Shown piece after piece: positions 1-64,000 of a stretch of DNA of 64,000 bases; position 1 is the stretch's first letter, and every line of letters begins with the position of its first letter. Below the pieces are notes generated by a model. That model did not search any database. It was not told where the DNA came from and worked only from the letters and a program-made list of their open reading frames with translations. This stretch comes from Parasphingorhabdus marina DSM 22363 (GTDB lineage: Bacteria > Pseudomonadota > Alphaproteobacteria > Sphingomonadales > Sphingomonadaceae). The position numbers and the translations under genes were made by a program. The stretch is taken from positions 1,364,001-1,428,000 of the forward strand of contig NZ_FSQW01000001.1 of the NCBI RefSeq assembly GCF_900128895.1, written 5' to 3'.

Positions 1-717
1 GCCTGGGTAACGAACCTGCAGATAGGAAATCCGTCCGCTGGAATCGGCCGGAAGCGTCCCGCCATAGACAGCGTTGGTTGGGCCTTCGACAATCGCTTCG
101 CAGTCGGTGCGGGTGCCGCCGGGGTTGGATGCCCCGCCGCTGGCGCAATCCGAAATCGGGGCGCGGCCCAATATCACGACGCCACCCCACTGACCGATGC
201 TGTTGATCCCGGCCGTGCCTTCGACATTCTGACGAGAGGTCATGATGATCGGAGCAGAGGCTGTACCTTCTGCGAAAATCTGTGAACCGCGATTGACGAG
301 CAGGAAGTCGCCGCCGGAGGAACCAAAAAGAACAACGCCCGGTTCTATGGTCAGGATACCGGATGCACCACCATCAACGCCAACTTCGACACCGCCGTTC
401 AGCGAGTAGATCCTGCCGGATTCCTGCGGAATGACGAGGTTGCCGGTGATGGTGCCGGAGATCTGACAGTTGCGAACTTCTTCGCCGTTGCCTGTTGTGA
501 GCGTGCCAACATTCGCTGTGCCGGTGGGGCAGTCAGCCGCCGGGCCAGGGTTCGGAGTTGGTGTTGGAGTTGGCGTCGGAGTTGGCGTTGGAGTGGGGGT
601 TGGCAGAATGACCAGGTTGCCTTCACCGGGTGAAGCCACATCATCGGCACCACAGGCGGACACGGCAAGCGCTGCGGCACTTGCGAAAAGGACGGAACGA
701 CACTTTTTATTGATCAT
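1..717 (-). CDS. Exported lipoprotein with Pro-Thr linker, C-terminus beyond window
   Basis: The reading frame runs from an ATG at 717 off the left edge, so 239 N-terminal residues are seen. A GGAG lies about 10 bases before the start. The N-terminus has a lysine, a hydrophobic stretch and a lipobox (AVSAC, Cys22), so it is probably an outer-membrane or periplasmic lipoprotein. About eight Pro-Thr dipeptides then form a linker, followed by a glycine-rich repetitive part (for example IEPGVVLFGSSGGDFLLVN) that looks like beta-helix surface protein sequence. Similar lipoproteins are known beside TonB receptors in sphingomonads, but no partner is visible here. The molecular function is unknown. 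Confidence 0.75.
   Translation of the reverse strand, partial: MINKKCRSVLFASAAALAVSACGADDVASPGEGNLVILPTPTPTPTPTPTPTPTPNPGPAADCPTGTANVGTLTTGNGEEVRNCQISGTITGNLVIPQESGRIYSLNGGVEVGVDGGASGILTIEPGVVLFGSSGGDFLLVNRGSQIFAEGTASAPIIMTSRQNVEGTAGINSIGQWGGVVILGRAPISDCASGGASNPGGTRTDCEAIVEGPTNAVYGGTLPADSSGRISYLQVRYPG
552..603. repeat. Short tandem repeat encoding the Pro-Thr linker
   Basis: A degenerate six-base tandem repeat (GTTGGA/GTTGGC type on the + strand) encodes the Pro-Thr linker of the lipoprotein on the minus strand. Third positions vary, which suggests selection on the protein rather than recent slippage. Confidence 0.7.
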
Positions 718-953
718 CAGGGATATCTCCGCAAATCGGGTTTGAAACTGTTGAGTTCAAACGATGCGGAACCGAATCAGCTTATCCCCATCGCCTTCGG
801 ACCTGGGCAATAGGCAGGGAAAATGACTCGTTGGTGCGGTTCAGATGACGTTTCAGAGACAAAAATAAGTCATGTATGTTGCTGTTTGTCCGGACATGGC
901 AGAGGAGTCAGGTATTTTGCTGCACTGCAGCAGTTGTAAAATATCGGAGAAAC

Positions 954-977
954 AAAAAACGGCCACAAATGCGGCCG
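954..977 (-). terminator. Rho-independent terminator after the TPR gene
   Basis: Read on the minus strand, CGGCC and GGCCG arms form a short GC-rich stem followed by six T. It lies about 30 bases after the stop of the TPR gene (1008). Confidence 0.75.
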
Positions 978-1007
978 CTCTTGATTCTAATTGTCGCTGT
1001 TATCGAC

Positions 1008-1391
1008 TTAGCGAGACGCCACCCGATTGTTCAGATTGCGCAGGGCCAGTCTGGCCGCATCACGCGAATTGATCACCGTCCCATCGGATAGAACAAGATC
1101 CAGACTGCGATTGCTGTTGATCGCGGATTGGAACATGACAGCCGCGTCACCCATGCGTCCCGTTCGGGCATAGGCCTGTCCCAGATTGATCAGTCGCGCA
1201 GGATCATTTGCCTGGACGTATTTTGCCTGTTCCAGTCGTTCAACGGCCACCTCATTTTTGCCGGCCATCAGGGCATCATAAGCCAGGGCTCCCTTGGCGT
1301 AGCCGATTTCACCCTTGTCGGATTCGGCAGACGCAGGTGTCGCTGTCATCATCAACCCTGTTGCAATCCCCAGTATTTTCAAGATTTTCAT
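1008..1391 (-). CDS. Small exported TPR-repeat protein
   Basis: A 127-residue protein with a clear Sec signal peptide (hydrophobic core, then ATPASAE, cleavage near residue 22). The mature part resembles one or two tetratricopeptide units: ALAYDALMAGKNEVAVERLEQ followed by PARLINLGQAYARTGRMGDAA. It is probably a periplasmic interaction protein; no enzyme motif is visible. A long perfect inverted repeat lies 37 bases before the start and a terminator follows the stop, so it is probably a single-gene transcript. Short exported TPR proteins of this kind are common and uncharacterised in sphingomonads. Confidence 0.75.
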   Translation of the reverse strand: MKILKILGIATGLMMTATPASAESDKGEIGYAKGALAYDALMAGKNEVAVERLEQAKYVQANDPARLINLGQAYARTGRMGDAAVMFQSAINSNRSLDLVLSDGTVINSRDAARLALRNLNNRVASR

Positions 1392-1427
1392 TGCCTGCTC
1401 TCCTATCCGATGACGGATATATTACAG

Positions 1428-1463
1428 AAATATGACAGTTTTTGCAACAAAACTGTCATATTT
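1428..1463. promoter_or_regulatory. Perfect 15-bp inverted repeat upstream of the TPR gene
   Basis: Arms 1428-1442 (AAATATGACAGTTTT) and 1449-1463 are perfectly complementary around the 6-base centre TGCAAC. It lies 37-72 bases before the TPR start, in the 186-base gap after the COG0523 gene. It is AT-rich and has no following T-run, so it looks more like an operator (TGACA/TGTCA half-sites) than a terminator. The regulator is unknown. Confidence 0.6.
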
Positions 1464-1577
1464 GGGAAGCGGCCAAGATGGACAATGCAACTGGATATCC
1501 GGTTCATCTCGAAAGTGAACACCGGCATTGGCATGTTTTTCGGGTGTCAGCGCATAGTTTTTGCCGCCCAAGGCTGG

Positions 1578-2684
1578 CTAGGTTGCACCCAGTCCCATAA
1601 CTTTCGTACCGGCAAATTTGTTCTGCACAAAAGCCAGCATGTCCCGCAATTCGGTTTCTTCCAGATCGCGAAGAATGAAGACAATGCGGGAGCTGCGATC
1701 ATCCCCGGGCCAGTTCTCCAGGATTTCCGGCGGATGCCAGATGTGCTGGACACCGTGAATGACGAGGGGCTTGTCGAGTTCGGCGAGATTGATGATGCCC
1801 TTGACCCGCAGGACGTTGACACCGTTGAACGTCACCAGCATCTCCAGCCAGCTGTCGAACACCTTGGCCGGCAGGGGCTCGTTTATTGTCAGGCAAACGG
1901 ATCTGATCCGGTGGTCATGGCGATTAATGTCGTGTTCGTGGCCGTGACCGTGGGTATGATGGCTGGATTCTCCATGGTGGTGATGGTGATCATGCTCCTC
2001 ATCTTCATAGGCTTCGGCTGCCAGCCAGGATTGTACATCCTCGTGCTTGAGGTCCGGGTTGAAAACAGGGCCATCAAACAGGCCGGCAAGATCTTCTGCC
2101 TCACCCGGAAGCAAGTGGAAGGGAGCCGCTGGATTGAGTTTGCGCAGCCGAGTTTCCAAGCGGGTGATGGCTGCGGCATCGGCAAGGTCGGTCTTCGAAA
2201 TCAGGAGCTGATCCGCAACCGCGACCTGTTTGACCGCCTCGACCTGGGCATCCAGTGTCGCATCGCCATTATACCCGTCAACCAGAGCGATCACGGTCTC
2301 CAGCCGGTACAGGGCCTTTAACTTGTCATCCGCCATCACGGTGTGAATGATCGGTGCGGGGTCCGCCAGACCTGTGGTCTCGATCAGCACCCGGTCAAAC
2401 CAGCGTTCACCGGCACGGGCAAAGCGCCAGGGCGCTTCCCGCAAAGTTTTCTGCAGGTCACCCTTGATCGTACAGCACAGACATCCATTGGCCATTTCAA
2501 CGATTGTGTCATCTTCATTGCTGTGCGCCACCAGATCATGATCAATCCCGATTGAACCGAACTCGTTGATGATAACCAGCGCCCTCGACATCGGGGGCAA
2601 CGGCATCATCCGGTTCAACAGGGTGGTTTTCCCCGAACCCAGAAATCCGGTCAGCAGGGTCACCGGGATCCGTTTGTCTGACAT
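1578..2684 (-). CDS. COG0523 (CobW/ZigA-type) GTPase, probable zinc metallochaperone
   Basis: A 368-residue G3E-family GTPase. Visible motifs are the P-loop GFLGSGKT (residues 13-20), the family metal motif GCLCC (67-71), ETTGLADP (about 102-109) and SKTDLAD as the guanine-specificity loop (about 163-169). A His-rich segment (231-258, about 14 His) precedes the C-terminal CobW_C domain, typical of members that handle Zn2+. It follows a ZnuD-like receptor by 75 bases on the same strand with a Zur-like box upstream, which supports zinc allocation rather than a role in cobalamin synthesis, even though the cobalamin locus is nearby. The CobW name alone would mislead here. Confidence 0.85.
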   Translation of the reverse strand: MSDKRIPVTLLTGFLGSGKTTLLNRMMPLPPMSRALVIINEFGSIGIDHDLVAHSNEDDTIVEMANGCLCCTIKGDLQKTLREAPWRFARAGERWFDRVLIETTGLADPAPIIHTVMADDKLKALYRLETVIALVDGYNGDATLDAQVEAVKQVAVADQLLISKTDLADAAAITRLETRLRKLNPAAPFHLLPGEAEDLAGLFDGPVFNPDLKHEDVQSWLAAEAYEDEEHDHHHHHGESSHHTHGHGHEHDINRHDHRIRSVCLTINEPLPAKVFDSWLEMLVTFNGVNVLRVKGIINLAELDKPLVIHGVQHIWHPPEILENWPGDDRSSRIVFILRDLEETELRDMLAFVQNKFAGTKVMGLGAT

Positions 2685-2715
2685 CAGCGAAAAATCCTTG
2701 AACGGTTTCAGAATC

Positions 2716-2736
2716 GGCAGAATTCGACATTCTGCC
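2716..2736 (-). promoter_or_regulatory. Intercistronic hairpin between receptor and GTPase genes
   Basis: GGCAGAAT and ATTCTGCC form a perfect 8-bp stem with a 5-base loop, extended by ATCGG/CCGAT with one bulged G. It lies between the receptor stop (2760) and the GTPase start (2684). No T-run follows, so it may stabilise or process the transcript, or attenuate it. Confidence 0.45.
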
Positions 2737-2759
2737 CGATCCGGTTATCGCACCTTACA

Positions 2760-4904
2760 TCAAAAACTGATCCGGGCAGAGAGTTTGATGTTCCGGCCGG
2801 ACAGCGGCACGAAATCCTTTGTGAAGCTGGCGTGGCGCCGGGCATCCACGTCAAAAATATTGTCGGCAGACAATATGAGGATGTGCTCCGACTCTGCGCC
2901 CAATGGTTTCCATGACACCGAAGCATTCACCAGGGTGTGACCATCGGTGGGCAGTTCGAAGTCGGTCGTGCGGTTCTGATCATCGACCCACTCCACTTCA
3001 ACCCGCCCGCCCAGCGTGCCAGTATTGGCTTCCACGCCACCGAATAGCCGCAGCGGCGGAATGCGTGGCGCAGGACCACTGCCTTCGATCATTGCGCGGA
3101 CATAGTCGGCGACGGCATCGACAGTGACGGTCAGGTCATCGGACTGTACCACGTCAACCGCCATCTGGGCCTCGAACCCCCAGTATCGCGCATCCGACTG
3201 CAGAAACTGGAAAATGGGCAAGCCGTCTGCCTCACCTCCGGTTTCGATTTCATATATGAAATCATCAAACCAGTTGTGATAGGCTGCCAGCTGGAACCGG
3301 GCCGGACCGCTCTCTCCGCGCAGATAGGCCTCGAGACCCCAGGCGGTTTCCTTCTCAAAAAACGGATTGCCGATCTCAAAAGCCTGGGTGGCAACATGCG
3401 GTCCGTTGGAGAAGAGTTCTTCGGCCGACGGTGCGCGCTCCACGCGGCTGGCGTTGAGGCCAAGGCGAACATCCGGTGTAATGCTGTAATTGGCACCTGC
3501 TGCGACAGAGAACGCGTTGAAATTGCGGTCAACGGGAACAATCACGGCTGCGTCTTCCAGGCCGATAGCGACACTGTCGGATCGCACATCGGTTTTTTCA
3601 TAGCGCGCCGAGAATTCCAGACCGATCTTGTCCCATTCAAGTTCCTGCAGTGTGAACAGGCCATATTGATCGGTGATGTTCGGCGGGACGAAGGCTTCTG
3701 CCCCTACGGCAATGAAATCGCGTGTCGACGCCTGCAAACCGGTTACGCCGCGCCAGCCGTCACGATCAGCCTGGATCAGTTCCAGTCGGGCCTCAAAGCC
3801 TTCGCTATCGAAAACAGTGCCAACCTCGTCGCCCTCAAATTCAGTATGCTCATAGTTGGAATAGCCGGCCCGGAAGCGGATCGACTGCAGAAAACCGCCG
3901 CTCGTGAATATCTCGCCGCGCAAGTCCGCCCGCCATTGCTGCAGATCGATGGAAACGGGTGCTTCCTCCTCCTCGCCCTCTTCCTCGCCTTCCTCACCAT
4001 GATGATCTTCTGCACCGGGCCGTGCCGGAATCCCGTAGCGGGTGTCATAATAACCAAAGGAAGCACCCAGGCTCCCTCGATCATTGATCAGCGCGAATCC
4101 GGCCCCGAAAGTGTAGGTTTCGGTAAAACTGTTTGGCAATACATCACGCAATGCCGCCAGTTCCTGGGCTTCTGCGGCTTCATCCAGATTGCCTTCTTCG
4201 AGTTCCTCCGCTGCAACCTCAAGCTGTTCGGCACGCAATGCGGGGGTCAGAACAAAGCCGCCGACCTCAAGGTCACTGGTTTCCCGAAAACTGCCGTCAA
4301 CATGGACCACAAACTGGTCGCTCAACGCCAGTTCGACGGCGCCGCCGATGCTGGTTTCGTCAAAAGCGGTGGCATAGTTTCCGAGAAGGTCAAAATGATA
4401 TCCGTTCTCCGGAACCACGCGCGGAATCCGGCGATCAATCGCATTGACGGCACCGCCAATGGCCTGACTGCCAAACAGCAAGGCCGCTGGTCCTCGGAAA
4501 ACCTCGATCCGGTCAGTAGTCAGCGGATCAATGGTGACCGCGTGATCAGCCGAAGTATTAGAAACGTCCAGCGTTCCAATCCCGTCCGTCAATACCCGGA
4601 CCCTCTCGCCTTGCAGACCGCGGAGCACCGGGCGCGAGGCCCCGGGACCGAAAGACGTTGCGGATACCCCCGGTTCACCGGTGAGAACGTCTCCGATCTG
4701 GGGCTGGACACGGCGGAGAATGTTGTCCCGGGCAATAACGGAAGTTCCGGCAAGTATGTCGAATTCGTCGACATAATCAGCCGTCACGATAATCGTTTCA
4801 TCATCATCAATCGGGTGATCCAGGCCATCAGCCGAATCTTCAGCGGTCGCAGCTATCGCCGGGGAACTCAGAAATGTCGCCAGCAACAATATGGTCTTTC
4901 TCAT
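2760..4904 (-). CDS. TonB-dependent receptor, ZnuD-like (probable zinc uptake)
   Basis: A 714-residue outer-membrane receptor. It has a signal peptide (cleavage after AIA, about residue 19), a plug domain (about 35-160) with VLRGLQGERVRVLTDG and RIEVFRGPAALLFGSQAIGG, then a beta-barrel ending in ISF, a normal terminal aromatic residue. An external loop at about 299-315 is extremely acidic with two His (AEDHHGEEGEEEGEE), a feature known from zinc receptors of the ZnuD type. With the His-rich GTPase downstream and the Zur-like box upstream, zinc is the best-supported substrate. Other divalent metals remain possible. Confidence 0.85.
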   Translation of the reverse strand: MRKTILLLATFLSSPAIAATAEDSADGLDHPIDDDETIIVTADYVDEFDILAGTSVIARDNILRRVQPQIGDVLTGEPGVSATSFGPGASRPVLRGLQGERVRVLTDGIGTLDVSNTSADHAVTIDPLTTDRIEVFRGPAALLFGSQAIGGAVNAIDRRIPRVVPENGYHFDLLGNYATAFDETSIGGAVELALSDQFVVHVDGSFRETSDLEVGGFVLTPALRAEQLEVAAEELEEGNLDEAAEAQELAALRDVLPNSFTETYTFGAGFALINDRGSLGASFGYYDTRYGIPARPGAEDHHGEEGEEEGEEEEAPVSIDLQQWRADLRGEIFTSGGFLQSIRFRAGYSNYEHTEFEGDEVGTVFDSEGFEARLELIQADRDGWRGVTGLQASTRDFIAVGAEAFVPPNITDQYGLFTLQELEWDKIGLEFSARYEKTDVRSDSVAIGLEDAAVIVPVDRNFNAFSVAAGANYSITPDVRLGLNASRVERAPSAEELFSNGPHVATQAFEIGNPFFEKETAWGLEAYLRGESGPARFQLAAYHNWFDDFIYEIETGGEADGLPIFQFLQSDARYWGFEAQMAVDVVQSDDLTVTVDAVADYVRAMIEGSGPAPRIPPLRLFGGVEANTGTLGGRVEVEWVDDQNRTTDFELPTDGHTLVNASVSWKPLGAESEHILILSADNIFDVDARRHASFTKDFVPLSGRNIKLSARISF

Positions 4905-4920
4905 AGATACAGCCTTTTTA

Positions 4921-4964
4921 CGGGAGAATAAGTGTTATGATATAACGTATCATTTATTCTCCCG
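4921..4964. promoter_or_regulatory. Zur-box-like palindrome inside a 44-bp inverted repeat
   Basis: GTTATGATATAAC at 4934-4946 matches the alphaproteobacterial Zur consensus as recalled (GTTATAnTATAAC) with one mismatch. It is enclosed by perfect outer arms CGGGAGAATA (4921-4930) and TATTCTCCCG (4955-4964), and a second dyad ATGATA/TATCAT (4937-4953) overlaps it. It lies 17-60 bases before the receptor start, where a zinc repressor would act. The consensus is from memory and was not searched. Confidence 0.6.
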
Positions 4965-5130
4965 TTTCTATGATGCAAGCGTTTTTTTTGGTCCCTCACC
5001 AAAAGCGCCTCACCAAGCACGGGATCAGATCTTGATTTTCGAAACCCACGTCCGCTTCAGTTCGCATCGCGGACCCAGGCGGGTATTTTGCTGAGCAAAA
5101 GGTACTCGATGGAACAGGGGCACCCGACCT

Positions 5131-5553
5131 TTACACCAGGATCTTGGCCAGAAAGACTTCCTTGCCGTTTTGGAACCCGGGAAACGCGACTTCCCCGACG
5201 ATTTCGAACCCGTTGGCCATGTGCCATCGCAACGGCTCTTGTTCGTCTCGTTCACAAGAGGTCATCAACAATCCGGCACCACGGTCTGCCATTGCCTTTT
5301 CCCAGGCGCGGTAGAGCAATTTTCCAGCCCCGGAGGTCCGGGACGATGGCAGGACGAAGATCATGTCCATATATGGTATCTTTCCCCAAAAGGAACTCCA
5401 CCGGATAAATCCGATCTCCAGCCCGTCTTCCTGTAGGATCAGATATTCCTTATGCATGATGCATCGTTCAACCCAGTCTTGGGACACATCGCGATCGTGC
5501 GAGAGCAACCAATCCAAATGGTCGGGGCGAGCTATGGAAACACGGCGGGTCAT
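5131..5553 (-). CDS. GNAT-family N-acetyltransferase
   Basis: About 140 residues from the ATG at 5553 (MTRRVSIARPDHLDWL). Upstream in-frame codons to 5664 give Cys- and Pro-rich sequence unlike a GNAT start, so the shorter form is preferred although no strong ribosome binding site is visible. The acetyl-CoA loop is RTSGAGKLLYRAWEKA, with the beta4 strand (YMDMIFVLPS) before it and the C-terminal WHMANGFEIVGEV typical of the fold. The acceptor substrate is unknown. It lies between the zinc pair and cobU and has no evident link to either. Confidence 0.75.
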   Translation of the reverse strand: MTRRVSIARPDHLDWLLSHDRDVSQDWVERCIMHKEYLILQEDGLEIGFIRWSSFWGKIPYMDMIFVLPSSRTSGAGKLLYRAWEKAMADRGAGLLMTSCERDEQEPLRWHMANGFEIVGEVAFPGFQNGKEVFLAKILV

Positions 5554-5755
5554 ACGTGAGTATCGCAAAGCTGCTGCGGGTGGACAAGGGCAACCAGAGC
5601 ACTTGTTTCCGTCTGAAGTTCGACATGACCAATGGGCCGTCCAGGACAGTCCAGCGCCGGACAATCGGTTGAACCAGAGGAAAATCCCTGTCGGCTCGAT
5701 CTGTCCGATGCGGATGAACGGCAGCTGAGGGATTTCATGGAAATATTTGTCTGCC

Positions 5756-6301
5756 TTACTGGCTCGTCCTGCCCTTCAGCCATAATGGCAGGCCTGCCGT
5801 GACCAGCGCGACCTCCCCGGCTTCCCTTGCAAGGCGCTGGTTCATCCATCCGGATTGATCGCGAAACTCTCTGCCCAGCGGGCTCTCCGGGACCACGCCC
5901 GATCCCACCTCGTTGGATACCAGAATGACCGGCCCATCGCTTTTCCTCAAGGCCTCGCTCAGATTGTCCAGCTCGAACGCGATGTCTGCTTCGGACAGCA
6001 TCAGATTACTCAGCCAGATCGTCAGGCAGTCGACGAGCAGCACCGTGCCGGGAGAAGCATTGTCCCGGATCATGTGTGCTATGTTCATCTGCTCTTCAAT
6101 CGTTTGCCAGTTTGACCCGCGATCTTCCCGATGCCGGTTGATGCGATCAGTCATTTCCGCATCAAAAGCTTCCGCCGTTGCGACATAGAGCATTTGCCCT
6201 CCATATTCCTCGGCAAGCTGCTGTCCAAAGCGGCTTTTACCCGAGCGGGTGCCGCCCAGTATCAGCGTGATCTTGCCACTTGTTCGGACTTTGGCGGGCA
6301 T
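5756..6301 (-). CDS. cobU: Adenosylcobinamide kinase / adenosylcobinamide-phosphate guanylyltransferase
   Basis: A 181-residue protein of full family length (CobP in alphaproteobacterial naming). It starts with the P-loop LILGGTRSGKSRFGQQLAEE. It also has the Walker-B-like LLVDCLTIWLSNLML and the conserved SNEVGSGVVPESPLGREFRD segment. It phosphorylates adenosylcobinamide and transfers GMP to it in nucleotide-loop assembly. It is divergent from the riboswitch-controlled operon, with its start about 45 bases from the riboswitch 5' end, so its promoter is separate and lies in the same gap. No riboswitch is seen on its strand. Confidence 0.93.
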   Translation of the reverse strand: MPAKVRTSGKITLILGGTRSGKSRFGQQLAEEYGGQMLYVATAEAFDAEMTDRINRHREDRGSNWQTIEEQMNIAHMIRDNASPGTVLLVDCLTIWLSNLMLSEADIAFELDNLSEALRKSDGPVILVSNEVGSGVVPESPLGREFRDQSGWMNQRLAREAGEVALVTAGLPLWLKGRTSQ

Positions 6302-6347
6302 ATTTCCCTTGCTCCACGATTTCAGGAAGACTAGATCACCTCCTGCT

Positions 6348-6530
6348 ACAGGTTCCCGGAGACGGGATCAAAAGGGAATTCGGAAAGAGGGAAACTTCTC
6401 AGGCCGGAGCTGCCCCCGCAACTGTATCTGGCGAGCATGCCTGTCAAATCCCACTGGACCCAGGTCCGGGAAGGGGACGGGCGATGTGATGACCCAGGAG
6501 CCAGGAGACCTGCCCGTAGCTGTCGTTCTA
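6348..6530 (+). ncRNA. Adenosylcobalamin riboswitch
   Basis: The conserved core is readable in order: AAAAGGGAA near 6371, CCGGAGCTGCCCCCGCAACTG near 6404, and the B12 box AGCCAGGAGACCTGCC at about 6500-6514. The aptamer limits are approximate. It precedes a BtuB-type receptor gene and so controls the corrinoid operon. About 100 bases of expression platform follow. Confidence 0.93.
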
Positions 6531-6632
6531 TCATGCGGACGGGGTGTGCCATATGATCGGGGATTTCCTCGCGTAGCGATGATTAACTTCGGGCTGCGCA
6601 TGTGGGAACCCCGCAGGCGACTGGATGCGTGG

Positions 6633-6657
6633 CCTTTTTGAATGGATTTCAAAAAGG
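6633..6657 (+). promoter_or_regulatory. Hairpin sequestering the ribosome binding site of the riboswitch-controlled gene
   Basis: CCTTTTTGAA (6633-6642) pairs perfectly with TTCAAAAAGG (6648-6657) around a 5-base loop. The right arm contains most of the AAGGA ribosome binding site that serves the ATG at 6665. This is the expected off-state of a translational riboswitch. Confidence 0.7.
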
Positions 6658-6664
6658 AATAATC

Positions 6665-8566
6665 ATGCGTTTTCAGAGCTTTATAGTATGTACAACAGCA
6701 ATAATGTCGGTTCAGCCGGTCTTTGCTGAATCAACGGTGGATGATGTAACGGACGATGAGCTCATCGTCGTGACGGCATCTCGCGCAGAGCAACCCGTGT
6801 CGCAGACCGGACAGGCGATCACCGTTATCAATGAAGACCGGATTGAACGAACCCAGAGCGTCGCGGTCGTTGACCTGCTGCGCAACGTTCCCGGCGTCAC
6901 ATTTGCCCGCAATGGCGGGATCGGGACGTCCACCTCGGTTTTCATTCGCGGAGCAGACTCCAATCAGACTGTCGCCCTGATCGACGGCGTGAAGCTGAAC
7001 GACCCGTCCTCTCCCGGCGGCGGGTTCAACTTCGGCAACCTGCTGACGGGCAATATTTCGCGGATCGAAGTGCTGCGCGGATCCCAGTCGGTTATCTGGG
7101 GCAGTCAGGCGATTGGCGGGGTGATCAACATGATTACACGGGAGCCCACGGAAGATCTCGCAATCAATGCGCGCGCGGAATATGGCTATCGGGATACCGG
7201 GCAAGTCGTAGGCAATGTCTCGGGACGTTTTGGTCCGGTCGCAGCGAGTGTCGGAGCAGGCTACTACCGCAGCGACGGTTTTTCCGCTTTCAATGAAGCA
7301 CGCGGTGCAACCGAACAGGACGGCTACCGCAATTTTGGCGCGAACGGCAAGCTTGAGATTTCCCTGACAGACTCGATCTCCGTCGATCTGCGCGGTTACT
7401 ATTCGGATGGCCGGACCGATATTGACGGCTTTGTCTTCGCCAATGGCGTGTTCGGATTGGGGGACACCTCCGAAGTGGCCAACACGGAAGAATTTGTCGG
7501 TTATTCAGGGTTGAACTTTGCCCTTCTGGATGGCCGGTTCCGCAACCGGATCGCCTTCGCCTATACCAGCGTCAGCAGAGACAATTTCAATCTGGATGTG
7601 CAGACCTTTGATGCGCTCGGCCGCAATGAACGGTTTGAATATCAGGGGATATTTGACATGTCCGACATGGTCACTGCGACCTTTGGTGCCGAAACGGAAA
7701 CGTCAAAATATCGCACTGGTTCGGGTGCGGGTGCCAGCAATTTCAGCGCCGCCATTGACAGTATCTACGGACAGCTCGGCATCACTCCTGTTTCCGGCCT
7801 CACGGCCAATATTGGTCTGCGTTATGATGACCACAGCACTTTCGGCGGCGAGACGACGTTCGCCGGAGATGTGGTTTACAGTCCCAATCAGGGGAACACT
7901 GTTTTTCGCGCCAGCTATGGCGAAGGCTTCCGGGTGCCGTCGCTGTTTCAGCTGTTCAGCGATTTTGGCAATGATACGCTTGCCCCCGAAACTTCGCGAA
8001 GCTGGGATGCGGGAGTGACACAGAAACTTGTGGGCGGGAAGATCGAAGTCCGTGCCACGCTGTTTCGCCGGGATAGCCGCAACCTGATCGATTTCATCAG
8101 CTGCCCGGTGCAGACCGGGATCTGCGAGAACCGGCCGTCGGGGACATATGACAATGTTGACCGCGCCCGGGCACAGGGGCTGGAATTCGGTCTGGTCATC
8201 CGTCCGGTTGAGGCGCTGACATGGTCACTCAATTACGGGCTGGTGGATACCGAAGACCGCATCACCGGTCTGACACTGCCTCGCCGCCCGAAACACAGTG
8301 TCAACGCGTCGCTCGATTATGACTGGAGTTTCGGACTGAAAACCGGTGCTTCCATCACTCATGTCGGGTCGCAGTTTGACGATGGCGCAAACATCCGGGA
8401 AGTTGCAGGCTATGTCGTCGTCGATCTGCGGGCGGCCATGCCGGTTACCGACAATATCGAGATATATGGCCGCGTCGACAATCTGCTGGACGAGGACTAC
8501 GAAACCATCTTCCGATATGGCACCCCCGGCCGGTCCGCATTTGCGGGCGTACGGGTACGCTACTGA
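6665..8566 (+). CDS. btuB: BtuB-type TonB-dependent corrinoid receptor
   Basis: A 633-residue receptor. The start at 6665 (MRFQSF) is chosen over an in-frame ATG at 6602 because AAGGA lies 6 bases before it, a signal peptide follows directly (cleavage near VFAES), and 6602 falls inside the riboswitch leader. The TonB box is DELIVVTASR. The plug has VFIRGADSNQTVALIDGVKL and RIEVLRGSQSVIWGSQAIGG. The barrel ends in RVRY. The riboswitch and the downstream BtuFCD and Cob genes identify the cargo as cobalamin or related corrinoids. It is the first gene of the operon and is followed one base after its stop by the decarboxylase start. Confidence 0.93.
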   Translation: MRFQSFIVCTTAIMSVQPVFAESTVDDVTDDELIVVTASRAEQPVSQTGQAITVINEDRIERTQSVAVVDLLRNVPGVTFARNGGIGTSTSVFIRGADSNQTVALIDGVKLNDPSSPGGGFNFGNLLTGNISRIEVLRGSQSVIWGSQAIGGVINMITREPTEDLAINARAEYGYRDTGQVVGNVSGRFGPVAASVGAGYYRSDGFSAFNEARGATEQDGYRNFGANGKLEISLTDSISVDLRGYYSDGRTDIDGFVFANGVFGLGDTSEVANTEEFVGYSGLNFALLDGRFRNRIAFAYTSVSRDNFNLDVQTFDALGRNERFEYQGIFDMSDMVTATFGAETETSKYRTGSGAGASNFSAAIDSIYGQLGITPVSGLTANIGLRYDDHSTFGGETTFAGDVVYSPNQGNTVFRASYGEGFRVPSLFQLFSDFGNDTLAPETSRSWDAGVTQKLVGGKIEVRATLFRRDSRNLIDFISCPVQTGICENRPSGTYDNVDRARAQGLEFGLVIRPVEALTWSLNYGLVDTEDRITGLTLPRRPKHSVNASLDYDWSFGLKTGASITHVGSQFDDGANIREVAGYVVVDLRAAMPVTDNIEIYGRVDNLLDEDYETIFRYGTPGRSAFAGVRVRY

Positions 8567-8567
8567 C

Positions 8568-9551
8568 ATGATCGCCGCAGCCCCTCCTGATCCGTTCCGT
8601 TTTCACGGCGGTCGGCTGGTGGCTGCGGCTGGCCGTTTCAAATCAGCGCCAGCGCCATGGATCGATCTGTCCACCGGGATCAGCCCCTGGGCCTATCCGG
8701 TACCGGAGGTCACTGCCGACATCTGGGGCCGCCTGCCGGAACCGGAACAGATTGCGCGGCTGGAGCGGGCGGCGGCAGAGGCATTTGGCGTGACGAAGCC
8801 GGCGGAGATCGTTGCCGTTCCGGGCAGTGATCTGGCGATCCGTCTGCTCGGAACTCTGTTCCCGAATTCGCAGGGAGCGCTGCTAACGCCGATTTACTCG
8901 GGTCACAGGGCGGCCTGGCCAGACGCGGTCGAAATCTCCCGGGATGAAGCCGATGATCATGATCTGGTCATCCTCGCCAATCCCAACAATCCGGACGGGC
9001 GGATTGTTTCGCCCGCCAGACTGCGAGCGCTGCGCGGACAGATCATTGTGGATGAAGCCTTCGCTGATACGGAACCTGCAGTCAGCCTGTTGCCGGATCG
9101 CGGTGACGCCATCATCCTGCGCTCCTTTGGCAAATTTTACGGACTGGCGGGAATCCGTTTGGGGTTCGTTATCGCGGATGTGCCGATCGTGGAGCGACTC
9201 CGCCATGTACTAGGCGACTGGCCGGTATCGGCGATCGCCACGACCGTGGGAATAGCGGCTTATCAGGATGGGAACTGGCAAGAGCACCAGCGCAAACGCC
9301 TGGGTGAGGCGGCGTCACGCCTTGACCGGTTGCTCGAAGATTCCGGCCTGAGGATCATCGGCGGGACATCCCTGTTCCGGTTAGCAATTCACGATAAAGC
9401 ACGGGAATTATTTGAATATCTGGGTCGGTCAGGCATATTGGTCCGGCCATTTTCGGAAGAAGAGCAACAGCTGCGTTTTGGACTCCCCGCCAATGAAGCA
9501 GAATGGCAGCGGCTGACAAATGCCCTCGATAGCTGGAGAGACATGCAATGA
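8568..9551 (+). CDS. cobD: L-threonine-O-3-phosphate decarboxylase
   Basis: A 327-residue PLP enzyme of the class-I aminotransferase fold (CobC in alphaproteobacterial naming). It makes aminopropanol phosphate, the linker of the nucleotide loop. Visible features are the N-terminal FRFHGGRL and DLSTGISPWAYP, the NPNNPDGR segment, the DEAF strand that contacts PLP, and the Schiff-base Lys in RSFGKFYGLAGIRLGF. The ATG at 8568 sits one base after the btuB stop. A longer reading of the same frame would run back inside btuB and is rejected. The stop overlaps the cobO start by 4 bases. Confidence 0.88.
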   Translation: MIAAAPPDPFRFHGGRLVAAAGRFKSAPAPWIDLSTGISPWAYPVPEVTADIWGRLPEPEQIARLERAAAEAFGVTKPAEIVAVPGSDLAIRLLGTLFPNSQGALLTPIYSGHRAAWPDAVEISRDEADDHDLVILANPNNPDGRIVSPARLRALRGQIIVDEAFADTEPAVSLLPDRGDAIILRSFGKFYGLAGIRLGFVIADVPIVERLRHVLGDWPVSAIATTVGIAAYQDGNWQEHQRKRLGEAASRLDRLLEDSGLRIIGGTSLFRLAIHDKARELFEYLGRSGILVRPFSEEEQQLRFGLPANEAEWQRLTNALDSWRDMQ

Positions 9552-10162
9552 CCGAAACCGATAATGACCAGCATGCAAAGCACAATGCCCGGATGAAAAA
9601 GGTGCAGGCCGCCCGCGCGAAAATGCAGGCGCGTCGAACCATCGAGCGCGGGCTGCTGATCGTCCATACCGGCAATGGCAAAGGCAAGTCGTCCTCCGCC
9701 TTCGGTATGGCCATTCGGTCGCTCGGCTGGGGCATGAAGGTAGGCCTCGTCCAGTATGTTAAAGGCAGCTGGGAAACCGGCGAGAAGAATTTCTTCCAGG
9801 CCAATCCCGACTTGCTGACCTTCGAAGTGATGGGAGACGGATTCACGTGGGACACACAGGATCGTGCGAAGGATATCGAAGCGGCTCAGGCTGCCTGGGA
9901 ACGCTCCAAAGAACTCATTCTGGACCCTGAATATGATTTCATCATTCTCGATGAGCTCAACATCGTGCTGCGGGATGACACGCTCGACATTGCCGCAGTA
10001 ACGAAATTCCTGCAGGAACGGCCGCTGGAGAAACATATCTGCATCACCGGCCGTAATGCGAAACCGGAGCTCATCGAAATGGCCGATCTCGTGACGGAAT
10101 TTGACGAGATCAAGCATCCCTTCAAGGCGGGATTCAAGGCGCAGAAGGGCGTGGAATATTGA
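9548..10162 (+). CDS. cobO: Cob(I)yrinic acid a,c-diamide adenosyltransferase
   Basis: A 204-residue CobO/CobA-type adenosyltransferase of normal length. The P-loop GNGKGKSSSAFGMAIRSLGW follows a charged N-terminal arm rich in Lys and Arg. Further conserved parts are VQYVKGSWETGE, LDELNIVLR and CITGRNAKPELIEMADLVTE. It attaches the adenosyl group to Co(I) corrinoids using ATP, which prepares scavenged corrinoids for assembly. It overlaps the previous gene by ATGA and the next by 4 bases, so the three are probably translationally coupled. Confidence 0.93.
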   Translation: MTETDNDQHAKHNARMKKVQAARAKMQARRTIERGLLIVHTGNGKGKSSSAFGMAIRSLGWGMKVGLVQYVKGSWETGEKNFFQANPDLLTFEVMGDGFTWDTQDRAKDIEAAQAAWERSKELILDPEYDFIILDELNIVLRDDTLDIAAVTKFLQERPLEKHICITGRNAKPELIEMADLVTEFDEIKHPFKAGFKAQKGVEY

Positions 10163-11037
10163 AACGCGCCATCGCCTTGTTTGCCACGGTTGCGCTGCTG
10201 TTCGCTCCTGCGATGACAGGATCGGCAGGACCGGTTACACCCAGTCCGGGAGTGGCAATGCCGGTGTATCCCAAGCGGATCGTGTCGGTAAATCCCTGCG
10301 CTGATGCGCTGCTGATGCAACTGGCAGACAAGCGCCAGATAGCTTCGGTCAGCCACTATTCCCACGACCGGCGCGCCACGTCCATTCCGCTCAGACAGGC
10401 CCTGCAATTCCCGGCAACCTCGGGAACAGCGGAAGAGATACTGGCCATGCGGCCGGATCTGGTCGTCGCCGGGTCTATTGTGCCGCAATCCACCGCTTCT
10501 GCGCTCAGGCGCATGGGAATTCCGCTGGTGCAGCTTTCGATTCCGCAAAGCGTCGCCGAAAGTCAGGAGCAGATCAGCCAGCTGGCCGAAATCGTTGGCG
10601 CCAGACAACGCGGTGCAGTCGTCAATCAGCGCATTTCTGATGCTCTGGTCCAAGCGAGACCGTCCGACACTCAGAAAATTCCCGCATTGATCTGGCGCAG
10701 TGGCGGTCTGGTGCCCGGCGGCGGTACGCTGCCCGACGAATTGTTGCGCCGCACCGGCTTTGAGAATGTCAGCAGCAGTTATGGCCTGAGCCAGTGGGAC
10801 ATCCTGCCGCTCGAACATCTGGTGGCTCGCCCACCGCGGCTGTTGTTCTCCAATGGTTCGGAAGTGCAATCCGACCGGAAAGACCGCATGCTCTCCCATC
10901 CGGTTCTCCGAAAACTGGCGCACCGGATCATGATTGCCGACTATCCCGCCCGGCTGATGCATTGTGCCGGACCAACGCTGATCGAGGCGGTCAAAACCCT
11001 GTCCGCGGCGCGTCGCAAACTGAAGGCCGGGAAATGA
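10159..11037 (+). CDS. btuF: Corrinoid ABC transporter substrate-binding protein (BtuF-like), TTG start
   Basis: A 292-residue periplasmic binding protein with a signal peptide (KRAIALFATVALLFAPAMTGSA). The type-III binding-protein fold is indicated by KRIVSVNPCADALLMQLADK, the long central helix, and RLMHCAGPTLIEAVKTL near the end. The start is read as TTG at 10159, overlapping the cobO stop by 4 bases. No ATG or GTG fits better before the signal peptide. The riboswitch operon and the BtuC/BtuD genes directly after it point to cobalamin or cobinamide, although iron-siderophore binders share the fold. Confidence 0.85.
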   Translation: MKRAIALFATVALLFAPAMTGSAGPVTPSPGVAMPVYPKRIVSVNPCADALLMQLADKRQIASVSHYSHDRRATSIPLRQALQFPATSGTAEEILAMRPDLVVAGSIVPQSTASALRRMGIPLVQLSIPQSVAESQEQISQLAEIVGARQRGAVVNQRISDALVQARPSDTQKIPALIWRSGGLVPGGGTLPDELLRRTGFENVSSSYGLSQWDILPLEHLVARPPRLLFSNGSEVQSDRKDRMLSHPVLRKLAHRIMIADYPARLMHCAGPTLIEAVKTLSAARRKLKAGK

Positions 11038-12002
11038 ACTCCGTCCGTCTCAACATCTTGCTCGCCTTGGGCCTGTTCGCCGCAATGCTGTTTTCCCTGG
11101 CGGCTGGCAAGGTCTGGGTGGCACCGTCCACCTGGTGGAGTGATGACCTCGCTGGTCTTATCATCATGGAACTGCGCATTCCGCGGACGATACTGGGCGC
11201 GGCAATTGGTGCGGGTCTCGGCATGGCGGGCGCCGCCATGCAGGGCTATCTGCGCAATCCTCTGGCCGACCCCGGCGTGTTTGGCGTGTCGAGCAGTGCG
11301 GCACTGGGAGCCGTTACGTCGCTCTATTTTGGCTTCGCCATGACCGCCTGGCTACTGCCCGCATTCGCGCTGGCCGGAGCGGGGATTGGCATGGGCCTGC
11401 TGGCGTTGCTGGCCGGGCGTTCGGGCAGCCTGATCCTGTTCACTCTCGCCGGCGTGATCATTGCCAGCCTGGCCAGCTCGCTGACCACGCTGATTATCAG
11501 CCTGGCACCGACCCCGTTCGCGACAACGGAGATTGTCACCTGGCTGATGGGTGCACTGACCGACCGCAGCTGGGATGATGTGAAACTTGCACTGCCCTTG
11601 ATCGCCACAGGCATGGTTTTTCTGATGGCCACAGGGCGCTCTCTTGATGCGCTCACCCTTGGCGAAGATGCTGCCCGGTCGATGGGCGTGAACGTTCTGC
11701 GGCTGCAATGGCTCGCGGTTATCGGTGTCGGTTTGACGGTCGGAGCATCGGTGGCCGCCGCCGGCATTATCGGGTTTGTTGGCCTGATCGTGCCCCATCT
11801 GGTGCGCCCCTTTGCCGGGCATCGACCGTCCGCCGTGATGTTGCCCTCGGCATTGGCAGGGGCCTTGCTGATCGTGGTGGCCGACAGCCTGGTGCGCATT
11901 TTGCCCAGCGTGAGTGAATTGCGACTGGGCATTGCCATGGCATTGCTGGGTGCCCCGTTTTTCATGATCCTGCTGTTCAAGATGCACCGGGAGCTTGCCT
12001 GA
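11034..12002 (+). CDS. btuC: Corrinoid ABC transporter permease (BtuC-like)
   Basis: A 322-residue polytopic permease of the FecCD/BtuC family. The ATG at 11034 overlaps the btuF stop by 4 bases; in-frame codons upstream lie within btuF. Family signatures are LRIPRTILGAAIGAGLGMAGAAMQ, YLRNPLADPGVFGVSSSAALG, the EIVTWLMGALTDRSW segment, ALTLGEDAARSMGV (coupling to the ATPase) and GIIGFVGLIVPHLVRPFAGH. About nine or ten membrane helices are expected. It forms the inner-membrane corrinoid channel with the downstream ATPase. Confidence 0.9.
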   Translation: MNSVRLNILLALGLFAAMLFSLAAGKVWVAPSTWWSDDLAGLIIMELRIPRTILGAAIGAGLGMAGAAMQGYLRNPLADPGVFGVSSSAALGAVTSLYFGFAMTAWLLPAFALAGAGIGMGLLALLAGRSGSLILFTLAGVIIASLASSLTTLIISLAPTPFATTEIVTWLMGALTDRSWDDVKLALPLIATGMVFLMATGRSLDALTLGEDAARSMGVNVLRLQWLAVIGVGLTVGASVAAAGIIGFVGLIVPHLVRPFAGHRPSAVMLPSALAGALLIVVADSLVRILPSVSELRLGIAMALLGAPFFMILLFKMHRELA

Positions 12003-12772
12003 TGAAGCTCGCGTTTGATTCCCTCGACCTGACATTGCGCGGGCGCGAAATACTGAAAACAGTCAGCGGCCAGTTCCAGCCGGGCAAGGTCACGGTGATT
12101 TTGGGTGCCAATGGTGCCGGAAAAAGCAGTCTGCTGTCCTGTCTGGCCGGTCTTCGCGAACCCCAGGGCGGCTCGGTGACGCTGGACAATCAACCTCTGT
12201 TTTCGCTGGATAACCGCGAACGTGGCCGGTTGATTGGCCTTTTGCCCCAGCGGCCAGACATCCACTGGAATGTCGACGTCAAGACCATCGTCGGGCTGGG
12301 CCGGCTGCCCCACTCCGGACGCTGGGGAATGAGCGACGCCGATCATCAGGCGGTTGCCAGAGCGATGGTAGCCACAGACTGTGCGGATCTTGCCGATCGC
12401 AAGGCCATGCGCCTGTCAGGCGGGGAACAGGGCCGTGTTCTGCTGGCCCGGGTTTTGGCCGGTGAACCGCGGTGGCTTCTGGCGGATGAACCGCTGGCCA
12501 GTCTGGATCCCGCCCATCAGTTTGACGTTCTGGAACGCCTGAAAACCTATGCCAGGGCCGGGCAGGGCGTCATTGTGGTCCTGCATGACCTGACTCAGGC
12601 GGCGCGCTTTGCCGACGATGTTATCGTGCTGAAAGAAGGCAATGTTCTGGCCGCTGGCCCACGGGAACAGGCAATGACTGCTGAGACAATGGGCGAGGCC
12701 TATGGTGTGGAAATCCAGATGGGGACCAGTGCCACGGGGGAACCCCTTGTGGTTCCGGTTCGACGTCTGTGA
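12002..12772 (+). CDS. btuD: Corrinoid ABC transporter ATP-binding protein (BtuD-like)
   Basis: A 256-residue ABC ATPase. The Walker A motif is LGANGAGKSSLLSCLAG, the Q-loop region is LLPQRPDIHWNVDV, the signature is LSGGEQGRVLLARVL, Walker B with D-loop is WLLADEPLASLDPAHQ, and the switch His is in VVLHDLTQAARFADD. Its first base is the last base of the btuC stop. It powers the BtuCDF-type importer and overlaps the following cbiB start by 4 bases. Confidence 0.92.
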   Translation: MKLAFDSLDLTLRGREILKTVSGQFQPGKVTVILGANGAGKSSLLSCLAGLREPQGGSVTLDNQPLFSLDNRERGRLIGLLPQRPDIHWNVDVKTIVGLGRLPHSGRWGMSDADHQAVARAMVATDCADLADRKAMRLSGGEQGRVLLARVLAGEPRWLLADEPLASLDPAHQFDVLERLKTYARAGQGVIVVLHDLTQAARFADDVIVLKEGNVLAAGPREQAMTAETMGEAYGVEIQMGTSATGEPLVVPVRRL

Positions 12773-13725
12773 CGCTCTGGGAAACATTTGTCGCATCCGT
12801 CGAGGTCAACAGCATGATATTGCTGGCTGCGCTGATACTGGAAGCGATGATCGGATATCCCGACAACCTGCATCGCAAAATTCCGCACCCGGTTACATGG
12901 ATTGGACGCCTGATATCCGGCATGGATCGGCGGTGGAACACAGGCAGTGCTGCGGTGCGACGTCGGTCAGGCATTGGGACGGTTCTGGTTCTCATATTGC
13001 TGCCCGCCGCTGCCGGATTCTTGCTTGAAGCAGTTCTGACCAGGTGGCCGGGCATGGTAATTCTAATCATCATAGCCACAACGGGGCTCGCCCAGCGCAG
13101 CCTCTATTCCCATGTCCGTAATGTATTGAATCCGTTGCATCAAGGCGATGTACCTGGCGCCCGCCAGGCACTGTCGATGATTGTCGGGCGCGACACCGAG
13201 CGCCTCGATGAACAGGCCATGGCCTCCGCAGCTACCGAAAGTCTCGCCGAGAGTTTTTGCGACGGAATTGTCGCGCCCGCTTTCTGGTTCCTCATCGCCG
13301 GCCTCCCCGGCCTGTTTGTGTTCAAGGCGATCAGTACCGCTGACAGTCAGATCGGACATCTCGATACCCGCTATCGTGATTTTGGCTGGGCGGCAGCGCG
13401 TGCTGACGATGCCATGAACTATATACCGGCGCGAATGGCCGGATTTCTGATATGTATCGCCGGTCCCGGAGGCTGGCGGGTGATGTTTCGGGATGCCCGC
13501 AAGCATCTTTCGCCCAATGCTGGCTGGTCTGAAGCCGCAATGGCGGGAGCCCTGAGCGTAGAAATGGGTGGCGGCGCGTTTTATGACGGGGACTGGATAG
13601 AGCGAGAGAATCTGGGCGATGGCCCGCGCCCGCAGACCCGAGAACTGGCAGACGCGCTCCGTGTGTATCTACGCGCCTGCCTGCTGCTGTGGATTTTGAT
13701 CGGAGTTCTGGCATGGCTGCTGTGA
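12769..13725 (+). CDS. cbiB: Adenosylcobinamide-phosphate synthase (CbiB/CobD)
   Basis: A 318-residue membrane protein that joins adenosylcobyric acid with aminopropanol phosphate. A GTG start at 12769 overlaps btuD by 4 bases. An ATG at 12814 ([18 protein letters not shown]) is closer to the usual family start and cannot be excluded. Family motifs are [56 protein letters not shown] and RPDD-like [21 protein letters not shown]. Several hydrophobic segments fit an inner-membrane enzyme. The next gene starts 13 bases before its stop. Confidence 0.9.
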
Positions 13726-15185
13726 TGCTCCAGGGGACCGGCTCGGATGTCGGGAAATCGGTGCTGGTGGCCGGTCTTTGCCGATTGCTGGCAAATCGCG
13801 GCATGGCAGTTCGACCATTCAAGCCGCAAAACATGTCCAACAACGCCGCTGTAACACCAGGTGGCGGAGAGATTGGCCGCGCCCAGGCCTTGCAGGCCCT
13901 GGCGTGCCGGGTTTCACCCCATGTCGACATGAATCCGGTTCTGCTCAAGCCGCAATCCGACAAAAGCGCCCAGGTGATCGTGCATGGTCAGGTTCAGGAT
14001 ACTGGTGATGCCGGTTATTTCCGGGAGCGGAAGTCATCGCTGCACAAGGCGGTTCTGGCGTCTTATAAGCGTCTGTCCGAAGAAGCGGATATTGTCCTGG
14101 TCGAAGGGGCTGGCAGTCCCGCGGAAATCAATCTGCGTGCCGGTGATATTGCCAATATGGGATTTGCCCGGTCGGCGGGCGTGCCGGTTGTGTTGATCGG
14201 CGATATTGATCGCGGCGGAGTTATTGCATCCATCGTCGGAACCAAAGCGGTGCTCGACGGCGAGGATGCCGCGATGATCCGGGGGTTTCTGATCAACAAG
14301 TTTCGTGGCGATATCGACCTGTTCACGGATGGCTACAAAGCGATCGCCGATCGCACTGGCTGGGCGGGCCTGGGTGTCATCCCCTGGCTGCCGATAGTCC
14401 GGAATCTGCCGGCGGAGGATGCGGTTGTGCTGGAGCAAGCGGAAACAGCAGCCGATGGCTTGATCGAGATCGCCGTTCCGATGTTCTCACGCATAGCGAA
14501 TTTTGATGACTTTGATCCCCTCCGGCTCGAACCAAATGTGCGTCTGCATATGGTGCCGCCGGGCGCACCGATACCGGCCAGCGCAGCGCTGATTATCATT
14601 CCGGGTACGAAGGCGACCATTGCCGATCTGAAATTCCTGCGCACGCAGGGCTGGGATATCGACATTGCGGCCCATGTCCGGCGCGGCGGGCATGTTCTCG
14701 GTATCTGTGGTGGCTATCAGATGCTGGGCCAGACAATTGCCGATCCCGATGGCGTGGAAGGCCCGGCTGAAACCGTTGCCGGGTTACAATTGCTGCCGAT
14801 CGATACAGTCCTCGCCCAATCAAAGACTTTGTCCAGAATTACAGGCAAAAGCATTGCCGATGATCAGCCTTTTGGTGGCTATGAAATCCATGCCGGTCAG
14901 ACCAAAGTGCAGGATGGGATTACCGATTGCGCAACTTTGTTGCGGACGGATGGTGGTCGCGAGGAGGGTGTTATCAGCCCGGATGGCCGAATATCGGGTT
15001 GCTATGTGCACGGATTATTTGATGACCCGGCCCAGAGACAGACATGGCTGGCGCGGCTGGGAGTGGCGTCCAATGGCCAGAAGCACGAGTCTGTCGTCGA
15101 CAACGCGCTTGATGACCTGGCGGAAGCGCTGGAGAAACATGTGGATATTGAGCGCCTGCTGGCAATTGCGGGAGAAGCGAAATGA
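13713..15185 (+). CDS. cobQ: Cobyric acid synthase
   Basis: A 490-residue glutamine-dependent amidotransferase (CbiP) of normal length that amidates four side chains of adenosylcobyrinic acid diamide. The start is taken at 13713 ([16 protein letters not shown]), with the P-loop at the N-terminus as in the family; an ATG at 13689 would add eight residues. The dethiobiotin-synthetase-like domain contains [13 protein letters not shown] and [12 protein letters not shown]. The triad-type GATase domain contains the nucleophile Cys in [14 protein letters not shown] and the His in CYVHGLFDD. It overlaps cbiB by 13 bases and cobT by 4. Confidence 0.93.
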
Positions 15186-16195
15186 CAGTTACCCGCGAAA
15201 CTGTTGTCGCGCATCTTGATGCTCTTGCCAAACCGCAAGGCAGCATGGGGCATCTGGAAGAGCTGGCGATCAGGCTGGCGGTTGTGCAGCAATCGCTACA
15301 GCCGATTACCAGGCCGAGGCGGATGACCCTGTTCGCGGCTGATCATGGTGTTGTCGAAAGTGGTGTCTCTGCCTGGCCTTCCGCGGTGACGACGGTAATG
15401 ATGGAAACCATCATCGCGCAAAAAGCGACAAGTACAGCTTTGGCTGCCGCTCAAGATGTGGACGTTCGGCTTGTCGACATGGGAACTATTGTCCCGCCAG
15501 CCGCAGATCGATCATCCAAAAGGTTCCGGGATGCTCGTATTGCCGCCGGAACCGCCAATCTTGCACTTGGTCCGGCGATGACGAAAGCCCAGTTCCAGCG
15601 CGCCTGGGCAGCCGGAGAAGAAGAAGCCATTCGCGCGCAAGACCATGGCCATATGCTGCTTATGGCGGGGGAAATGGGGATCGGAAATACAACGCCCGCC
15701 GCCTGTCTCACCATGCTGCTCACCGGCTCTGATGCAAATGTCGCGACCGGACGGGGCGCTGGAGCAGATGACGCGATATTGGCAAAAAAACGCGATATCG
15801 TGGCGCGGGCGACGGGACGGGCGGCGAGTATTTTTGATGAAGATCCCATGACCGCCATTGCCGCTCTTGCCGGTTTCGAGATTGCGGCAATGGCCGGCTA
15901 TTTTGCGCAAGGCGCCAGGCAGGGCTCCACGCTGCTGCTCGACGGCTATGTCAGCACCGCCGCCGCCCTGATCGCAGAACAGCTCAGTCCGGGAAGTGTT
16001 CAGCAAATGATTGCTGCCCATTTGTCGGCGGAACCCGGGCATCAGGCCGCACTTGACCATCTCGGACTCGAACCGTTGCTCGAGTGGCAGATGCGGCTGG
16101 GTGAGGGGACGGGAGCGCTTGTCGCAGTTCCCATGCTGGACAGCGCTGCTGCGCTGCTTGGTGATGTCGCCCGGCTGGCGGATATCCTGCCATGA
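15182..16195 (+). CDS. cobT: Nicotinate-nucleotide:dimethylbenzimidazole phosphoribosyltransferase
   Basis: A 337-residue enzyme (CobU in alphaproteobacterial naming) that makes alpha-ribazole phosphate, the lower ligand nucleotide. Family motifs are [48 protein letters not shown], the central GRGAGADD, and the catalytic Glu in [16 protein letters not shown]-like sequence near the C-terminus. The ATG overlaps the cobQ stop. Its substrate dimethylbenzimidazole needs a BluB-type enzyme, which is not in this window. Confidence 0.93.
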
Positions 16196-16998
16196 CCAGC
16201 GGAAGCAAAACGAGCGAGAATCTCAAATGGTGGATGCCGCCCTTGCTGGCAGTGCAGTTTCTGACCCGGATACCGGTCCCGGGTCTCAACGGTTTGACAG
16301 CTGAGCAGGCGCGCTCCGGTTTGTCCCGCGCGGTCATCTGGTTTCCACTGGTAGGTGCGCTTGTCGGGCTGATAACAACGATCGTCCTTGTCGCCAGCGC
16401 TCATGTCTGGCCGCGCGCCATCGCCGTGATCATTGCTCTGGCGATTGAGGCACGGCTGACCGGCGCCTTTCACGAAGATGCCGTGGCAGATTTCTGTGAT
16501 GCCTTTGGCGGGGGCCATGACCGGGAATCGACACAGCGGATCATGAAGGACAGCCGGATTGGCAGCTATGGCGCGCTGGGTCTCATTCTTGCGGTAGGAT
16601 TGCGCGGCGCTTTGCTCATAACACTACCCCAGGACATGATCATTGTCGCCCTGATCGCATCCGCCTGTTTCGGCCGACTGCTGGCTGTAGCAGTCATGGC
16701 ACTGGTTTCTCCGGTCCCGGTTCAGGCTCAGGGACTGGCCAGGGATATCGGCGGTCGCACCGGTATCAAGGACTTGCTGCTGGCCAGTTTGCTTTCAGCT
16801 CCCGTTATCGGGCTCTTCGCCTATCTGTTGCCGTTTGCAGCGCTACTGACCTTCGCCCTGGCGGCCCTGTTCCTGATCTGGTTCCGTGCGCTGCTGCTGC
16901 GCCGTCTCGGTGGTAGCACCGGAGACTGCCTGGGATTTGCCGCCTATGTCGGGCAGCTGATCCTTTTGCTGGCGGTAATGGCAATGGCGGGACCATGA
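16192..16998 (+). CDS. cobS: Adenosylcobinamide-GDP ribazoletransferase (cobalamin synthase)
   Basis: A 268-residue polytopic membrane enzyme (CobV) that joins adenosylcobinamide-GDP with alpha-ribazole or its phosphate. It shows LLAVQFLTRIPVPG at the N-terminus, the acidic metal-binding segment HEDAVADFCDAFGGGHD, RIMKDSRIGSYGALGLIL and the late GGSTGDCLGFAAYVGQ, all family signatures. It overlaps cobT and cobC by 4 bases each, consistent with coupled translation of the last three assembly enzymes. Confidence 0.93.
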   Translation: MTSGSKTSENLKWWMPPLLAVQFLTRIPVPGLNGLTAEQARSGLSRAVIWFPLVGALVGLITTIVLVASAHVWPRAIAVIIALAIEARLTGAFHEDAVADFCDAFGGGHDRESTQRIMKDSRIGSYGALGLILAVGLRGALLITLPQDMIIVALIASACFGRLLAVAVMALVSPVPVQAQGLARDIGGRTGIKDLLLASLLSAPVIGLFAYLLPFAALLTFALAALFLIWFRALLLRRLGGSTGDCLGFAAYVGQLILLLAVMAMAGP

Positions 16999-17537
16999 TT
17001 TGGCTGGTGAGGCATCCGCCTGTTGTCAAAGACTGGCAAAAGCGCTGCTATGGCACCAGCGACATGGGATTGAGCCGCGAAGGTGCGCGAATGGCCAAGT
17101 CTCTGGTCGCCCGCCTGATCACATTCTGCCCGGAAATCATCATTCATTCTGATCGCAAGCGCACGCGCAACATCGCCGAGCGAGCGGCGGTTCAGCTGTC
17201 GATCAATGCACATAGCGATCCCCGGTGGCGCGAACGGGATTTCGGCAGCTGGGAGGGACGGACCTGGAACCAGATTTATCGTGAGACCGGCGATGCGATG
17301 GACGGCATGATGGATAATCCGCACGGGTTTCGGCCCGGTGGGGGAGAAACCACTGCCGAACTGCTGGCGCGTGCCATACAGGCCTGGCATCACCTGCCGA
17401 GCGACAGGAAAATCGTTGTGGTTACCCATGGAGGACCGATTGCGGCCATATTGTCCGCTCGGAAAAACGCGCCCCTCCGATCCATGTCCGAGCATATCCC
17501 GGCACCCGGCGCAATTACCGAAATCGAGCGGGAATAG
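16995..17537 (+). CDS. cobC: Alpha-ribazole-phosphate phosphatase (histidine phosphatase family)
   Basis: A 180-residue branch-1 histidine phosphatase. The active-site motif reads LVRHPPV rather than RHG, a variation common in alphaproteobacterial CobC. It is followed by CYGTSDMGLSREG, HSDRKRTRNIAERAA, the acid RERDFGSWEGRTW and the second His in VVTHGGPIAAIL. It removes the 5' phosphate of adenosylcobalamin phosphate or ribazole phosphate. It is the last gene of the operon. A 192-base gap follows in which no clear terminator was found. Confidence 0.85.
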   Translation: MIWLVRHPPVVKDWQKRCYGTSDMGLSREGARMAKSLVARLITFCPEIIIHSDRKRTRNIAERAAVQLSINAHSDPRWRERDFGSWEGRTWNQIYRETGDAMDGMMDNPHGFRPGGGETTAELLARAIQAWHHLPSDRKIVVVTHGGPIAAILSARKNAPLRSMSEHIPAPGAITEIERE

Positions 17538-17729
17538 CTGCGAGCCGGGGGTGCGCAGAATATCCATTGTTGAGTCTGTGGCGTACTGCGGTTCATCTGG
17601 ATTAGCGATATTCTATCCACAAACTGGCAACCACAAAATAGATATGGCGATTGTCGCGAGCGATCGCGGGCGTTATCGTCACCCTACCCGCCGCGCCTGG
17701 CAGCTACTGACCATGGAAGGAGTGCTCGT

Positions 17730-18794
17730 GTGAACCGAATTCCATTTCCCGCCGGACTGGCTCTTTGCTTCGCGTTGTTGCTGCCGGCTTGTGGTGCGGC
17801 AGAGCAGACGGATCAGGTTGCTGAACCGCGTCCCGCCAAACTGTTGAAACTGACTGAGCAGTCGAAGCAGGCCCGCAACAGCTTCCCGGCGGTGATCCGT
17901 TCCGTCAGGTCGACCGATCTGGCATTTCAGGTTGGTGGTCAGATCACGACCTGGAAGGCACTTGGCGGGGAATTCTATCGAAAGGGCACCGTGATCGCGG
18001 GGCTTGATCCACGCAGTTTCCGCAATGCAGTCGCCCAGGCCGAAGCGCAATACCGCAACGCGGACAGCGAGTATCAGCGTGCATTGCGGCTGATCAAGGA
18101 GGACGCCATATCGCAAAGCGTTGTTGAAAGCCGTCTCGCTCAGCGGCAGGTGGCACAGGCGACGCTGGATGATGCGCGGAAGAGCCTGGCAGATACGGTC
18201 CTGCGGGCACCGTTCTCCGGCTTTATTGGCAAAACCTACGTCGAGCAGTTCCAGAATGTGCAACCACAGGCTCCGGTCGTCACCATGCAAAGCAGCGCTG
18301 TGGAAGCAATCGTGAATGTCCCCGGCAGTTTCGTGCTCAATTCCAATCGGATCAATTATTACAACACCTTCGTCGAACTGGACGCCGCACCTGGACGTCG
18401 CTTCCCGGCTGTTTTCAGAGAGGCGACCGGTCAGGCGGATCAATCGACGCAAACTTTTGAAGGGCGCTTTACCTTTCAGCCGCCCGCGGATCTGCTCGTG
18501 CTCACTGGCATGACCGCCACATTGTTTTTTGACTATGATCTGGATGGCCGGGGCGCCGATGGCATTGCCGGGATTTCCATCCCGCTTGCTTCCGTTGTGA
18601 CCGAAGGCGGCAAGAAATATGTCTGGGTGGTAAAGCCGGTGGAAAGGACTGTTGCCCGCCGAGAGGTTGAGCTGGCCGATCAGGTCGGCAAAGACGTGAT
18701 TGCGACCAAGGGATTGAAAGTCGGCGAAACAATCGTCGCGTCTGGCGGCGCTTATTTGCGAAAGGGCGACCGTGTCCGCTCCTGGAAGCGATAG
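17730..18794 (+). CDS. RND efflux periplasmic adaptor lipoprotein
   Basis: A 354-residue membrane-fusion protein. The GTG start at 17730 is supported by GGAAGGA about 8 bases upstream. A lipobox (LLPAC, Cys21) suggests inner-membrane lipid anchoring. The order is a beta-barrel/lipoyl half (AFQVGGQITTWKALGGEFYRKG), an alpha-helical hairpin (about 90-150, AQYRNADSEYQRALRLIKED), the second lipoyl half (TVLRAPFSGFIGKTYVEQFQ) and the C-terminal barrel. The pump and outer-membrane genes follow. The exported compound is unknown. Confidence 0.9.
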   Translation: MNRIPFPAGLALCFALLLPACGAAEQTDQVAEPRPAKLLKLTEQSKQARNSFPAVIRSVRSTDLAFQVGGQITTWKALGGEFYRKGTVIAGLDPRSFRNAVAQAEAQYRNADSEYQRALRLIKEDAISQSVVESRLAQRQVAQATLDDARKSLADTVLRAPFSGFIGKTYVEQFQNVQPQAPVVTMQSSAVEAIVNVPGSFVLNSNRINYYNTFVELDAAPGRRFPAVFREATGQADQSTQTFEGRFTFQPPADLLVLTGMTATLFFDYDLDGRGADGIAGISIPLASVVTEGGKKYVWVVKPVERTVARREVELADQVGKDVIATKGLKVGETIVASGGAYLRKGDRVRSWKR

Positions 18795-18805
18795 GCTGAC
18801 GGGAT

Positions 18806-21800
18806 ATGCAAATCGCGGAATACAGCATCAGGAACCGTCTGATAATGGGGATTGTCATCCTGTTGTCGCTATTTGCCGGATGGTACGCCTATCAGAACAT
18901 GCCGCGTTTCGAAGACCCGGAGTTCACCATTCGCACGGCGCAGGTTCTGACCCCCTATCCTGGTGGCAGTCCCGAGGAAGTGGCGAGAGAAGTCACGGCT
19001 CCACTGGAAACTGCGCTGCAGGACATGGCCGAGGTCAAGGAAATCAATTCGGTATCTTCTGACGGATTTTCGGAAATTTCTGTGGAAATGAAATTTGAAG
19101 CTTCGCCGACGAAGGATGATCTGCAAATCATCTGGACAAAGCTTCGCAACAAGGTGGCAGATGCCGCGAGTGACTTGCCCCCCGGGGCAGGACCATCAAC
19201 CGTCTTCGACGAGTTCGGGGACGTATTCGGGATCTATTATATTTTGACCGGCGACGGCTTTGAAATGGCGGAACTTCGCGAATATGCCAAAACTCTCCAG
19301 CAAGATCTGCTTTCGGTAAAAGGCGTGGGCAAGGTCAACATATCCGGAGAACAGGAAGAGGTCATATATGTCGAGATCGCCCGGCAGAATGCCGCGGCTC
19401 TGGGTGCTACCGTCAACGCGATATTTGACCAGCTCTCGACACAGAATGCCGTTGTCTCCGGGGGTTCGGTAAAGATCGAAGACCAGCGCCTGATCATCAC
19501 ACCCACAGGCGATATCGACTCTGTGGACGCCATTAAAAATCTGCTGGTGTCCTCATCCGAGGGCCGGATCACGCAGCTGGGGGATATTGCCCGGGTGACC
19601 CGCGGTTACAAGGATCCGGCGTCGCTGCAAATGTATTATGATGGCAAACCGGCGCTGGCTGTCGGTGTGGCGGCAGTCTCGGGTTCCAATGTGGTTGCGA
19701 TTGGCAAGGACATATCCGCCAAGCTGGCGGAAATCGAGGATCAGCGTCCGCTGGGGATGGAACTGCACAAATTCTATCATCAGGGAGAAGTTGTCGAAAA
19801 ATCCGTGGTCGACTTTGTCATTAACGTGATCATTGCGCTGGTGATCGTGATTGGCACGCTGTTTATCTTCATGGGTCCGCGTTCGGGCCTTGTCATTGGT
19901 CTGGGGCTTTTACTGACCATCGCCGCCACGCTCGGCACGATGTACATGATCAATATCCCCATGCACCGCATTTCGCTGGGTGCGCTGATCATCGCGCTGG
20001 GCATGCTGGTCGACAATGCGATTGTGGTGACCGACGGCATATTGGTGGGCACCCAGAAGGGACGCAAGATTATCGACATTGCGGGTGAGACTGTGCGCAA
20101 GTCCATCTGGCCCTTGCTCGGCGGTACCCTGGTTGGCATTCTTGCCTTTGCACCAATTGGCCTGGCCCCCGGGGATACCGCTGAATTCACGGGCGACCTG
20201 TTCTGGGTGATTCTGATTTCCCTGCTGTACAGCTGGGTTTTTGCGATCACCCTGACGCCGTTTTTCTGCAGTCTGCTGTTTAATGAGACCGGTGATGACG
20301 AAGACGCCCCGGAAGAACAGCCGGACAGTCCTGGCATGCAGATGTTCAAGGATCTAATCGCGCGGCTGATCAGATTCCGGGCGCTGACGATAGCGGGAGC
20401 AGTTGGACTGTTTCTTTTGTCCATGGTCGGATTCAATTTCGTCACACCTGGCTTTTTCCCGGCTTCGACCACACCGCAAATGGTTGTCGACTATTGGCTG
20501 CCGGAAGGTACCGATATTGCCAAGACCGACGCCGATATGCGCGAACTGGAAAAATTTATCGCGAAACAGGATGGCGTCGAAAATGTCCATACGCTGGTCG
20601 GCGGCGGGACGCTGCGATACATGCTGGTATATCAGTTTGAATCGCAGAACAGTGCCTATGGCCAGATCCTGGTAAAGCTCGATGATTATGAGCGGCTCGA
20701 CCAGCTGATCCCGACAGTCCAGAACCATATCGACTCGAATTTCACACAGGCACAGGGCAAGGTCTGGCGTTTTGTCCTCGGTCCCGGAGGCGGTTCGAAA
20801 ATCGAGGCAACATTTTCCGGCCCCGATCCCGCAAAACTGCGCGAACTCGCCGGAGAAGCAAAGGCGATATTTGCAGAGGATGGCGGCGCGCTTTCGATCA
20901 AAGACAATTGGCGGCAACAGGTCCCGGCAGTGGACGCCGTCTATTCCGAAGTCAAAGGCCGGCGCGCCGGTGTGAGCAGAACAGATCTCGGAAACGCGCT
21001 GGCCCGCAACTATTCCGGACAGCGGGTCGGCGTGTATCGGGAGAATGATGACCTGATTCCGATCTTGTCGCGAGCGCCCGAGAACGAGCGGGCCGATGTG
21101 TCCGGGATCGGGGGCATTCAACTGGTCGGGGCATCTGGTCGTTCCGTGCCTCTCGAACAGGTGACCGACGGGGTCCGCACGGTATGGCGGGATGGCCGCC
21201 TGCGCCGGACAGACAAGATCTGGAGCATCAAGGCACAGGCCGACCCCGTCCCGGGACTTCTTGCCGGTGAACTCCAGGCCCGTGTACAGCCGCAAGTGGA
21301 AGATATCGCGTTGCCGCCCGGCTATACGCTAAAATGGGATGGGGAATCGGGGAACAGCGCGGAAGCCAACAGCCAGCTGATGGGAGCGATACCGTTCGGC
21401 TTTGGCGCGATGATATTGGTCGTCGTTCTCCTGTTCAATGCTTTGCGCCAGCCGCTGGTGATCTGGTCGGTGGTACCGCTCGCCCTTGTTGGCGTGGTAT
21501 TCGGTCTGATCGTCATGGGTGTTCCGTTTGAATTCATGGCGATACTGGGCGTGCTTTCGCTGGCCGGCCTGCTGATCAAGAACGCGATTGTGCTGGTTGA
21601 CCAGATCGATCTGGAGATAGCCGAGAACAAACCGCGATTTGATGCGATTATCGACAGCGCGGCCAGCCGCGTCCGTCCGGTCCTGCTGGGATCGGGAACC
21701 ACTGTTCTTGGCGTTATCCCGCTGTTTTTTGACGCGTTTTTCCAGTCGATGGCGGTGGTGCTTGTTTTCGGGCTGAGCTTTGCGACGCTGCTGACACTCA

Positions 21801-21910
21801 TCTTTGTTCCTGTTGTCTATGCGACCCTGTTCAAGGTTTCCGAGAATGAAACGGCGCAGGCCCCGGAGTCCGACATAGTGGATCCCGCCTCTGAAGGAGC
21901 CACAACATGA
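18806..21910 (+). CDS. RND-family efflux pump permease
   Basis: A 1034-residue inner-membrane proton-driven pump of the AcrB/MdtC type, of full family length. It starts with QIAEYSIRNRLIMGIVILLS, followed by the first periplasmic part containing TPYPGGSPEEVAREVTAPLE. It has the TM4 proton-relay region LGALIIALGMLVDNAIVVTDG, with an acidic residue in the usual GMLVDDA position (here VDN), and the second half with LAGLLIKNAIVLVDQID. It starts 11 bases after the adaptor stop and overlaps the outer-membrane gene by 4 bases. Divergence from drug pumps suggests a multidrug or solvent range, but the substrate cannot be read from sequence. Confidence 0.92.
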   Translation: MQIAEYSIRNRLIMGIVILLSLFAGWYAYQNMPRFEDPEFTIRTAQVLTPYPGGSPEEVAREVTAPLETALQDMAEVKEINSVSSDGFSEISVEMKFEASPTKDDLQIIWTKLRNKVADAASDLPPGAGPSTVFDEFGDVFGIYYILTGDGFEMAELREYAKTLQQDLLSVKGVGKVNISGEQEEVIYVEIARQNAAALGATVNAIFDQLSTQNAVVSGGSVKIEDQRLIITPTGDIDSVDAIKNLLVSSSEGRITQLGDIARVTRGYKDPASLQMYYDGKPALAVGVAAVSGSNVVAIGKDISAKLAEIEDQRPLGMELHKFYHQGEVVEKSVVDFVINVIIALVIVIGTLFIFMGPRSGLVIGLGLLLTIAATLGTMYMINIPMHRISLGALIIALGMLVDNAIVVTDGILVGTQKGRKIIDIAGETVRKSIWPLLGGTLVGILAFAPIGLAPGDTAEFTGDLFWVILISLLYSWVFAITLTPFFCSLLFNETGDDEDAPEEQPDSPGMQMFKDLIARLIRFRALTIAGAVGLFLLSMVGFNFVTPGFFPASTTPQMVVDYWLPEGTDIAKTDADMRELEKFIAKQDGVENVHTLVGGGTLRYMLVYQFESQNSAYGQILVKLDDYERLDQLIPTVQNHIDSNFTQAQGKVWRFVLGPGGGSKIEATFSGPDPAKLRELAGEAKAIFAEDGGALSIKDNWRQQVPAVDAVYSEVKGRRAGVSRTDLGNALARNYSGQRVGVYRENDDLIPILSRAPENERADVSGIGGIQLVGASGRSVPLEQVTDGVRTVWRDGRLRRTDKIWSIKAQADPVPGLLAGELQARVQPQVEDIALPPGYTLKWDGESGNSAEANSQLMGAIPFGFGAMILVVVLLFNALRQPLVIWSVVPLALVGVVFGLIVMGVPFEFMAILGVLSLAGLLIKNAIVLVDQIDLEIAENKPRFDAIIDSAASRVRPVLLGSGTTVLGVIPLFFDAFFQSMAVVLVFGLSFATLLTLIFVPVVYATLFKVSENETAQAPESDIVDPASEGATT

Positions 21911-23319
21911 ACTGGCGTCTGGTTCTGCCGCTATTGCTTGCACCGCCGCTCACGGCCTGTGCGTCGCTGAGCACAGACGCGGATGTTCGCCAGGCGACAG
22001 AGCAAAGCCTGCCCGCACTGCCGGCCGAGTGGCAGGTTGACGGGGCGGAGCCGGGAGAGGTGCAGATCGGCTGGATCGACCGGATTGGTGATCCGGTGCT
22101 TTCCGAACTGGTTCGTGAAGCCCAGCTCAATAACCGCAGCATTCAGGCCGCCGCGGCCAATGTGGAATCCTCCTGGGCGCTGGTCAGGCAGGCAAGGTCC
22201 GCGCTGTTCCCAGCCATCAACGGGAATTTCAACGCAACCCGGACCGGGCGGCTGGAAGGGCCGATTCCTGATGTCAGCCAGTTTGACCTCGGCGCGCAGG
22301 CACAATGGGAAGTCGATATCTGGGGGCGCGTGAGAGCCGGAAGAAATGCAGCCTATGCGAGCGCACAGGCCGTCGAAGCAGATTTTCGTTTCGCGCAATA
22401 TTCCTTGGCCAGTGCCGTGGCCAGTGCCTATTTCACCGCAATTGAAACACAATTGCAGATCGGCGTCGCCGAACGCACCGTCACCGCGCTGGCAGAAATC
22501 GATCGCATTGTGCGGGTCCGTTATCGCGAGGGATTTGCCTCGGCCCAGGATACCGCCATCACCGCATCTGATCTGGCGACCGCGATTGACAGTCTCGAAA
22601 ATGCCCGCGGCGCGGCGCGGAGCACCAATCGCGCGCTGGAACTGCTTCTGGGTCGATATCCGGCGAACAGGCTCAAGGCAGCCAGTGATTTGCCGGTGAC
22701 GCCTGCCAGCCCGCCGGCCGGCATTCCGTCCGGACTGCTCGAACGCCGCCCTGATGTAATCGCTGCTGAACGACGGGTTGCGGCGGCCTTTGCCAGTCTT
22801 GATCAGGCAAAGGCTGCACGATTGCCGTTGCTGTCGCTGACCGGCAATATTGGCGGTGCTTCTTCGGATCTCGGGGATATTCTCGACGGCCCCAATCTCG
22901 TCTGGTCCATTATCGGGGGCGTTCTGCAACCGATTTTCGACGGAGGGTTGCGCGGCGCCCAGGTCGATCAGGCCAATGCGGATCAGCGTGCGGCCATCGC
23001 CGCATATGCAGATACCGCACTCACTGCGCTCAATGAAGCCGAAACCAGTCTGGATCAGGCGGTCGTGCTGAAACGGCGGGAAAACGCCCTGGACAATGCG
23101 GCGAGGGCCTCGGCACGAGCCTACCGCCTGTCCCAGTTACAATATAAGGAAGGCGAAACGGATCTGATTGACGTGCTGAACATTCAGCAGCGTTTGTTCA
23201 ACGCCGAGCGCGGACTGGTGACCATCAGACGTGCAAGGGTCGAACAATGGGTGGCCCTTAATCTGGCATTGGGCGGTGGCTGGCAATCGCAAGACACAGA
23301 AGTGCAACAATCCGAATGA
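21907..23319 (+). CDS. NodT-family outer-membrane efflux lipoprotein
   Basis: A 470-residue TolC-like outer-membrane factor with a lipobox (PLTAC, Cys18). The two OEP repeats can be seen: NNRSIQAAAANVESSWALVRQ with PAINGNFNATRTG and QWEVDIWGRVRAGRNAAYAS in the first half, and ERRPDVIAAERRVAAAFA with YKEGETDLIDVLNIQQRLF in the second. It completes the tripartite pump with the two preceding genes, overlapping the pump by 4 bases. Confidence 0.92.
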   Translation: MNWRLVLPLLLAPPLTACASLSTDADVRQATEQSLPALPAEWQVDGAEPGEVQIGWIDRIGDPVLSELVREAQLNNRSIQAAAANVESSWALVRQARSALFPAINGNFNATRTGRLEGPIPDVSQFDLGAQAQWEVDIWGRVRAGRNAAYASAQAVEADFRFAQYSLASAVASAYFTAIETQLQIGVAERTVTALAEIDRIVRVRYREGFASAQDTAITASDLATAIDSLENARGAARSTNRALELLLGRYPANRLKAASDLPVTPASPPAGIPSGLLERRPDVIAAERRVAAAFASLDQAKAARLPLLSLTGNIGGASSDLGDILDGPNLVWSIIGGVLQPIFDGGLRGAQVDQANADQRAAIAAYADTALTALNEAETSLDQAVVLKRRENALDNAARASARAYRLSQLQYKEGETDLIDVLNIQQRLFNAERGLVTIRRARVEQWVALNLALGGGWQSQDTEVQQSE

Positions 23320-23338
23320 GACCTGATCGAGTGTTATT

Positions 23339-23764
23339 ATGTTGAAACAGATTATCATAGGTTCCCTGCTGATCTGCTCGACCGTGATTATCACCATTTC
23401 CTTTTTTGCGGCAGCGTCCGGCATGTTTGATTTCGCCAACAAGCGACTGCAGTCCGGATTGAAGCACCTGAAGATGATGATCATCCTTTCCGGTGCGGTC
23501 CTCTGGATGCTGGCCGCGTTGAGCACAGCCGTCTGGATCTGGGCACTGGCCTTCCTCTGGGTTGGCGAGTTCCAGACACTGGAGGCAGCGGTCTATTTTT
23601 CCATTGTCTCGTTTACGACCCTGGGTTTCGGTGACGTCATTATCAGCCAGGAATGGCGCCTGTTGTCCGGCATGCTGGCGGCCAACGGGTTCCTGCTGTT
23701 CAGTCTGGCCACGGCATTCCTTATCGACTTTCTCGTGAGAATCCAGGACGGGCAAGAACCATGA
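23339..23764 (+). CDS. Small two-pore-helix-type potassium channel protein
   Basis: A 141-residue membrane protein. A selectivity-filter sequence SFTTLGFGDVI is visible at about residues 95-105, close to the TVGYGD signature of K+ channels. Hydrophobic segments lie at about 4-26, 47-78 (possibly two passes) and 112-132. It lacks a cytoplasmic RCK or voltage-sensor domain. It starts 19 bases after the efflux operon and may be transcribed with it, but no functional link is apparent. Filter variants TLGFGD occur in bacterial members annotated as ion channel family. Confidence 0.75.
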   Translation: MLKQIIIGSLLICSTVIITISFFAAASGMFDFANKRLQSGLKHLKMMIILSGAVLWMLAALSTAVWIWALAFLWVGEFQTLEAAVYFSIVSFTTLGFGDVIISQEWRLLSGMLAANGFLLFSLATAFLIDFLVRIQDGQEP

Positions 23765-23858
23765 GCCTGTAGAGATCACAATATTCTGCGCCTCTCCCTG
23801 TCATCCGTAACAATATCATCAAGTAATTGTGTCGATATGGATTTCAGTATGATACGTC

Positions 23859-24842
23859 ATGCCTGTGACCGTGAACGAGATAGTCATCGCCGATATTGGC
23901 GGCACCCATGCGCGTTTTGCGATAGCAAACATAAGCGATGCCAGGAATATCGCGATTGATCGCGAAGTGACGATGGAATGTTCGGCCCATGCCAGTCTCC
24001 AGATTGCCTGGCAGGCCTATGCCAGGGCAATCGGACAGGAGTTGCCGCGCCGGGGAACATTGGCTGTGGCAGCTCCGGTCAATGGTGAAGATGTCTGTTT
24101 TACCAATTCCAGCTGGAAGATTCGCCCGGGGCTGATTGGCGAAAAACTCAAGCTGGACCAGTTTTCCCTCATCAATGATTTTGGTGCCGTCTGTCATGCC
24201 ATCGCTGCGCTGGACGCCATCGTTCTGGATCACGTTTGTGGTCCGGATATCGCCGCGCCCGAAAAGGGGATCATCACCGTGCTGGGACCAGGGACAGGAT
24301 TGGGTGTGGCCCATATTCTGCGTTCCGGCGATGAATATACCGTTACAGAGACAGAAGGCGGGCATGTCGATTTTGCTCCCCATGACGAACTGGAGGACCA
24401 GCTGCTGGTTCGATTGCGCAAAGTTCATGGCCGTGTTTCGGTGGAAAGAGTAGTGGCAGGACCGGGTCTGCAGGAGATCTATCGGCTGATGGCTCAGCTT
24501 GAGGGCAGCCAGGCAAAACAATTGACCGACAAGGATTTGTGGCAACTGGCTCTTTCCGGTGATGATGCCATCGCTGCGGCAGCTTTTGATCGTTTCTGCC
24601 TCTGTCTGGGAAGTGTGGCAGGAGATCTGGCTTTGGCGCAGGGAGCTCAGATGGTGGTTCTCGCCGGCGGGTTGGGTAATCGTATCGCCGACCAGCTGCC
24701 ATCATCGGGTTTTAAAAAGAGATTTGTCGCGAAGGGGCGTTTTCAATCGATGATGGAGAAAATTCCGGTACGGCAACTGACACACAAGGAGCCGGGGCTA
24801 TACGGCGCAGCAGTTGCCTTTCTGCGAGAGCACGGTCAGTGA
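23859..24842 (+). CDS. glk: Glucokinase
   Basis: A 327-residue ROK-unlike, E. coli-type glucokinase. It shows the phosphate-binding IADIGGTHARFAIAN at the N-terminus, the glucose-binding INDFGAVCHAI with its catalytic Asp, LGPGTGLGVAHIL, the conserved EGGHVDFAPHDELEDQLL, and the adenosine-binding VVLAGGLGNRIA. It feeds glucose into glucose-6-phosphate, probably for the Entner-Doudoroff pathway that is usual in sphingomonads. It is convergent with the following sulfotransferase gene, and no terminator was recognised in the 97-base gap. Confidence 0.92.
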   Translation: MPVTVNEIVIADIGGTHARFAIANISDARNIAIDREVTMECSAHASLQIAWQAYARAIGQELPRRGTLAVAAPVNGEDVCFTNSSWKIRPGLIGEKLKLDQFSLINDFGAVCHAIAALDAIVLDHVCGPDIAAPEKGIITVLGPGTGLGVAHILRSGDEYTVTETEGGHVDFAPHDELEDQLLVRLRKVHGRVSVERVVAGPGLQEIYRLMAQLEGSQAKQLTDKDLWQLALSGDDAIAAAAFDRFCLCLGSVAGDLALAQGAQMVVLAGGLGNRIADQLPSSGFKKRFVAKGRFQSMMEKIPVRQLTHKEPGLYGAAVAFLREHGQ

Positions 24843-24939
24843 AGCGGATTGAGAAAATCATGCAAGCGGTCAAATCGCTGTCTGGTTGGCAAGAGCAGAG
24901 GTGGGGGAATGCCGCCGGGTGATATGCAAAAATCGCTGG

Positions 24940-26958
24940 CTATGAATCATATCCGTAGTGCTCGATCCATGGCGTCAGAGTTGGCAATATGGGATGCAGC
25001 TTTTCCCGGTAGCGTATCCATCGGCCGCTGGCGCGTTGGTAAATGGGTTCGGTCACCTGGGAATAGCTGGCTGTTGTGATCAGTCCGCGCGATCGGGCAG
25101 TGCGGCTGTGATCCAGCACGGCTTCATCCCATTCCAGTTCCAGGAATTTGAATAATGGACGCACCTCGCCGGCAACATCCTCTACCAGCTGCTCATAGAC
25201 AATCGGATGGACATGTGACGGGAACAAAGCGAGAGAGGTGTTCCAGTGCCGGAAGACCAGATCATAGAGCTCGGCCGCATCGGACAGACGAAGAAAATTG
25301 GCCATGGCTGAGTTCAGTCGAAAATTTGCCATGAAACAGCTGAGCACCACATCGCAAGGATGGCGCAGGGCCAGAATGATCTTTGACTTCGGGAACAGGC
25401 GTTGAATCAGGGGAAGCCGATAGAGGAACAGCGGTGATTTATCCACCAGCAACTGGCCAGGAGTAACTGGCTGAATCTTAAAGACTTCGGCGAAATAATG
25501 GTCGCGGGCCTTCATGATGGCCTCGCTGTCCATATCAGGCAGTGCCGCCAGACCACCAAGAGCTTCCTCGACATGATTGAGCGGTGGTTGCTCTTCCATC
25601 ACAACGGTGCCTGGATGCCCCATCAGGATTGTGTCGAGCAGGGTGGTTCCGGACCGCGGGAAACCGACCAGAAAGACCGGATCAATCCGGTCGTCTGCGA
25701 TTGTTGCCTGGCGCCAGGAATCGCGCCACTGCGGTGTGAGCATGGCGATTTCCCCTGCCAGCTGTTCCCGCAGTTCTCGTGCACGATTGAGCGGCTCGGT
25801 CGGGTTGTCTTCATAGGCCAGCCTGTTGGCCTCTGTATAAACTGCGAAAGCCTCGTCGGGCTTGTCCAGCCGGTCGAGCAGCGTGGCCCGCATATGCGTG
25901 GTACGGATTGGTTCTACATCAGCAGGAACCGCATCGAGTTTGGTTAGCGCTTCTTCAAACTTCTTCTCTCGCCGCAATCCCAGTGCTTCGATATAAGATA
26001 ATGGCTCTGGTGCAATTCCGTTCTGGTGCGCTCTTGCAATGAGCGGGCCGAATTCTTCTTCCTGATTGGTATGCTCGTACTGAATGGCGAGACCGAGATA
26101 GGCGTCGAGTTCTTTCGGATCGAGTTCGATCGTCCGCTTGTACGCGCGCTCGGCATCTTCCGTACGCCGCAACACGCCATACTCGATCCCCAGCTTCAAT
26201 TGAATGTCGGCAGAACTAGGATCGCGGTCAGCTGCCGTTATCAGTGCGGCAACCGCTTCTTCCTGCCTGAGCTGCGTTTTGTAAAATATGTAGAGTTGAT
26301 AAGGCAGACGAGGGTCTTCCGGAAATTCGTCAACCGCTTTGATCAACTCGGCTTCGGCCTCCTCCGTCTGTTCAAGCGCTTCCAGTGCCGAAGCCAGATT
26401 GAGCCTGCTCGGCGCCGCTCCGGGATCAAGTTCGATTGCGCGCCGCAAGGCCGCCACTGCACCTTCATGGTCACCCAGCCCGGTCCGGGCGTTGCCAAGG
26501 TTGTTCCAGCACTCGAAATCATCAGGCTGTCTGGCGATTACAAACTCATAAGCATCAGCTGCAGAAGCAAAATCGTCCTGTTTCTGCGCAAGGAATCCGC
26601 GAAAACGACCAACCCTCAGGCTTTCATCCTTTTGCATCAGTTCGGCACTGGATACCGCCAGCGCTTCCGCGTCACGCTCCTGATCCATCAACAGCGAGAT
26701 CAGGTTGCATGCGATGGTAATATCCTGGGGGAGAAGCGCGTGCGCCTGTGCAAGATGGTCGGTCGCCGCCGGCAGATCCCCGGAGCGGGCGCAGACCATG
26801 CCGAGGAAGCCATGAAGAGGAGCCGCGTCACCGGTTTCGCCCTGAAGCGCCGTTTCAGCTATTGTCCTTGCTTGTGCAAACTGTCCTTGCTGCGCTGCCT
26901 GCAAAGCCTGGTTCAGCAAATCATTGCTGTCGAGTATGCTGGAGGACTGGTCTGTCAT
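24940..26958 (-). CDS. TPR-repeat sulfotransferase family protein
   Basis: About 672 residues from the ATG at 26958 (MTDQSSSILD), preferred because AGAGGG lies 8 bases before it; an ATG at 27009 would add 17 residues. The first 400 residues are tetratricopeptide repeats, for example CWNNLGNARTGLGDHEGAVA and ADIQLKLGIEYGVLRRTEDA. The C-terminal part is a sulfotransferase domain with the PAPS 5'-phosphosulfate loop VFLVGFPRSGTTLLDTIL (about 428-445) and a probable 3'-phosphate site in ILALRHPCDVVLSCFM. It probably transfers sulfate to a carbohydrate, lipid or peptide, but the acceptor is unknown. Proteins of this architecture often neighbour TonB receptors in sphingomonads, as here. Confidence 0.85.
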   Translation of the reverse strand: MTDQSSSILDSNDLLNQALQAAQQGQFAQARTIAETALQGETGDAAPLHGFLGMVCARSGDLPAATDHLAQAHALLPQDITIACNLISLLMDQERDAEALAVSSAELMQKDESLRVGRFRGFLAQKQDDFASAADAYEFVIARQPDDFECWNNLGNARTGLGDHEGAVAALRRAIELDPGAAPSRLNLASALEALEQTEEAEAELIKAVDEFPEDPRLPYQLYIFYKTQLRQEEAVAALITAADRDPSSADIQLKLGIEYGVLRRTEDAERAYKRTIELDPKELDAYLGLAIQYEHTNQEEEFGPLIARAHQNGIAPEPLSYIEALGLRREKKFEEALTKLDAVPADVEPIRTTHMRATLLDRLDKPDEAFAVYTEANRLAYEDNPTEPLNRARELREQLAGEIAMLTPQWRDSWRQATIADDRIDPVFLVGFPRSGTTLLDTILMGHPGTVVMEEQPPLNHVEEALGGLAALPDMDSEAIMKARDHYFAEVFKIQPVTPGQLLVDKSPLFLYRLPLIQRLFPKSKIILALRHPCDVVLSCFMANFRLNSAMANFLRLSDAAELYDLVFRHWNTSLALFPSHVHPIVYEQLVEDVAGEVRPLFKFLELEWDEAVLDHSRTARSRGLITTASYSQVTEPIYQRASGRWIRYREKLHPILPTLTPWIEHYGYDS

Positions 26959-27006
26959 ATCACGCCCTCTGTTTGCCGCGTCATTTATCGCTGACAGTCG
27001 CGTCAG

Positions 27007-27041
27007 CAAAAAAATGGAGAGTTTCTCTTCAGAAACTCTCC
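27007..27041 (-). terminator. Rho-independent terminator of the large TonB receptor gene
   Basis: On the minus strand a perfect 11-bp stem (arms 27016-27026 and 27031-27041, 4-base loop) is followed by seven T. It separates the receptor transcript from the sulfotransferase gene. Confidence 0.85.
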
Positions 27042-27063
27042 AATATCATAGATCAACCCGGCT

Positions 27064-30000
27064 TCAGAAGTCGAGTGTCACGCCAGCAAATATGTAACGT
27101 CCCAAAGCATCATACGTCGCCGGATAGGTGTTGCCGTTACAAGGGCCGGTCGGACACAGGTTCGGTGTTCCCCCACCGCCAGAGGTTACCAGCGGCGGTT
27201 CCTTGTCAAACAGGTTGTTGATACCGAGACGGAATTGAAAGGTCTCCTCGAGGTTAAACGAAAGCACCGCGTCGATATAGTTGAACGATGAAATCCGGGT
27301 TCCCGGCCCGGCATGATCTGTCAGACCTCCGGGGTTCAGTGCGGCAAATGACGAAACCGTTTCGGCTGTCACCTTGCCGACATATCGCCACTGGGCCGAG
27401 ATACCAATGCCGGAGTCCATGTTCAGCGACACACGGGCCTTGTGGCGCCAGCGTGGCAGCGGAGCGCCCGCATTCGACGTTCCGCCAACACTGCAAGTTG
27501 GTCCGTAGAGACCTGCACAATCGAATGAAACACGGCTGCCGTCGGCATTGGTGAGGCCATTCTCGATCTCGTAGGAATCGAGATAGGTGCCGTTCATCGA
27601 CAGGGAGACCGTACCAAAGCTGACGGGCACAGAGTAGCTGGCCGCCACTTCAATGCCGGAAGTTCGAATGCTGCCGACATTGTTCGGAAGATCGGACGTA
27701 AAGCCACCGGGCGTCAGCCAGAGCGAGCCTGCAGCGTCGCGATTGACCAGTGCACATGACTCAGGCGTGAAAGTCGCCGAAGCATTGGTTACGCAGTTAT
27801 TGAGTACGGCATCGACACCGAATGTGCGGATGGCATCTTCCACTTCGATATTGAAATAGTCGACGGTCACCGACAATCTGGGAATGAAATCCGGCTGGAG
27901 CACAACGCCGACCGTCCATGTTTTTGCGGTTTCAGGTTGCAAGTCGGCATTCCCGCCGAGCAGGCCATTATATTGTCCCGCCGGATTTGGAGTTACCCCC
28001 TGACCGACGACAAGGCCCTGCGCCAGGCAACCGAAATCGGTCGCGGAAATTGTAATTCCGGCGCATGGGTCGTTTGATCCACTCAGGCCGACCGCCGGTG
28101 TACGGAACAGTTCCTGAATGTTCGGTGCCCGAACCGCCTGATTGTAAACGGCCCGAAAGCGTATGTCAGGAATCGGTGCCAGCTCGGCACCAATCTTGAA
28201 CGTGTCAGTATTATATGTACGGTCGGCGCTGGTTTCATAATGCGATCGACGATAGCCAGCATTGATCTCAAGCAGGTCGATGAACCCATTCTCGATGATC
28301 GGGATCTGTGTTTCAGCGAAAAACTCCAGAACGTCGAAACTGCCTGAAATAGGCAGGGTTGCGCCACCCTGGCCACTCAAATCACCGGTTGCAAAAGCCG
28401 TATCAACCTCGAGTTCAAGCGTCTCCTGGCGCCATTCGCCACCGACGTTGATCCGCACGCCGTTCTCGGCCCATGGAAAAACAACGCCATAGTTGGTGAG
28501 ATCACCCGTAAACGAGATGTTCGCAACCTGTTCGGTCGTTTCACCATTCTGGAATCCGGATACATTGAGATAGTCTACGGCTGCCTGGCTCGCTCCGCCT
28601 TCACCAGCGAACAAGTCGTAAGGGACACAGTTCGTGTCTCCGGCGGTGATAAGCGAACGGCAAACGACCTGCCCGAACGTTGCACTACCCGGGCGGTTGT
28701 CAGTCACCGCATCAAGCGCGCGAGTGAGGCGGGCTATGGAAAACTCATTGTCATAGACTTGCGAGTATTCCACCTTGCCATATTGGTAATAGGCGTCGTA
28801 GCTCCACACATCCGAAATATCGCCATTCGCACCGATAACACCTCGGAACGTCGTATGACCGAGATTTGAACGACGCGGACCGCCTTCGATATTGCGCCGA
28901 AGAGTAAGCGCATAGCCTTGATTATAGGTTCCTCCCTGGCCGTCCTGAAAGTCTATAGGGGGCGCGCCCGGATTGGGATTGAACGGAGCAGTGGTGGCGG
29001 CCGGGAACGTCCCGACGAAACCGCTGATCAAATTGTCGGCGTCACAAATAACCGCAAATTGCTCAGCAGACATTAGCGGGTTGTCACAATTCAGCGTCAA
29101 GGTGTTGCCAAAGTTTCCGGACGGAGCAATTTGCGCAACCGTCTGATTGTCCATGAACTGGAATTCCATATACGGACGGAATGAATCGCTGACCTCGTAT
29201 TTCACGAAAGCTCCGGCAGTGAAGCGCTCGTCGGGGCGCTGGAAATGGTTGAATGGTGCAAAGTTGAAAACCCCGGCGCCAGGCACCAGACCGCGGTTCG
29301 GCGCGAAAGTATAGAAAGTCGATGTCCCTGTCGTAACGGCCGTATCGAATACCAGAATATTGCCATTTGGAGTTGTTGCTGACCCGCCACAGCGGTTGGC
29401 ACCGCCAGCGACATTCTGCAGGACACAGGCGCTGAAGTCACGCTCGGACTGGGTCACCGCTTCGATTCTGCGGTAGCCGCCGTAGATCATGAAATGGCCA
29501 CGGTCATCAGCAAATCTTGAGCCAAAGGCGACGGTGGCGTCGATTGTTCCCCCGTCTACGGTGTTGCCGTCCGGAAAAGGAAAACCTCGCGCATCAAGAA
29601 ATGGCCGAATGAACTGGTTGTTGTTATTGTGCTGATAGACGCCGTACTGGGCATCAATTCGAAAGCCTTCAAAATCGTCGTCGATGATGAAGTTGACAAC
29701 GCCGGCGACAGCATCAGCACCATAAACCGATGAGGCACCGCCGGTCAGAACTTCAACCCGCTTCAGCATGGCGGCGGGAATGATATTGATGTCTGCAGCC
29801 GAGCCACTTGCCGGCGACGGATCGCCGGGCACGATGCGGCGGCCATTGATGAGTGCGAGCGTTCGGGTTGACCCAAGGCCGCGAAGATCGACAGTGGCGG
29901 TGCCGTCCGCACCATTGGCGAGACCGGCTGCCTGGCTCGCTGCAACCGAAGGCAGCGTGTTGAGGATATCCTCGATACGGGTTGTGCCTTGAAGCTTGAT

Positions 30001-30225
30001 GTCTTCGTTACCAACCACGGTGACGGGCGAGGGTGACTCAACCCCCGGGCGCGCGATACGTGACCCGGTAACAACAATCAGAGTCTCGGCACTTTCCGCA
30101 GTCGCATCGGCGTCCTGATTTTCCGTTTCGGCAACTTGTGCGAATGACGGTGTTGCAGTCAGCGCAAGACAAAGTGCGAGCGGGGCAGAAGTAGATTTCA
30201 GGGTAAAAAAGCGTGTATTTTTCAT
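27064..30225 (-). CDS. Large TonB-dependent receptor, substrate unknown
   Basis: A 1053-residue outer-membrane receptor. A signal peptide (cleavage after PSFAQ, about residue 30) is followed by a TonB box (ETLIVVTGSRI) and a plug with VDLRGLGSTRTLALINGRRI and RVEVLTGGASSVYGADAVAGVVNFI. This plug belongs to the large-receptor subgroup that often carries peptides, polysaccharides or aromatic compounds in sphingomonads and Caulobacter. The barrel ends in the usual aromatic residue (AGVTLDF). A terminator follows at 27007-27041. The TPR-sulfotransferase is next on the same strand. Confidence 0.9.
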   Translation of the reverse strand: MKNTRFFTLKSTSAPLALCLALTATPSFAQVAETENQDADATAESAETLIVVTGSRIARPGVESPSPVTVVGNEDIKLQGTTRIEDILNTLPSVAASQAAGLANGADGTATVDLRGLGSTRTLALINGRRIVPGDPSPASGSAADINIIPAAMLKRVEVLTGGASSVYGADAVAGVVNFIIDDDFEGFRIDAQYGVYQHNNNNQFIRPFLDARGFPFPDGNTVDGGTIDATVAFGSRFADDRGHFMIYGGYRRIEAVTQSERDFSACVLQNVAGGANRCGGSATTPNGNILVFDTAVTTGTSTFYTFAPNRGLVPGAGVFNFAPFNHFQRPDERFTAGAFVKYEVSDSFRPYMEFQFMDNQTVAQIAPSGNFGNTLTLNCDNPLMSAEQFAVICDADNLISGFVGTFPAATTAPFNPNPGAPPIDFQDGQGGTYNQGYALTLRRNIEGGPRRSNLGHTTFRGVIGANGDISDVWSYDAYYQYGKVEYSQVYDNEFSIARLTRALDAVTDNRPGSATFGQVVCRSLITAGDTNCVPYDLFAGEGGASQAAVDYLNVSGFQNGETTEQVANISFTGDLTNYGVVFPWAENGVRINVGGEWRQETLELEVDTAFATGDLSGQGGATLPISGSFDVLEFFAETQIPIIENGFIDLLEINAGYRRSHYETSADRTYNTDTFKIGAELAPIPDIRFRAVYNQAVRAPNIQELFRTPAVGLSGSNDPCAGITISATDFGCLAQGLVVGQGVTPNPAGQYNGLLGGNADLQPETAKTWTVGVVLQPDFIPRLSVTVDYFNIEVEDAIRTFGVDAVLNNCVTNASATFTPESCALVNRDAAGSLWLTPGGFTSDLPNNVGSIRTSGIEVAASYSVPVSFGTVSLSMNGTYLDSYEIENGLTNADGSRVSFDCAGLYGPTCSVGGTSNAGAPLPRWRHKARVSLNMDSGIGISAQWRYVGKVTAETVSSFAALNPGGLTDHAGPGTRISSFNYIDAVLSFNLEETFQFRLGINNLFDKEPPLVTSGGGGTPNLCPTGPCNGNTYPATYDALGRYIFAGVTLDF

Positions 30226-30372
30226 GGGTCAAGCCTTTCAAGCAAGACCTCTTTCTGCAGTTGTTTGGCTGCATCCGAGGTCCGTTATGAAAGCTGCCCT
30301 TACAGCTTCGTCGGTGGATTTGGGTTACCCGCAATGGTGCCCCGAGGCAAGAATTCGAAACCGGTTATGTCC

Positions 30373-30409
30373 ATATTGTTTTACGCTTGTAACTTTTTTG
30401 CAACAATAT
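30373..30409. promoter_or_regulatory. Inverted repeat in the promoter region of the large receptor
   Basis: ATATTGTT (30373-30380) and AACAATAT (30402-30409) are perfect 8-bp arms separated by 21 bases, about 150-185 bases before the receptor start. The spacer contains TTTTTGC, and TTTTTGCAACAA here is shared with the inverted repeat at 1428-1463. Confidence 0.4.
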
Positions 30410-30893
30410 CAGCGCTGGGGCGGTATCGGATTTCACTGTGCCTTGGCCAGTATCGATCCGGAATGACCGCCTGACGCAACTCGTCGATGAAAAGGGCGGT
30501 TTATCGAACTTTGGCTGACGCTCCACCCGGGCTTTGATATGAGTTTGACCGGAGAGGAGCTAGTCCCAAAAGCGATCCAGGTTTTGTTGCCGGCAGCCTG
30601 AGATGTGCAATTTGTGAACTCGTCTCCGCACGGGTGGGGCAGACCACTGGTTGTTTCTGGCGTATCTCATTTTTGTGAGAATTGTTACGCGCAAAACAAC
30701 CCTGACTTGATGGATTATGAAAATTGCCGGGAAGATACCAACCCATCGGCAGTGCGATGGAGAGTGGACATCGTCACCATCAGGCCAGCTCGAACACTTG
30801 AAAAAACAGCAATGGTTTTTCGCACACACAAACCGGAATACGAGAGCCGCAAACCAAGAAACAAAGCGACTCCATTTGGCCAAATAAACTTGC

Positions 30894-30927
30894 AAAAACC
30901 CGGTGCCCTTACGCCGGGCTTTTTTTT
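30894..30927. terminator. Bidirectional rho-independent terminator
   Basis: CCCGG (30899-30903) and CCGGG (30914-30918) form the stem, with A-rich sequence on the left and eight T on the right, so it can act on both strands. On the minus strand it ends the transcript of the MmcQ/YjbR-P450 genes, whose last stop is at 31037. What it ends on the plus strand is unclear. Confidence 0.7.
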
Positions 30928-31036
30928 GAACTTTCTCTTTCGAACAATCGCGATTTTTGTCTACTACCCTTTTGCCGTCCTTTGACACGCTGCTGCCATT
31001 ATGCAGGAACACGCCTCAAACGGACTAGGACGACCC

Positions 31037-31345
31037 CTATTTTCCGTTCAACCAGGCCGCATGCATGGCGGATTTGGCGATATCCATATCGACCTTGGTC
31101 AGATCCATGACAGTCCAGCCGCGCTCACCCCACTTGTTGGGAACGGGTACAAAACAATCGGGGTGCATTTCGCATCTGAGCTCTTGCTCTTCAGGAAGGA
31201 GCAAAAGGTTCACCGTGGCTTTGTCCGGGGCCAGTGTTGCAAAATTCCGTTTCACCTTGAAGGCTGCCCGATCAAAATGCGGTTTCTCCGTCACACCATC
31301 CAATGACAGGGCGATTTCTCGCAACTCTGAGTCTGAAACAGCCAT
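31037..31345 (-). CDS. MmcQ/YjbR family protein
   Basis: A 102-residue protein of the YjbR (DUF419) family. The start at 31345 (MAVSDSELREIALSLDG) is chosen because a full AGGAGG precedes it by 7 bases; an ATG at 31381 would add 12 unlikely residues. Family features are the N-terminal helix, KPHFDRAAFKVKRNFATLAPD, LRCEMHPDCFVPVPNKWGERGWTVMDL in the conserved cleft, and a final helix. These small CyaY-like proteins have been proposed to bind DNA, without firm evidence. It is 39 bases downstream of the P450 gene and is probably cotranscribed. Confidence 0.8.
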   Translation of the reverse strand: MAVSDSELREIALSLDGVTEKPHFDRAAFKVKRNFATLAPDKATVNLLLLPEEQELRCEMHPDCFVPVPNKWGERGWTVMDLTKVDMDIAKSAMHAAWLNGK

Positions 31346-31384
31346 TGATGGTACCTCCTGAAATTCGTACTGCCATCTCACCGG

Positions 31385-32713
31385 TCAGGCTTTGCGATGA
31401 CAGATGACCGGCAACCAGGTGTAGCCGTGCACAAATGCGCTCGACGTTCGACTGGGTTCGTCGATGACCTCGATATGGGTGAAACGTTGCATGATTTCTT
31501 CCCACAAGATGCGCAACTGCAGTTCGGCGAGACGATTGCCGTAGCAGCGATGGATCCCGAAACCGAAAGAGATGTGATCTTTCGCCTGCTTGCGGTCGAT
31601 GATCAGCGCGTCCGGATCCTGCTCCCAGAATCTTTCATCGCGATTGGCAGAGATATACCACATCGCAACCTGATCGCCTTTTCGGATCGTCTTGCCGTGC
31701 ATGGAAACGTCTTCCAGCGCGGTGCGCCGCATGTAAGCAAGCGGCGTTTGCCAGCGGATCATTTCCGATACCATATTGGGTATGAGGCCGGGGTCATCCC
31801 GGAGCTTGGCATATTCATCCGGAAATTTGTTCAGTGCATAGATACCGCCAGACATCGTGTTGCGGGTTGTATCATTGCCACCGATGATCAGCAGCAGCAC
31901 ATTACCCAGTAACTCCTGGGGGGACAGATTTCTGGTGGCCGGTCCGTGGGCGAGCAGGCTTATCAGATCATTCGTCGGCGGCGCGGACTGGCGTTCGGCA
32001 TATATGGTCGAAAATGTCCCCAGGCACGCATTGAGTTCCTGCAACCATTGCTCGCGCCCGCCGGGACAAATATCCGGATCAAACGGGTTGGTTGTGACAT
32101 CCGACCATCGGGTCAGTTCCCGCCTTCGTTCCTGCGGATAACCGAGCAATGTCGCCAGCATCATGGCCGTGAGTTCCGTTGATACGGCTTCGACCCAGTC
32201 AAACGGCTTGTCATCAGGCAGTGAATCCAGAACCGCCCGGGTGCGTTCTCTGATCAGCGGTTCAAATTCATTGCGCAGCAGGGCGGGGGCAACAGCCGGC
32301 TGCATCGGTTTGCGCTGATTCCAGTGATCGGGTTCGTCGGCCGAAATAAAGCTCTCAGCGGTGAACTCCTCCAGGGGTTTCCCTAGTGTGATCCCCCCGT
32401 AGCTGGCGTCGGATGAAAAACGTTTATTGTCCACGTCAACCGCTTTCACATCTTCATAGCGGGTGATCGACCAATAAGGACCAACCGGGCTGTCCGGTGT
32501 ATAATGCACGGGGTCTTCCTTGCGCAGCCGTGCAAACCGGTCCCACATCTTGTGCTGCCGCCATTGTTCAACATCGACAAAATCAATTGCGTCGAGATCA
32601 ATTTCACTGGCCGGCTTCACATAATCATCGCGCTCCAGATAATGCGGACGCGCCGGTTTCCGGTAACTGATCCTGGGACGTGGCAAGTGCTGCACAGGAA
32701 CGGTTTCGGCCAT
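31385..32713 (-). CDS. Cytochrome P450, CYP153-like
   Basis: A 442-residue soluble bacterial P450. The heme motif FGFGIHRCYGNRLAELQLR has its ligand Cys at 390. The I-helix oxygen-activation sequence is GGNDTTRNTMSGG (278-290), and the K-helix ExxR is E317-R320. GGNDTTRN and GIHRCxGNRLAE are characteristic of CYP153 alkane and terpene omega-hydroxylases. This assignment rests on motif memory, not on alignment. No ferredoxin or ferredoxin reductase gene is in the window, so its redox partners must be encoded elsewhere. The neighbouring Baeyer-Villiger enzyme on the same strand suggests joint use in a catabolic route. Confidence 0.9.
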   Translation of the reverse strand: MAETVPVQHLPRPRISYRKPARPHYLERDDYVKPASEIDLDAIDFVDVEQWRQHKMWDRFARLRKEDPVHYTPDSPVGPYWSITRYEDVKAVDVDNKRFSSDASYGGITLGKPLEEFTAESFISADEPDHWNQRKPMQPAVAPALLRNEFEPLIRERTRAVLDSLPDDKPFDWVEAVSTELTAMMLATLLGYPQERRRELTRWSDVTTNPFDPDICPGGREQWLQELNACLGTFSTIYAERQSAPPTNDLISLLAHGPATRNLSPQELLGNVLLLIIGGNDTTRNTMSGGIYALNKFPDEYAKLRDDPGLIPNMVSEMIRWQTPLAYMRRTALEDVSMHGKTIRKGDQVAMWYISANRDERFWEQDPDALIIDRKQAKDHISFGFGIHRCYGNRLAELQLRILWEEIMQRFTHIEVIDEPSRTSSAFVHGYTWLPVICHRKA

Positions 32714-32907
32714 ATTCTTCCTCCAGATGGTCGAGCGACATGATGTTTATCGATTCCCGGTCCTGACGTCTATGGAGGAGAAATTTTCGCAGGCACGTAC
32801 CGGGCACCGGTGCTGCTCGAGCATGCCGGGGCTTGAGTCCGTGAACGGGGTCGTTGCGGGACGGGCCCGATCATGCAGGGCAGGTTGTCACTCGCTGCGT
32901 GTCTGAG

Positions 32908-34809
32908 CTACCCGATCAAATAATCGTCAAATTTCGGCTGCTTGATTTTGTCGTAAAATTCCGGAACCTTCCAGGGAAGTCGAACGGATGAGCGGCCATG
33001 TTTGTTCATATAATATCCGCCGCCGCCATTTTCGATTTGATAGACCCATGTGGAGGAACGCTCATCCAGTTCCTTGTTGAACGCGTCATACGCCTCTCTC
33101 CTGAGCTCAAATGACGAGGCGCCTGTTTCTATCGTGTGCGTTATGATTTCGCAGAAATATTTGGTGAAAAGCTCGATCCAGCTGTGATAGCTGCCCGCGA
33201 CCAGGCCTGAATTGGGGCCATAGATCATTGCGAAATTTGGAAAGCCCGGCAGCATGGAGGTTTGATAGGCGCGGGGGCCGTCCACCTTCCACAGATCATC
33301 GAGATTGGATCCATCGCGGCCGATATAATCAACAGGCCACAGGAAGCGTTCTACCTGAAATCCGGCGCACAGCACGACAAGATCAAAGTCTTTTTCCGAT
33401 CCGTCTGCGGCCACAATTCCGGTTTCCGTAAAATGGTCAATCGGTCCGGCCACCAGATCGACATGGTCGAGCGTGAGGGTCTTGTACCAGTCATTGTCGA
33501 CGACCGGGCGCCGGGCCAGCGGCGCATAGTCGGGCACGAGCTTTTCATAGAGCTCTTTGTCTTCACCTACCGATTTGTAGATATAGCGTTTCAATATCTC
33601 GCGCAGCTGGTCATTTCGTTCGTTGAACAGGCCGCCATTGGCAACCCATTCCTCGTCAACCTCGTTGATCCCGTCCATGCGGAGCTGCGAAATATGCTCG
33701 GAGAAGACAAACCAGTTTCGGTATCCGGGCATATTATCCATCAGCCAGTGCAGGTGCTCCGGCACCTTGTCCCGGTAACCGGGCATCTTCATGATCCAGT
33801 TGGGCGTCCGCTGATAGATGGTCAGCGAGGATGCTTTTTCGGCAATGCCACGGGTCATTTGCGATCCGGTTGAACCGGTGCCGATAATTGCTACCCGTTT
33901 TCCGGTCAGGTCATAGTCATGATCCCATTCGGTCGAGTGGAACATTGCGCCCTGGAAATCTTCAATGCCGTCAATTTTCGGCATTTGCGGCGTGCTGAAC
34001 TGGCCGCTGGCGCTGATGCAGAAATTGCTTTCGATCACTTCGGTCTGGCCATCCGGGCCTTCCAGAGTGAAGCGCCACTTGTTCTCGTCTTCAATCCAGT
34101 TCGCCGTGTTGACCTTGGTGCCAAGCGTGATTCTTTTGCGCAGGTCATATTTGTCGACGATATAGTCGATATATTCCTGCAGCTCGCCCTGGGTGGCGAA
34201 GAAGCTTTTCCATGGATAGCCGAGTTCGAATTTATACTGGTACAGAAATGATGTCACATCGACGCGGGCTTCCAGATAATCGTTGAGCCACCATGTCCCG
34301 CCCAAACCGCTTTGCCGTTCAATGATGCGATAGTTGATGCCCAGTCGGTCCATTTGAATGCCGGCCAGAAGACCGCTGAAGCCGGCACCAATGATCGTGA
34401 CGTTGATCTTGTCCAGTTCCTCCTGTGGCGGCCTGTTTTTCCATTGGGGAAAACGAACCGTTTCATCAAAGGCCAGATCGCCATAGGCATATCCCTTTTC
34501 AGCCTCCGACAGGGTCCGCCCGCAAAACAGGTCCATCAGAGCGTTGGCTTCTTCCCGGGTCGGGATGACCGGAGCATCGACATCGCCGGACAGGTATTCG
34601 ACCGCCATTTCGCGAATCCGGTCGTGATGTTCCTTCTCGACATTGGTATATTTGAAAGGATTGCCTTGCCGCAATTCGCTGCTGACCTTCATGGCGGCAA
34701 GTTCGGGATCGCCGGTTTGCTGATACAGCGCAAGACGCAGGGCATTCACGTCTGCCGCGCCTACTGCCAGTTCAATAAATTCCTTGTCCGGTTTCGCATT
34801 TGCCAACAC
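32908..34809 (-). CDS. Baeyer-Villiger monooxygenase, 4-hydroxyacetophenone-monooxygenase type (copy 1)
   Basis: A 633-residue flavoprotein. A roughly 135-residue N-terminal extension precedes the FAD-binding GAGFSG (141-146), as in 4-hydroxyacetophenone monooxygenase (HAPMO), rather than cyclohexanone monooxygenase. The Baeyer-Villiger fingerprint is FQGAMFHSTEWDHD, directly before the NADPH site VAIIGTGSTGSQM. It inserts oxygen next to a carbonyl using NADPH and O2, giving an ester or lactone. The C-terminus NKHGRSSVRLPW also fits HAPMO. A second copy is at 38878. The gene is divergent from an MFS transporter gene and lies 194 bases before the P450 gene. Confidence 0.9.
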   Translation of the reverse strand: MLANAKPDKEFIELAVGAADVNALRLALYQQTGDPELAAMKVSSELRQGNPFKYTNVEKEHHDRIREMAVEYLSGDVDAPVIPTREEANALMDLFCGRTLSEAEKGYAYGDLAFDETVRFPQWKNRPPQEELDKINVTIIGAGFSGLLAGIQMDRLGINYRIIERQSGLGGTWWLNDYLEARVDVTSFLYQYKFELGYPWKSFFATQGELQEYIDYIVDKYDLRKRITLGTKVNTANWIEDENKWRFTLEGPDGQTEVIESNFCISASGQFSTPQMPKIDGIEDFQGAMFHSTEWDHDYDLTGKRVAIIGTGSTGSQMTRGIAEKASSLTIYQRTPNWIMKMPGYRDKVPEHLHWLMDNMPGYRNWFVFSEHISQLRMDGINEVDEEWVANGGLFNERNDQLREILKRYIYKSVGEDKELYEKLVPDYAPLARRPVVDNDWYKTLTLDHVDLVAGPIDHFTETGIVAADGSEKDFDLVVLCAGFQVERFLWPVDYIGRDGSNLDDLWKVDGPRAYQTSMLPGFPNFAMIYGPNSGLVAGSYHSWIELFTKYFCEIITHTIETGASSFELRREAYDAFNKELDERSSTWVYQIENGGGGYYMNKHGRSSVRLPWKVPEFYDKIKQPKFDDYLIG

Positions 34810-34839
34810 GGTTCATCCCCTCGCCAAACTTTCAAGCCT

Positions 34840-34866
34840 TTAAACGAGATATATGTGTTTCATATA
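34840..34866. promoter_or_regulatory. TTAAACGA box and adjacent palindrome between BVMO 1 and MFS genes
   Basis: TTAAACGA at 34840-34847 recurs before BVMO 2 (38815) and the SnoaL-like gene (48659). Next to it, TATATG (34850-34855) and CATATA (34861-34866) form a perfect 6-5-6 inverted repeat. It lies 30-57 bases before the BVMO 1 start on its minus strand and upstream of the divergent MFS gene. Confidence 0.45.
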
Positions 34867-34959
34867 AAATGCAAGCGCGACTTTGGGCAATTGCCCTGGA
34901 CGCAAACAATCTATACGAGATGCTAATGACCTGTTTAAAGCATGGAAGGCTGGGGGTGC

Positions 34960-36246
34960 ATGAGTAACGAACCAACGGGAACCGCCGCCACGCCTTATAC
35001 CTGGTACGTGATCTGGTTGCTGTTTGCTATCAACATGCTCAACTATGTCGATCGCATGATTCTGGCGGTCCTCATTGAGGACATCCGGCAGGAAATTCCG
35101 ATGACCGATACCCAGATCGGCATTTTGACCGGACTGGCCTTTGCTGCATTCTATTCGATCGCGGGCGTATTGATTGGTCGCCTGTCCGACCTGTTCAGCC
35201 GCAAGAAAATCCTGATGGCCGGTATCTCTGTCTGGAGCCTGGCGACGGCTGTGACCGGATTTGCGGGAAATTTTGTCCATCTGCTGCTGGCGCGGTTGTT
35301 TGTCGGGGCAGGGGAAGCAGGCAACACGCCCGCATCCTACTCGCTGCTTGCTGATTTCTGCAATTTCCAGATCCGGCCGATTGCCTATGCAATCTTTTCC
35401 AGCGGTGGTTCCATTGGCCTGATGGTGGGTTTGGCGCTGGGCGGCTATCTGGCTGATACCCATGGCTGGCGTACCGCTTTCTTTGCAGCGGGGTTCATGG
35501 GCGTGCCGTTCATTCTATTGGTATTTTTCACGCTGCGCGATCCGGAACGGGGAATTCAGGATGGCGTCGAAACCGCAATGGAGGGAACGAAATTCCTGCC
35601 CGCTGTCCGGTTTCTGTTCGCCAAAAGAAGTTTCCTGCCGATTGTCTTTGCTTCGGTCTGCAATGCGTTTGTCCTGTTCGGTGTGGCGCAGTGGGTCCCG
35701 GCTTTTCTGATCAGGCAGTTCGGATTGAGTGCCAGTGAGGTTGGCCTCTATTTCGGACTGGCCATGGGCGGCGGTACTGCGATTGGGGCCATCGGAGGCG
35801 GGCTGGTGACCAACAGGCTGGTCGAGCGCAATGTGTACTGGCTTCTTTTCGTGCCGATGATTGCGGCCATTGCCGTATTCCCATTTTATCTTGTCGTGCT
35901 CTACGGAAGCTCGGTTCCGCTTGTGATCGTGGCGGTATTTGCAGTGAATATTGTAGGCTCGATCGGATTTGGTCCGCTCACGGCTTCAATGCAGTCCATC
36001 GTTCCCGCTGGCATGCGTGGAACTGCGACGGCATTCTTCGGCCTGGCAACCAGTTTGCTGGGTGTGGGGCTTGCACCCTTCGCTATCGGACTGATGAGCG
36101 ACTGGCTCGGAGGCGGTGCGCAAGATGCCGCGTCACTTCAGATGGCGTTGACGGTGGCCATATGTGTAGGATTGGGCGCTGCGCTGTTTCTGCATCTCGC
36201 GAAATCCACGTTCAAGCCGGATCAGGTGCAGTCAGTCGAAACTTGA
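34960..36246 (+). CDS. MFS transporter, spinster-like
   Basis: About 428 residues with 12 predicted membrane helices. The start is placed at 34960 (MSNEPTG) with a G-rich site before it; an ATG at 34942 is possible. Typical sequences are NMLNYVDRMILAVLIEDI in helix 1 and the loop 2-3 motif GRLSDLFSRKKILMAGI. The helix 4-5 region reads ARLFVGAGEAGNTPASYSLLADF. Spinster-like carriers are common in sphingomonad catabolic islands and may import or export a hydrophobic substrate. The gene is divergent from BVMO 1, and its 3' end overlaps the hydrolase gene by 35 bases on the opposite strand. Confidence 0.88.
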   Translation: MSNEPTGTAATPYTWYVIWLLFAINMLNYVDRMILAVLIEDIRQEIPMTDTQIGILTGLAFAAFYSIAGVLIGRLSDLFSRKKILMAGISVWSLATAVTGFAGNFVHLLLARLFVGAGEAGNTPASYSLLADFCNFQIRPIAYAIFSSGGSIGLMVGLALGGYLADTHGWRTAFFAAGFMGVPFILLVFFTLRDPERGIQDGVETAMEGTKFLPAVRFLFAKRSFLPIVFASVCNAFVLFGVAQWVPAFLIRQFGLSASEVGLYFGLAMGGGTAIGAIGGGLVTNRLVERNVYWLLFVPMIAAIAVFPFYLVVLYGSSVPLVIVAVFAVNIVGSIGFGPLTASMQSIVPAGMRGTATAFFGLATSLLGVGLAPFAIGLMSDWLGGGAQDAASLQMALTVAICVGLGAALFLHLAKSTFKPDQVQSVET

Positions 36247-37177
36247 GGAAATCATGGATCCGCTGGTTGCAGGCCTTGGCCATCCTCGTTTCATCGGCGT
36301 TGAAGCCATGCGGCGCTGCGGGATAGACGGCAAGTGCGCTTTCGTTTCCTGCCGCCAGCCAGCGTTGATGCATGAACAGGCTGTCATCGAGCATGGGATC
36401 CAGTTCTCCCACGCTGAAAAGCACGGGGGGGAGGCCGGCAAGATCAGCATAGAGCGGTGAATATTTCGGGTCACTGCGCCTGTCCCGGTCGACACCGGGC
36501 AACGCAAGTTCAAAAAACCATTCCATCCATTGCCGCGACAGACCGGGAAGGTCGTTGTCCCAGTTGCGCAGCGAAGGTGTCATGGAGAGGTCTGCGACAG
36601 GATAGCACAAGCTTGCCGCCTTGATACGCCGCAACAGGGATGGTTCCTCCCGCAATCGCAAGAGACAGTGCAATGCCACATTGGCTCCGGCAGATTCTGC
36701 CACAATCGCGACTGGCAGGTCTGGATGCTTCTCCAGCAAGGCACAGGTCGCTGCATGGGCCACGTCCAGAATTTCAGGCAGCTGATGTTCCGGGGCCAGG
36801 GGATAATCGATGGTGACAAGTGTCAGTTTCGTCTTTTGGGCGATGCCCGCAAGATAGGGATCCTGTTCATAGACCGACCCCATGGTCCAGCCGCCACCGT
36901 GAAAATGCAACGCAATCCCGCGCGCTTCCTCCACCGGGAAAACCCGGGTTTTGATGGTCCGGTCGGCCAGTTCCAGATTCTCTTCAAACGCTTCGGAATG
37001 CAGGGGCGGCTTGATTGAACCATCCTTGTTGTAGATCCGGAAGTTCCGCAGGATTTTCGGATCGACCGAGCCGGGTTGCGGCATCTTGTCTGCGGACTCC
37101 CGCAACCGGTCATTGGCTTTCTCTTGCTCTTCCAGAAACGTGTAGAGCTTGGGATCAATGTGGGAACTGTTTTTCAC
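36212..37177 (-). CDS. Alpha/beta hydrolase, hormone-sensitive-lipase type
   Basis: About 321 residues from a GTG start at 37177, chosen because AGGAAA lies 7 bases before it and the upstream frame overlaps the SDR stop. The oxyanion motif is LHFHGGGWTMGS. The nucleophile elbow reads AESAG rather than the family's usual GDSAG or GESAG, a slight variation. The acid is in GELDPMLDDS and the catalytic His in APHGFNADE. The lid-like helical N-terminus is typical. It could hydrolyse the ester produced by a Baeyer-Villiger enzyme. It is 17 bases after an SDR gene and is probably cotranscribed with it. Confidence 0.88.
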   Translation of the reverse strand: MKNSSHIDPKLYTFLEEQEKANDRLRESADKMPQPGSVDPKILRNFRIYNKDGSIKPPLHSEAFEENLELADRTIKTRVFPVEEARGIALHFHGGGWTMGSVYEQDPYLAGIAQKTKLTLVTIDYPLAPEHQLPEILDVAHAATCALLEKHPDLPVAIVAESAGANVALHCLLRLREEPSLLRRIKAASLCYPVADLSMTPSLRNWDNDLPGLSRQWMEWFFELALPGVDRDRRSDPKYSPLYADLAGLPPVLFSVGELDPMLDDSLFMHQRWLAAGNESALAVYPAAPHGFNADETRMAKACNQRIHDFLKFRLTAPDPA

Positions 37178-37193
37178 TTGGATTTCCTGCTTT

Positions 37194-37985
37194 CTAACCT
37201 GCCGGGGGACTGTCGGCTGCCATCGCATTGACGATGCCGCCATCCACGGGAAGGGTGGTGCCAATCACATAGTCTCCGGCTTGACTCGCCAGATAGACTG
37301 CGGCTGCGGCCATATCCCCGGCATTGCCGATCCGCCTTGCCGGAACATTTTTTGCCATCTGTTCGCCATGGTCCCGCGCCGCCTTGTTCATGGTCGATGC
37401 GAAAGGGCCCGGTGCGATACCGGACATCACGATATTGTCCGCGATTAATCGGGATGCCATTTTGCGGGTGAGATGGATAACGGCAGCCTTTGACGCCTGA
37501 TAACTGTATGTCTCCCAGGGATTGATGCTGAGACCATCAATCGATGCCACATTGAGCACCTTCGCCGGCCGGTCGGCAGTTGCCGCGGCCTTCAACAACG
37601 AATGCAAAGCCTGCGTCAGAAAAAACAGCCCTTTCACATTGGTGTCCATGACCTTGTCCCAGCCGGCTTCGGGAAAATCGAGATAGTCCTCCCCCCAGGC
37701 AACACCGGCGTTGTTTACCAGTATGTCGAGATGTTGCTCGCGATCGGCCAGTTCCACCGCGAGGGTCTTGCACCCCTCCACCGTGGAAATATCTCCGCAA
37801 ATATATGTGCAGTCTGGGCCAAATTCTTCTGCCGCAGCCTGGCCCTGGTCTCCCTTGCGCCCGGTGATATAGACTTTCGCGCCCTGGACCAGAAACCCTT
37901 CGGTGATCATCTTGCCGATCCCGCGCTGACCGCCGGTAACCAGCGCAACGCGTCCTTCAAGAGAAAACAGCTTTTCAAGATTCAT
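37194..37985 (-). CDS. SDR-family oxidoreductase
   Basis: A 263-residue classical short-chain dehydrogenase. The cofactor site is VTGGQRGIGKMI and the NAG motif is LVNNAGVAWGED. The active site is YSYQASKAAV, with Ser in the NVASIDG strand. The Thr/Arg positions after the second strand (ITGRKGDQG) do not settle NAD or NADP preference. It shares a strand with the SDR at 38037 and the hydrolase at 36212, with gaps of 51 and 17 bases, so the three probably form one transcript starting near 38771. It could oxidise an alcohol to the ketone used by a Baeyer-Villiger enzyme, but this is inferred only. Confidence 0.88.
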   Translation of the reverse strand: MNLEKLFSLEGRVALVTGGQRGIGKMITEGFLVQGAKVYITGRKGDQGQAAAEEFGPDCTYICGDISTVEGCKTLAVELADREQHLDILVNNAGVAWGEDYLDFPEAGWDKVMDTNVKGLFFLTQALHSLLKAAATADRPAKVLNVASIDGLSINPWETYSYQASKAAVIHLTRKMASRLIADNIVMSGIAPGPFASTMNKAARDHGEQMAKNVPARRIGNAGDMAAAAVYLASQAGDYVIGTTLPVDGGIVNAMAADSPPAG

Positions 37986-38036
37986 GTGTCTGCCTCCGGG
38001 TTATTGTCGCAGGTTCCGGATTCCGTAACGGGTTGG

Positions 38037-38771
38037 TCAGCATCCGACACCTCCGTCGACCAGAATGGACTCTCCGGTGCAGAATGAGGACTCATCGCTG
38101 GCGAGAAACAATATGGTTTTCGCAACTTCGTCGGCCGAAGCCGTGCGACGTAACGGGACATCCGGAATCTGCTTGTCCCGGGCAGCGCGATCAGGGTCAA
38201 TCATGTCAATCATCGGCGTGTCCATCATGCCCGGCAAAATGGCATTCACCCGAATGCCGTGTGGCCCCATTTCCTTGGCTGCAACGCGGGTCATGCCGAT
38301 GATGGCAAATTTGGTGGCGGTATAGGCGGCGGTTGTCGGTCGGGCGTGATTGAAAGCCACCGAGGAGACATTGATGATGGAGCCACCTTTTTGTTCCACC
38401 ATGTACTTGCCGATCTGGCGCATGCCGAGAAAAACGCTGCGCTGGTTGATGGCGATGACACGGTCCCAATCGGAGATGTCATGTTCGATGATGCTGCTGC
38501 GGTGCAGGACTCCTGCATTGTTGACCAGAATATCGATCTGGCCATGGCTATCGAGCATGTCATTCGCAACTCTTTGCCAGTCGCTTTCGCTGGCAACGTC
38601 GTGAGAAAGGAAGGTAGCGCCCATGTCTGCTGCTACCCGGTGCCCCTCCTCGTTCAGGACATCCGTGACCACAACCCGGGCGCCTTCCGCTGCCATCAGC
38701 CTTGCCGCCGAGGAACCGAGTCCCCTTGCTCCGCCCGTGACCAGTGCAGTTTTTCCGTCCAGCCGTCCCAT
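38037..38771 (-). CDS. SDR-family oxidoreductase
   Basis: A 244-residue classical SDR of normal length. Motifs are LVTGGARGLGSSAARLM, VVVTDVLNEEG (Asp after the second strand, favouring NAD+), ILVNNAGVLHRSS, and the catalytic pair in AYTATKFAIIG. The C-terminal LASDESSFCTGESILVDGG is typical. It starts the leftward SDR-SDR-hydrolase unit and is divergent from BVMO 2. The control region between them carries a TTAAACGA box and an inverted repeat. Confidence 0.88.
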   Translation of the reverse strand: MGRLDGKTALVTGGARGLGSSAARLMAAEGARVVVTDVLNEEGHRVAADMGATFLSHDVASESDWQRVANDMLDSHGQIDILVNNAGVLHRSSIIEHDISDWDRVIAINQRSVFLGMRQIGKYMVEQKGGSIINVSSVAFNHARPTTAAYTATKFAIIGMTRVAAKEMGPHGIRVNAILPGMMDTPMIDMIDPDRAARDKQIPDVPLRRTASADEVAKTILFLASDESSFCTGESILVDGGVGC

Positions 38772-38806
38772 GACAGTCCTTTTTTGCGTGTCAACAACAA
38801 GCCATG

Positions 38807-38850
38807 TTGATTCTTTAAACGAAACATGATTATATTGTATAGAGAATCAA
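38807..38850. promoter_or_regulatory. Inverted repeat and TTAAACGA box between SDR and BVMO 2
   Basis: TTGATTCT (38807-38814) and AGAATCAA (38843-38850) are perfect 8-bp arms, 28 bases apart. TTAAACGA at 38815-38822 lies directly inside the left arm. The same TTGATT half-site occurs in the palindrome at 63730-63742. Confidence 0.4.
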
Positions 38851-38877
38851 ATTCAACAGGAATCAGGAGAATCATCA

Positions 38878-40809
38878 ATGGCGACCGTGCTGAAGCAATC
38901 CGGGGGATTGAGCGTTGATGAGGAATTTATCCGTCGGGCGCTTGATCAGGCGCAGATCAACGCACTGCGCATAGCGCTGTTCCAGCAGACCCGTGACCCC
39001 GAGCTGGAGGAAATGGCCGCGGTGCGTACGGAACTGCGCGGGACACCCTATGAGTTTCCGAAAATTTCCAAGGAGCACGCGGCGGTCATCAAACAGAAGG
39101 CATTTGAATATCTGCGCGATCGTGATCCCGCTTCTCCGTCGGTGATGCCGTCGCGGGAAGAAGCCGCGCACATGATGGAAATGTTCAACGGCAAGAAAAT
39201 CTCCGAGCAGCATGTCGACTATGGCTGGGGAGACCTGGCCTTTGCCGATAACGGATTTGTGCGGGCCGCCCGCTGGAAGAACAAGCCGGCTGATGAAGAG
39301 CTGGACAAATTTCATGTCACCATCATTGGTGCCGGGTTTAGCGGGTTGATGGCCGCGATACAGATGCAGCAGCTGGGTCTGAAATTTACGATTATCGAAC
39401 GGCAGGCAGGACTGGGCGGGACCTGGTATTTGAACGATTACCCGGAAGCACGTGTGGATATTACGTCGTTCATATATCAATATAAATTTGAACAGGATTA
39501 CCCATGGAAAAGCCATTTCGCCACACAGGGCGATCTGCGTGATTATGTGGACTATATTGTCGACAAGCATGGACTGCGCGAACATATCCGGCTGAATACC
39601 AAGGTGACGGGCTCGGTATGGAATGAGGAAAATTCGCGCTGGGACATCACGACGGAAGATGGTGACGGCAACAAAGATACTTTGAACAGCCAGTTCATGA
39701 TCAGCGGTGCCGGTCTGTTCAGCACACCGAAATTGCCGCAGATTGAAGGTATCGAGAAATTCCGGGGCAAGATGTTCCACACCACCGCCTGGGATCACGA
39801 TTATGACTACACAGGCAAAAGGGTAGCCGTGATCGGGACCGGTTCAACGGGATCGCAACTGGTGCGCGGCGTGGCAGCGAAGGCGTCGCAGCTGACCATT
39901 TATCAACGCACACCCAACTGGGTGAATCAGGTGCCGGGATATCGCAACGAAGTGACGCCTGAGCTGCGCTGGTTGCTGGACAATATGCCCGGATATAAAA
40001 ACTGGTTTTCCTATCACCACACCGCGTCAGCGATGCAGGTGGAAGCCTTCCAGTATCTCGATGACGAGTGGATAGAGAAGGGCGGCGTGGTCAGCGAGAA
40101 AAACGAACAGCTGCGCCAGATGCTTCAGGGCTATATCCGATCGAAAGTGGGTGACAATGACGAACTTTATGAGCAGCTCGTGCCTGACTATGCCCCGATG
40201 TCGCGTCGACTGGTCGTCGACAATGACTGGTATGACAGCCTGTTGCTCGACAATGTCGATCTGGTGAGCGGCCCTATTGACCATTTTACCGAAAACGGGA
40301 TCGTTTCCCCCGACGGCACAGAGCGCGAGTTTGACCTGGTCGTGCTGTCCGCCGGTTTTGATGTGGAACGCTATCTGTGGCCGGTCGAATATGAAGGCCG
40401 CGATGGGACAACGCTGGAAGATCTCTGGTCTGAAGACGGCGCGCGGGCGCATCTGACGCTGACCATACCGAAATTCCCGAACTTCATCATTCTCTATGGC
40501 CCCAATGCCGGGGCGGTGACGGGGAGTTTTCACAGCTGGATGGAGTGCCTGACACGCTATAGCTGCCGGTTGATCACCGAAACAATTGAGAGCGGGAGCA
40601 AAACGTTCGAGATCAAGGAAGACGTGTATCTCGACTATAATGATCGGCTGGACAAGGGGCTCAAAACCCTGCTGCTGGAAAATCAGGGAGCCGGCGGCGG
40701 CTATTATCTCAACAGCCATGGCCGGCCCGGTGTGACCCAGCCGTGGACCTTTGACCAGTTTTACGAGATGATCCGCGAACCGGATTTCGACGAATATTCC
40801 ATCCGCTAG
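38878..40809 (+). CDS. Baeyer-Villiger monooxygenase, 4-hydroxyacetophenone-monooxygenase type (copy 2)
   Basis: A 643-residue paralogue of the enzyme at 32908, with the same architecture. A 150-residue N-terminal extension precedes GAGFSG (151-156). The fingerprint FRGKMFHTTAWDHD stands before VAVIGTGSTGSQLV, and the C-terminus is NSHGRPGVTQPW. A GGAG lies about 9 bases before the ATG. The two copies are clearly related along their length but have diverged, so distinct ketone substrates or successive steps are plausible. It heads a rightward set of genes including an SDR, a TIP30-like protein and an MBL-fold hydrolase. Confidence 0.9.
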   Translation: MATVLKQSGGLSVDEEFIRRALDQAQINALRIALFQQTRDPELEEMAAVRTELRGTPYEFPKISKEHAAVIKQKAFEYLRDRDPASPSVMPSREEAAHMMEMFNGKKISEQHVDYGWGDLAFADNGFVRAARWKNKPADEELDKFHVTIIGAGFSGLMAAIQMQQLGLKFTIIERQAGLGGTWYLNDYPEARVDITSFIYQYKFEQDYPWKSHFATQGDLRDYVDYIVDKHGLREHIRLNTKVTGSVWNEENSRWDITTEDGDGNKDTLNSQFMISGAGLFSTPKLPQIEGIEKFRGKMFHTTAWDHDYDYTGKRVAVIGTGSTGSQLVRGVAAKASQLTIYQRTPNWVNQVPGYRNEVTPELRWLLDNMPGYKNWFSYHHTASAMQVEAFQYLDDEWIEKGGVVSEKNEQLRQMLQGYIRSKVGDNDELYEQLVPDYAPMSRRLVVDNDWYDSLLLDNVDLVSGPIDHFTENGIVSPDGTEREFDLVVLSAGFDVERYLWPVEYEGRDGTTLEDLWSEDGARAHLTLTIPKFPNFIILYGPNAGAVTGSFHSWMECLTRYSCRLITETIESGSKTFEIKEDVYLDYNDRLDKGLKTLLLENQGAGGGYYLNSHGRPGVTQPWTFDQFYEMIREPDFDEYSIR

Positions 40810-40832
40810 TCGGGGCATCAGTTCGTCAGTAA

Positions 40833-40850
40833 CCCGCATTTCTCTGCGGG
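40833..40850 (+). other. Short hairpin after BVMO 2
   Basis: CCCGCA and TGCGGG form a 6-bp stem with a 6-base loop in the 69-base gap before the next SDR. No T-run follows, so it is not a clear terminator and may only reduce read-through or protect the mRNA end. Confidence 0.35.
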
Positions 40851-40878
40851 GCAGACGGCTTTGAAAATCTGAGAGGAA

Positions 40879-41748
40879 ATGGACGTGGCAAAAACGATAT
40901 TGATTACCGGATGTTCCAGCGGACTGGGCGTGGCTCTCGCTTTGGGTGCAGCCAAAAACGGCCACAAGGTTTACGCAACGATGCGCAATCTCGACAAGCG
41001 CAGGGTTCTGGATGCCGCAGCCGCGGAGGCAGGTGTCGACCTCGAAGTGCGCCGGCTGGATGTACAGGACATGGCCAGCATTTCTGCGGTGGTCGACGAA
41101 ATTATCGCGAATGACGGGAGGATCGACACACTGATCAACAATGCCGGGATGGGATTTGTCCGGACGGCGGAGCAGGCGAGCGAAGAGGAAATGCAGCAAG
41201 TCACCGACATCAACCAGATGGGCGTCATGCGCTGCACCAAAGCGGTGTTGCCACATATGCGCAAAGCCAGGTCCGGCCATGTGATTGCAGTGTCTTCGGT
41301 GGGCGGCCTGGTCGGGCAGCCGTTTAACGAAATCTATTGCGCGACCAAATTTGCCGTTGAAGGGTTTATCGAGGGGCTTGCCAGCTATGTCGGCCCGGCC
41401 TTTGGCATCAACTTCACTGTTGTTGAGCCGGGGGGGATTGCCTCGGAATTTGTCAACAATGTGATGGCGCATCTGGAGTCCACGGGAGGCTTGCCAGAAG
41501 ATGAGTATTTGCCGCTCTTTGGCCAGTATCGCGACACCATGGGAGCGACCGAATGGGAACACAGCCCCTATCAGACTGCGGACGACGCAGCAGCGGCAGT
41601 GCTCGAAGTTGTTGAATCCGACGACCCACCTGTGCGCAAGCGAACTTCGCCTTGGGCGGAAGAGATCTGTTCACTGAAAACCTCGGCTGATCCGGATGGC
41701 AAGAAGATGCAGGCGATGGTGGTCTCGGATTTTCTTGGGCTGAAGTAA
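40879..41748 (+). CDS. SDR-family oxidoreductase
   Basis: A 289-residue SDR with a longer C-terminus than usual. It shows ILITGCSSGLGVALALGA, VYATMRNLDKR (a basic residue after the second strand, favouring NADP+), LINNAGMGFVRTAEQ and the active site IYCATKFAVEGFIEGL. The TGCSSGLG type and the extended C-terminal part resemble the SDRs often annotated as 17-beta-hydroxysteroid- or retinol-dehydrogenase-like. The substrate is unknown. A GAGAGGAAATGGACGTG leader gives the ribosome binding site. It follows BVMO 2 by 69 bases. Confidence 0.88.
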   Translation: MDVAKTILITGCSSGLGVALALGAAKNGHKVYATMRNLDKRRVLDAAAAEAGVDLEVRRLDVQDMASISAVVDEIIANDGRIDTLINNAGMGFVRTAEQASEEEMQQVTDINQMGVMRCTKAVLPHMRKARSGHVIAVSSVGGLVGQPFNEIYCATKFAVEGFIEGLASYVGPAFGINFTVVEPGGIASEFVNNVMAHLESTGGLPEDEYLPLFGQYRDTMGATEWEHSPYQTADDAAAAVLEVVESDDPPVRKRTSPWAEEICSLKTSADPDGKKMQAMVVSDFLGLK

Positions 41749-41773
41749 TCGGTCTCGAAAAGTGTGTACTGGA

Positions 41774-42457
41774 ATGAGCGGACAGGACCGCAAAGTTGTA
41801 TTGATGGGTGCCAGCGGCGCGGTTGGCTCGGCTGTGCTGGACCGGCTAATCGCGATGCCAGATGTGGTGCAAGTGACACTGCTTGACAGAAGAGCCATTG
41901 AGCGCCCGGCTCAAGACAAAGTTGTCGCTCATGTAGTCGATCTTCGTAACCCTGGGTCATATGCTGACTTAGTCGATGGTCACGATTCCGCGATCTGTAC
42001 GGTCGGCGTCGGTGATCCGTTCAAGGTCTCGAAGGAAGAATTCCAGGCTGTCGATTTCGATATACCGATGGCTTTTGCGACCGCATGCCAAAAACGCGAA
42101 GTTGGGCATTTTGCAATGCTCTCATCAGTAACTGCCGATCCGGATGCGCGAAACAGCTACGTCCGCAGCAAGGGCAGACTGGAAGACGCTCTCGCAACTC
42201 TTTCGTTCACGCGCCTCAGTCTCTTCAAACCAGCCATGATCCTGACGCCACAACGGCGATACGGCTGGGCTGTTGAGACGGCGCTTGCTATCTGGCCTGT
42301 TATAGGTCCATTGTTTCAGGGGAGATGGCGCAAGCTGCGCGGAATCAAGGTATCTCGCCTGGGCGCGGCGATGGCAAACAACATTGTCACCGATGGCTTT
42401 GGCGTCGAAAAACTGGTCTGGGAGGATTTCGTGAAGCTCACGCCGGATAACGATTAG
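41774..42457 (+). CDS. TIP30/HTATIP2-like NAD(P)-binding protein
   Basis: A 227-residue atypical SDR. The start is taken as the ATG at 41774 (MSGQDRKVVLMGASGAVG), since a GTG at 41762 would add four residues without a better site. The Rossmann motif GASGAVGSAVLDRL is followed by DRRAIERP, the SSVTADPDARNSYVRSKGRLED segment with a YxxxK pair, and LSLFKPAMIL, all as in the TIP30/Fmp52 group. The biochemical role of bacterial members is not established. It lies within the rightward gene set after BVMO 2. Confidence 0.78.
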   Translation: MSGQDRKVVLMGASGAVGSAVLDRLIAMPDVVQVTLLDRRAIERPAQDKVVAHVVDLRNPGSYADLVDGHDSAICTVGVGDPFKVSKEEFQAVDFDIPMAFATACQKREVGHFAMLSSVTADPDARNSYVRSKGRLEDALATLSFTRLSLFKPAMILTPQRRYGWAVETALAIWPVIGPLFQGRWRKLRGIKVSRLGAAMANNIVTDGFGVEKLVWEDFVKLTPDND

Positions 42458-42505
42458 TCAGTTCCCGACTAACCAAACCAGGCGAACTCGATTGGACACA
42501 GCGTC

Positions 42506-43654
42506 ATGCGGATCATCAAAGGCATAACAAAAATACTGATCCTGGTATTGATCATTATCGGTGCCAGTGTCGGGTTGTTCATGAATTTCGCGCCATCCGT
42601 GGGCGGGGATGTCGAAGGAGAGCGGCTGGCGAGGGTTGAAAAGTCGCCGCACCACAAAGATGGCGAGTTCGACAATGTCCTGCCGCCCAGCCCGACCGAG
42701 CCGGGCTGGATCCGGGAACAGATTGAAGGACAGTTTTTCGGCGACGAACAACGCTATCCGCCAGCGCCCATACCCCTTGTGGAAATCCCGGCAGGCTTAT
42801 TCGAGGCGCCAGTGGAGCCCGGTCTGCGCGCCATCTGGCTGGGACATGCCAGCAGCTATCTTGAAATCGACGGGGTGCGTATCCTGATTGACCCGGTTTT
42901 TTCCGACTATGCTTCGCCGCTGCAGGGAATGGGGCCAAAACGGTTTCACAAATCACCGATCGACTTGACGAACGTGCCTGAAGTGGACGCCGTGCTGATT
43001 TCTCACGATCATTATGACCATCTGGACATGGAAACGATCAAGGCTCTGGTGGCAAAGGGCGCGAGAATATTCGTGCCACTGGGTGCGGGCACCCATCTCG
43101 ATCGCTGGGATATTCCGGCAGATGCCTATACCGAGTTTGATTGGGGGCAGTCGCAGGCAATCAATGGTGTTCAAATCATCAGCACCGAAGCCCGGCATTA
43201 TTCCGGTCGCGGCCTGATGAACCAGCGGGAGACCTTCTGGTCTTCCTGGACTTTGATCGGCCCCGAACACCGCGCCTATTATAGTGGCGATACCGGATAT
43301 TCCGGCCATTTTGTTCGGATCGCAAGGGAATATGGCCCTTTTGATCTCAGTATCATCAAGATCGGTGCCTATGGGCCTGGCGCGGCCTGGACGGACGTGC
43401 ATATGAGCGCGGAAGACGCAGTGCAGGCCCATGTCGATCTGGGGGCAAAGGAAATGCTGCCGGTCCACTGGAGCACGTTCAACCTCGGATTTCATGCCTG
43501 GAATGAGCCAATTGAACTGGCCCGCGCCGCAGCTGATAAGCAGAATATCCTCATGCATGCCCCGCGCGTTGGCGAACTGGTTGAAGCAGGAACAAATTTC
43601 CGGTCAATTGTCTGGTGGGATCTGAAAGCCGGAGAGGATGCGCGTGATCGCTAA
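42506..43654 (+). CDS. Membrane-anchored MBL-fold hydrolase, NAPE-PLD-like
   Basis: A 382-residue metallo-beta-lactamase-fold protein with an N-terminal membrane anchor (about residues 6-28, ITKILILVLIIIGASVGLF). The metal-binding motif is ISHDHYDHLD. Other family parts are WLGHASSYLEIDGVRILIDP, STEARHYSGRG, YYSGDTGY and LPVHWSTFNLGFHAW. This is the arrangement of N-acylphosphatidylethanolamine phospholipase D and the UlaG-like group. It may act on a lipid phosphodiester or ester at the periplasmic face of the membrane. Its stop overlaps that of the convergent acyl-CoA dehydrogenase gene by 4 bases. Confidence 0.85.
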   Translation: MRIIKGITKILILVLIIIGASVGLFMNFAPSVGGDVEGERLARVEKSPHHKDGEFDNVLPPSPTEPGWIREQIEGQFFGDEQRYPPAPIPLVEIPAGLFEAPVEPGLRAIWLGHASSYLEIDGVRILIDPVFSDYASPLQGMGPKRFHKSPIDLTNVPEVDAVLISHDHYDHLDMETIKALVAKGARIFVPLGAGTHLDRWDIPADAYTEFDWGQSQAINGVQIISTEARHYSGRGLMNQRETFWSSWTLIGPEHRAYYSGDTGYSGHFVRIAREYGPFDLSIIKIGAYGPGAAWTDVHMSAEDAVQAHVDLGAKEMLPVHWSTFNLGFHAWNEPIELARAAADKQNILMHAPRVGELVEAGTNFRSIVWWDLKAGEDARDR

Positions 43655-44793
43655 AGCGAACGGCCGATCACTTCCTTCATGATTTCAGACGTGCCACCAT
43701 ATATCCGCTGTACCCGCGCATCACGCCACAAGCGGGCAATCGGATATTCGTTCATATAGCCAGCCCCGCCATGCAGCTGCAGCGCGGCATCACAGCATTT
43801 CCACTGGATTTCGCTGTGCCACAATTTGGCGGCTGAACCTTCAACCGCCGTCAGCTCGCCGGCGATATGCCGGGTGATGCACCAGTCCAGATGCGCCCAG
43901 CCTACCTGCAATTCGGCGGCAAGGTCCGCCAGCGTGAAGCGGGTGTTCTGGAAATCAAACACGGTCTTTCCGAAGGCGCCGCGTTCCTTTGTGAATTTGA
44001 CCGCCTCATCAAAGGCACGCTGTGCTCCGGCCTGAGCGGCGGCAGCGATGCTCAGGCGTTCCTGGGGCAGCTGGCTCATGAGATAGGCAAAGCCCAGTCC
44101 CTCTTCACCGAGGCAATTGGTTATCGGCACACGGACATCTTCGAAAAACAGTTCCGAAGTGTCGGCAGAATGTTGCCCGATCTTGTCCAGATTGCGGCCC
44201 CGGCCAAAACCTTCCCGCGTGGCTTCGACCAGCACCAGAGAAATTCCCTTGGCGCCGAGTGAAGGGTCGGTTTTTACCACCAATATGATGAAGTCGGCAT
44301 TCTGGCCGTTGGTGATGTAGGTTTTGGACCCGTTGATGACATAGTGATTGCCGTCTTTTTTGGCGGTGGTCTTGATGCTCTGAAGGTCCGAGCCGGTTGA
44401 CGGTTCAGTCATGGCAATGGCGGCAATTGCCTCGCCGGAAATCATTTTGGGAAGCCATTCCTGCTTCTGCTCTTCAGACCCGTAGGCAAGGATATAATCC
44501 GCAGCGATATCAGATTGCAGACCCAGTCCGGCTGAAGATCCGGCATAGGTCATTTCCTCGTCGATAATGATGTTATAGCCAAAATCAGCGCCGAGCCCGC
44601 CATATTGCTCAGGCATTGTCGGGCAAAGCAGACCGGCCTCGCCACATGCGCGCCAGAAGTCTCGGTCGATGATTCCTTCCTCTTCCCATCGATTGAGATT
44701 GGGGTGGAGTTCCCTGTCAAAGAACTTGCGGACCTGGTCCCTGAAGATCGCATGATTTTCGTCAAAGGCCGTGCGGTTTTCGGTCTGCAGCAT
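43651..44793 (-). CDS. Acyl-CoA dehydrogenase (long-chain/isovaleryl type)
   Basis: About 380 residues from the ATG at 44793 (MLQTENRTAF), preferred to an ATG at 44805 because GGAG lies 8 bases before it. FAD-binding signatures are IAMTEPSTGSDLQSIKT and YVINGSKTYITNG. The late motif is IYGGTSEIM, with Gly where short-chain enzymes have the catalytic Glu. The likely base is the Glu in SQLPQERLSIAAA, as in long-chain and isovaleryl-CoA dehydrogenases. It forms the 2,3-double bond of an acyl-CoA and passes electrons to an electron-transfer flavoprotein. It is divergent from the crotonase gene across a region with paired palindromes. Confidence 0.9.
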   Translation of the reverse strand: MLQTENRTAFDENHAIFRDQVRKFFDRELHPNLNRWEEEGIIDRDFWRACGEAGLLCPTMPEQYGGLGADFGYNIIIDEEMTYAGSSAGLGLQSDIAADYILAYGSEEQKQEWLPKMISGEAIAAIAMTEPSTGSDLQSIKTTAKKDGNHYVINGSKTYITNGQNADFIILVVKTDPSLGAKGISLVLVEATREGFGRGRNLDKIGQHSADTSELFFEDVRVPITNCLGEEGLGFAYLMSQLPQERLSIAAAAQAGAQRAFDEAVKFTKERGAFGKTVFDFQNTRFTLADLAAELQVGWAHLDWCITRHIAGELTAVEGSAAKLWHSEIQWKCCDAALQLHGGAGYMNEYPIARLWRDARVQRIYGGTSEIMKEVIGRSL

Positions 44794-44825
44794 GGGTGAC
44801 TCCATCAGTTTCGATTATTTAACTG

Positions 44826-44860
44826 TACATACAAGTATGTAAATTGACGAGTATGTCAAT
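44826..44860. promoter_or_regulatory. Two adjacent palindromes between acyl-CoA dehydrogenase and crotonase genes
   Basis: TACATAC/GTATGTA (44826-44841) is perfect with a 2-base centre. ATTGAC/GTCAAT (44843-44860) is perfect with a 6-base centre. GTATGTAAAT and GTATGTCAAT also form a direct repeat with a 16-base period. A dimeric repressor of the TetR or FadR kind, controlling both divergent genes, would fit. Confidence 0.6.
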
Positions 44861-44906
44861 CCCGTGTTAGTGCACCTGCAAACGTCGGGCAGAAAGGAAT
44901 CATGGC

Positions 44907-45785
44907 ATGCCGGAATTCGACACGATCTTATATTCTCGGGAGGAAGGCATCGCGACGATCACTCTCAATCGTCCGGAGCACATGAACGCGTTCAATCCCC
45001 AGATGACCAAGGATCTGCTGGCAGCATTTGACATCACCGACAGTGACGATGAAGTGAAAGCGGTTATCGTGACCGGTGCTGGTGACAGGGCCTTTTGCGC
45101 CGGGGCGGATCTGGGGGCGGGTGGCGACACGTTTGACTATACGGCCTATGACGATGCTGACAGTTTGCCCAAGGCGGGCGACGTGTATCGCGATCTGGGC
45201 GGACTTGTCACGATGCGGATATTCGACAGCCTGAAACCCGTTATTGCCGCATCAAATGGTGCAGCGGCTGGCGTGGGTGCTTCGATGCAGCTGGCCATGG
45301 ACATCCGGATCGCTTCCACAAAAGGCCGGTACGGCTTTGTGTTCGCGCGCCGCGGCATTGCACCGGATGCAGCAGCTTCCTGGTTTTTGCCGCGCATAGT
45401 CGGCATATCGACGGCCCTGTCATGGACCTATAGCGGACGTGTTTTCGGGGCTGAGGAAGCCTTGAAAAAAGGTCTGGTTGAATCTCTGCATGAGCCGGAA
45501 GACCTGCTACCCGCAGCTCGCGCAATTGCCCGGGAGATCGCAGACAATTGCGCGCCGGTCTCCATTGCTGTCACGCGGCGGCTGATGTGGGAAATGCTGG
45601 CGGCCGAACATCCGATGGAAGCCCACAAGGCGGACAGTCGCGCGATCCAGTCGCGCGGTGCGTCAGCCGATGTCCGCGAAGGAGTCGCCGCTTTTCTGGA
45701 GAAGCGCCAGCCTGACTATCCCGATCAGGTTTCCCGGGATTTCCCCGAGATGTTTCCCGACCGGCCGAAGCCTGCCTTTGGCTGA
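44907..45785 (+). CDS. Crotonase-fold protein lacking the hydratase glutamates
   Basis: A 292-residue crotonase. The oxyanion-hole region is GAGDRAFCAGADLG and GAAAGVGASMQLAMDIRIAS. By eye, the two catalytic Glu of enoyl-CoA hydratase are replaced: the first by Ser in GVGAS, and the second by Phe in YGFVF. It has the segment GIAPDAAASWFLPRIVG, which resembles the PDxxxSWFLPR of PaaG-type isomerases, where Asp is important. An isomerase or C-C bond enzyme is therefore more likely than a hydratase. AAAGGA stands 10 bases before the ATG. The CMD-like gene follows 35 bases later. Confidence 0.85.
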   Translation: MPEFDTILYSREEGIATITLNRPEHMNAFNPQMTKDLLAAFDITDSDDEVKAVIVTGAGDRAFCAGADLGAGGDTFDYTAYDDADSLPKAGDVYRDLGGLVTMRIFDSLKPVIAASNGAAAGVGASMQLAMDIRIASTKGRYGFVFARRGIAPDAAASWFLPRIVGISTALSWTYSGRVFGAEEALKKGLVESLHEPEDLLPAARAIAREIADNCAPVSIAVTRRLMWEMLAAEHPMEAHKADSRAIQSRGASADVREGVAAFLEKRQPDYPDQVSRDFPEMFPDRPKPAFG

Positions 45786-45820
45786 GCAGAATAATTCACT
45801 ACAACGAAAAGAGGAATGCC

Positions 45821-46393
45821 ATGCGACTGAACGAACCAAGGGTCCAGCCCGTCACTGACGAAGAACTAAACGAGGAACAGAAATCGATACTGGACGGCTT
45901 TAACGAGATTGCCAGGAATCTGAAGCTGTTCCGGACGATCCTGAAATATCCTAATGCATTCAAGGCACTGACTGCCTGGGGCAACTACATCCAGTCCAAA
46001 AAGAACGATCTGCAAGGGCGGAAAAAGGAAATCGTGGTCCTGCGCACCAGCTGGAACACCAAGGCTGCGTACGAATGGTCTCATCACAGCCGGATCGGTC
46101 TCCATGCTGGCCTGACGGCAGACGAAATCGAGGCGATCAAGAAGGATCCGGACGCGCATGACTGGGATCCGTCCGAACGGGTTCTGATCAAGGCGGTCGA
46201 TGACCTCTATGCCGATGATTTTGTCACCAATGAAACCTGGTCCGAAATGACGCAGCACTATTCCGAAAAGGAGATGATGGATATCGTGATGACCTGCGGC
46301 CACTACACCCAGATCAGCCGGATCTGTAACAGCTTCGGGATCGGTCTCGACGAGGGCGCACCACGCGATGAGGATCTGGTCAAACTGGCCTGA
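45821..46393 (+). CDS. Carboxymuconolactone-decarboxylase-like protein
   Basis: A 190-residue all-helical protein of the AhpD/CMD superfamily. The core sequence is KKEIVVLRTSWNTKAAYEWSHHSRIGLHAGLT, with the conserved Glu and the YEWxxH group. AhpD-type CxxC cysteines are absent, so a peroxidase role is unlikely. Proteins of this subfamily are common in sphingomonad and actinobacterial catabolic islands but their reaction is unknown. It follows the crotonase on the same strand and ends at a shared terminator. Confidence 0.82.
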   Translation: MRLNEPRVQPVTDEELNEEQKSILDGFNEIARNLKLFRTILKYPNAFKALTAWGNYIQSKKNDLQGRKKEIVVLRTSWNTKAAYEWSHHSRIGLHAGLTADEIEAIKKDPDAHDWDPSERVLIKAVDDLYADDFVTNETWSEMTQHYSEKEMMDIVMTCGHYTQISRICNSFGIGLDEGAPRDEDLVKLA

Positions 46394-46413
46394 TTTCCAG
46401 CAGTATTGGAAAG

Positions 46414-46444
46414 AAAAGCCCGGCATTTGATGCCGGGCTTTTTT
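46414..46444. terminator. Bidirectional terminator between CMD-like and GPH transporter genes
   Basis: A 10-bp stem (AAGCCCGGCA at 46416-46425 and TGCCGGGCTT at 46431-46440) is flanked by A on the left and T on the right. It ends the crotonase-CMD transcript on the plus strand and the transporter transcript on the minus strand. Confidence 0.88.
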
Positions 46445-46446
46445 GT

Positions 46447-47814
46447 TTAGCTGGCTGTCGCAGTTACCGCTTTAGCTTTGCGTCGGGACAGGGCTTTCAC
46501 AAGCCGCTGATGCAGTTTGACGTCGATCGGATAAAAGAAAATGAACAGGAAGCTGAGTCCATAGCCCACCATCGGGCCAAGGAAAGTGAGAGCGCGAATG
46601 CCGGTCAGTGCTGTTTCCGTCTGCTCCTGCTGGGCGACATATCCAGCCGCTCCCAGACCCAGACCCAGCAGGCCAACACCAATGCCGGTGGCGGACTTCA
46701 GCGCAAACTGGTTGATCCCGAAGATCACCCCGTCATCTCGCGCGCCGCTCCGGAATTCGCCAAATTCAACCGTGTCGGGCAGCATCGACCAGTACGTCAC
46801 GACGATCGCGCTCAGGCAAATACCGTCCAGAACCCGGAACAGAATGATGGTGGGAATGTCGGTCGGCCCGATGAGAAAGGCGAGGCCGCCAAGGACTGTA
46901 TAACCCCCGGCTCCGATCAGCCATACCGTCCGCTTGGCCAGCCAGCGATAGGACATGGACCAGAGCGGTGAGGCAATGGCGGCCGCAACCAGGCCGGAAG
47001 AGAGCACTGCAGAGATCCACCCCGGTTCGCCGGCATTTTGCGAGACATAATAGACCGATGCTTTGTTGCCGATTGAGCTACCTGTGGCGCCGCAGAGAAC
47101 CCCGCCACACATCAGCCAGAAAGCGTAGTTTTTCTTCAAAAAGGTCAGGGTTTGACCGAAGCTCAGCGTCTTTCCGCTGTTCGAGGCAAAATCCAGTTCA
47201 AAGCTGGTGACGAAGGTGATGAGCATGATGATGACGGCAAGCAGGCCATAGAGCATGCTGACCTTGAGGAATCCTGACTGAAGGTCATCGGCATTGAACC
47301 AGTTGGCTAGATTGAGCATCAGCGCTGCGGTGAACAGCCCTGCCAAAATTCCGGCACTGGTCTTGTATCCCGCTAGCTTTCCCCGCTCCCGACTGTCAAT
47401 CGTCATCACCGCCATCAAGGAGGAATAGGGGATGGCGACCACCGTATAGAGTGTTCGAAAGAGCAAATGGAACGCGAAGCTGGCCGCGACAATTGCGGTT
47501 GGAAACAGCAAGGGGGCGGCAAACATTGCCACAAAGCTCAGCGCGAGAAATGGTGTGCCAAACAGCAGATAGGGACGGAAGGAGCCAAATCGCGATCTGG
47601 TGCGGGTCGCGATCATGCCCATCAGCGGATCGGTGATGCTGTCCCAGATAAGTGGCAGCATGAAAATCAGGCCCGCGACTGCCGGATCGATCAGCAGCAC
47701 ATCGGTGTAATAATAGAGCAGATACAGGTTCAGGCTGGTATAAGTCAGGCCCAGGGCAAAATGCCCGGCGCCATAGCCAAACATGTTTCGGGGATTGAGT
47801 TTTTGTTCGGCCAA
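46447..47814 (-). CDS. MFS transporter of the glycoside-pentoside-hexuronide (GPH) family
   Basis: A 455-residue 12-helix symporter. The family start NMFGYGAGHFALGLTYTSLNLYLLYYYTDVL is seen, followed by DSITDPLMGMIATRTRSRFGSFRPYLLFGTPFLAL with its conserved Asp and Arg, and later VFEFGEFRSGARDDGVIFGIN-like sequence. Known members import sugars or glycosides with Na+ or H+. In sphingomonad catabolic islands related carriers occur beside non-sugar pathways, so the cargo is open. The gene is divergent from the TetR gene. Confidence 0.88.
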   Translation of the reverse strand: MAEQKLNPRNMFGYGAGHFALGLTYTSLNLYLLYYYTDVLLIDPAVAGLIFMLPLIWDSITDPLMGMIATRTRSRFGSFRPYLLFGTPFLALSFVAMFAAPLLFPTAIVAASFAFHLLFRTLYTVVAIPYSSLMAVMTIDSRERGKLAGYKTSAGILAGLFTAALMLNLANWFNADDLQSGFLKVSMLYGLLAVIIMLITFVTSFELDFASNSGKTLSFGQTLTFLKKNYAFWLMCGGVLCGATGSSIGNKASVYYVSQNAGEPGWISAVLSSGLVAAAIASPLWSMSYRWLAKRTVWLIGAGGYTVLGGLAFLIGPTDIPTIILFRVLDGICLSAIVVTYWSMLPDTVEFGEFRSGARDDGVIFGINQFALKSATGIGVGLLGLGLGAAGYVAQQEQTETALTGIRALTFLGPMVGYGLSFLFIFFYPIDVKLHQRLVKALSRRKAKAVTATAS

Positions 47815-47872
47815 ACCTGTGCTCTCCTCCGCACTGATTAGCTTTTATGATTATAAATAGCAATATTATTCG

Positions 47873-47891
47873 ATACATAGATGTCTTGTAT
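47873..47891. promoter_or_regulatory. Candidate operator between GPH transporter and TetR genes
   Basis: ATACA (47873-47877) and TGTAT (47887-47891) are inverted with a 9-base gap, in an AT-rich divergent promoter. The arms match those of the palindrome at 54700-54716. A weak call because the arms are short. Confidence 0.35.
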
Positions 47892-47977
47892 ATAAGGAGG
47901 CCGATCGCAAACTCGCATTTTCGTTCCCGGCTGCTATAGCTGATCTCGATGAGGCGACAGATGATGGAAGTTTGTAC

Positions 47978-48592
47978 ATGGCTACAGTGACCGCAAAGAC
48001 AGATGGCACAGAGCCGAAACGCGCGCCCAAACTGGGCCAGATCAACCGGACCAAGGAGCAGGTGCTTGACGCCACAGCGGATCTGCTGAAGGAAATTGGC
48101 TATCGCGAACTGAGTATCGACCGCGTGATTGAACGTAGCAGTGTCGCCCGATCGACCATTTACCGGCACTGGAACAATAAAGCCGAGCTGGCGATTGAAG
48201 CCTTTGACCGGGCTTTGGGACCGAATCCGCCAACAGCCAATCTGGGTTCGGTCCGCGAAGATCTGATCGCCACTTACAAACGATTCCCGAAAATTCTGGA
48301 GCGGAGCATTTGGGGCACGATGCTTCCGTCAATCATCGAAGCATCGAAGACGGATCCCGCTTTTGAGGGATTGTTGTCGAACTTTGTCAACGCACGAAAA
48401 GAAAATATGCGTGAATTATTCAATCGCGCCATCGACCGAGGGGAGATCCGCAAGGATACCAATATCGAATGGGCGATCGATACTCTGAGCGGGTTTTTCT
48501 ATCACCGGCTCTTGATGACCGGCGAAAAGCTCAACGAAGACGGCCTTGCCGAATGGCTAGCTGACAGCGTGCTCAGCCAGATCAAAAGCTAA
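47978..48592 (+). CDS. TetR-family transcriptional regulator
   Basis: A 204-residue repressor. The start is the ATG at 47978 with GGAAG 7 bases before it. The helix-turn-helix region is TKEQVLDATADLLKEIGYRE followed by LSIDRVIERSSVARSTIYRHWNNKAEL (about residues 25-70). The C-terminal ligand domain cannot be assigned to a ligand class. It is divergent from the GPH transporter, which it probably controls, and lies 116 bases before the SnoaL-like and SDR genes. Confidence 0.9.
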   Translation: MATVTAKTDGTEPKRAPKLGQINRTKEQVLDATADLLKEIGYRELSIDRVIERSSVARSTIYRHWNNKAELAIEAFDRALGPNPPTANLGSVREDLIATYKRFPKILERSIWGTMLPSIIEASKTDPAFEGLLSNFVNARKENMRELFNRAIDRGEIRKDTNIEWAIDTLSGFFYHRLLMTGEKLNEDGLAEWLADSVLSQIKS

Positions 48593-48658
48593 CCAGAAAG
48601 TATCGGATTGACGTTCCTGCGACGCCTTTGGCGTTCGGTTCAGGCTGGACAGCTATTA

Positions 48659-48682
48659 TTAAACGATATAATGATGTTCGTT
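48659..48682. promoter_or_regulatory. TTAAACGA box with inverted repeat before the SnoaL-like gene
   Basis: TTAAACGA at 48659-48666 is the third copy of this box in the island. AACGA (48662-48666) and TCGTT (48678-48682) are inverted with an 11-base gap. The element ends 26 bases before the GTG start. Confidence 0.4.
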
Positions 48683-48708
48683 ATAGATAAATCATCGAAA
48701 GTAGGCCT

Positions 48709-49542
48709 GTGAAAACAGAGACAGACAAGTCCGTCATCCGCAACAGTTTCCGGGAGCAGGCTGCTCTGACCCAGCTGCATCGGTGGATTGCCTTTTGCCT
48801 GGCGGAGGATGCTCCGTCTGAGCGGATCGCCGACCTGCTGGGAGAACAGAGCAAGCTGATCATCGGTGAGGATACTGTCGCGGAGGGTCCGGCCGAGATG
48901 ATTCAGCTGGCACGATCGACCGGTATTTCGGCGATAATCTCACCGGATGTGGCAGTGGTTGGCGACCTTGGCGGAGATTTCGGCATGCGCGCCGTCGGCC
49001 GGAGCACCACGGGTACCCGTGCCTTCCAGCAAATCACATTTACCTTTGACTGGACGGATTGTCTGGAACCCCTGTTGCACACCATTTCCTATTCCGAACC
49101 AGGAGGCGAAAAGCCGGTCATTGAACCGATTGAGCCGATGGCCAGCCGGTTGCTGAGTGTCAGCCATCGCTGGCATGTTCTGGTGGAGGATCCCGAACGG
49201 ACGCCAGAGCCGTTCCAGGAGATCATCAGCGAAGATTTCGTCATGGAATATGGCCACGGCGCCGTGCGCTCTTATGACGAACTGGTGGACTGGGTCACCG
49301 GGTCAGCGTCTTCGGTCGGCGCATCTCGGCATGATCTTGTCGGCCTGAAATGTGAAAGACTGGGCCCTGGTGTGCACCGCGCGGAGTTCGTGCTCGACTG
49401 GAATGGCCTCACGCATGATGGCAAGAATATGACAGCGCAGACCAGACATACATGGCGCATTCGGGATGTACCGGCAGCCCGTTTTCCGGTGATCGAACAT
49501 ATCGATGTGGAATTTCTTCAGCCTTTCAAAGTGATTGAATAA
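48709..49542 (+). CDS. Tandem SnoaL-like (NTF2-fold) protein
   Basis: A 277-residue protein from a GTG start at 48709. It appears to hold two NTF2-fold domains in tandem. The first is about 8-140, with LHRWIAFCLAEDAPSERIADLLGE and a sheet ending FTFDWTDCLEPLLHTISY. The second is about 145-275, with VSHRWHVLVEDPERTPEPFQEI and HTWRIRDVPAARFPVIEHIDVEFL. SnoaL-like folds include ketosteroid isomerases and limonene-epoxide hydrolases, but many are uncharacterised. The SDR gene starts 11 bases later with a good ribosome binding site, so the two are probably cotranscribed. Confidence 0.7.
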   Translation: MKTETDKSVIRNSFREQAALTQLHRWIAFCLAEDAPSERIADLLGEQSKLIIGEDTVAEGPAEMIQLARSTGISAIISPDVAVVGDLGGDFGMRAVGRSTTGTRAFQQITFTFDWTDCLEPLLHTISYSEPGGEKPVIEPIEPMASRLLSVSHRWHVLVEDPERTPEPFQEIISEDFVMEYGHGAVRSYDELVDWVTGSASSVGASRHDLVGLKCERLGPGVHRAEFVLDWNGLTHDGKNMTAQTRHTWRIRDVPAARFPVIEHIDVEFLQPFKVIE

Positions 49543-49553
49543 GGAGCCCGGCG

Positions 49554-50387
49554 ATGGAATTTGATGGCAAGGCCATGGTGATAACCGGCGGAGCAACCGG
49601 AATCGGGTTTGCACTGGCAAGGGCACTGGGCAACGAGGGTGCGGCTGTCATCATTGCCGAACCGCGTGAGCATCGATTGCAGGAAGCGGTGGAAAAACTC
49701 TCCGGTGAAGGGATCAGGGCAGACCATTTCGTCTGTGATGTGACCGATCTCGCACAAGTCGAGGCCTTGGCCGACTTTGCCTGGGATCAGGGGCGTCCGG
49801 TTGGCGGTATCGTTAATAATGCGGGGGTCGCACATCCCAGAAGCCGCATGCACAAGGAAGCGATGGATGATGTCCGGTCGCTGTTCGACGTCAACTTCTT
49901 CGGCGTCTGGCATGGATGCTCGGTCTTTGCGCGCCGGCTGGCCGAACAGGGCACACCAGCCGGGATATACAATACCGGTTCGGAAAATTCCCTGTTTGTT
50001 GCGGCGCCCGGCAGCGCCGCCTATGTCGCCTCCAAACACGCGGTGCTGGGACTGACTGATGCGCTGCGTGATGAAGTTCCGGAGTATATCAAAATCGGGA
50101 TTATCTGTCCCGGCTTCGTGCAATCCGAACTGGTGAGCAAGGAGCTGATGCCGATGGCGATGCCGGCCGACAAGTTTGCCTCCATCATCGTCCGTCAGAT
50201 GAAGGATGACCGGTTCTTCCTTGTGTCCCATTCCTACAATATTGAACGAGTGGATCACCGACATGCGGAAATAACGTCCGCATATGAAGGCTATGCCCCC
50301 CGATATGACGGGGATGAGGAATATGACATCCGCACGCTGATCGAGAAGCTCCGGGCGGCCCAGAGCGCGAAGGCGGAGCTCGACTAG
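49554..50387 (+). CDS. SDR-family oxidoreductase
   Basis: A 277-residue classical SDR. It shows MVITGGATGIGFALARAL, IAEPREHRLQEA after the second strand, IVNNAGVAHPRS, and active-site Ser (NTGSENSLF) with AYVASKHAVLGLTDAL. The C-terminal extension (about residues 230-277) is rich in charged residues. AAGGAG lies before the ATG and 11 bases separate it from the SnoaL-like gene. It faces the acyl-CoA synthetase gene, whose stop is 6 bases beyond its own. Confidence 0.88.
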   Translation: MEFDGKAMVITGGATGIGFALARALGNEGAAVIIAEPREHRLQEAVEKLSGEGIRADHFVCDVTDLAQVEALADFAWDQGRPVGGIVNNAGVAHPRSRMHKEAMDDVRSLFDVNFFGVWHGCSVFARRLAEQGTPAGIYNTGSENSLFVAAPGSAAYVASKHAVLGLTDALRDEVPEYIKIGIICPGFVQSELVSKELMPMAMPADKFASIIVRQMKDDRFFLVSHSYNIERVDHRHAEITSAYEGYAPRYDGDEEYDIRTLIEKLRAAQSAKAELD

Positions 50388-50393
50388 TCGAAG

Positions 50394-51980
50394 TCAGCCC
50401 GCGACCAGCATTTTCGCCGTGACATAGTCCGGCTTGCCATTGGGCATGCGGATTACTTCATCCGTGGGCATGACTTTCTTCGGTATCTTGTAGGGCGACA
50501 GATGCTCGCGCAGAAATGTGCGGACAGCCTGTTCGTCAAACCCGTCTTTGTCAGCGAGTCGGACAACGGCTGTGACGGCGCTACCCCATTGCGGATCGGG
50601 AACACCGAAGACCAGTGCGTCTGCAATATTGTCATGGAGCTTGAGCGCTTCCTCCACTTCTTCCGGAAAGATTTTCTCGCCGCCGGAATTGATACAGGCA
50701 CTCCCGCGTCCGTGCAGGGTGATCGATCCGTCCAGTTCCACCGAGCAGATGTCACCGGGAACACAATATCTCTGACCGCCAAATTCCCGAAATGTTTCCG
50801 CCGATTTCACCGGATCGCCGTAATAGCCCAGCGGCAGCAGTCCACCGCGGGCAAGCAAACCGGTTTCCCCGCTACCCGGTTTCACTTCCGTGCCATCTTC
50901 CTTGAAGACGCGGCACTTTTCATTGATCTGGAACTTTGCGGTCTTGACCTCGCCATCAGCCGTCATTGCCGAAGAGCCCAGCGCCATGGCTTCAGAAGAC
51001 CCTAGGGAATCGACGAGCGTAGCCCCCGGAATATGCTTCAGCATCTCCTGCTTGGTCGCCATGCTCCACATCACGCCGGAAGATCCGATGATTTTCAGCG
51101 AACTGGTATCATAGGATTTCTGTTCCAGTGCAGCGAGGAGCGGCTTGGCGAAAGTATCGCCGACAATACCGAGGGCATCGGCCTTGTGCTTCTCGACCAG
51201 TTGCCAGTGTCTCGGGGCGTCAAATGACCCGCTATTGTCGGTCAGAATCACGTGTCCGCCATTGGCGAAAGTGGTTAAAACTGCCGTAAAGGCGGTTCCG
51301 TGCATGAGCGGGGAAGCGACCAGGGGCCGGAGATAGCCTTTCGGTTCGTCCAGCTTCGCAACGATGTCATCCACCGAGCCGGACCGGTCTTCCTTGCCAA
51401 AAAGCGGGCTGAGCAATGCCCCGCCAATATCCGCATGAGCCCACATCACGCCCTTGGGCTTGCCGGTGGTTCCTCCCGTATAGATAAAAAGCTGATCCTC
51501 GGGTGACCGGGTAATGTCGAGCGTCGAGCTGTCATGTGCCCAGATCAGCCCTTCCAGATTGGCCGCGCCGAGATCATCCCCATCTGCTGCAGTGGTGATC
51601 AGTTTGACACGTGAACGGCACGCGTCACTCAGCCCTTCGACACGCTCCCGCAACTGGTCATCATAGACCAGTGCGGCGGCATCCGAATCATCCAGAATAT
51701 ATTCGAGTTCCTTTGACAGGTAGCGGTAGTTGACGTTGGCATGGACAAAGCGGCCTTTGAAACAGGCGGCGAGAAGTTCGAGATAAGGCGCTCCGTTGAA
51801 GAGCATGAAACAGACCTTGTCGCCGGGTTTCAGGCCCATTTCCTGCAGTCCCCGGGCGAGGGCATTCGAGCGGGCATCAAATTCCGCCCAGGTCAGGTCG
51901 CCATCGTCGCCAGATATTGCCAGGCTGTCGCCGCGATGCCGCGCCACGGCATCCAGCATGTCACCAAAATTCAAAGCCAT
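50394..51980 (-). CDS. Acyl-CoA synthetase, FadD19/FadD3-like
   Basis: A 528-residue adenylate-forming enzyme. The P-loop is FIYTGGTTGKPKGVMWAH. The hinge region GRGSACINSGGEKIFPEEVE is characteristic of the actinobacterial FadD3/FadD19-type synthetases that act on steroid side chains and ring acids, as I recall those sequences. The catalytic Lys is in RMPNGKPDYVTAK near the C-terminus. It activates a carboxylic acid to acyl-CoA with ATP. The window contains no Rieske oxygenase or other diagnostic steroid gene, so steroid specificity is not established. Confidence 0.9.
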   Translation of the reverse strand: MALNFGDMLDAVARHRGDSLAISGDDGDLTWAEFDARSNALARGLQEMGLKPGDKVCFMLFNGAPYLELLAACFKGRFVHANVNYRYLSKELEYILDDSDAAALVYDDQLRERVEGLSDACRSRVKLITTAADGDDLGAANLEGLIWAHDSSTLDITRSPEDQLFIYTGGTTGKPKGVMWAHADIGGALLSPLFGKEDRSGSVDDIVAKLDEPKGYLRPLVASPLMHGTAFTAVLTTFANGGHVILTDNSGSFDAPRHWQLVEKHKADALGIVGDTFAKPLLAALEQKSYDTSSLKIIGSSGVMWSMATKQEMLKHIPGATLVDSLGSSEAMALGSSAMTADGEVKTAKFQINEKCRVFKEDGTEVKPGSGETGLLARGGLLPLGYYGDPVKSAETFREFGGQRYCVPGDICSVELDGSITLHGRGSACINSGGEKIFPEEVEEALKLHDNIADALVFGVPDPQWGSAVTAVVRLADKDGFDEQAVRTFLREHLSPYKIPKKVMPTDEVIRMPNGKPDYVTAKMLVAG

Positions 51981-52047
51981 TGTCCTGCTCCAGTGTAACC
52001 GGGTTTCCGACAGGTCATGATATCAGGACTGTCGTGCCCCGGGTAAG

Positions 52048-52082
52048 AAAAAGCCGCCCCTCCGTCTAACGAGAGGGGCGGC
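52048..52082 (-). terminator. Rho-independent terminator of the island TonB receptor gene
   Basis: On the minus strand GCCGCCCCTC and GAGGGGCGGC form a perfect 10-bp stem with a 10-base loop, followed by five T. It starts about 25 bases after the receptor stop and separates it from the acyl-CoA synthetase gene. Confidence 0.9.
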
Positions 52083-52107
52083 AATGAAATCAACGGGAGA
52101 GTCGATT

Positions 52108-54468
52108 TCAGAACTCGAAGCGAATTGTGCCGCCATAGGTTGCCGGCTGATTGGGATAGCCGGCAATCGTACCATCCTGGACGGCAACCGGGAAAGCTCC
52201 GGTAATATACTCGTCGTCAAAGATGTTGCGGCCCCAGAAATTGACCGACAAGCCATTGCCAAACTCAAGGCCCGCCGCAACATTGACCTCGTTGACAGTC
52301 CGGGAGATGGCGCCGGTATTATTCTCCACGCGCACCCTGCTCTCATGCTGGTAGTCCGTCCGCAGGAAGCCTTTCCAGCCGTTGGCAAATTCGTGATTAT
52401 ATGTGGCCGAGGCGGAAATTGTATGGCTCGGAATACCGGCTGGCCGCGTCCCTGACAGGTCGACGCCCGCCGCGAAATTCGGGAAACTGTCGAACAGCGG
52501 ATCCAGATATGTATAGGCAAAGGTGAAGACGAACGGATCAGCTGGCCGGATCGTGGCATCCAGTTCGAAGCCTTTGACCGACTGTTCGTCGGCGTTCAGG
52601 AAGGCAAAGCCAGTACCGGTAAAGACCGTGCTCTGGAAATCCTCGATCGTCTGATCAAAGGCGGCAAAATTAACCACAAGCGATCCCAGATCGGCCTTGG
52701 CTCCGACTTCATAAACGATCACGTCTTCGGGTGTTGCAAACCGTGTGCCGGGTCTGGTGTCGCGGCTCAGGCTCCAGGACGTGGCTTTGAAGCCGGTAGC
52801 CACACTCGCATAGACATTGAATTCCGGCGTGATTTCATAGGCTACCCGTGCCGTCCAGGTGATCTTGTCGTCCGACGACCGTCCGGTTTCGTTCGCATTC
52901 GGAATCGCGATCAGTCCCGGCAGGAACGCCGCCTGCAGGCCTTGCAGGAACCCGGCAAAGGCAGGCAGAGGCTGTGGCTGGGCAAAAAGCGGTGACAGGT
53001 CCGTGTTGGAGAACGGATCCAGCGGGAGACGGCTCATCAGTTCCACGCGTTTTTTGTCATAGGTATAGTTTGCACCGGCCGTCACTGTCAGCTCGTCGGT
53101 GATGTTGAAGTCCAGCTGACCGAATATCGAGAACGAGTCATTGCTCTGATCAAATGACTCGAAACTGCCGGTTCCGTTGGCGAAAAAGGTTCCGACCGGG
53201 AGCGCCAGGGCGGTTTCCACATCTGACAAAATCGTCGGGGAAACCCCAGCCAGAAGCGTATCGAAGAACGCGCGTCCATCCGGTCCGAAAATCACCTGGG
53301 ATTCGATGTCGATGGTTTCGTGGAAGTAGAAGCCGCCGATCATCCAGTCGAGAAAACCATCCGTGTTCGATGTCAGGCGCAGTTCCTGGGTGAATGTCTT
53401 GTATTCCCGATCCGATGGCGACACACCGAAAACAGCGGCCGAGGAGAAATCGGTATCCACACTCGTGAAGCTTTCATTGCGCCGATAGGATGTGATTGAC
53501 GTCAGGGCAAAGGTGTCGAAATCTACATCTGCCTTGAGCGAAATACCGAGGTTCGAGATTTCCTGTCCGGGCTGGACATCGGCAAATGCCGTATAGCTGA
53601 ACGGATCGGCCGGAACGATGGATCCGCCAATTGCCGGAATGAGAAGCCCGCCAACGCCGGGTTCAATGTTGAGACCCATGCAGCAGACCTCGTCAATTTC
53701 GTCATAGTCCGCTTTCAGCCGAAGTTTTACGTTGTCGGCGGGTTCGATCAGCAGATCGCCCTGGATCGCCCAGCGATCGACATTGTTGAGATCGGTATCG
53801 TTGAACAGGTTCCGGATGTAGCCGTCACGCTGGTTGAAGCTGCCGGAAATGGCCAGCGCCGCCAGGTCATCAGCAATCGGGACATTGACATAGGCCTTAC
53901 CGCGAATCAGGTCAAAATTGCCGTAACTGATTTCCGCGCTGCCGCCGAACTGATATTCAGGTTCTTTTGTCACAACGCTGACCACACCGGCAGAAGCATT
54001 CTTGCCGAACAGGGTCGATTGCGGTCCCCGGAGGACTTCAACGCGCTGAATATTGGGAAGGTCGGAAATCGCAGCGCCCGACCGCGAACGGTAAACGCCA
54101 TCGATGAATACACCGACGGAAGGCTCGATACCATCCGCATTGGCGCCGTTGCCAAAACCGCGAATGAAGAAGTTGGTTGCGACCGCATTCTGCCGGGTCC
54201 GCACTTGCAGAGAGGGGACGACTGATTGCAGGGACGTCAGATCCGTGATCCCCGCGCGCTCAATGGTGAGCGCATCGGTCACAGTCACCGCAACAGGCAC
54301 TTCCTGCAGCGTTTGCTCGCGTTTTGTTGCCGTCACAACGATGATATTTGAATCATCGGCATCTGCAGCATCCCCCTCTGCCACCTGCGCCAATACAGGC
54401 TGGGCCGCGAGCATCAAGGCCACGGTGGATATGGATGAACAAAATCGAACTGCTTGCTTCCTGCGCAT
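52108..54468 (-). CDS. TonB-dependent receptor, probable uptake of island substrate
   Basis: A 786-residue receptor. It has a signal peptide (cleavage near VLAQ, about residue 28), a TonB box (NIIVVTATKREQTLQEVPVAV), a plug with TNFFIRGFGNGANADGIEPS, VGVFIDGVYRSRSG and RVEVLRGPQSTLFGKNASAG, and a barrel ending in GGTIRFEF. This plug subgroup is expanded in sphingomonads that degrade hydrophobic compounds, and members are found in catabolic islands. Iron-siderophore carriage is the alternative. Its position among catabolic genes, and the two palindromes upstream, suggest substrate-responsive uptake. Confidence 0.88.
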   Translation of the reverse strand: MRRKQAVRFCSSISTVALMLAAQPVLAQVAEGDAADADDSNIIVVTATKREQTLQEVPVAVTVTDALTIERAGITDLTSLQSVVPSLQVRTRQNAVATNFFIRGFGNGANADGIEPSVGVFIDGVYRSRSGAAISDLPNIQRVEVLRGPQSTLFGKNASAGVVSVVTKEPEYQFGGSAEISYGNFDLIRGKAYVNVPIADDLAALAISGSFNQRDGYIRNLFNDTDLNNVDRWAIQGDLLIEPADNVKLRLKADYDEIDEVCCMGLNIEPGVGGLLIPAIGGSIVPADPFSYTAFADVQPGQEISNLGISLKADVDFDTFALTSITSYRRNESFTSVDTDFSSAAVFGVSPSDREYKTFTQELRLTSNTDGFLDWMIGGFYFHETIDIESQVIFGPDGRAFFDTLLAGVSPTILSDVETALALPVGTFFANGTGSFESFDQSNDSFSIFGQLDFNITDELTVTAGANYTYDKKRVELMSRLPLDPFSNTDLSPLFAQPQPLPAFAGFLQGLQAAFLPGLIAIPNANETGRSSDDKITWTARVAYEITPEFNVYASVATGFKATSWSLSRDTRPGTRFATPEDVIVYEVGAKADLGSLVVNFAAFDQTIEDFQSTVFTGTGFAFLNADEQSVKGFELDATIRPADPFVFTFAYTYLDPLFDSFPNFAAGVDLSGTRPAGIPSHTISASATYNHEFANGWKGFLRTDYQHESRVRVENNTGAISRTVNEVNVAAGLEFGNGLSVNFWGRNIFDDEYITGAFPVAVQDGTIAGYPNQPATYGGTIRFEF

Positions 54469-54487
54469 TTTTCTCTCCCAAAATCAC

Positions 54488-54504
54488 TTCGGTTTTATAC
54501 CGAA
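54488..54504. promoter_or_regulatory. Perfect 6-5-6 palindrome near the TonB receptor start
   Basis: TTCGGT (54488-54493) and ACCGAA (54499-54504) are perfect arms around TTTAT. It lies 20-36 bases before the receptor ATG on the minus strand, a normal place for a repressor site overlapping the transcription start region. Confidence 0.5.
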
Positions 54505-54553
54505 CTATCTTGTTCTTTATAGAGACCCATTCACAGCGTCAAGTTTTATTCAA

Positions 54554-54581
54554 CACACAGGTATGTTCCCATATTTGTGTG
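54554..54581. promoter_or_regulatory. 12-bp-arm inverted repeat upstream of the TonB receptor
   Basis: CACACAGGTATG (54554-54565) and CATATTTGTGTG (54570-54581) are inverted with two mismatches around TTCC. It lies about 86-113 bases before the receptor ATG, suiting an activator site or a second operator in the 301-base control region. Confidence 0.5.
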
Positions 54582-54699
54582 ATGTCTTATTGCAACATGT
54601 CTGCTTGTGCAGCAGCTAAATCTATGACAAAAAGGGATAATAGATTCAGTCGCAGAGCTGAACTCAAGATTTTCGGTGCACGAATGACCTTTATATCGA

Positions 54700-54716
54700 A
54701 TACAAGTGTATTGTAT
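54700..54716. promoter_or_regulatory. Perfect 6-5-6 palindrome before the SDR at 54770
   Basis: ATACAA (54700-54705) and TTGTAT (54711-54716) are perfect arms around GTGTA, 54-70 bases before the SDR ATG. The half-site ATACAAGT is shared with the palindrome at 44826-44841. Confidence 0.5.
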
Positions 54717-54769
54717 GTGCCCATTGGCTGGATTAACCGGATTATGTCTTCAACTATCGTGAGTCGCCT

Positions 54770-55537
54770 ATGTCCATTTCCCGTTTTGACCTGACCGATC
54801 GTGTCGCAATTGTCACCGGGGGAAGCCGGGGCATCGGGCGATCGATCAGTCTTGCGCTTGCCGAACACGGGGCACATGTCGTGATTTCCAGCCGGAAACA
54901 TGATGCCTGTGAAGCACTGGCTGCAGAGATTGTGGAACGTGGTGGAAAGGCGACGCCCTTCGCAAGCCATGCGGGTGAAGTGGACAGCCTTCGTCGGCTC
55001 ATAACCGATAGTGCTGACCAGCACGGCCGGCTGGATATCCTGGTCAACAATGCCGCGGTCAATCCCTGGTTCGGCCCGGTTGTTGACCTTGAAGAGGAAG
55101 CTTACCAGAAGACCGTAGATGTGAATGTTCGCGGGACGCTGTTTGCATCCACCACCGCAGCCAGGATCATGAAGGAAGCGGGCAGTGGTGTGATTATCAA
55201 TACCAGCTCGATAAATGCCAATCAGCCTGTTGTCGGGCAGGCCATATATTCCATTACCAAGGGTGCAATCGAAACCATGACCCGCTCGCTGGCGAAGGAG
55301 CTGGCACCGTCGGGCATCCGCGTGAATGCGATCCTTCCGGGTGTGACCAAAACCGATGCCCTGCGTGATCTGTTCAGGGACAGCGATGAATTGCCGGCGG
55401 CGATGAAGGCGGCCATTCCGATGGGGCGTCACGCCATGCCCGAGGAAATGGCAGGGGCGGCCGTGTTTCTCGCCTCTGATGCATCCAGTTACATGACGGG
55501 AGCATCACTGGTCATTGATGGCGGCCTGACGATTTAG
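54770..55537 (+). CDS. SDR-family oxidoreductase
   Basis: A 255-residue classical SDR. It shows AIVTGGSRGIGRSISLAL, VISSRKHDAC (basic after the second strand, favouring NADP+), ILVNNAAVNPWFG, NTSSINANQPV and the active site YSITKGAIETMTRSLAKELA. The last part, FLASDASSYMTGASLVIDGG, is typical. It is divergent from the island TonB receptor. The next gene (55552) faces it with only 14 bases between stops. Confidence 0.9.
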   Translation: MSISRFDLTDRVAIVTGGSRGIGRSISLALAEHGAHVVISSRKHDACEALAAEIVERGGKATPFASHAGEVDSLRRLITDSADQHGRLDILVNNAAVNPWFGPVVDLEEEAYQKTVDVNVRGTLFASTTAARIMKEAGSGVIINTSSINANQPVVGQAIYSITKGAIETMTRSLAKELAPSGIRVNAILPGVTKTDALRDLFRDSDELPAAMKAAIPMGRHAMPEEMAGAAVFLASDASSYMTGASLVIDGGLTI

Positions 55538-55551
55538 CCGGCCATCCGGGG

Positions 55552-56370
55552 TCAAATCCGAACACGAAGGATCTTTCCCAGACGCGGCAAGGGTGGGGCA
55601 ACTAGGTCCGCGAAATCCGCGCCGGATGTGGCCACAAACAGCTCGCTGTCATTCTCGCCGACTTCCACATCATAGGGCTGGTCGCTGAAACTCAGGTTGC
55701 GATCAATCTGGCCTTCAGGCGTCACCCGGACAACAGATTTGGGACCGACAAGACTGGCCCAGATGTTTCCGGATGAATCGATCGAGATGCCGTCCGGTCC
55801 GCCTTCAGGGAACCGCACCAGCGTCTTGCGGCCTGACAAGGTGCCGTCTTCGTGAACTTCAAGGCGGGTGATTTGCCGGGCATAGGATTCGGCAACGAAC
55901 AGGATCCTGCGGTCTGCGCTGAGCACCATGCCATTGGGAAAAGCCAGACCATCCGCAGCGATATCACATTGCCCGTCCGGGCGGACGCGGTACAGATTCG
56001 ACCTGGCAAATTTCTCTCCGGCAGCAGGGTTGAAGCCATATTCCCCGACAAAGGCGGTGCCGTCGGGCAGGCTGATCAGGTCGTTGATCGGGGCGTCATG
56101 AAATTGTGACAGGTCGGCATGATGCGTTCCGTCGGGGCCGATGATTTCGCGTTGTGTCTTGTCACAAAGGATCAACCGGTCATCTGGCAGCCAGCCGATG
56201 CCACCGAATATGGTGTCTTGTTCCCGATGCAAAACTGACGTTTGCCCCGGCACGATGGACATCAGCTTGCCGGCATACATGTCAACAAACCAGAGCCTCC
56301 CCTGACGCCAGCGCAGGCATTCGGGAAAGACCAGATCGTCGAAAATCAGTTCCGTCTCGATTTCATTCAT
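55552..56370 (-). CDS. SMP-30/gluconolactonase-like protein
   Basis: About 272 residues of a six-bladed beta-propeller in the SMP-30/gluconolactonase/LRE family. The start is read at 56370 (MNEIETELIFDDLVFPECLRW); an ATG five codons earlier is possible. The first-blade Glu metal ligand lies in FPECLRWRQGRLWFVD. Other blades show GFNPAAGEKFARSN, ADGLAFPNGMVLSADRRILF and EGGPDGISIDSSGNIWAS, with the metal-binding Asn and Asp. Family members hydrolyse lactones with Ca2+ or Zn2+. A lactone from a Baeyer-Villiger step would be a natural substrate here, but that is inference. It is divergent from the SDR at 56430. Confidence 0.87.
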   Translation of the reverse strand: MNEIETELIFDDLVFPECLRWRQGRLWFVDMYAGKLMSIVPGQTSVLHREQDTIFGGIGWLPDDRLILCDKTQREIIGPDGTHHADLSQFHDAPINDLISLPDGTAFVGEYGFNPAAGEKFARSNLYRVRPDGQCDIAADGLAFPNGMVLSADRRILFVAESYARQITRLEVHEDGTLSGRKTLVRFPEGGPDGISIDSSGNIWASLVGPKSVVRVTPEGQIDRNLSFSDQPYDVEVGENDSELFVATSGADFADLVAPPLPRLGKILRVRI

Positions 56371-56429
56371 CACTTGACTCTGCACCAGTTTATGTCGGAC
56401 GTCGATGTCTTGTTTGAGAAAGAGGAAAA

Positions 56430-57170
56430 ATGTCCAAACCCCAATTGCGGATCATGATCACTGGCGGTGCCGGCGGCATAGCGGAGGCTGTGTTGCAGCA
56501 GCTGGGTGCCCGGTTTGCCGGGGCGGTCGGATTGATCGATATCGATGCCGATGGTCTGGACCGGTTGCAGGCGGAGCATATGAATGAAGATCTGTCCGTG
56601 ATTCCATTCGCGCTGGACCTGCGCGAACGGGAGGCTTTGCAATCAGCGGTAGAGGAATTCTCCCACCATCATGGCGGACTCGATATTCTCTTCGCCAATG
56701 CCGGCGTGATGACCGGGGCGGGGCCGTTTGAGGTGGAAGATCCGGACGCGATTGACCGGTCAGTCGATCTCAATTTCCGGGCGGTCGCCGCTTCCGTTCA
56801 GATCGCCTGGCCGCATTTGTCGCAAGGGGGAGGCCAGGTCATCGTGAACGCATCGGGTGCAGGCCTGAACCCGTTGCCGTCTGATGTCATCTATTCCGCT
56901 TCGAAAGCGGCGGCGATCATGTTTGCCCGGGCCAGTGCGCTGCGGGCACCGGAAACCGGGATCCGTTTCAATGTCGTTTGTCCCGGAGTAGTGGACACGC
57001 CAATACTCAATGACTCCCGGACCGGAAAGTGGCGGGATGAAGTCCACGGTTTCGCCGAACATTTCGAACTGATTCAGCCAGCGGAAATTGCCGATGCTGT
57101 TCTCGGCCTGATATCGAACGGGGAGGCGAATGGCGAGGTGTTGGACATTCGCAACCGGCGAAAGACTTGA
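56430..57170 (+). CDS. SDR-family protein with altered glycine motif
   Basis: A 246-residue SDR. The cofactor motif reads MITGGAGGIAEAVLQQLG, with Ala in place of the last Gly of the usual TGxxxGIG. It is otherwise classical: GLIDIDADGLDRL (Asp after the second strand, favouring NAD+), ILFANAGVMTGAG with FANAG instead of NNAG, and active-site Ser (VNASGAG) with YSASKAAAIMFARAS. These variations may weaken or change cofactor binding. AGAGGAAA precedes the ATG. The CoA-pathway genes follow on the same strand after a 53-base gap with a palindrome. Confidence 0.85.
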   Translation: MSKPQLRIMITGGAGGIAEAVLQQLGARFAGAVGLIDIDADGLDRLQAEHMNEDLSVIPFALDLREREALQSAVEEFSHHHGGLDILFANAGVMTGAGPFEVEDPDAIDRSVDLNFRAVAASVQIAWPHLSQGGGQVIVNASGAGLNPLPSDVIYSASKAAAIMFARASALRAPETGIRFNVVCPGVVDTPILNDSRTGKWRDEVHGFAEHFELIQPAEIADAVLGLISNGEANGEVLDIRNRRKT

Positions 57171-57178
57171 CGGCAGGG

Positions 57179-57208
57179 TCTATATAGGACTTACTTGTCC
57201 GATATAGA
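57179..57208. promoter_or_regulatory. 12-bp-arm palindrome before the MaoC-CaiB genes
   Basis: TCTATATAGGAC (57179-57190) and GTCCGATATAGA (57197-57208) are inverted with a single mismatch around TTACTT. It ends 15 bases before the ATG at 57224, with the ribosome binding site (AGGAG) directly after it. This is the longest palindrome in the island and a strong operator candidate. Confidence 0.6.
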
Positions 57209-57223
57209 ATCAGGAGACATGCC

Positions 57224-58495
57224 ATGGCTGCACAGAAAGATATCTACGCCGAAAGTACCAGCGGTGTCCTGAAAGACGAGGATATCGAAGCGGCGCGCCT
57301 GCTGCTTGGCCACAACCAGGCACATATTTTCCCCGAATATCATACCCAGGCAGAGACCGACTCGATCCGCAATTTCGCGACGTCCTACGGAGACAATAAC
57401 CCGCTGCATTGCGACGCAGATTATGCTGCCGGGACGCGCTGGGAAGGGCAGGTCGCCCCGGCGATCATGGCGGCGGTTATCAACAAACCCCTGAAGGGCG
57501 ACCGAATCCCGCAAGATATCCGGGCGAAGACAAAGGGTCTGTTCAAAGGGCTTCATACATTTGTCAGCGGCTCCAACTGGACCTGGTACAACCGCATCCG
57601 GCCCGGAGATGCGATCTACAGCTATGTCGGGGACGAGGGTCTGGAGGTCAAGGAATCCGAATTTGCCGGACGTACGCTCGTCCGGACCCGGCGAGATGTG
57701 AAATTCAACCAGCGCGGCGAAGTGGTGGCTGTTTACCGGACCATCTACATCAATGCCGAGCGCAAGGCCGCGAAAAAGAAGAAAAAATACACCATCGAGC
57801 CGGCCAGCTGGACCAAAGAGCAGATCGCCGAAATCGACGCAGCTTACGCGGCCGAACAGCGTCGCGGCGGGGAACCGCGATATTGGGAAGATGTCCAGGT
57901 AGGGGATGCCATTGATCCGATACAAAAGGGGCCTTTGACCGCAACCGAAGTCATGGTGTTCCACGCCGGCGGCTATGCCTGGAACCCGCAATTTGGCCGG
58001 CTGGCAGCCTCGCGTGTTGCCTCTCTGGACCGGGTGAAAGGGCCGCAGGCCTATGTGCCCAACCAGGCCGGTGTCCCGGACAGTGCCTATCGGGTCCACT
58101 GGGACAATGACTGGGCGCAGGCCATCGGGGTGCCAGCCGCTTATGATTATGGCGTGATGCGCGAATGCTGGATGCACCATGCCGTTTCCGACTGGATGGG
58201 AGATGATGCCGTGATCCTCCATCAGGAGGATACCGTGCGCAAGTTCAACTATCTCGGAGATCTGCAAACCGTCACCGGGGAGATCACCGACAAACGCATG
58301 GAAGGGGATCAGGCCCTCGTGGACATCAAGGTCAAGTGCACCAGCCAGCGCGATGAGGATACCGCATTTGGCGAATTTGTTGTGGCCTTGCCGAGCCGGG
58401 AAAATGGGGAGGCCGGTTATGCCGCTGTTCCGTCGGAACTGTCGGAACGTGCCGAGGAAATGCTGGCCCGCCATCATGAGCTCAGTGCCGAATGA
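57224..58495 (+). CDS. MaoC-like double-hotdog hydratase/dehydratase
   Basis: A 423-residue protein with two hotdog domains. The N-terminal half (about 30-190) has AETDSIRNFATSYGDNNPLHCDADYA, where D and N/H of the MaoC hydratase motif are visible, and RRDVKFNQRGEVVAVYRTIYIN. The second half (about 225-400) begins EPRYWEDVQVGDAIDPIQKGPLTATEVMVFHAG. The family has double-hotdog enoyl-CoA hydratases; this C-terminal half lacks a clear DxNPLH motif and may only be structural. It probably hydrates or dehydrates an acyl-CoA intermediate. Its stop overlaps the CoA-transferase start (ATGA), so the two products are coupled. Confidence 0.85.
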   Translation: MAAQKDIYAESTSGVLKDEDIEAARLLLGHNQAHIFPEYHTQAETDSIRNFATSYGDNNPLHCDADYAAGTRWEGQVAPAIMAAVINKPLKGDRIPQDIRAKTKGLFKGLHTFVSGSNWTWYNRIRPGDAIYSYVGDEGLEVKESEFAGRTLVRTRRDVKFNQRGEVVAVYRTIYINAERKAAKKKKKYTIEPASWTKEQIAEIDAAYAAEQRRGGEPRYWEDVQVGDAIDPIQKGPLTATEVMVFHAGGYAWNPQFGRLAASRVASLDRVKGPQAYVPNQAGVPDSAYRVHWDNDWAQAIGVPAAYDYGVMRECWMHHAVSDWMGDDAVILHQEDTVRKFNYLGDLQTVTGEITDKRMEGDQALVDIKVKCTSQRDEDTAFGEFVVALPSRENGEAGYAAVPSELSERAEEMLARHHELSAE

Positions 58496-59670
58496 CAGGG
58501 CCGGCAACCATGCTCGATGGCATCCGGGTGGTCGAACTTGGCGTCTGGGTTGCCGGTCCGGCCGCGGGCGCGATGCTGGCGGACTGGGGCGCCGATGTGA
58601 TCAAGGTGGAACCCCCGGCCGGGGATCCTCAGCGCGGCGTATTTCGCGCCCTGGGACTGAAGGACGGACGAGTTCCGCCATTCGAGCAGGATAACCGGGG
58701 CAAGCGGAGCCTGGTGCTGGACCTGCGTTCCGAAGCGGAACTGGAAACATTCCATAAACTTTTGGAAACAGCTGATATTTTCATATCCAACATGCGACCG
58801 ACGGCACTCGAAAAATATGGCCTGGACGGCGCCAGTGTCCGGTCGCGGCATCCACATCTCATATTCGGCCGGATCACGGGATATGGATCGGAAGGTCCGG
58901 ATGTGAACCGGGCCGGATATGATGTCGGCGGCTTCTGGTCGCGGGCCGGTGTACCGACGCGCATCGTCACGCCGGATACTCCTCCGCCCAACATACCGCC
59001 TGGTTTTGGCGATCACATGACGGCCGTTTCGCTGGTATCCGGTTTGATGGCCGCTCTGTTCCGGCGCGAACGATCAGGCGAGGGGGCTGTCGTGGATACC
59101 TCGCTGCTGCGCACCGGTATCTATGGCCTAAGTGCCGATTTTTCGATGCAGATGTTCTTTGGCAAACTGATGCCGCGGACAACGCGGGAGGAAGCCGAGG
59201 CGCCGCTGGTCAATTGTTACAAGACTCGGGATGGCAAGTGGATCTGGATGCTGGCGGTGGAATCGACCAGGCATTGGCCAAACCTGCTCAAGGCGCTGGA
59301 CCGGGAAGACTGGGGAAAAAGCGCGGAGTTCTCGTCGGCTAAAGAGCGTTATCGAAACAAGATAGCACTGGTGGCCGCGATAGATGCCGAGACGGTGAAA
59401 TATGATCGCGAGGAATTGGGCCGACGATTTGATGCACATGACGTCTGGTGGGCGCCGGTGCAGACCGTCGATGAGGTGGTTGCTGACCCTCAGGCCGTCG
59501 CCGCTGGTGCCTTTATCGACATACCGGGTGGTCATGGTGAAGACAATATTCGCGGTGTTGCGAATCCCGTGTCCTTCAATGACAATCCTGTTCAGGCACG
59601 GGGATCTGCACCCGGCATCGGCGAACATAGTGATGCGCTGCGCAACGAGTTGGACCAAACGCGCGAATAG
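58492..59670 (+). CDS. CaiB/BaiF family (class III) CoA-transferase
   Basis: A 392-residue family-III CoA-transferase. It shows MLDGIRVVELGVWVAGPAAGAMLADWGADVIKVEPP at the N-terminus, DNRGKRSLVLDLRSEA, and the catalytic Asp in GAVVDTSLLRTGIYG, followed by the C-terminal VVADPQAVAAGAFIDIPG. It moves CoA between acids and so can activate an acid without ATP. It may share its substrate with the upstream MaoC-like enzyme, whose stop it overlaps by 4 bases. The next gene is on the other strand. Confidence 0.9.
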   Translation: MTGPATMLDGIRVVELGVWVAGPAAGAMLADWGADVIKVEPPAGDPQRGVFRALGLKDGRVPPFEQDNRGKRSLVLDLRSEAELETFHKLLETADIFISNMRPTALEKYGLDGASVRSRHPHLIFGRITGYGSEGPDVNRAGYDVGGFWSRAGVPTRIVTPDTPPPNIPPGFGDHMTAVSLVSGLMAALFRRERSGEGAVVDTSLLRTGIYGLSADFSMQMFFGKLMPRTTREEAEAPLVNCYKTRDGKWIWMLAVESTRHWPNLLKALDREDWGKSAEFSSAKERYRNKIALVAAIDAETVKYDREELGRRFDAHDVWWAPVQTVDEVVADPQAVAAGAFIDIPGGHGEDNIRGVANPVSFNDNPVQARGSAPGIGEHSDALRNELDQTRE

Positions 59671-59698
59671 TACGGACGCGCTCCGCATTCTTCAGCTG

Positions 59699-61042
59699 TC
59701 AGGCGGGAGACTTGCCGGCATTCAATCCGAACAGAATGAGGTCACACATGGAATCGGCCATTTGCATCGGCTGAATGGCCGTGTCGGTGGGCAGCCATTT
59801 GGGAATCCAGCCGAAAGCTCCACCGCAAATATGGGTGAGAAGCCGTGTTTCGTAGGGCTTCATATGGCCTTGCTCCACACCCCGGTCGAGCAGCCTGGCG
59901 ACGGTTTTGTTCTGCTCGTTCGCGCGCCGGTGCAATCGGTCGAGCACGTCTTTGGGCAACGCCTCGAAACCGGGCTGTGGCATCAACGGTGCCAGATCAC
60001 CGGTTTGCGCCTGAATATTGAGATGTGCGTTGATCATGCCGGCTTCCAGGCCATTGTCCCCGCTTTGCTCAGACAATTCGATAAACTTGTCATACAGTTC
60101 AAATGAGCGTTCATAACAACTCGAAACCAGATCATTCTTGTCTTCCAGATAGTGATAGACGGCGCCTTTGGTCAGACCCATGACCGCCGCGATCTCATCA
60201 AGCGATGTCGCCTCTATCCCGTTCCGGTTGAATAGACGAGAGGCGGTTGCGAGCAATTGGGTTATCTTGAAGCTCGAAGATTCCTTTCTGTCGAAAATAT
60301 TGTCCAGTTTCGGCTGAAACATGTCGACCGAGAAGTGACAACGGAAGTTGAATGACCGGTCTGTTGAAATGCCCTGATCAAGCAGATTGATCATCGCGTC
60401 CGATGTACGTCGCCGTAGCTCGGCACCGTGCTGCTCGTTCGACCAGTTGGGAAGCAATTGAGACCATGCAAGCATTCCGACTATTGCGTGCACGACAATC
60501 TCGCTGTTGCAGTGACGAATGCTGCCATCATCAAATCCCTGCTCAATAAAATGCTTCAAACTCTTGATATTGCGGTCATTTGCTGCATGAATGATCTTCG
60601 CCTTGTCCGGCTCGAGCGAGTCTATCTCGCTCAGAACAGCTACTGGCGCCCGATCGGGTGCGAGCGACAGCCGGACATATTCGAGGACGCGATCCAGCCC
60701 GGATTCTGCTTCGCTGGCGGTGGCCAGATCTTCGGCTGCTACATCGCAGGTGCGGGAATAGCACTGGAAAACCAGTTCGCTGCGGTTGTTCACATAATAG
60801 TAGATTGTCGCGCGGGCGAGATCGAGAACATCGGCAATGACGGCAATACTGGTGGCCGAGATGCCCCGCGCGTTGAACAGGGCGGTTGCTCCATTGATCA
60901 GTTCTTCTTTCTTGGCGGCCCGCTTGCTGGGACGGCCACGTTTTTTGGGTTTTGCCTCTGCGGAATCGATTGACTGCGGGTCGTTCTTGCCGACCGGAAC
61001 GGGATTGCCCGACTTGCTCGACGACTGGTCAAATACATTCAC
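59699..61042 (-). CDS. Fused double-TetR transcriptional regulator
   Basis: A 447-residue protein containing two complete TetR-like units. The first DNA-binding region is at about 45-92 (EELINGATALFNARGISATS, then LDLARATIYYYVNNRSELVF) and its ligand domain runs to about 230. The second starts at about 258 (ITQLLATASRLFNRNGIEATS, then GLTKGAVYHYLEDKNDLVSS) with its own ligand domain to the end. A basic AT-hook-like segment KKRGRPSKRAAKK (33-45) precedes the first. Usual TetR proteins are about 200 residues and dimerise, so this is a covalent pseudo-dimer or a four-headed dimer. It lies 9 bases after the acyl-CoA synthetase gene, as last gene of a leftward operon. Confidence 0.9.
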   Translation of the reverse strand: MNVFDQSSSKSGNPVPVGKNDPQSIDSAEAKPKKRGRPSKRAAKKEELINGATALFNARGISATSIAVIADVLDLARATIYYYVNNRSELVFQCYSRTCDVAAEDLATASEAESGLDRVLEYVRLSLAPDRAPVAVLSEIDSLEPDKAKIIHAANDRNIKSLKHFIEQGFDDGSIRHCNSEIVVHAIVGMLAWSQLLPNWSNEQHGAELRRRTSDAMINLLDQGISTDRSFNFRCHFSVDMFQPKLDNIFDRKESSSFKITQLLATASRLFNRNGIEATSLDEIAAVMGLTKGAVYHYLEDKNDLVSSCYERSFELYDKFIELSEQSGDNGLEAGMINAHLNIQAQTGDLAPLMPQPGFEALPKDVLDRLHRRANEQNKTVARLLDRGVEQGHMKPYETRLLTHICGGAFGWIPKWLPTDTAIQPMQMADSMCDLILFGLNAGKSPA

Positions 61043-61051
61043 GCCATTGCC

Positions 61052-62506
61052 CTAGCTTTCTTTTTTGAGCCGCTCTTCGCGCAGCTTTGACCGCCTTACC
61101 TTGCCAGCCGTATCGCGTAAAGCATGGTCGACAAACTCATAGCTGCGCGGTCTCTTGTAAGCCACCAGCCGTGTTGCGACAAATTCTTTCAAGTCTTGTT
61201 CCGCAAGTGCCTTTCCGGGTTCAATGATCGCGTGAATGGTTGCTCCGAGGTCATCGTTCGGCAGTCCGATTACGGCACAGGATTTGACTTCGGAATGCTC
61301 CTCAAGGACTCCTTCAATTTCTGCAGGATAGACATTGGATCCGCCAACAAGGATCATGTCCGAACGGCGATCGGCAAGGTAAAGAAATCCGTCTTCATCA
61401 AAATGCCCCATGTCGCCAAGTGTCTGCCAGCCGTCCCTGGATTCCACTTCCGCTCCGACATAGCGATAGGTCTCGCCTCTTTCCGGGTCGGGGCGCATGT
61501 AGACTTCCCCGATCGTCCCAGGCGGTGCTTCCTTGCCATCATCGTCAAGAATCTTGATTTCGCCAGCAAACACGCGTCCTACCGAGCCACGATGCGCTAG
61601 CCATTCGGTGCCGGTGATCACCGTGCCCGCCATGCCTTCGGTTGCGGCGTAGAGTTCCCAGATGACATCGCCACCCAGCCAGTTGATCCAGGCTTCCTTG
61701 AGCCAGGCAGGGCAGGGCGCGGCGAGGTGCCAGACGGTCTTCAGTGACGACACGTCATATTGCGCCTTGATCTCGTCTTCCAGTCGCCAGATCCGGCCCA
61801 TCATTGTCGGGACCAGATAGATCCAGCTGGCCTTGTGTCTGGCGACATTGGCCAGCACCGCCTCGGCATCGAAGCGGGGCATGATCACCATGTGCGCACC
61901 AGCCGTGACGGCCGCTATCGCTGTGACAAACGGGGCGTTATGATAGAGCGGGCCCGGCATGATGGCGACATCGTCCGCCGTGATGCGCCATCCGGCGGCA
62001 GTTTCGAATTCGCACCAGGCGGGTGCGGTGGCCAATATCAGCTTTGGCCGTCCTGTTGACCCCCCGGATGTCGGCGCTTTCCAGCAGGATGTCACAAGTT
62101 CAGGCAGTGCACTGTCGTCGTCCTGACTGTCCCGAAGTTCAACATAGGAAACCGTCTCCGGTTCAATTTCGATATCGTCATTGGCGATGACAATTTTTGA
62201 TCCGGCCAGCGCGATGATTTCCTCGATTTCCGGTCGAGGGAGGCGCGAGGACACCGGTTGCGGTGTGGCTCCTGCTTTCCAGCAGGCGAAACAGCTTTCG
62301 ATGAAATCCAGGCCGTTGGGCAGCGCGATGGTGACCATGTCATCCAGTTGCACGCCGCGAGCGATCAGCGCTCTGGCGGCCCGGTTTGTCCTCCGGTCGA
62401 GTTCTTCCCAGGTTACGCTTTCATTGTGGTCGGAAAGCGCCAGCGCATCCGGCTTGTTGGAGCGGTGGTGGGCCAGCAATCTCGCAAGAGACAGCTGATC
62501 GGTCAT
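61052..62506 (-). CDS. Acyl-CoA synthetase (AMP-forming)
   Basis: About 484 residues. The start at 62506 (MTDQLSLARLL) is chosen because its ATG overlaps the preceding stop as ATGA; three in-frame residues earlier is possible. The P-loop reads PTSGGSTGRPKLILAT. The central motif is YAATEGMAGTVITG, and the hinge is LADRRSDMILVGGSNVYPAEIE. The catalytic Lys is in DTAGKVRRSKLREE. It is somewhat shorter than typical members and clearly a different subgroup from the synthetase at 50394, so a different acid is likely. It is the middle gene of the hydrolase-synthetase-double-TetR operon. Confidence 0.9.
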   Translation of the reverse strand: MTDQLSLARLLAHHRSNKPDALALSDHNESVTWEELDRRTNRAARALIARGVQLDDMVTIALPNGLDFIESCFACWKAGATPQPVSSRLPRPEIEEIIALAGSKIVIANDDIEIEPETVSYVELRDSQDDDSALPELVTSCWKAPTSGGSTGRPKLILATAPAWCEFETAAGWRITADDVAIMPGPLYHNAPFVTAIAAVTAGAHMVIMPRFDAEAVLANVARHKASWIYLVPTMMGRIWRLEDEIKAQYDVSSLKTVWHLAAPCPAWLKEAWINWLGGDVIWELYAATEGMAGTVITGTEWLAHRGSVGRVFAGEIKILDDDGKEAPPGTIGEVYMRPDPERGETYRYVGAEVESRDGWQTLGDMGHFDEDGFLYLADRRSDMILVGGSNVYPAEIEGVLEEHSEVKSCAVIGLPNDDLGATIHAIIEPGKALAEQDLKEFVATRLVAYKRPRSYEFVDHALRDTAGKVRRSKLREERLKKES

Positions 62507-63651
62507 TGCACGCACTCGAAAATCTTCTCGCAGAGCAAGGCATCGCGAGGATCGCCTACCGTGCTGTCACCCATCTGGTTCAGGACATAGCCGATCCCGA
62601 CGCCATGGCCGATATCCAGGCAGCCGAAGGATCCGCCCCAGCCGGAATGACCAACGGTTGTGTCATGTGGGCCGTACATGTTCATGATGTTGCCAGACAT
62701 GCCTTGCCGCCACATGGCGGGCTGGCCCAGCAATATGTCCACACGGTCTGTCTGCAGTTCGCACATGGCCTCGACCGTTTCAGGTTGCATCAGGGTAACG
62801 CAGTCCAGTGTGCCGCCATTGGCCGCAGCGCCATACAGGCGCGCCAAACCCATCGCCGTTGCATGCCCGTTCCCGGCCGGAATTTGCGCGGCTCGCCAGG
62901 CGCGCTGGTTGGGCAAGGTCGGTTCCATATCGGGGTTGGTGACGGCAATGACCGCTTCGGGTGGCGCAGCGGCCGGATCAGATTGCAGGGGTGGTTGAAG
63001 CGGGGACGGAATCAGCGAAGAAACACGATGTTCCTCGCTTTCCGGCAGGCCAATATAGACATCGGCATTCATCGGGCCCGCCAGGCTCTCGGCCAGATAA
63101 TCACCGGGAAGCAAGCCCGTTGCGCGGCGGATAAGTTCGCCGGCAAGAAACCCGTAGGTCATCGCATGATAAGAATTCTTGGTGCCCGGTTCCCACATCG
63201 GGGCCTGCTTCTCGAGGCGTCCGATAACTGTATCCCAGTCATAAAATTCCTCCAGTGTCGTTGGTTCTTCAATGCCGGGCAGACCAGCCTGGTGGGACAT
63301 GAGCTGCGAGACGGTGGTCTTTTCCTTGCCGTTGCAGCCATATTCCGGCCAGTAGTCAGAGACCAGCGCATCATAATCCAGCTTGCCCTGATCGACGAGA
63401 GTGGCGACTTCCAGAGCCGCGACTCCCTTGGTGGCGGACCAGATATTGACCAGCGTGTCCTTGGTCCACGGTATGGTGCGCTCTGCATCGCGCCAGCCGG
63501 CGTGCAGATCGACGACCAGCTCGCCCTTGACATAGACTGCGAGCGAGGAACCCAGTTCCCGATAGGCGTCATCCCGTTCAAAATTATGCGCGAATGCATC
63601 TTTCACACTCTCAAAGCCAGGCTTTGCAAATCCGTGAATTTCGGTGGCCAT
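62503..63651 (-). CDS. Beta-lactamase-fold serine hydrolase, EstB-like
   Basis: About 382 residues from the ATG at 63651 (MATEIHGFAKPGFESV), preferred because GGAGAG lies 5 to 10 bases before it. The class-C beta-lactamase/EstB fold is shown by the nucleophile motif WSATKG (S72-xx-K75), SHQAGLPG, and YHAMTYGFLAGELIRRATG with the conserved Tyr. It also has GNGHATAMGLARLYGA. No signal peptide is visible, so it is probably cytoplasmic and an esterase rather than an antibiotic-degrading enzyme. It heads the leftward operon with an acyl-CoA synthetase and the double-TetR regulator. Confidence 0.88.
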   Translation of the reverse strand: MATEIHGFAKPGFESVKDAFAHNFERDDAYRELGSSLAVYVKGELVVDLHAGWRDAERTIPWTKDTLVNIWSATKGVAALEVATLVDQGKLDYDALVSDYWPEYGCNGKEKTTVSQLMSHQAGLPGIEEPTTLEEFYDWDTVIGRLEKQAPMWEPGTKNSYHAMTYGFLAGELIRRATGLLPGDYLAESLAGPMNADVYIGLPESEEHRVSSLIPSPLQPPLQSDPAAAPPEAVIAVTNPDMEPTLPNQRAWRAAQIPAGNGHATAMGLARLYGAAANGGTLDCVTLMQPETVEAMCELQTDRVDILLGQPAMWRQGMSGNIMNMYGPHDTTVGHSGWGGSFGCLDIGHGVGIGYVLNQMGDSTVGDPRDALLCEKIFECVQ

Positions 63652-63729
63652 CTGTCTCTCCATCGCTGTTTGCGCGCCGGGAATTTCTGTGTCCGCATGC
63701 GTCACTGGACTTCTTGGTAACGCGGCAAA

Positions 63730-63742
63730 TTGATTCAATCAA
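63730..63742. promoter_or_regulatory. Palindrome upstream of the EstB-like operon
   Basis: TTGATT and AATCAA are perfect arms around a single C, 79-91 bases before the EstB-like start. TTGATT is also the half-site of the wide inverted repeat at 38807-38850. This gap also precedes the SDR at 63924 on the other strand. Confidence 0.4.
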
Positions 63743-63923
63743 CAGTAATATCGATAAACATACCTTAATGTCGAATAAATATTGACAGTCATGCAATCCG
63801 CTCTAGGATCGGGCCGCAAAGAAGCCGATTCCGGGAATTACGTCCGAAATATTCGGGCGGATTATCGGGAAACAGGTGAGCCATTTATGGGGAGCGGGAG
63901 GAAATTTTCCCAGTGATGTCAAT

Positions 63924-64000
63924 ATGATGAAGCCGGAGTTTTCCACCGATCTGTCAGGTCAGGTCGCGCTTGTCACCGGTGCCACGTCGGGCCTCGGTTG
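63924..64000 (+). CDS. SDR-family oxidoreductase, N-terminus only
   Basis: The first 25 codons of a gene cut by the right window edge. The visible sequence contains the Rossmann start GQVALVTGATSGLG, so the family is certain but function is not. Two adjacent ATG codons (63924 and 63927) are possible starts. A GGGAGGAAA lies further upstream than normal, so the start is uncertain. It is divergent from the EstB-like operon and continues the catabolic island. Confidence 0.7.
   Translation, partial: MMKPEFSTDLSGQVALVTGATSGLG

Follow-up and report, generated by a model that had tools for sequence, protein, structure and literature searches.

A natural double-TetR regulator in Parasphingorhabdus marina with a predicted asymmetric operator

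Introduction

The 64,000-nucleotide stretch of Parasphingorhabdus marina DSM 22363 analyzed here (contig NZ_FSQW01000001.1, positions 1,364,001–1,428,000; hereafter the window, to which coordinates refer unless stated) contains a gene whose product, dTetR, appears to carry two TetR units in one chain. A sequence-only reading had taken it as a fusion with an AT-hook-like leader that could read an asymmetric operator or two different ligands. Is the fusion real and, if so, how would two unlike units in one chain be used on DNA, and which genes would they control?

TetR proteins such as AibR, PfmR, KstR2 and DarR have the same fold as each dTetR unit but are single units of ~200 residues that form ordinary homodimers; several of them answer acyl-CoA type ligands (AibR with isovaleryl-CoA). 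In the engineered single-chain Tet repressor, two TetR units are covalently joined by a designed linker and the one chain is functional; that protein is artificial, whereas dTetR is natural and its units have strongly diverged. A subfamily of double TetR regulators has been published and the design, as in Mce3R, is rare but known, so that the fusion is less exceptional than it first seemed. We found only one double TetR regulator with a solved structure, Mce3R (Rv1963c) of Mycobacterium tuberculosis, and work on operator choice covers a few mycobacteria. In actinomycetes, 204 double-TFR proteins have been predicted (cited in PMC11667970); they too have two TetR units per chain and are likened to dTetR by architecture, the dTetR family being proteobacterial. 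Our literature search, whose coverage may have gaps, found Mce3R and no description of the dTetR family.

Results

The dTetR open reading frame (59699–61042, minus strand) runs uninterrupted from a GTG start and encodes 447 amino acids. Pfam TetR_N (PF00440) matched it twice, in the first unit, M1 (residues 48–93; 60764–60901, minus strand; 34.9 bits), and in the second unit, M2 (residues 263–307; 60122–60256, minus strand; 46.7 bits), both above the curated cut-off of 24 bits that defines TetR/AcrR membership and in close agreement with the helix-turn-helix (HTH) positions of about 45–92 and 258–305 proposed earlier. With the two TetR_C_24 stretches also found by Pfam, the chain holds two full TetR units, each with an HTH and a C-terminal domain, as in a double-TFR protein. 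Alignment and structural model place the linker between them at about residues 229–251 (60290–60358, minus strand). None of the NCBIfam models names dTetR at its cut-off.

An error of sequencing or assembly that joined two genes could also produce such a chain. A related-locus scan of GTDB genomes with a four-sequence alignment of doubles as the query returned 54 loci, from which we translated 46 full-length orthologues (25–60% identity) and aligned them with dTetR in 47 rows. Their hosts include Sphingopyxis (60% identity), Phenylobacterium, Caulobacter, Novosphingobium, Sphingorhabdus, Steroidobacter and two gammaproteobacterial metagenome-assembled genomes. The choice of query mattered: the single dTetR protein gave no matches in the related-locus search, and seven distant doubles, when aligned, were too diverse to serve as its query. 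Full-length double relatives occur within the same genus and order, and a profile of seven doubles matched about 120 double proteins at near-full length across 396 Sphingomonadales genomes. Every complete sequence of the 47-row alignment retains both HTHs, and neither is degenerate in dTetR. The 46 orthologues, which come from independent assemblies, exclude an assembly-error origin, and together with the ~120 doubles of the order they leave the artefact a vanishingly small probability. In a plasmid search for dTetR, all matches were below 60% identity, and the pieces listed for them lay in stretches of single-TetR length.

Many of the ~120 Sphingomonadales matches belong to a second, widespread double-TetR subfamily, which was seen in seven loci (L019–L022, L024, L028 and L032) besides many genomes of the order. 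Its second HTH is highly conserved (RGYRGASVNRIA...NVTKGSFYHH).

The two units of dTetR are clearly unlike. Over the 47 sequences, the consensus of the recognition helix is LSRxALYYYV in M1 and ATKGAVYHYF in M2, and in a tree of the halves the M1 units of the dTetR family form one clade and the M2 units another. The M2 units of the sampled double subfamilies cluster together with a support of 0.95, while the node uniting the M1 units of both double families is weak (0.38). The separate clades and the M2 grouping show that the units diverged before the dTetR family spread; a recent internal duplication is not supported by this tree, the weak M1 node notwithstanding.

The basic leader KKRGRPSKR (residues 33–41; 60920–60946, minus strand), previously regarded as AT-hook-like and distinctive, is not conserved, whereas a basic arm in general is. 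A basic arm is present in 36 of the 47 aligned sequences and the GRP of the RGRP leader in only 10; among eight single TetRs of the same genome that we checked, one has GRP. In Mce3R, R9–R11 and R15 are positioned at the DNA, the Arg9–11 region making contact with it (PMC11667970). The leader of dTetR is best taken for the usual basic arm of a TetR protein. An AT-hook protein would have a conserved GRP core with basic flanks; dTetR has one, but with GRP in 10/47 that assignment was dropped.

We next consider how the two units would be arranged. The AlphaFold2 model of dTetR, built with the 47-row alignment, has a pLDDT of 91.7 and a pTM of 0.88, with low confidence limited to about the first 30 residues; it describes the fold and not the oligomeric state. 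Its best match in the PDB, by VIA-align and in agreement with Foldseek, is Mce3R on DNA (9b7y; Z 24.2, rmsd 4.4, 350 residues), the alignment spanning residues 37–439 and thus both halves together, and every other structural match is a single TetR with a Z below 16. Each Mce3R chain pairs its own two units about an asymmetric four-helix bundle, its two unlike HTHs sit on a non-palindromic site, and it has a single ligand pocket (PMC11667970). One could suppose instead that two chains of dTetR dimerize M1 to M1 and M2 to M2, giving two symmetric dimers that bind two palindromes and possibly two ligands, since ordinary TetRs dimerize symmetrically and both units here are complete, each with its own C-terminal domain. 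However, in the only double TetR of solved structure M1 pairs with M2 of the same chain, the M1 unit of Mce3R does not bind by itself (PMC11667970), the dTetR model aligns to the Mce3R chain across both halves, and the conserved site described below is non-palindromic; we therefore regard symmetric dimers as an unlikely arrangement. Mce3R-like pairing of M1 with M2 inside one chain is most likely from the model. Of the intramolecular dimer suggested earlier, the alignment to Mce3R over both halves bears out the overall architecture, and the pairing itself is a prediction. By analogy, one shared ligand pocket seems likelier than two ligands.

dTetR is the third of three genes on the minus strand. 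The first encodes a hydrolase, a carboxylesterase of the beta-lactamase fold (62503–63738, minus strand), as judged from domain and PDB matches; it is closest to the carboxylesterase 5gmx (E 1.8e-98), matches NCBIfam LipL below the cut-off, and may in truth start at a later Met near 63663. The second encodes an AMP-binding acyl-CoA ligase (61052–62515, minus strand; Pfam). Because the genes lie on the same strand with a 13-bp overlap followed by a 9-bp gap, they likely form one operon, as the sequence-only reading had it with its CoA synthetase and hydrolase. A homologue of the hydrolase is linked to dTetR in most of the orthologous loci.

Divergent from the hydrolase is an operon of an SDR, an enoyl-CoA hydratase and an acyl-CoA dehydrogenase (locus L041), with P450 and flavin monooxygenase genes further upstream. 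Just past the end of the window this operon has two acyl-CoA dehydrogenase units fused into one 791-aa protein (L041:3447–5822), the second of which is closest in the PDB to 4x28, titled acyl-CoA dehydrogenase, a mycobacterial cholesterol side-chain enzyme. A 260-aa open reading frame flanked by the fused dehydrogenase and a WS/DGAT gene (L041:5819–6601) has no Pfam or NCBIfam match. Elsewhere in the island, Pfam identifies a TonB-dependent receptor (52108–54468, minus strand) and a divergent SDR oxidoreductase (54770–55537, plus strand), both predicted targets of dTetR; in relatives, dTetR often has a TonB receptor gene as its divergent neighbour. The same island also has an ordinary single TetR regulator (47972–48592, plus strand; TetR_N at genome positions 1412065–1412199). 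It is a plausible inference that the substrate of the island is a lipid-like or steroid-like ester and that the inducer is a CoA-ester.

Upstream regions of dTetR orthologues share the motif TTYGACA-N5-GTATG, which was first spotted by eye and tested afterwards. With up to two mismatches it has 127 matches in the orthologous loci vs 26 in the reversed sequence. The matrix made from 69 sites (36 loci) has two strong halves that differ from each other and lie about 10–11 bp apart, the right half GTATG being conserved as strongly as the left; the correlation of the matrix with its own reverse complement is 0.11 at the centre, with no evident palindromy. In most relatives, two direct copies lie upstream of the regulator or hydrolase gene, and 29 of the 33 spacings between successive sites are 54–57 bp in direct orientation. 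A looser pattern gives 22 pairs at 48–60 bp in the loci, none in the reversed sequence and none in six other distance bins. No site pair was found near the gene in ten distant members (L119, L122, L124–L127, L129–L131 and L135). A weaker conserved element resembling GATAA or CATAA lies at a fixed distance, about 20–25 bp after the operator start, in the orthologous loci; it may belong to the promoter or extend the operator.

The strict double site occurs in 5 of 396 Sphingomonadales genomes, each time just upstream of dTetR, and two of the five (G376 and G135) were outside the loci used for motif discovery. In 385 genomes of the class, the looser pattern gave three matches; one, in a held-out genome (G573), is beside a dTetR gene, and the other two are in loci without a dTetR match and look like chance.

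The left half TTYGACA resembles the −35 hexamer TTGACA, and of the sigma-70-like sequences at the window site 63759 one overlaps it and one lies next to it, so that part of the conservation could be that of a promoter. The motif as a whole might accordingly be a promoter element of the regulator and its neighbours, with dTetR binding elsewhere. Yet the GTATG half is as conserved as the left half, the pairs are direct and at fixed spacing, among the 396 genomes every strict double site is next to a dTetR gene, and the P. marina genome has few copies of the strict single motif, unlike those of a general promoter element. We give the promoter explanation a low probability and consider TTYGACA-N5-GTATG the probable operator of dTetR. 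The comparison of sites, together with the precedent of Mce3R, thus favours the asymmetric operator that had been proposed; the palindromes of the island, the target once suggested for a gel shift or DAP-seq, are not the predicted target, since the conserved site is non-palindromic.

In the window, which was excluded from training of the 69-site matrix, the two best-scoring of all positions are 63759–63775 and 54549–54565. The former, TTCGACATTAAGGTATG (minus strand), is an exact motif with the top score and lies between the hydrolase operon and the divergent SDR/enoyl-CoA hydratase/acyl-CoA dehydrogenase operon; the latter, TTCAACACACAGGTATG (plus strand), has the second-best score and lies between the TonB receptor and the SDR. 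These are the only two exact matches of TTYRACAN5GTATG in the 3.55-Mb genome; both predicted operators are in the island, each between divergent operons. One-mismatch matches in the genome did not exceed the reversed-pattern control, so we claim no wider dTetR regulon.

The window sites are mostly single, unlike the strong pairs of most relatives. A second strong copy was sought beside 63759 and none was found. Exactly 56 bp from 54549 is a possible degenerate partner (54493–54510, plus strand), a weak site with a score of 1.3 compared with −1.0 for the 95% level of a random best-of-62. A weak sigma-70-like sequence of the hydrolase operon (63747–63774, minus strand; 9/12 of the consensus) overlaps the operator, and another, TTGACA-16-TAGGAT (63782–63809, plus strand; 10/12), belongs to the divergent SDR operon. 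The hydrolase intergenic region also contains a short palindrome, TTGATTCAATCAA, at about 63731–63745 near the hydrolase start. It was set aside as a dTetR site, being outside the motif common to the relatives, and is possibly the site of another regulator.

Variation of the operator hints at how its halves are shared between the HTHs. Position 3 (C or T) tracks residues of M1 best and position 17 (G or C) tracks those of M2 best, and GTATC replaces GTATG in two loci with a site pair from a clade with altered M2 (TKR for TKG). The variant pair, TTTTACA-N5-GTATC, was seen 51–53 bp apart in L120 (1450 and 1501 past the dTetR start) and at about 2705–2758 past the dTetR start in L128, of the same TKR clade. 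These patterns would fit M1 reading the left half and M2 the right, the signal being weak and the sequences related.

Discussion

We conclude that dTetR is a natural double-TetR regulator of known design from a separate proteobacterial lineage, with a clear predicted operator. The explanation we consider quite probable is that of an Mce3R-like single-chain regulator whose unlike units pair intramolecularly and place two HTHs on the asymmetric site TTYGACA-N5-GTATG. The predicted fold suggests that one chain folds so that its units pair like the subunits of an ordinary TetR dimer, and the two HTHs would occupy one site, with halves about one helical turn apart. Where two direct sites lie about 55 bp apart, as in most relatives, two chains may act together. 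From the positions of the operators and the neighbouring genes, dTetR would control its own hydrolase/acyl-CoA ligase/regulator operon, and also the divergent SDR/enoyl-CoA hydratase/acyl-CoA dehydrogenase operon and the TonB receptor/SDR pair, most likely as a repressor that is released by a CoA-ester or an ester-derived intermediate of a lipid-like substrate.

The likeness to Mce3R, a double-TFR repressor, extends beyond two TetR units per chain to an operator that is predicted here to be non-palindromic, a pair of sites in that region, a neighbourhood of lipid-metabolism genes and a regulator gene inside its own predicted regulon. On the other hand, Mce3R is from another phylum and only about 14–16% identical to dTetR, and its mce3/mel2-type regulon, the mark of a strict orthologue, is replaced here by hydrolase, acyl-CoA ligase, SDR and TonB receptor genes in place of mce or mel2 genes. 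In a profile comparison, the best score of dTetR's M2 is with the first Mce3R unit, and a common fusion event is therefore not established. The operators, compared by layout, also differ: direct repeats of 54–57 bp from start to start in dTetR relatives vs two 25-bp sites with 53 bp between them in Mce3R (PMC11667970).

A bolder version of our reading, which we offer tentatively and think rather less likely than not to hold in full, is that this proteobacterial lineage has a direction-sensitive operator, in which direct-repeat asymmetric sites about five helical turns apart would be bridged by two tandem chains, unlike the C2-symmetric dimer of Mce3R, and in which each HTH would have co-evolved with its half-site (M1 with TTYGACA; M2 with GTATG, or GTATC where M2 changed).

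The family, from Alphaproteobacteria and a small number of other proteobacteria, holds dozens of naturally occurring operator/HTH combinations, with which both the reading of half-sites and the direct pairing are directly testable. Synthetic biology could use asymmetric TetR proteins of the single-chain type as directional parts, and for P. marina the analysis offers a predicted regulon for an uncharacterized catabolic island of the lipid type.
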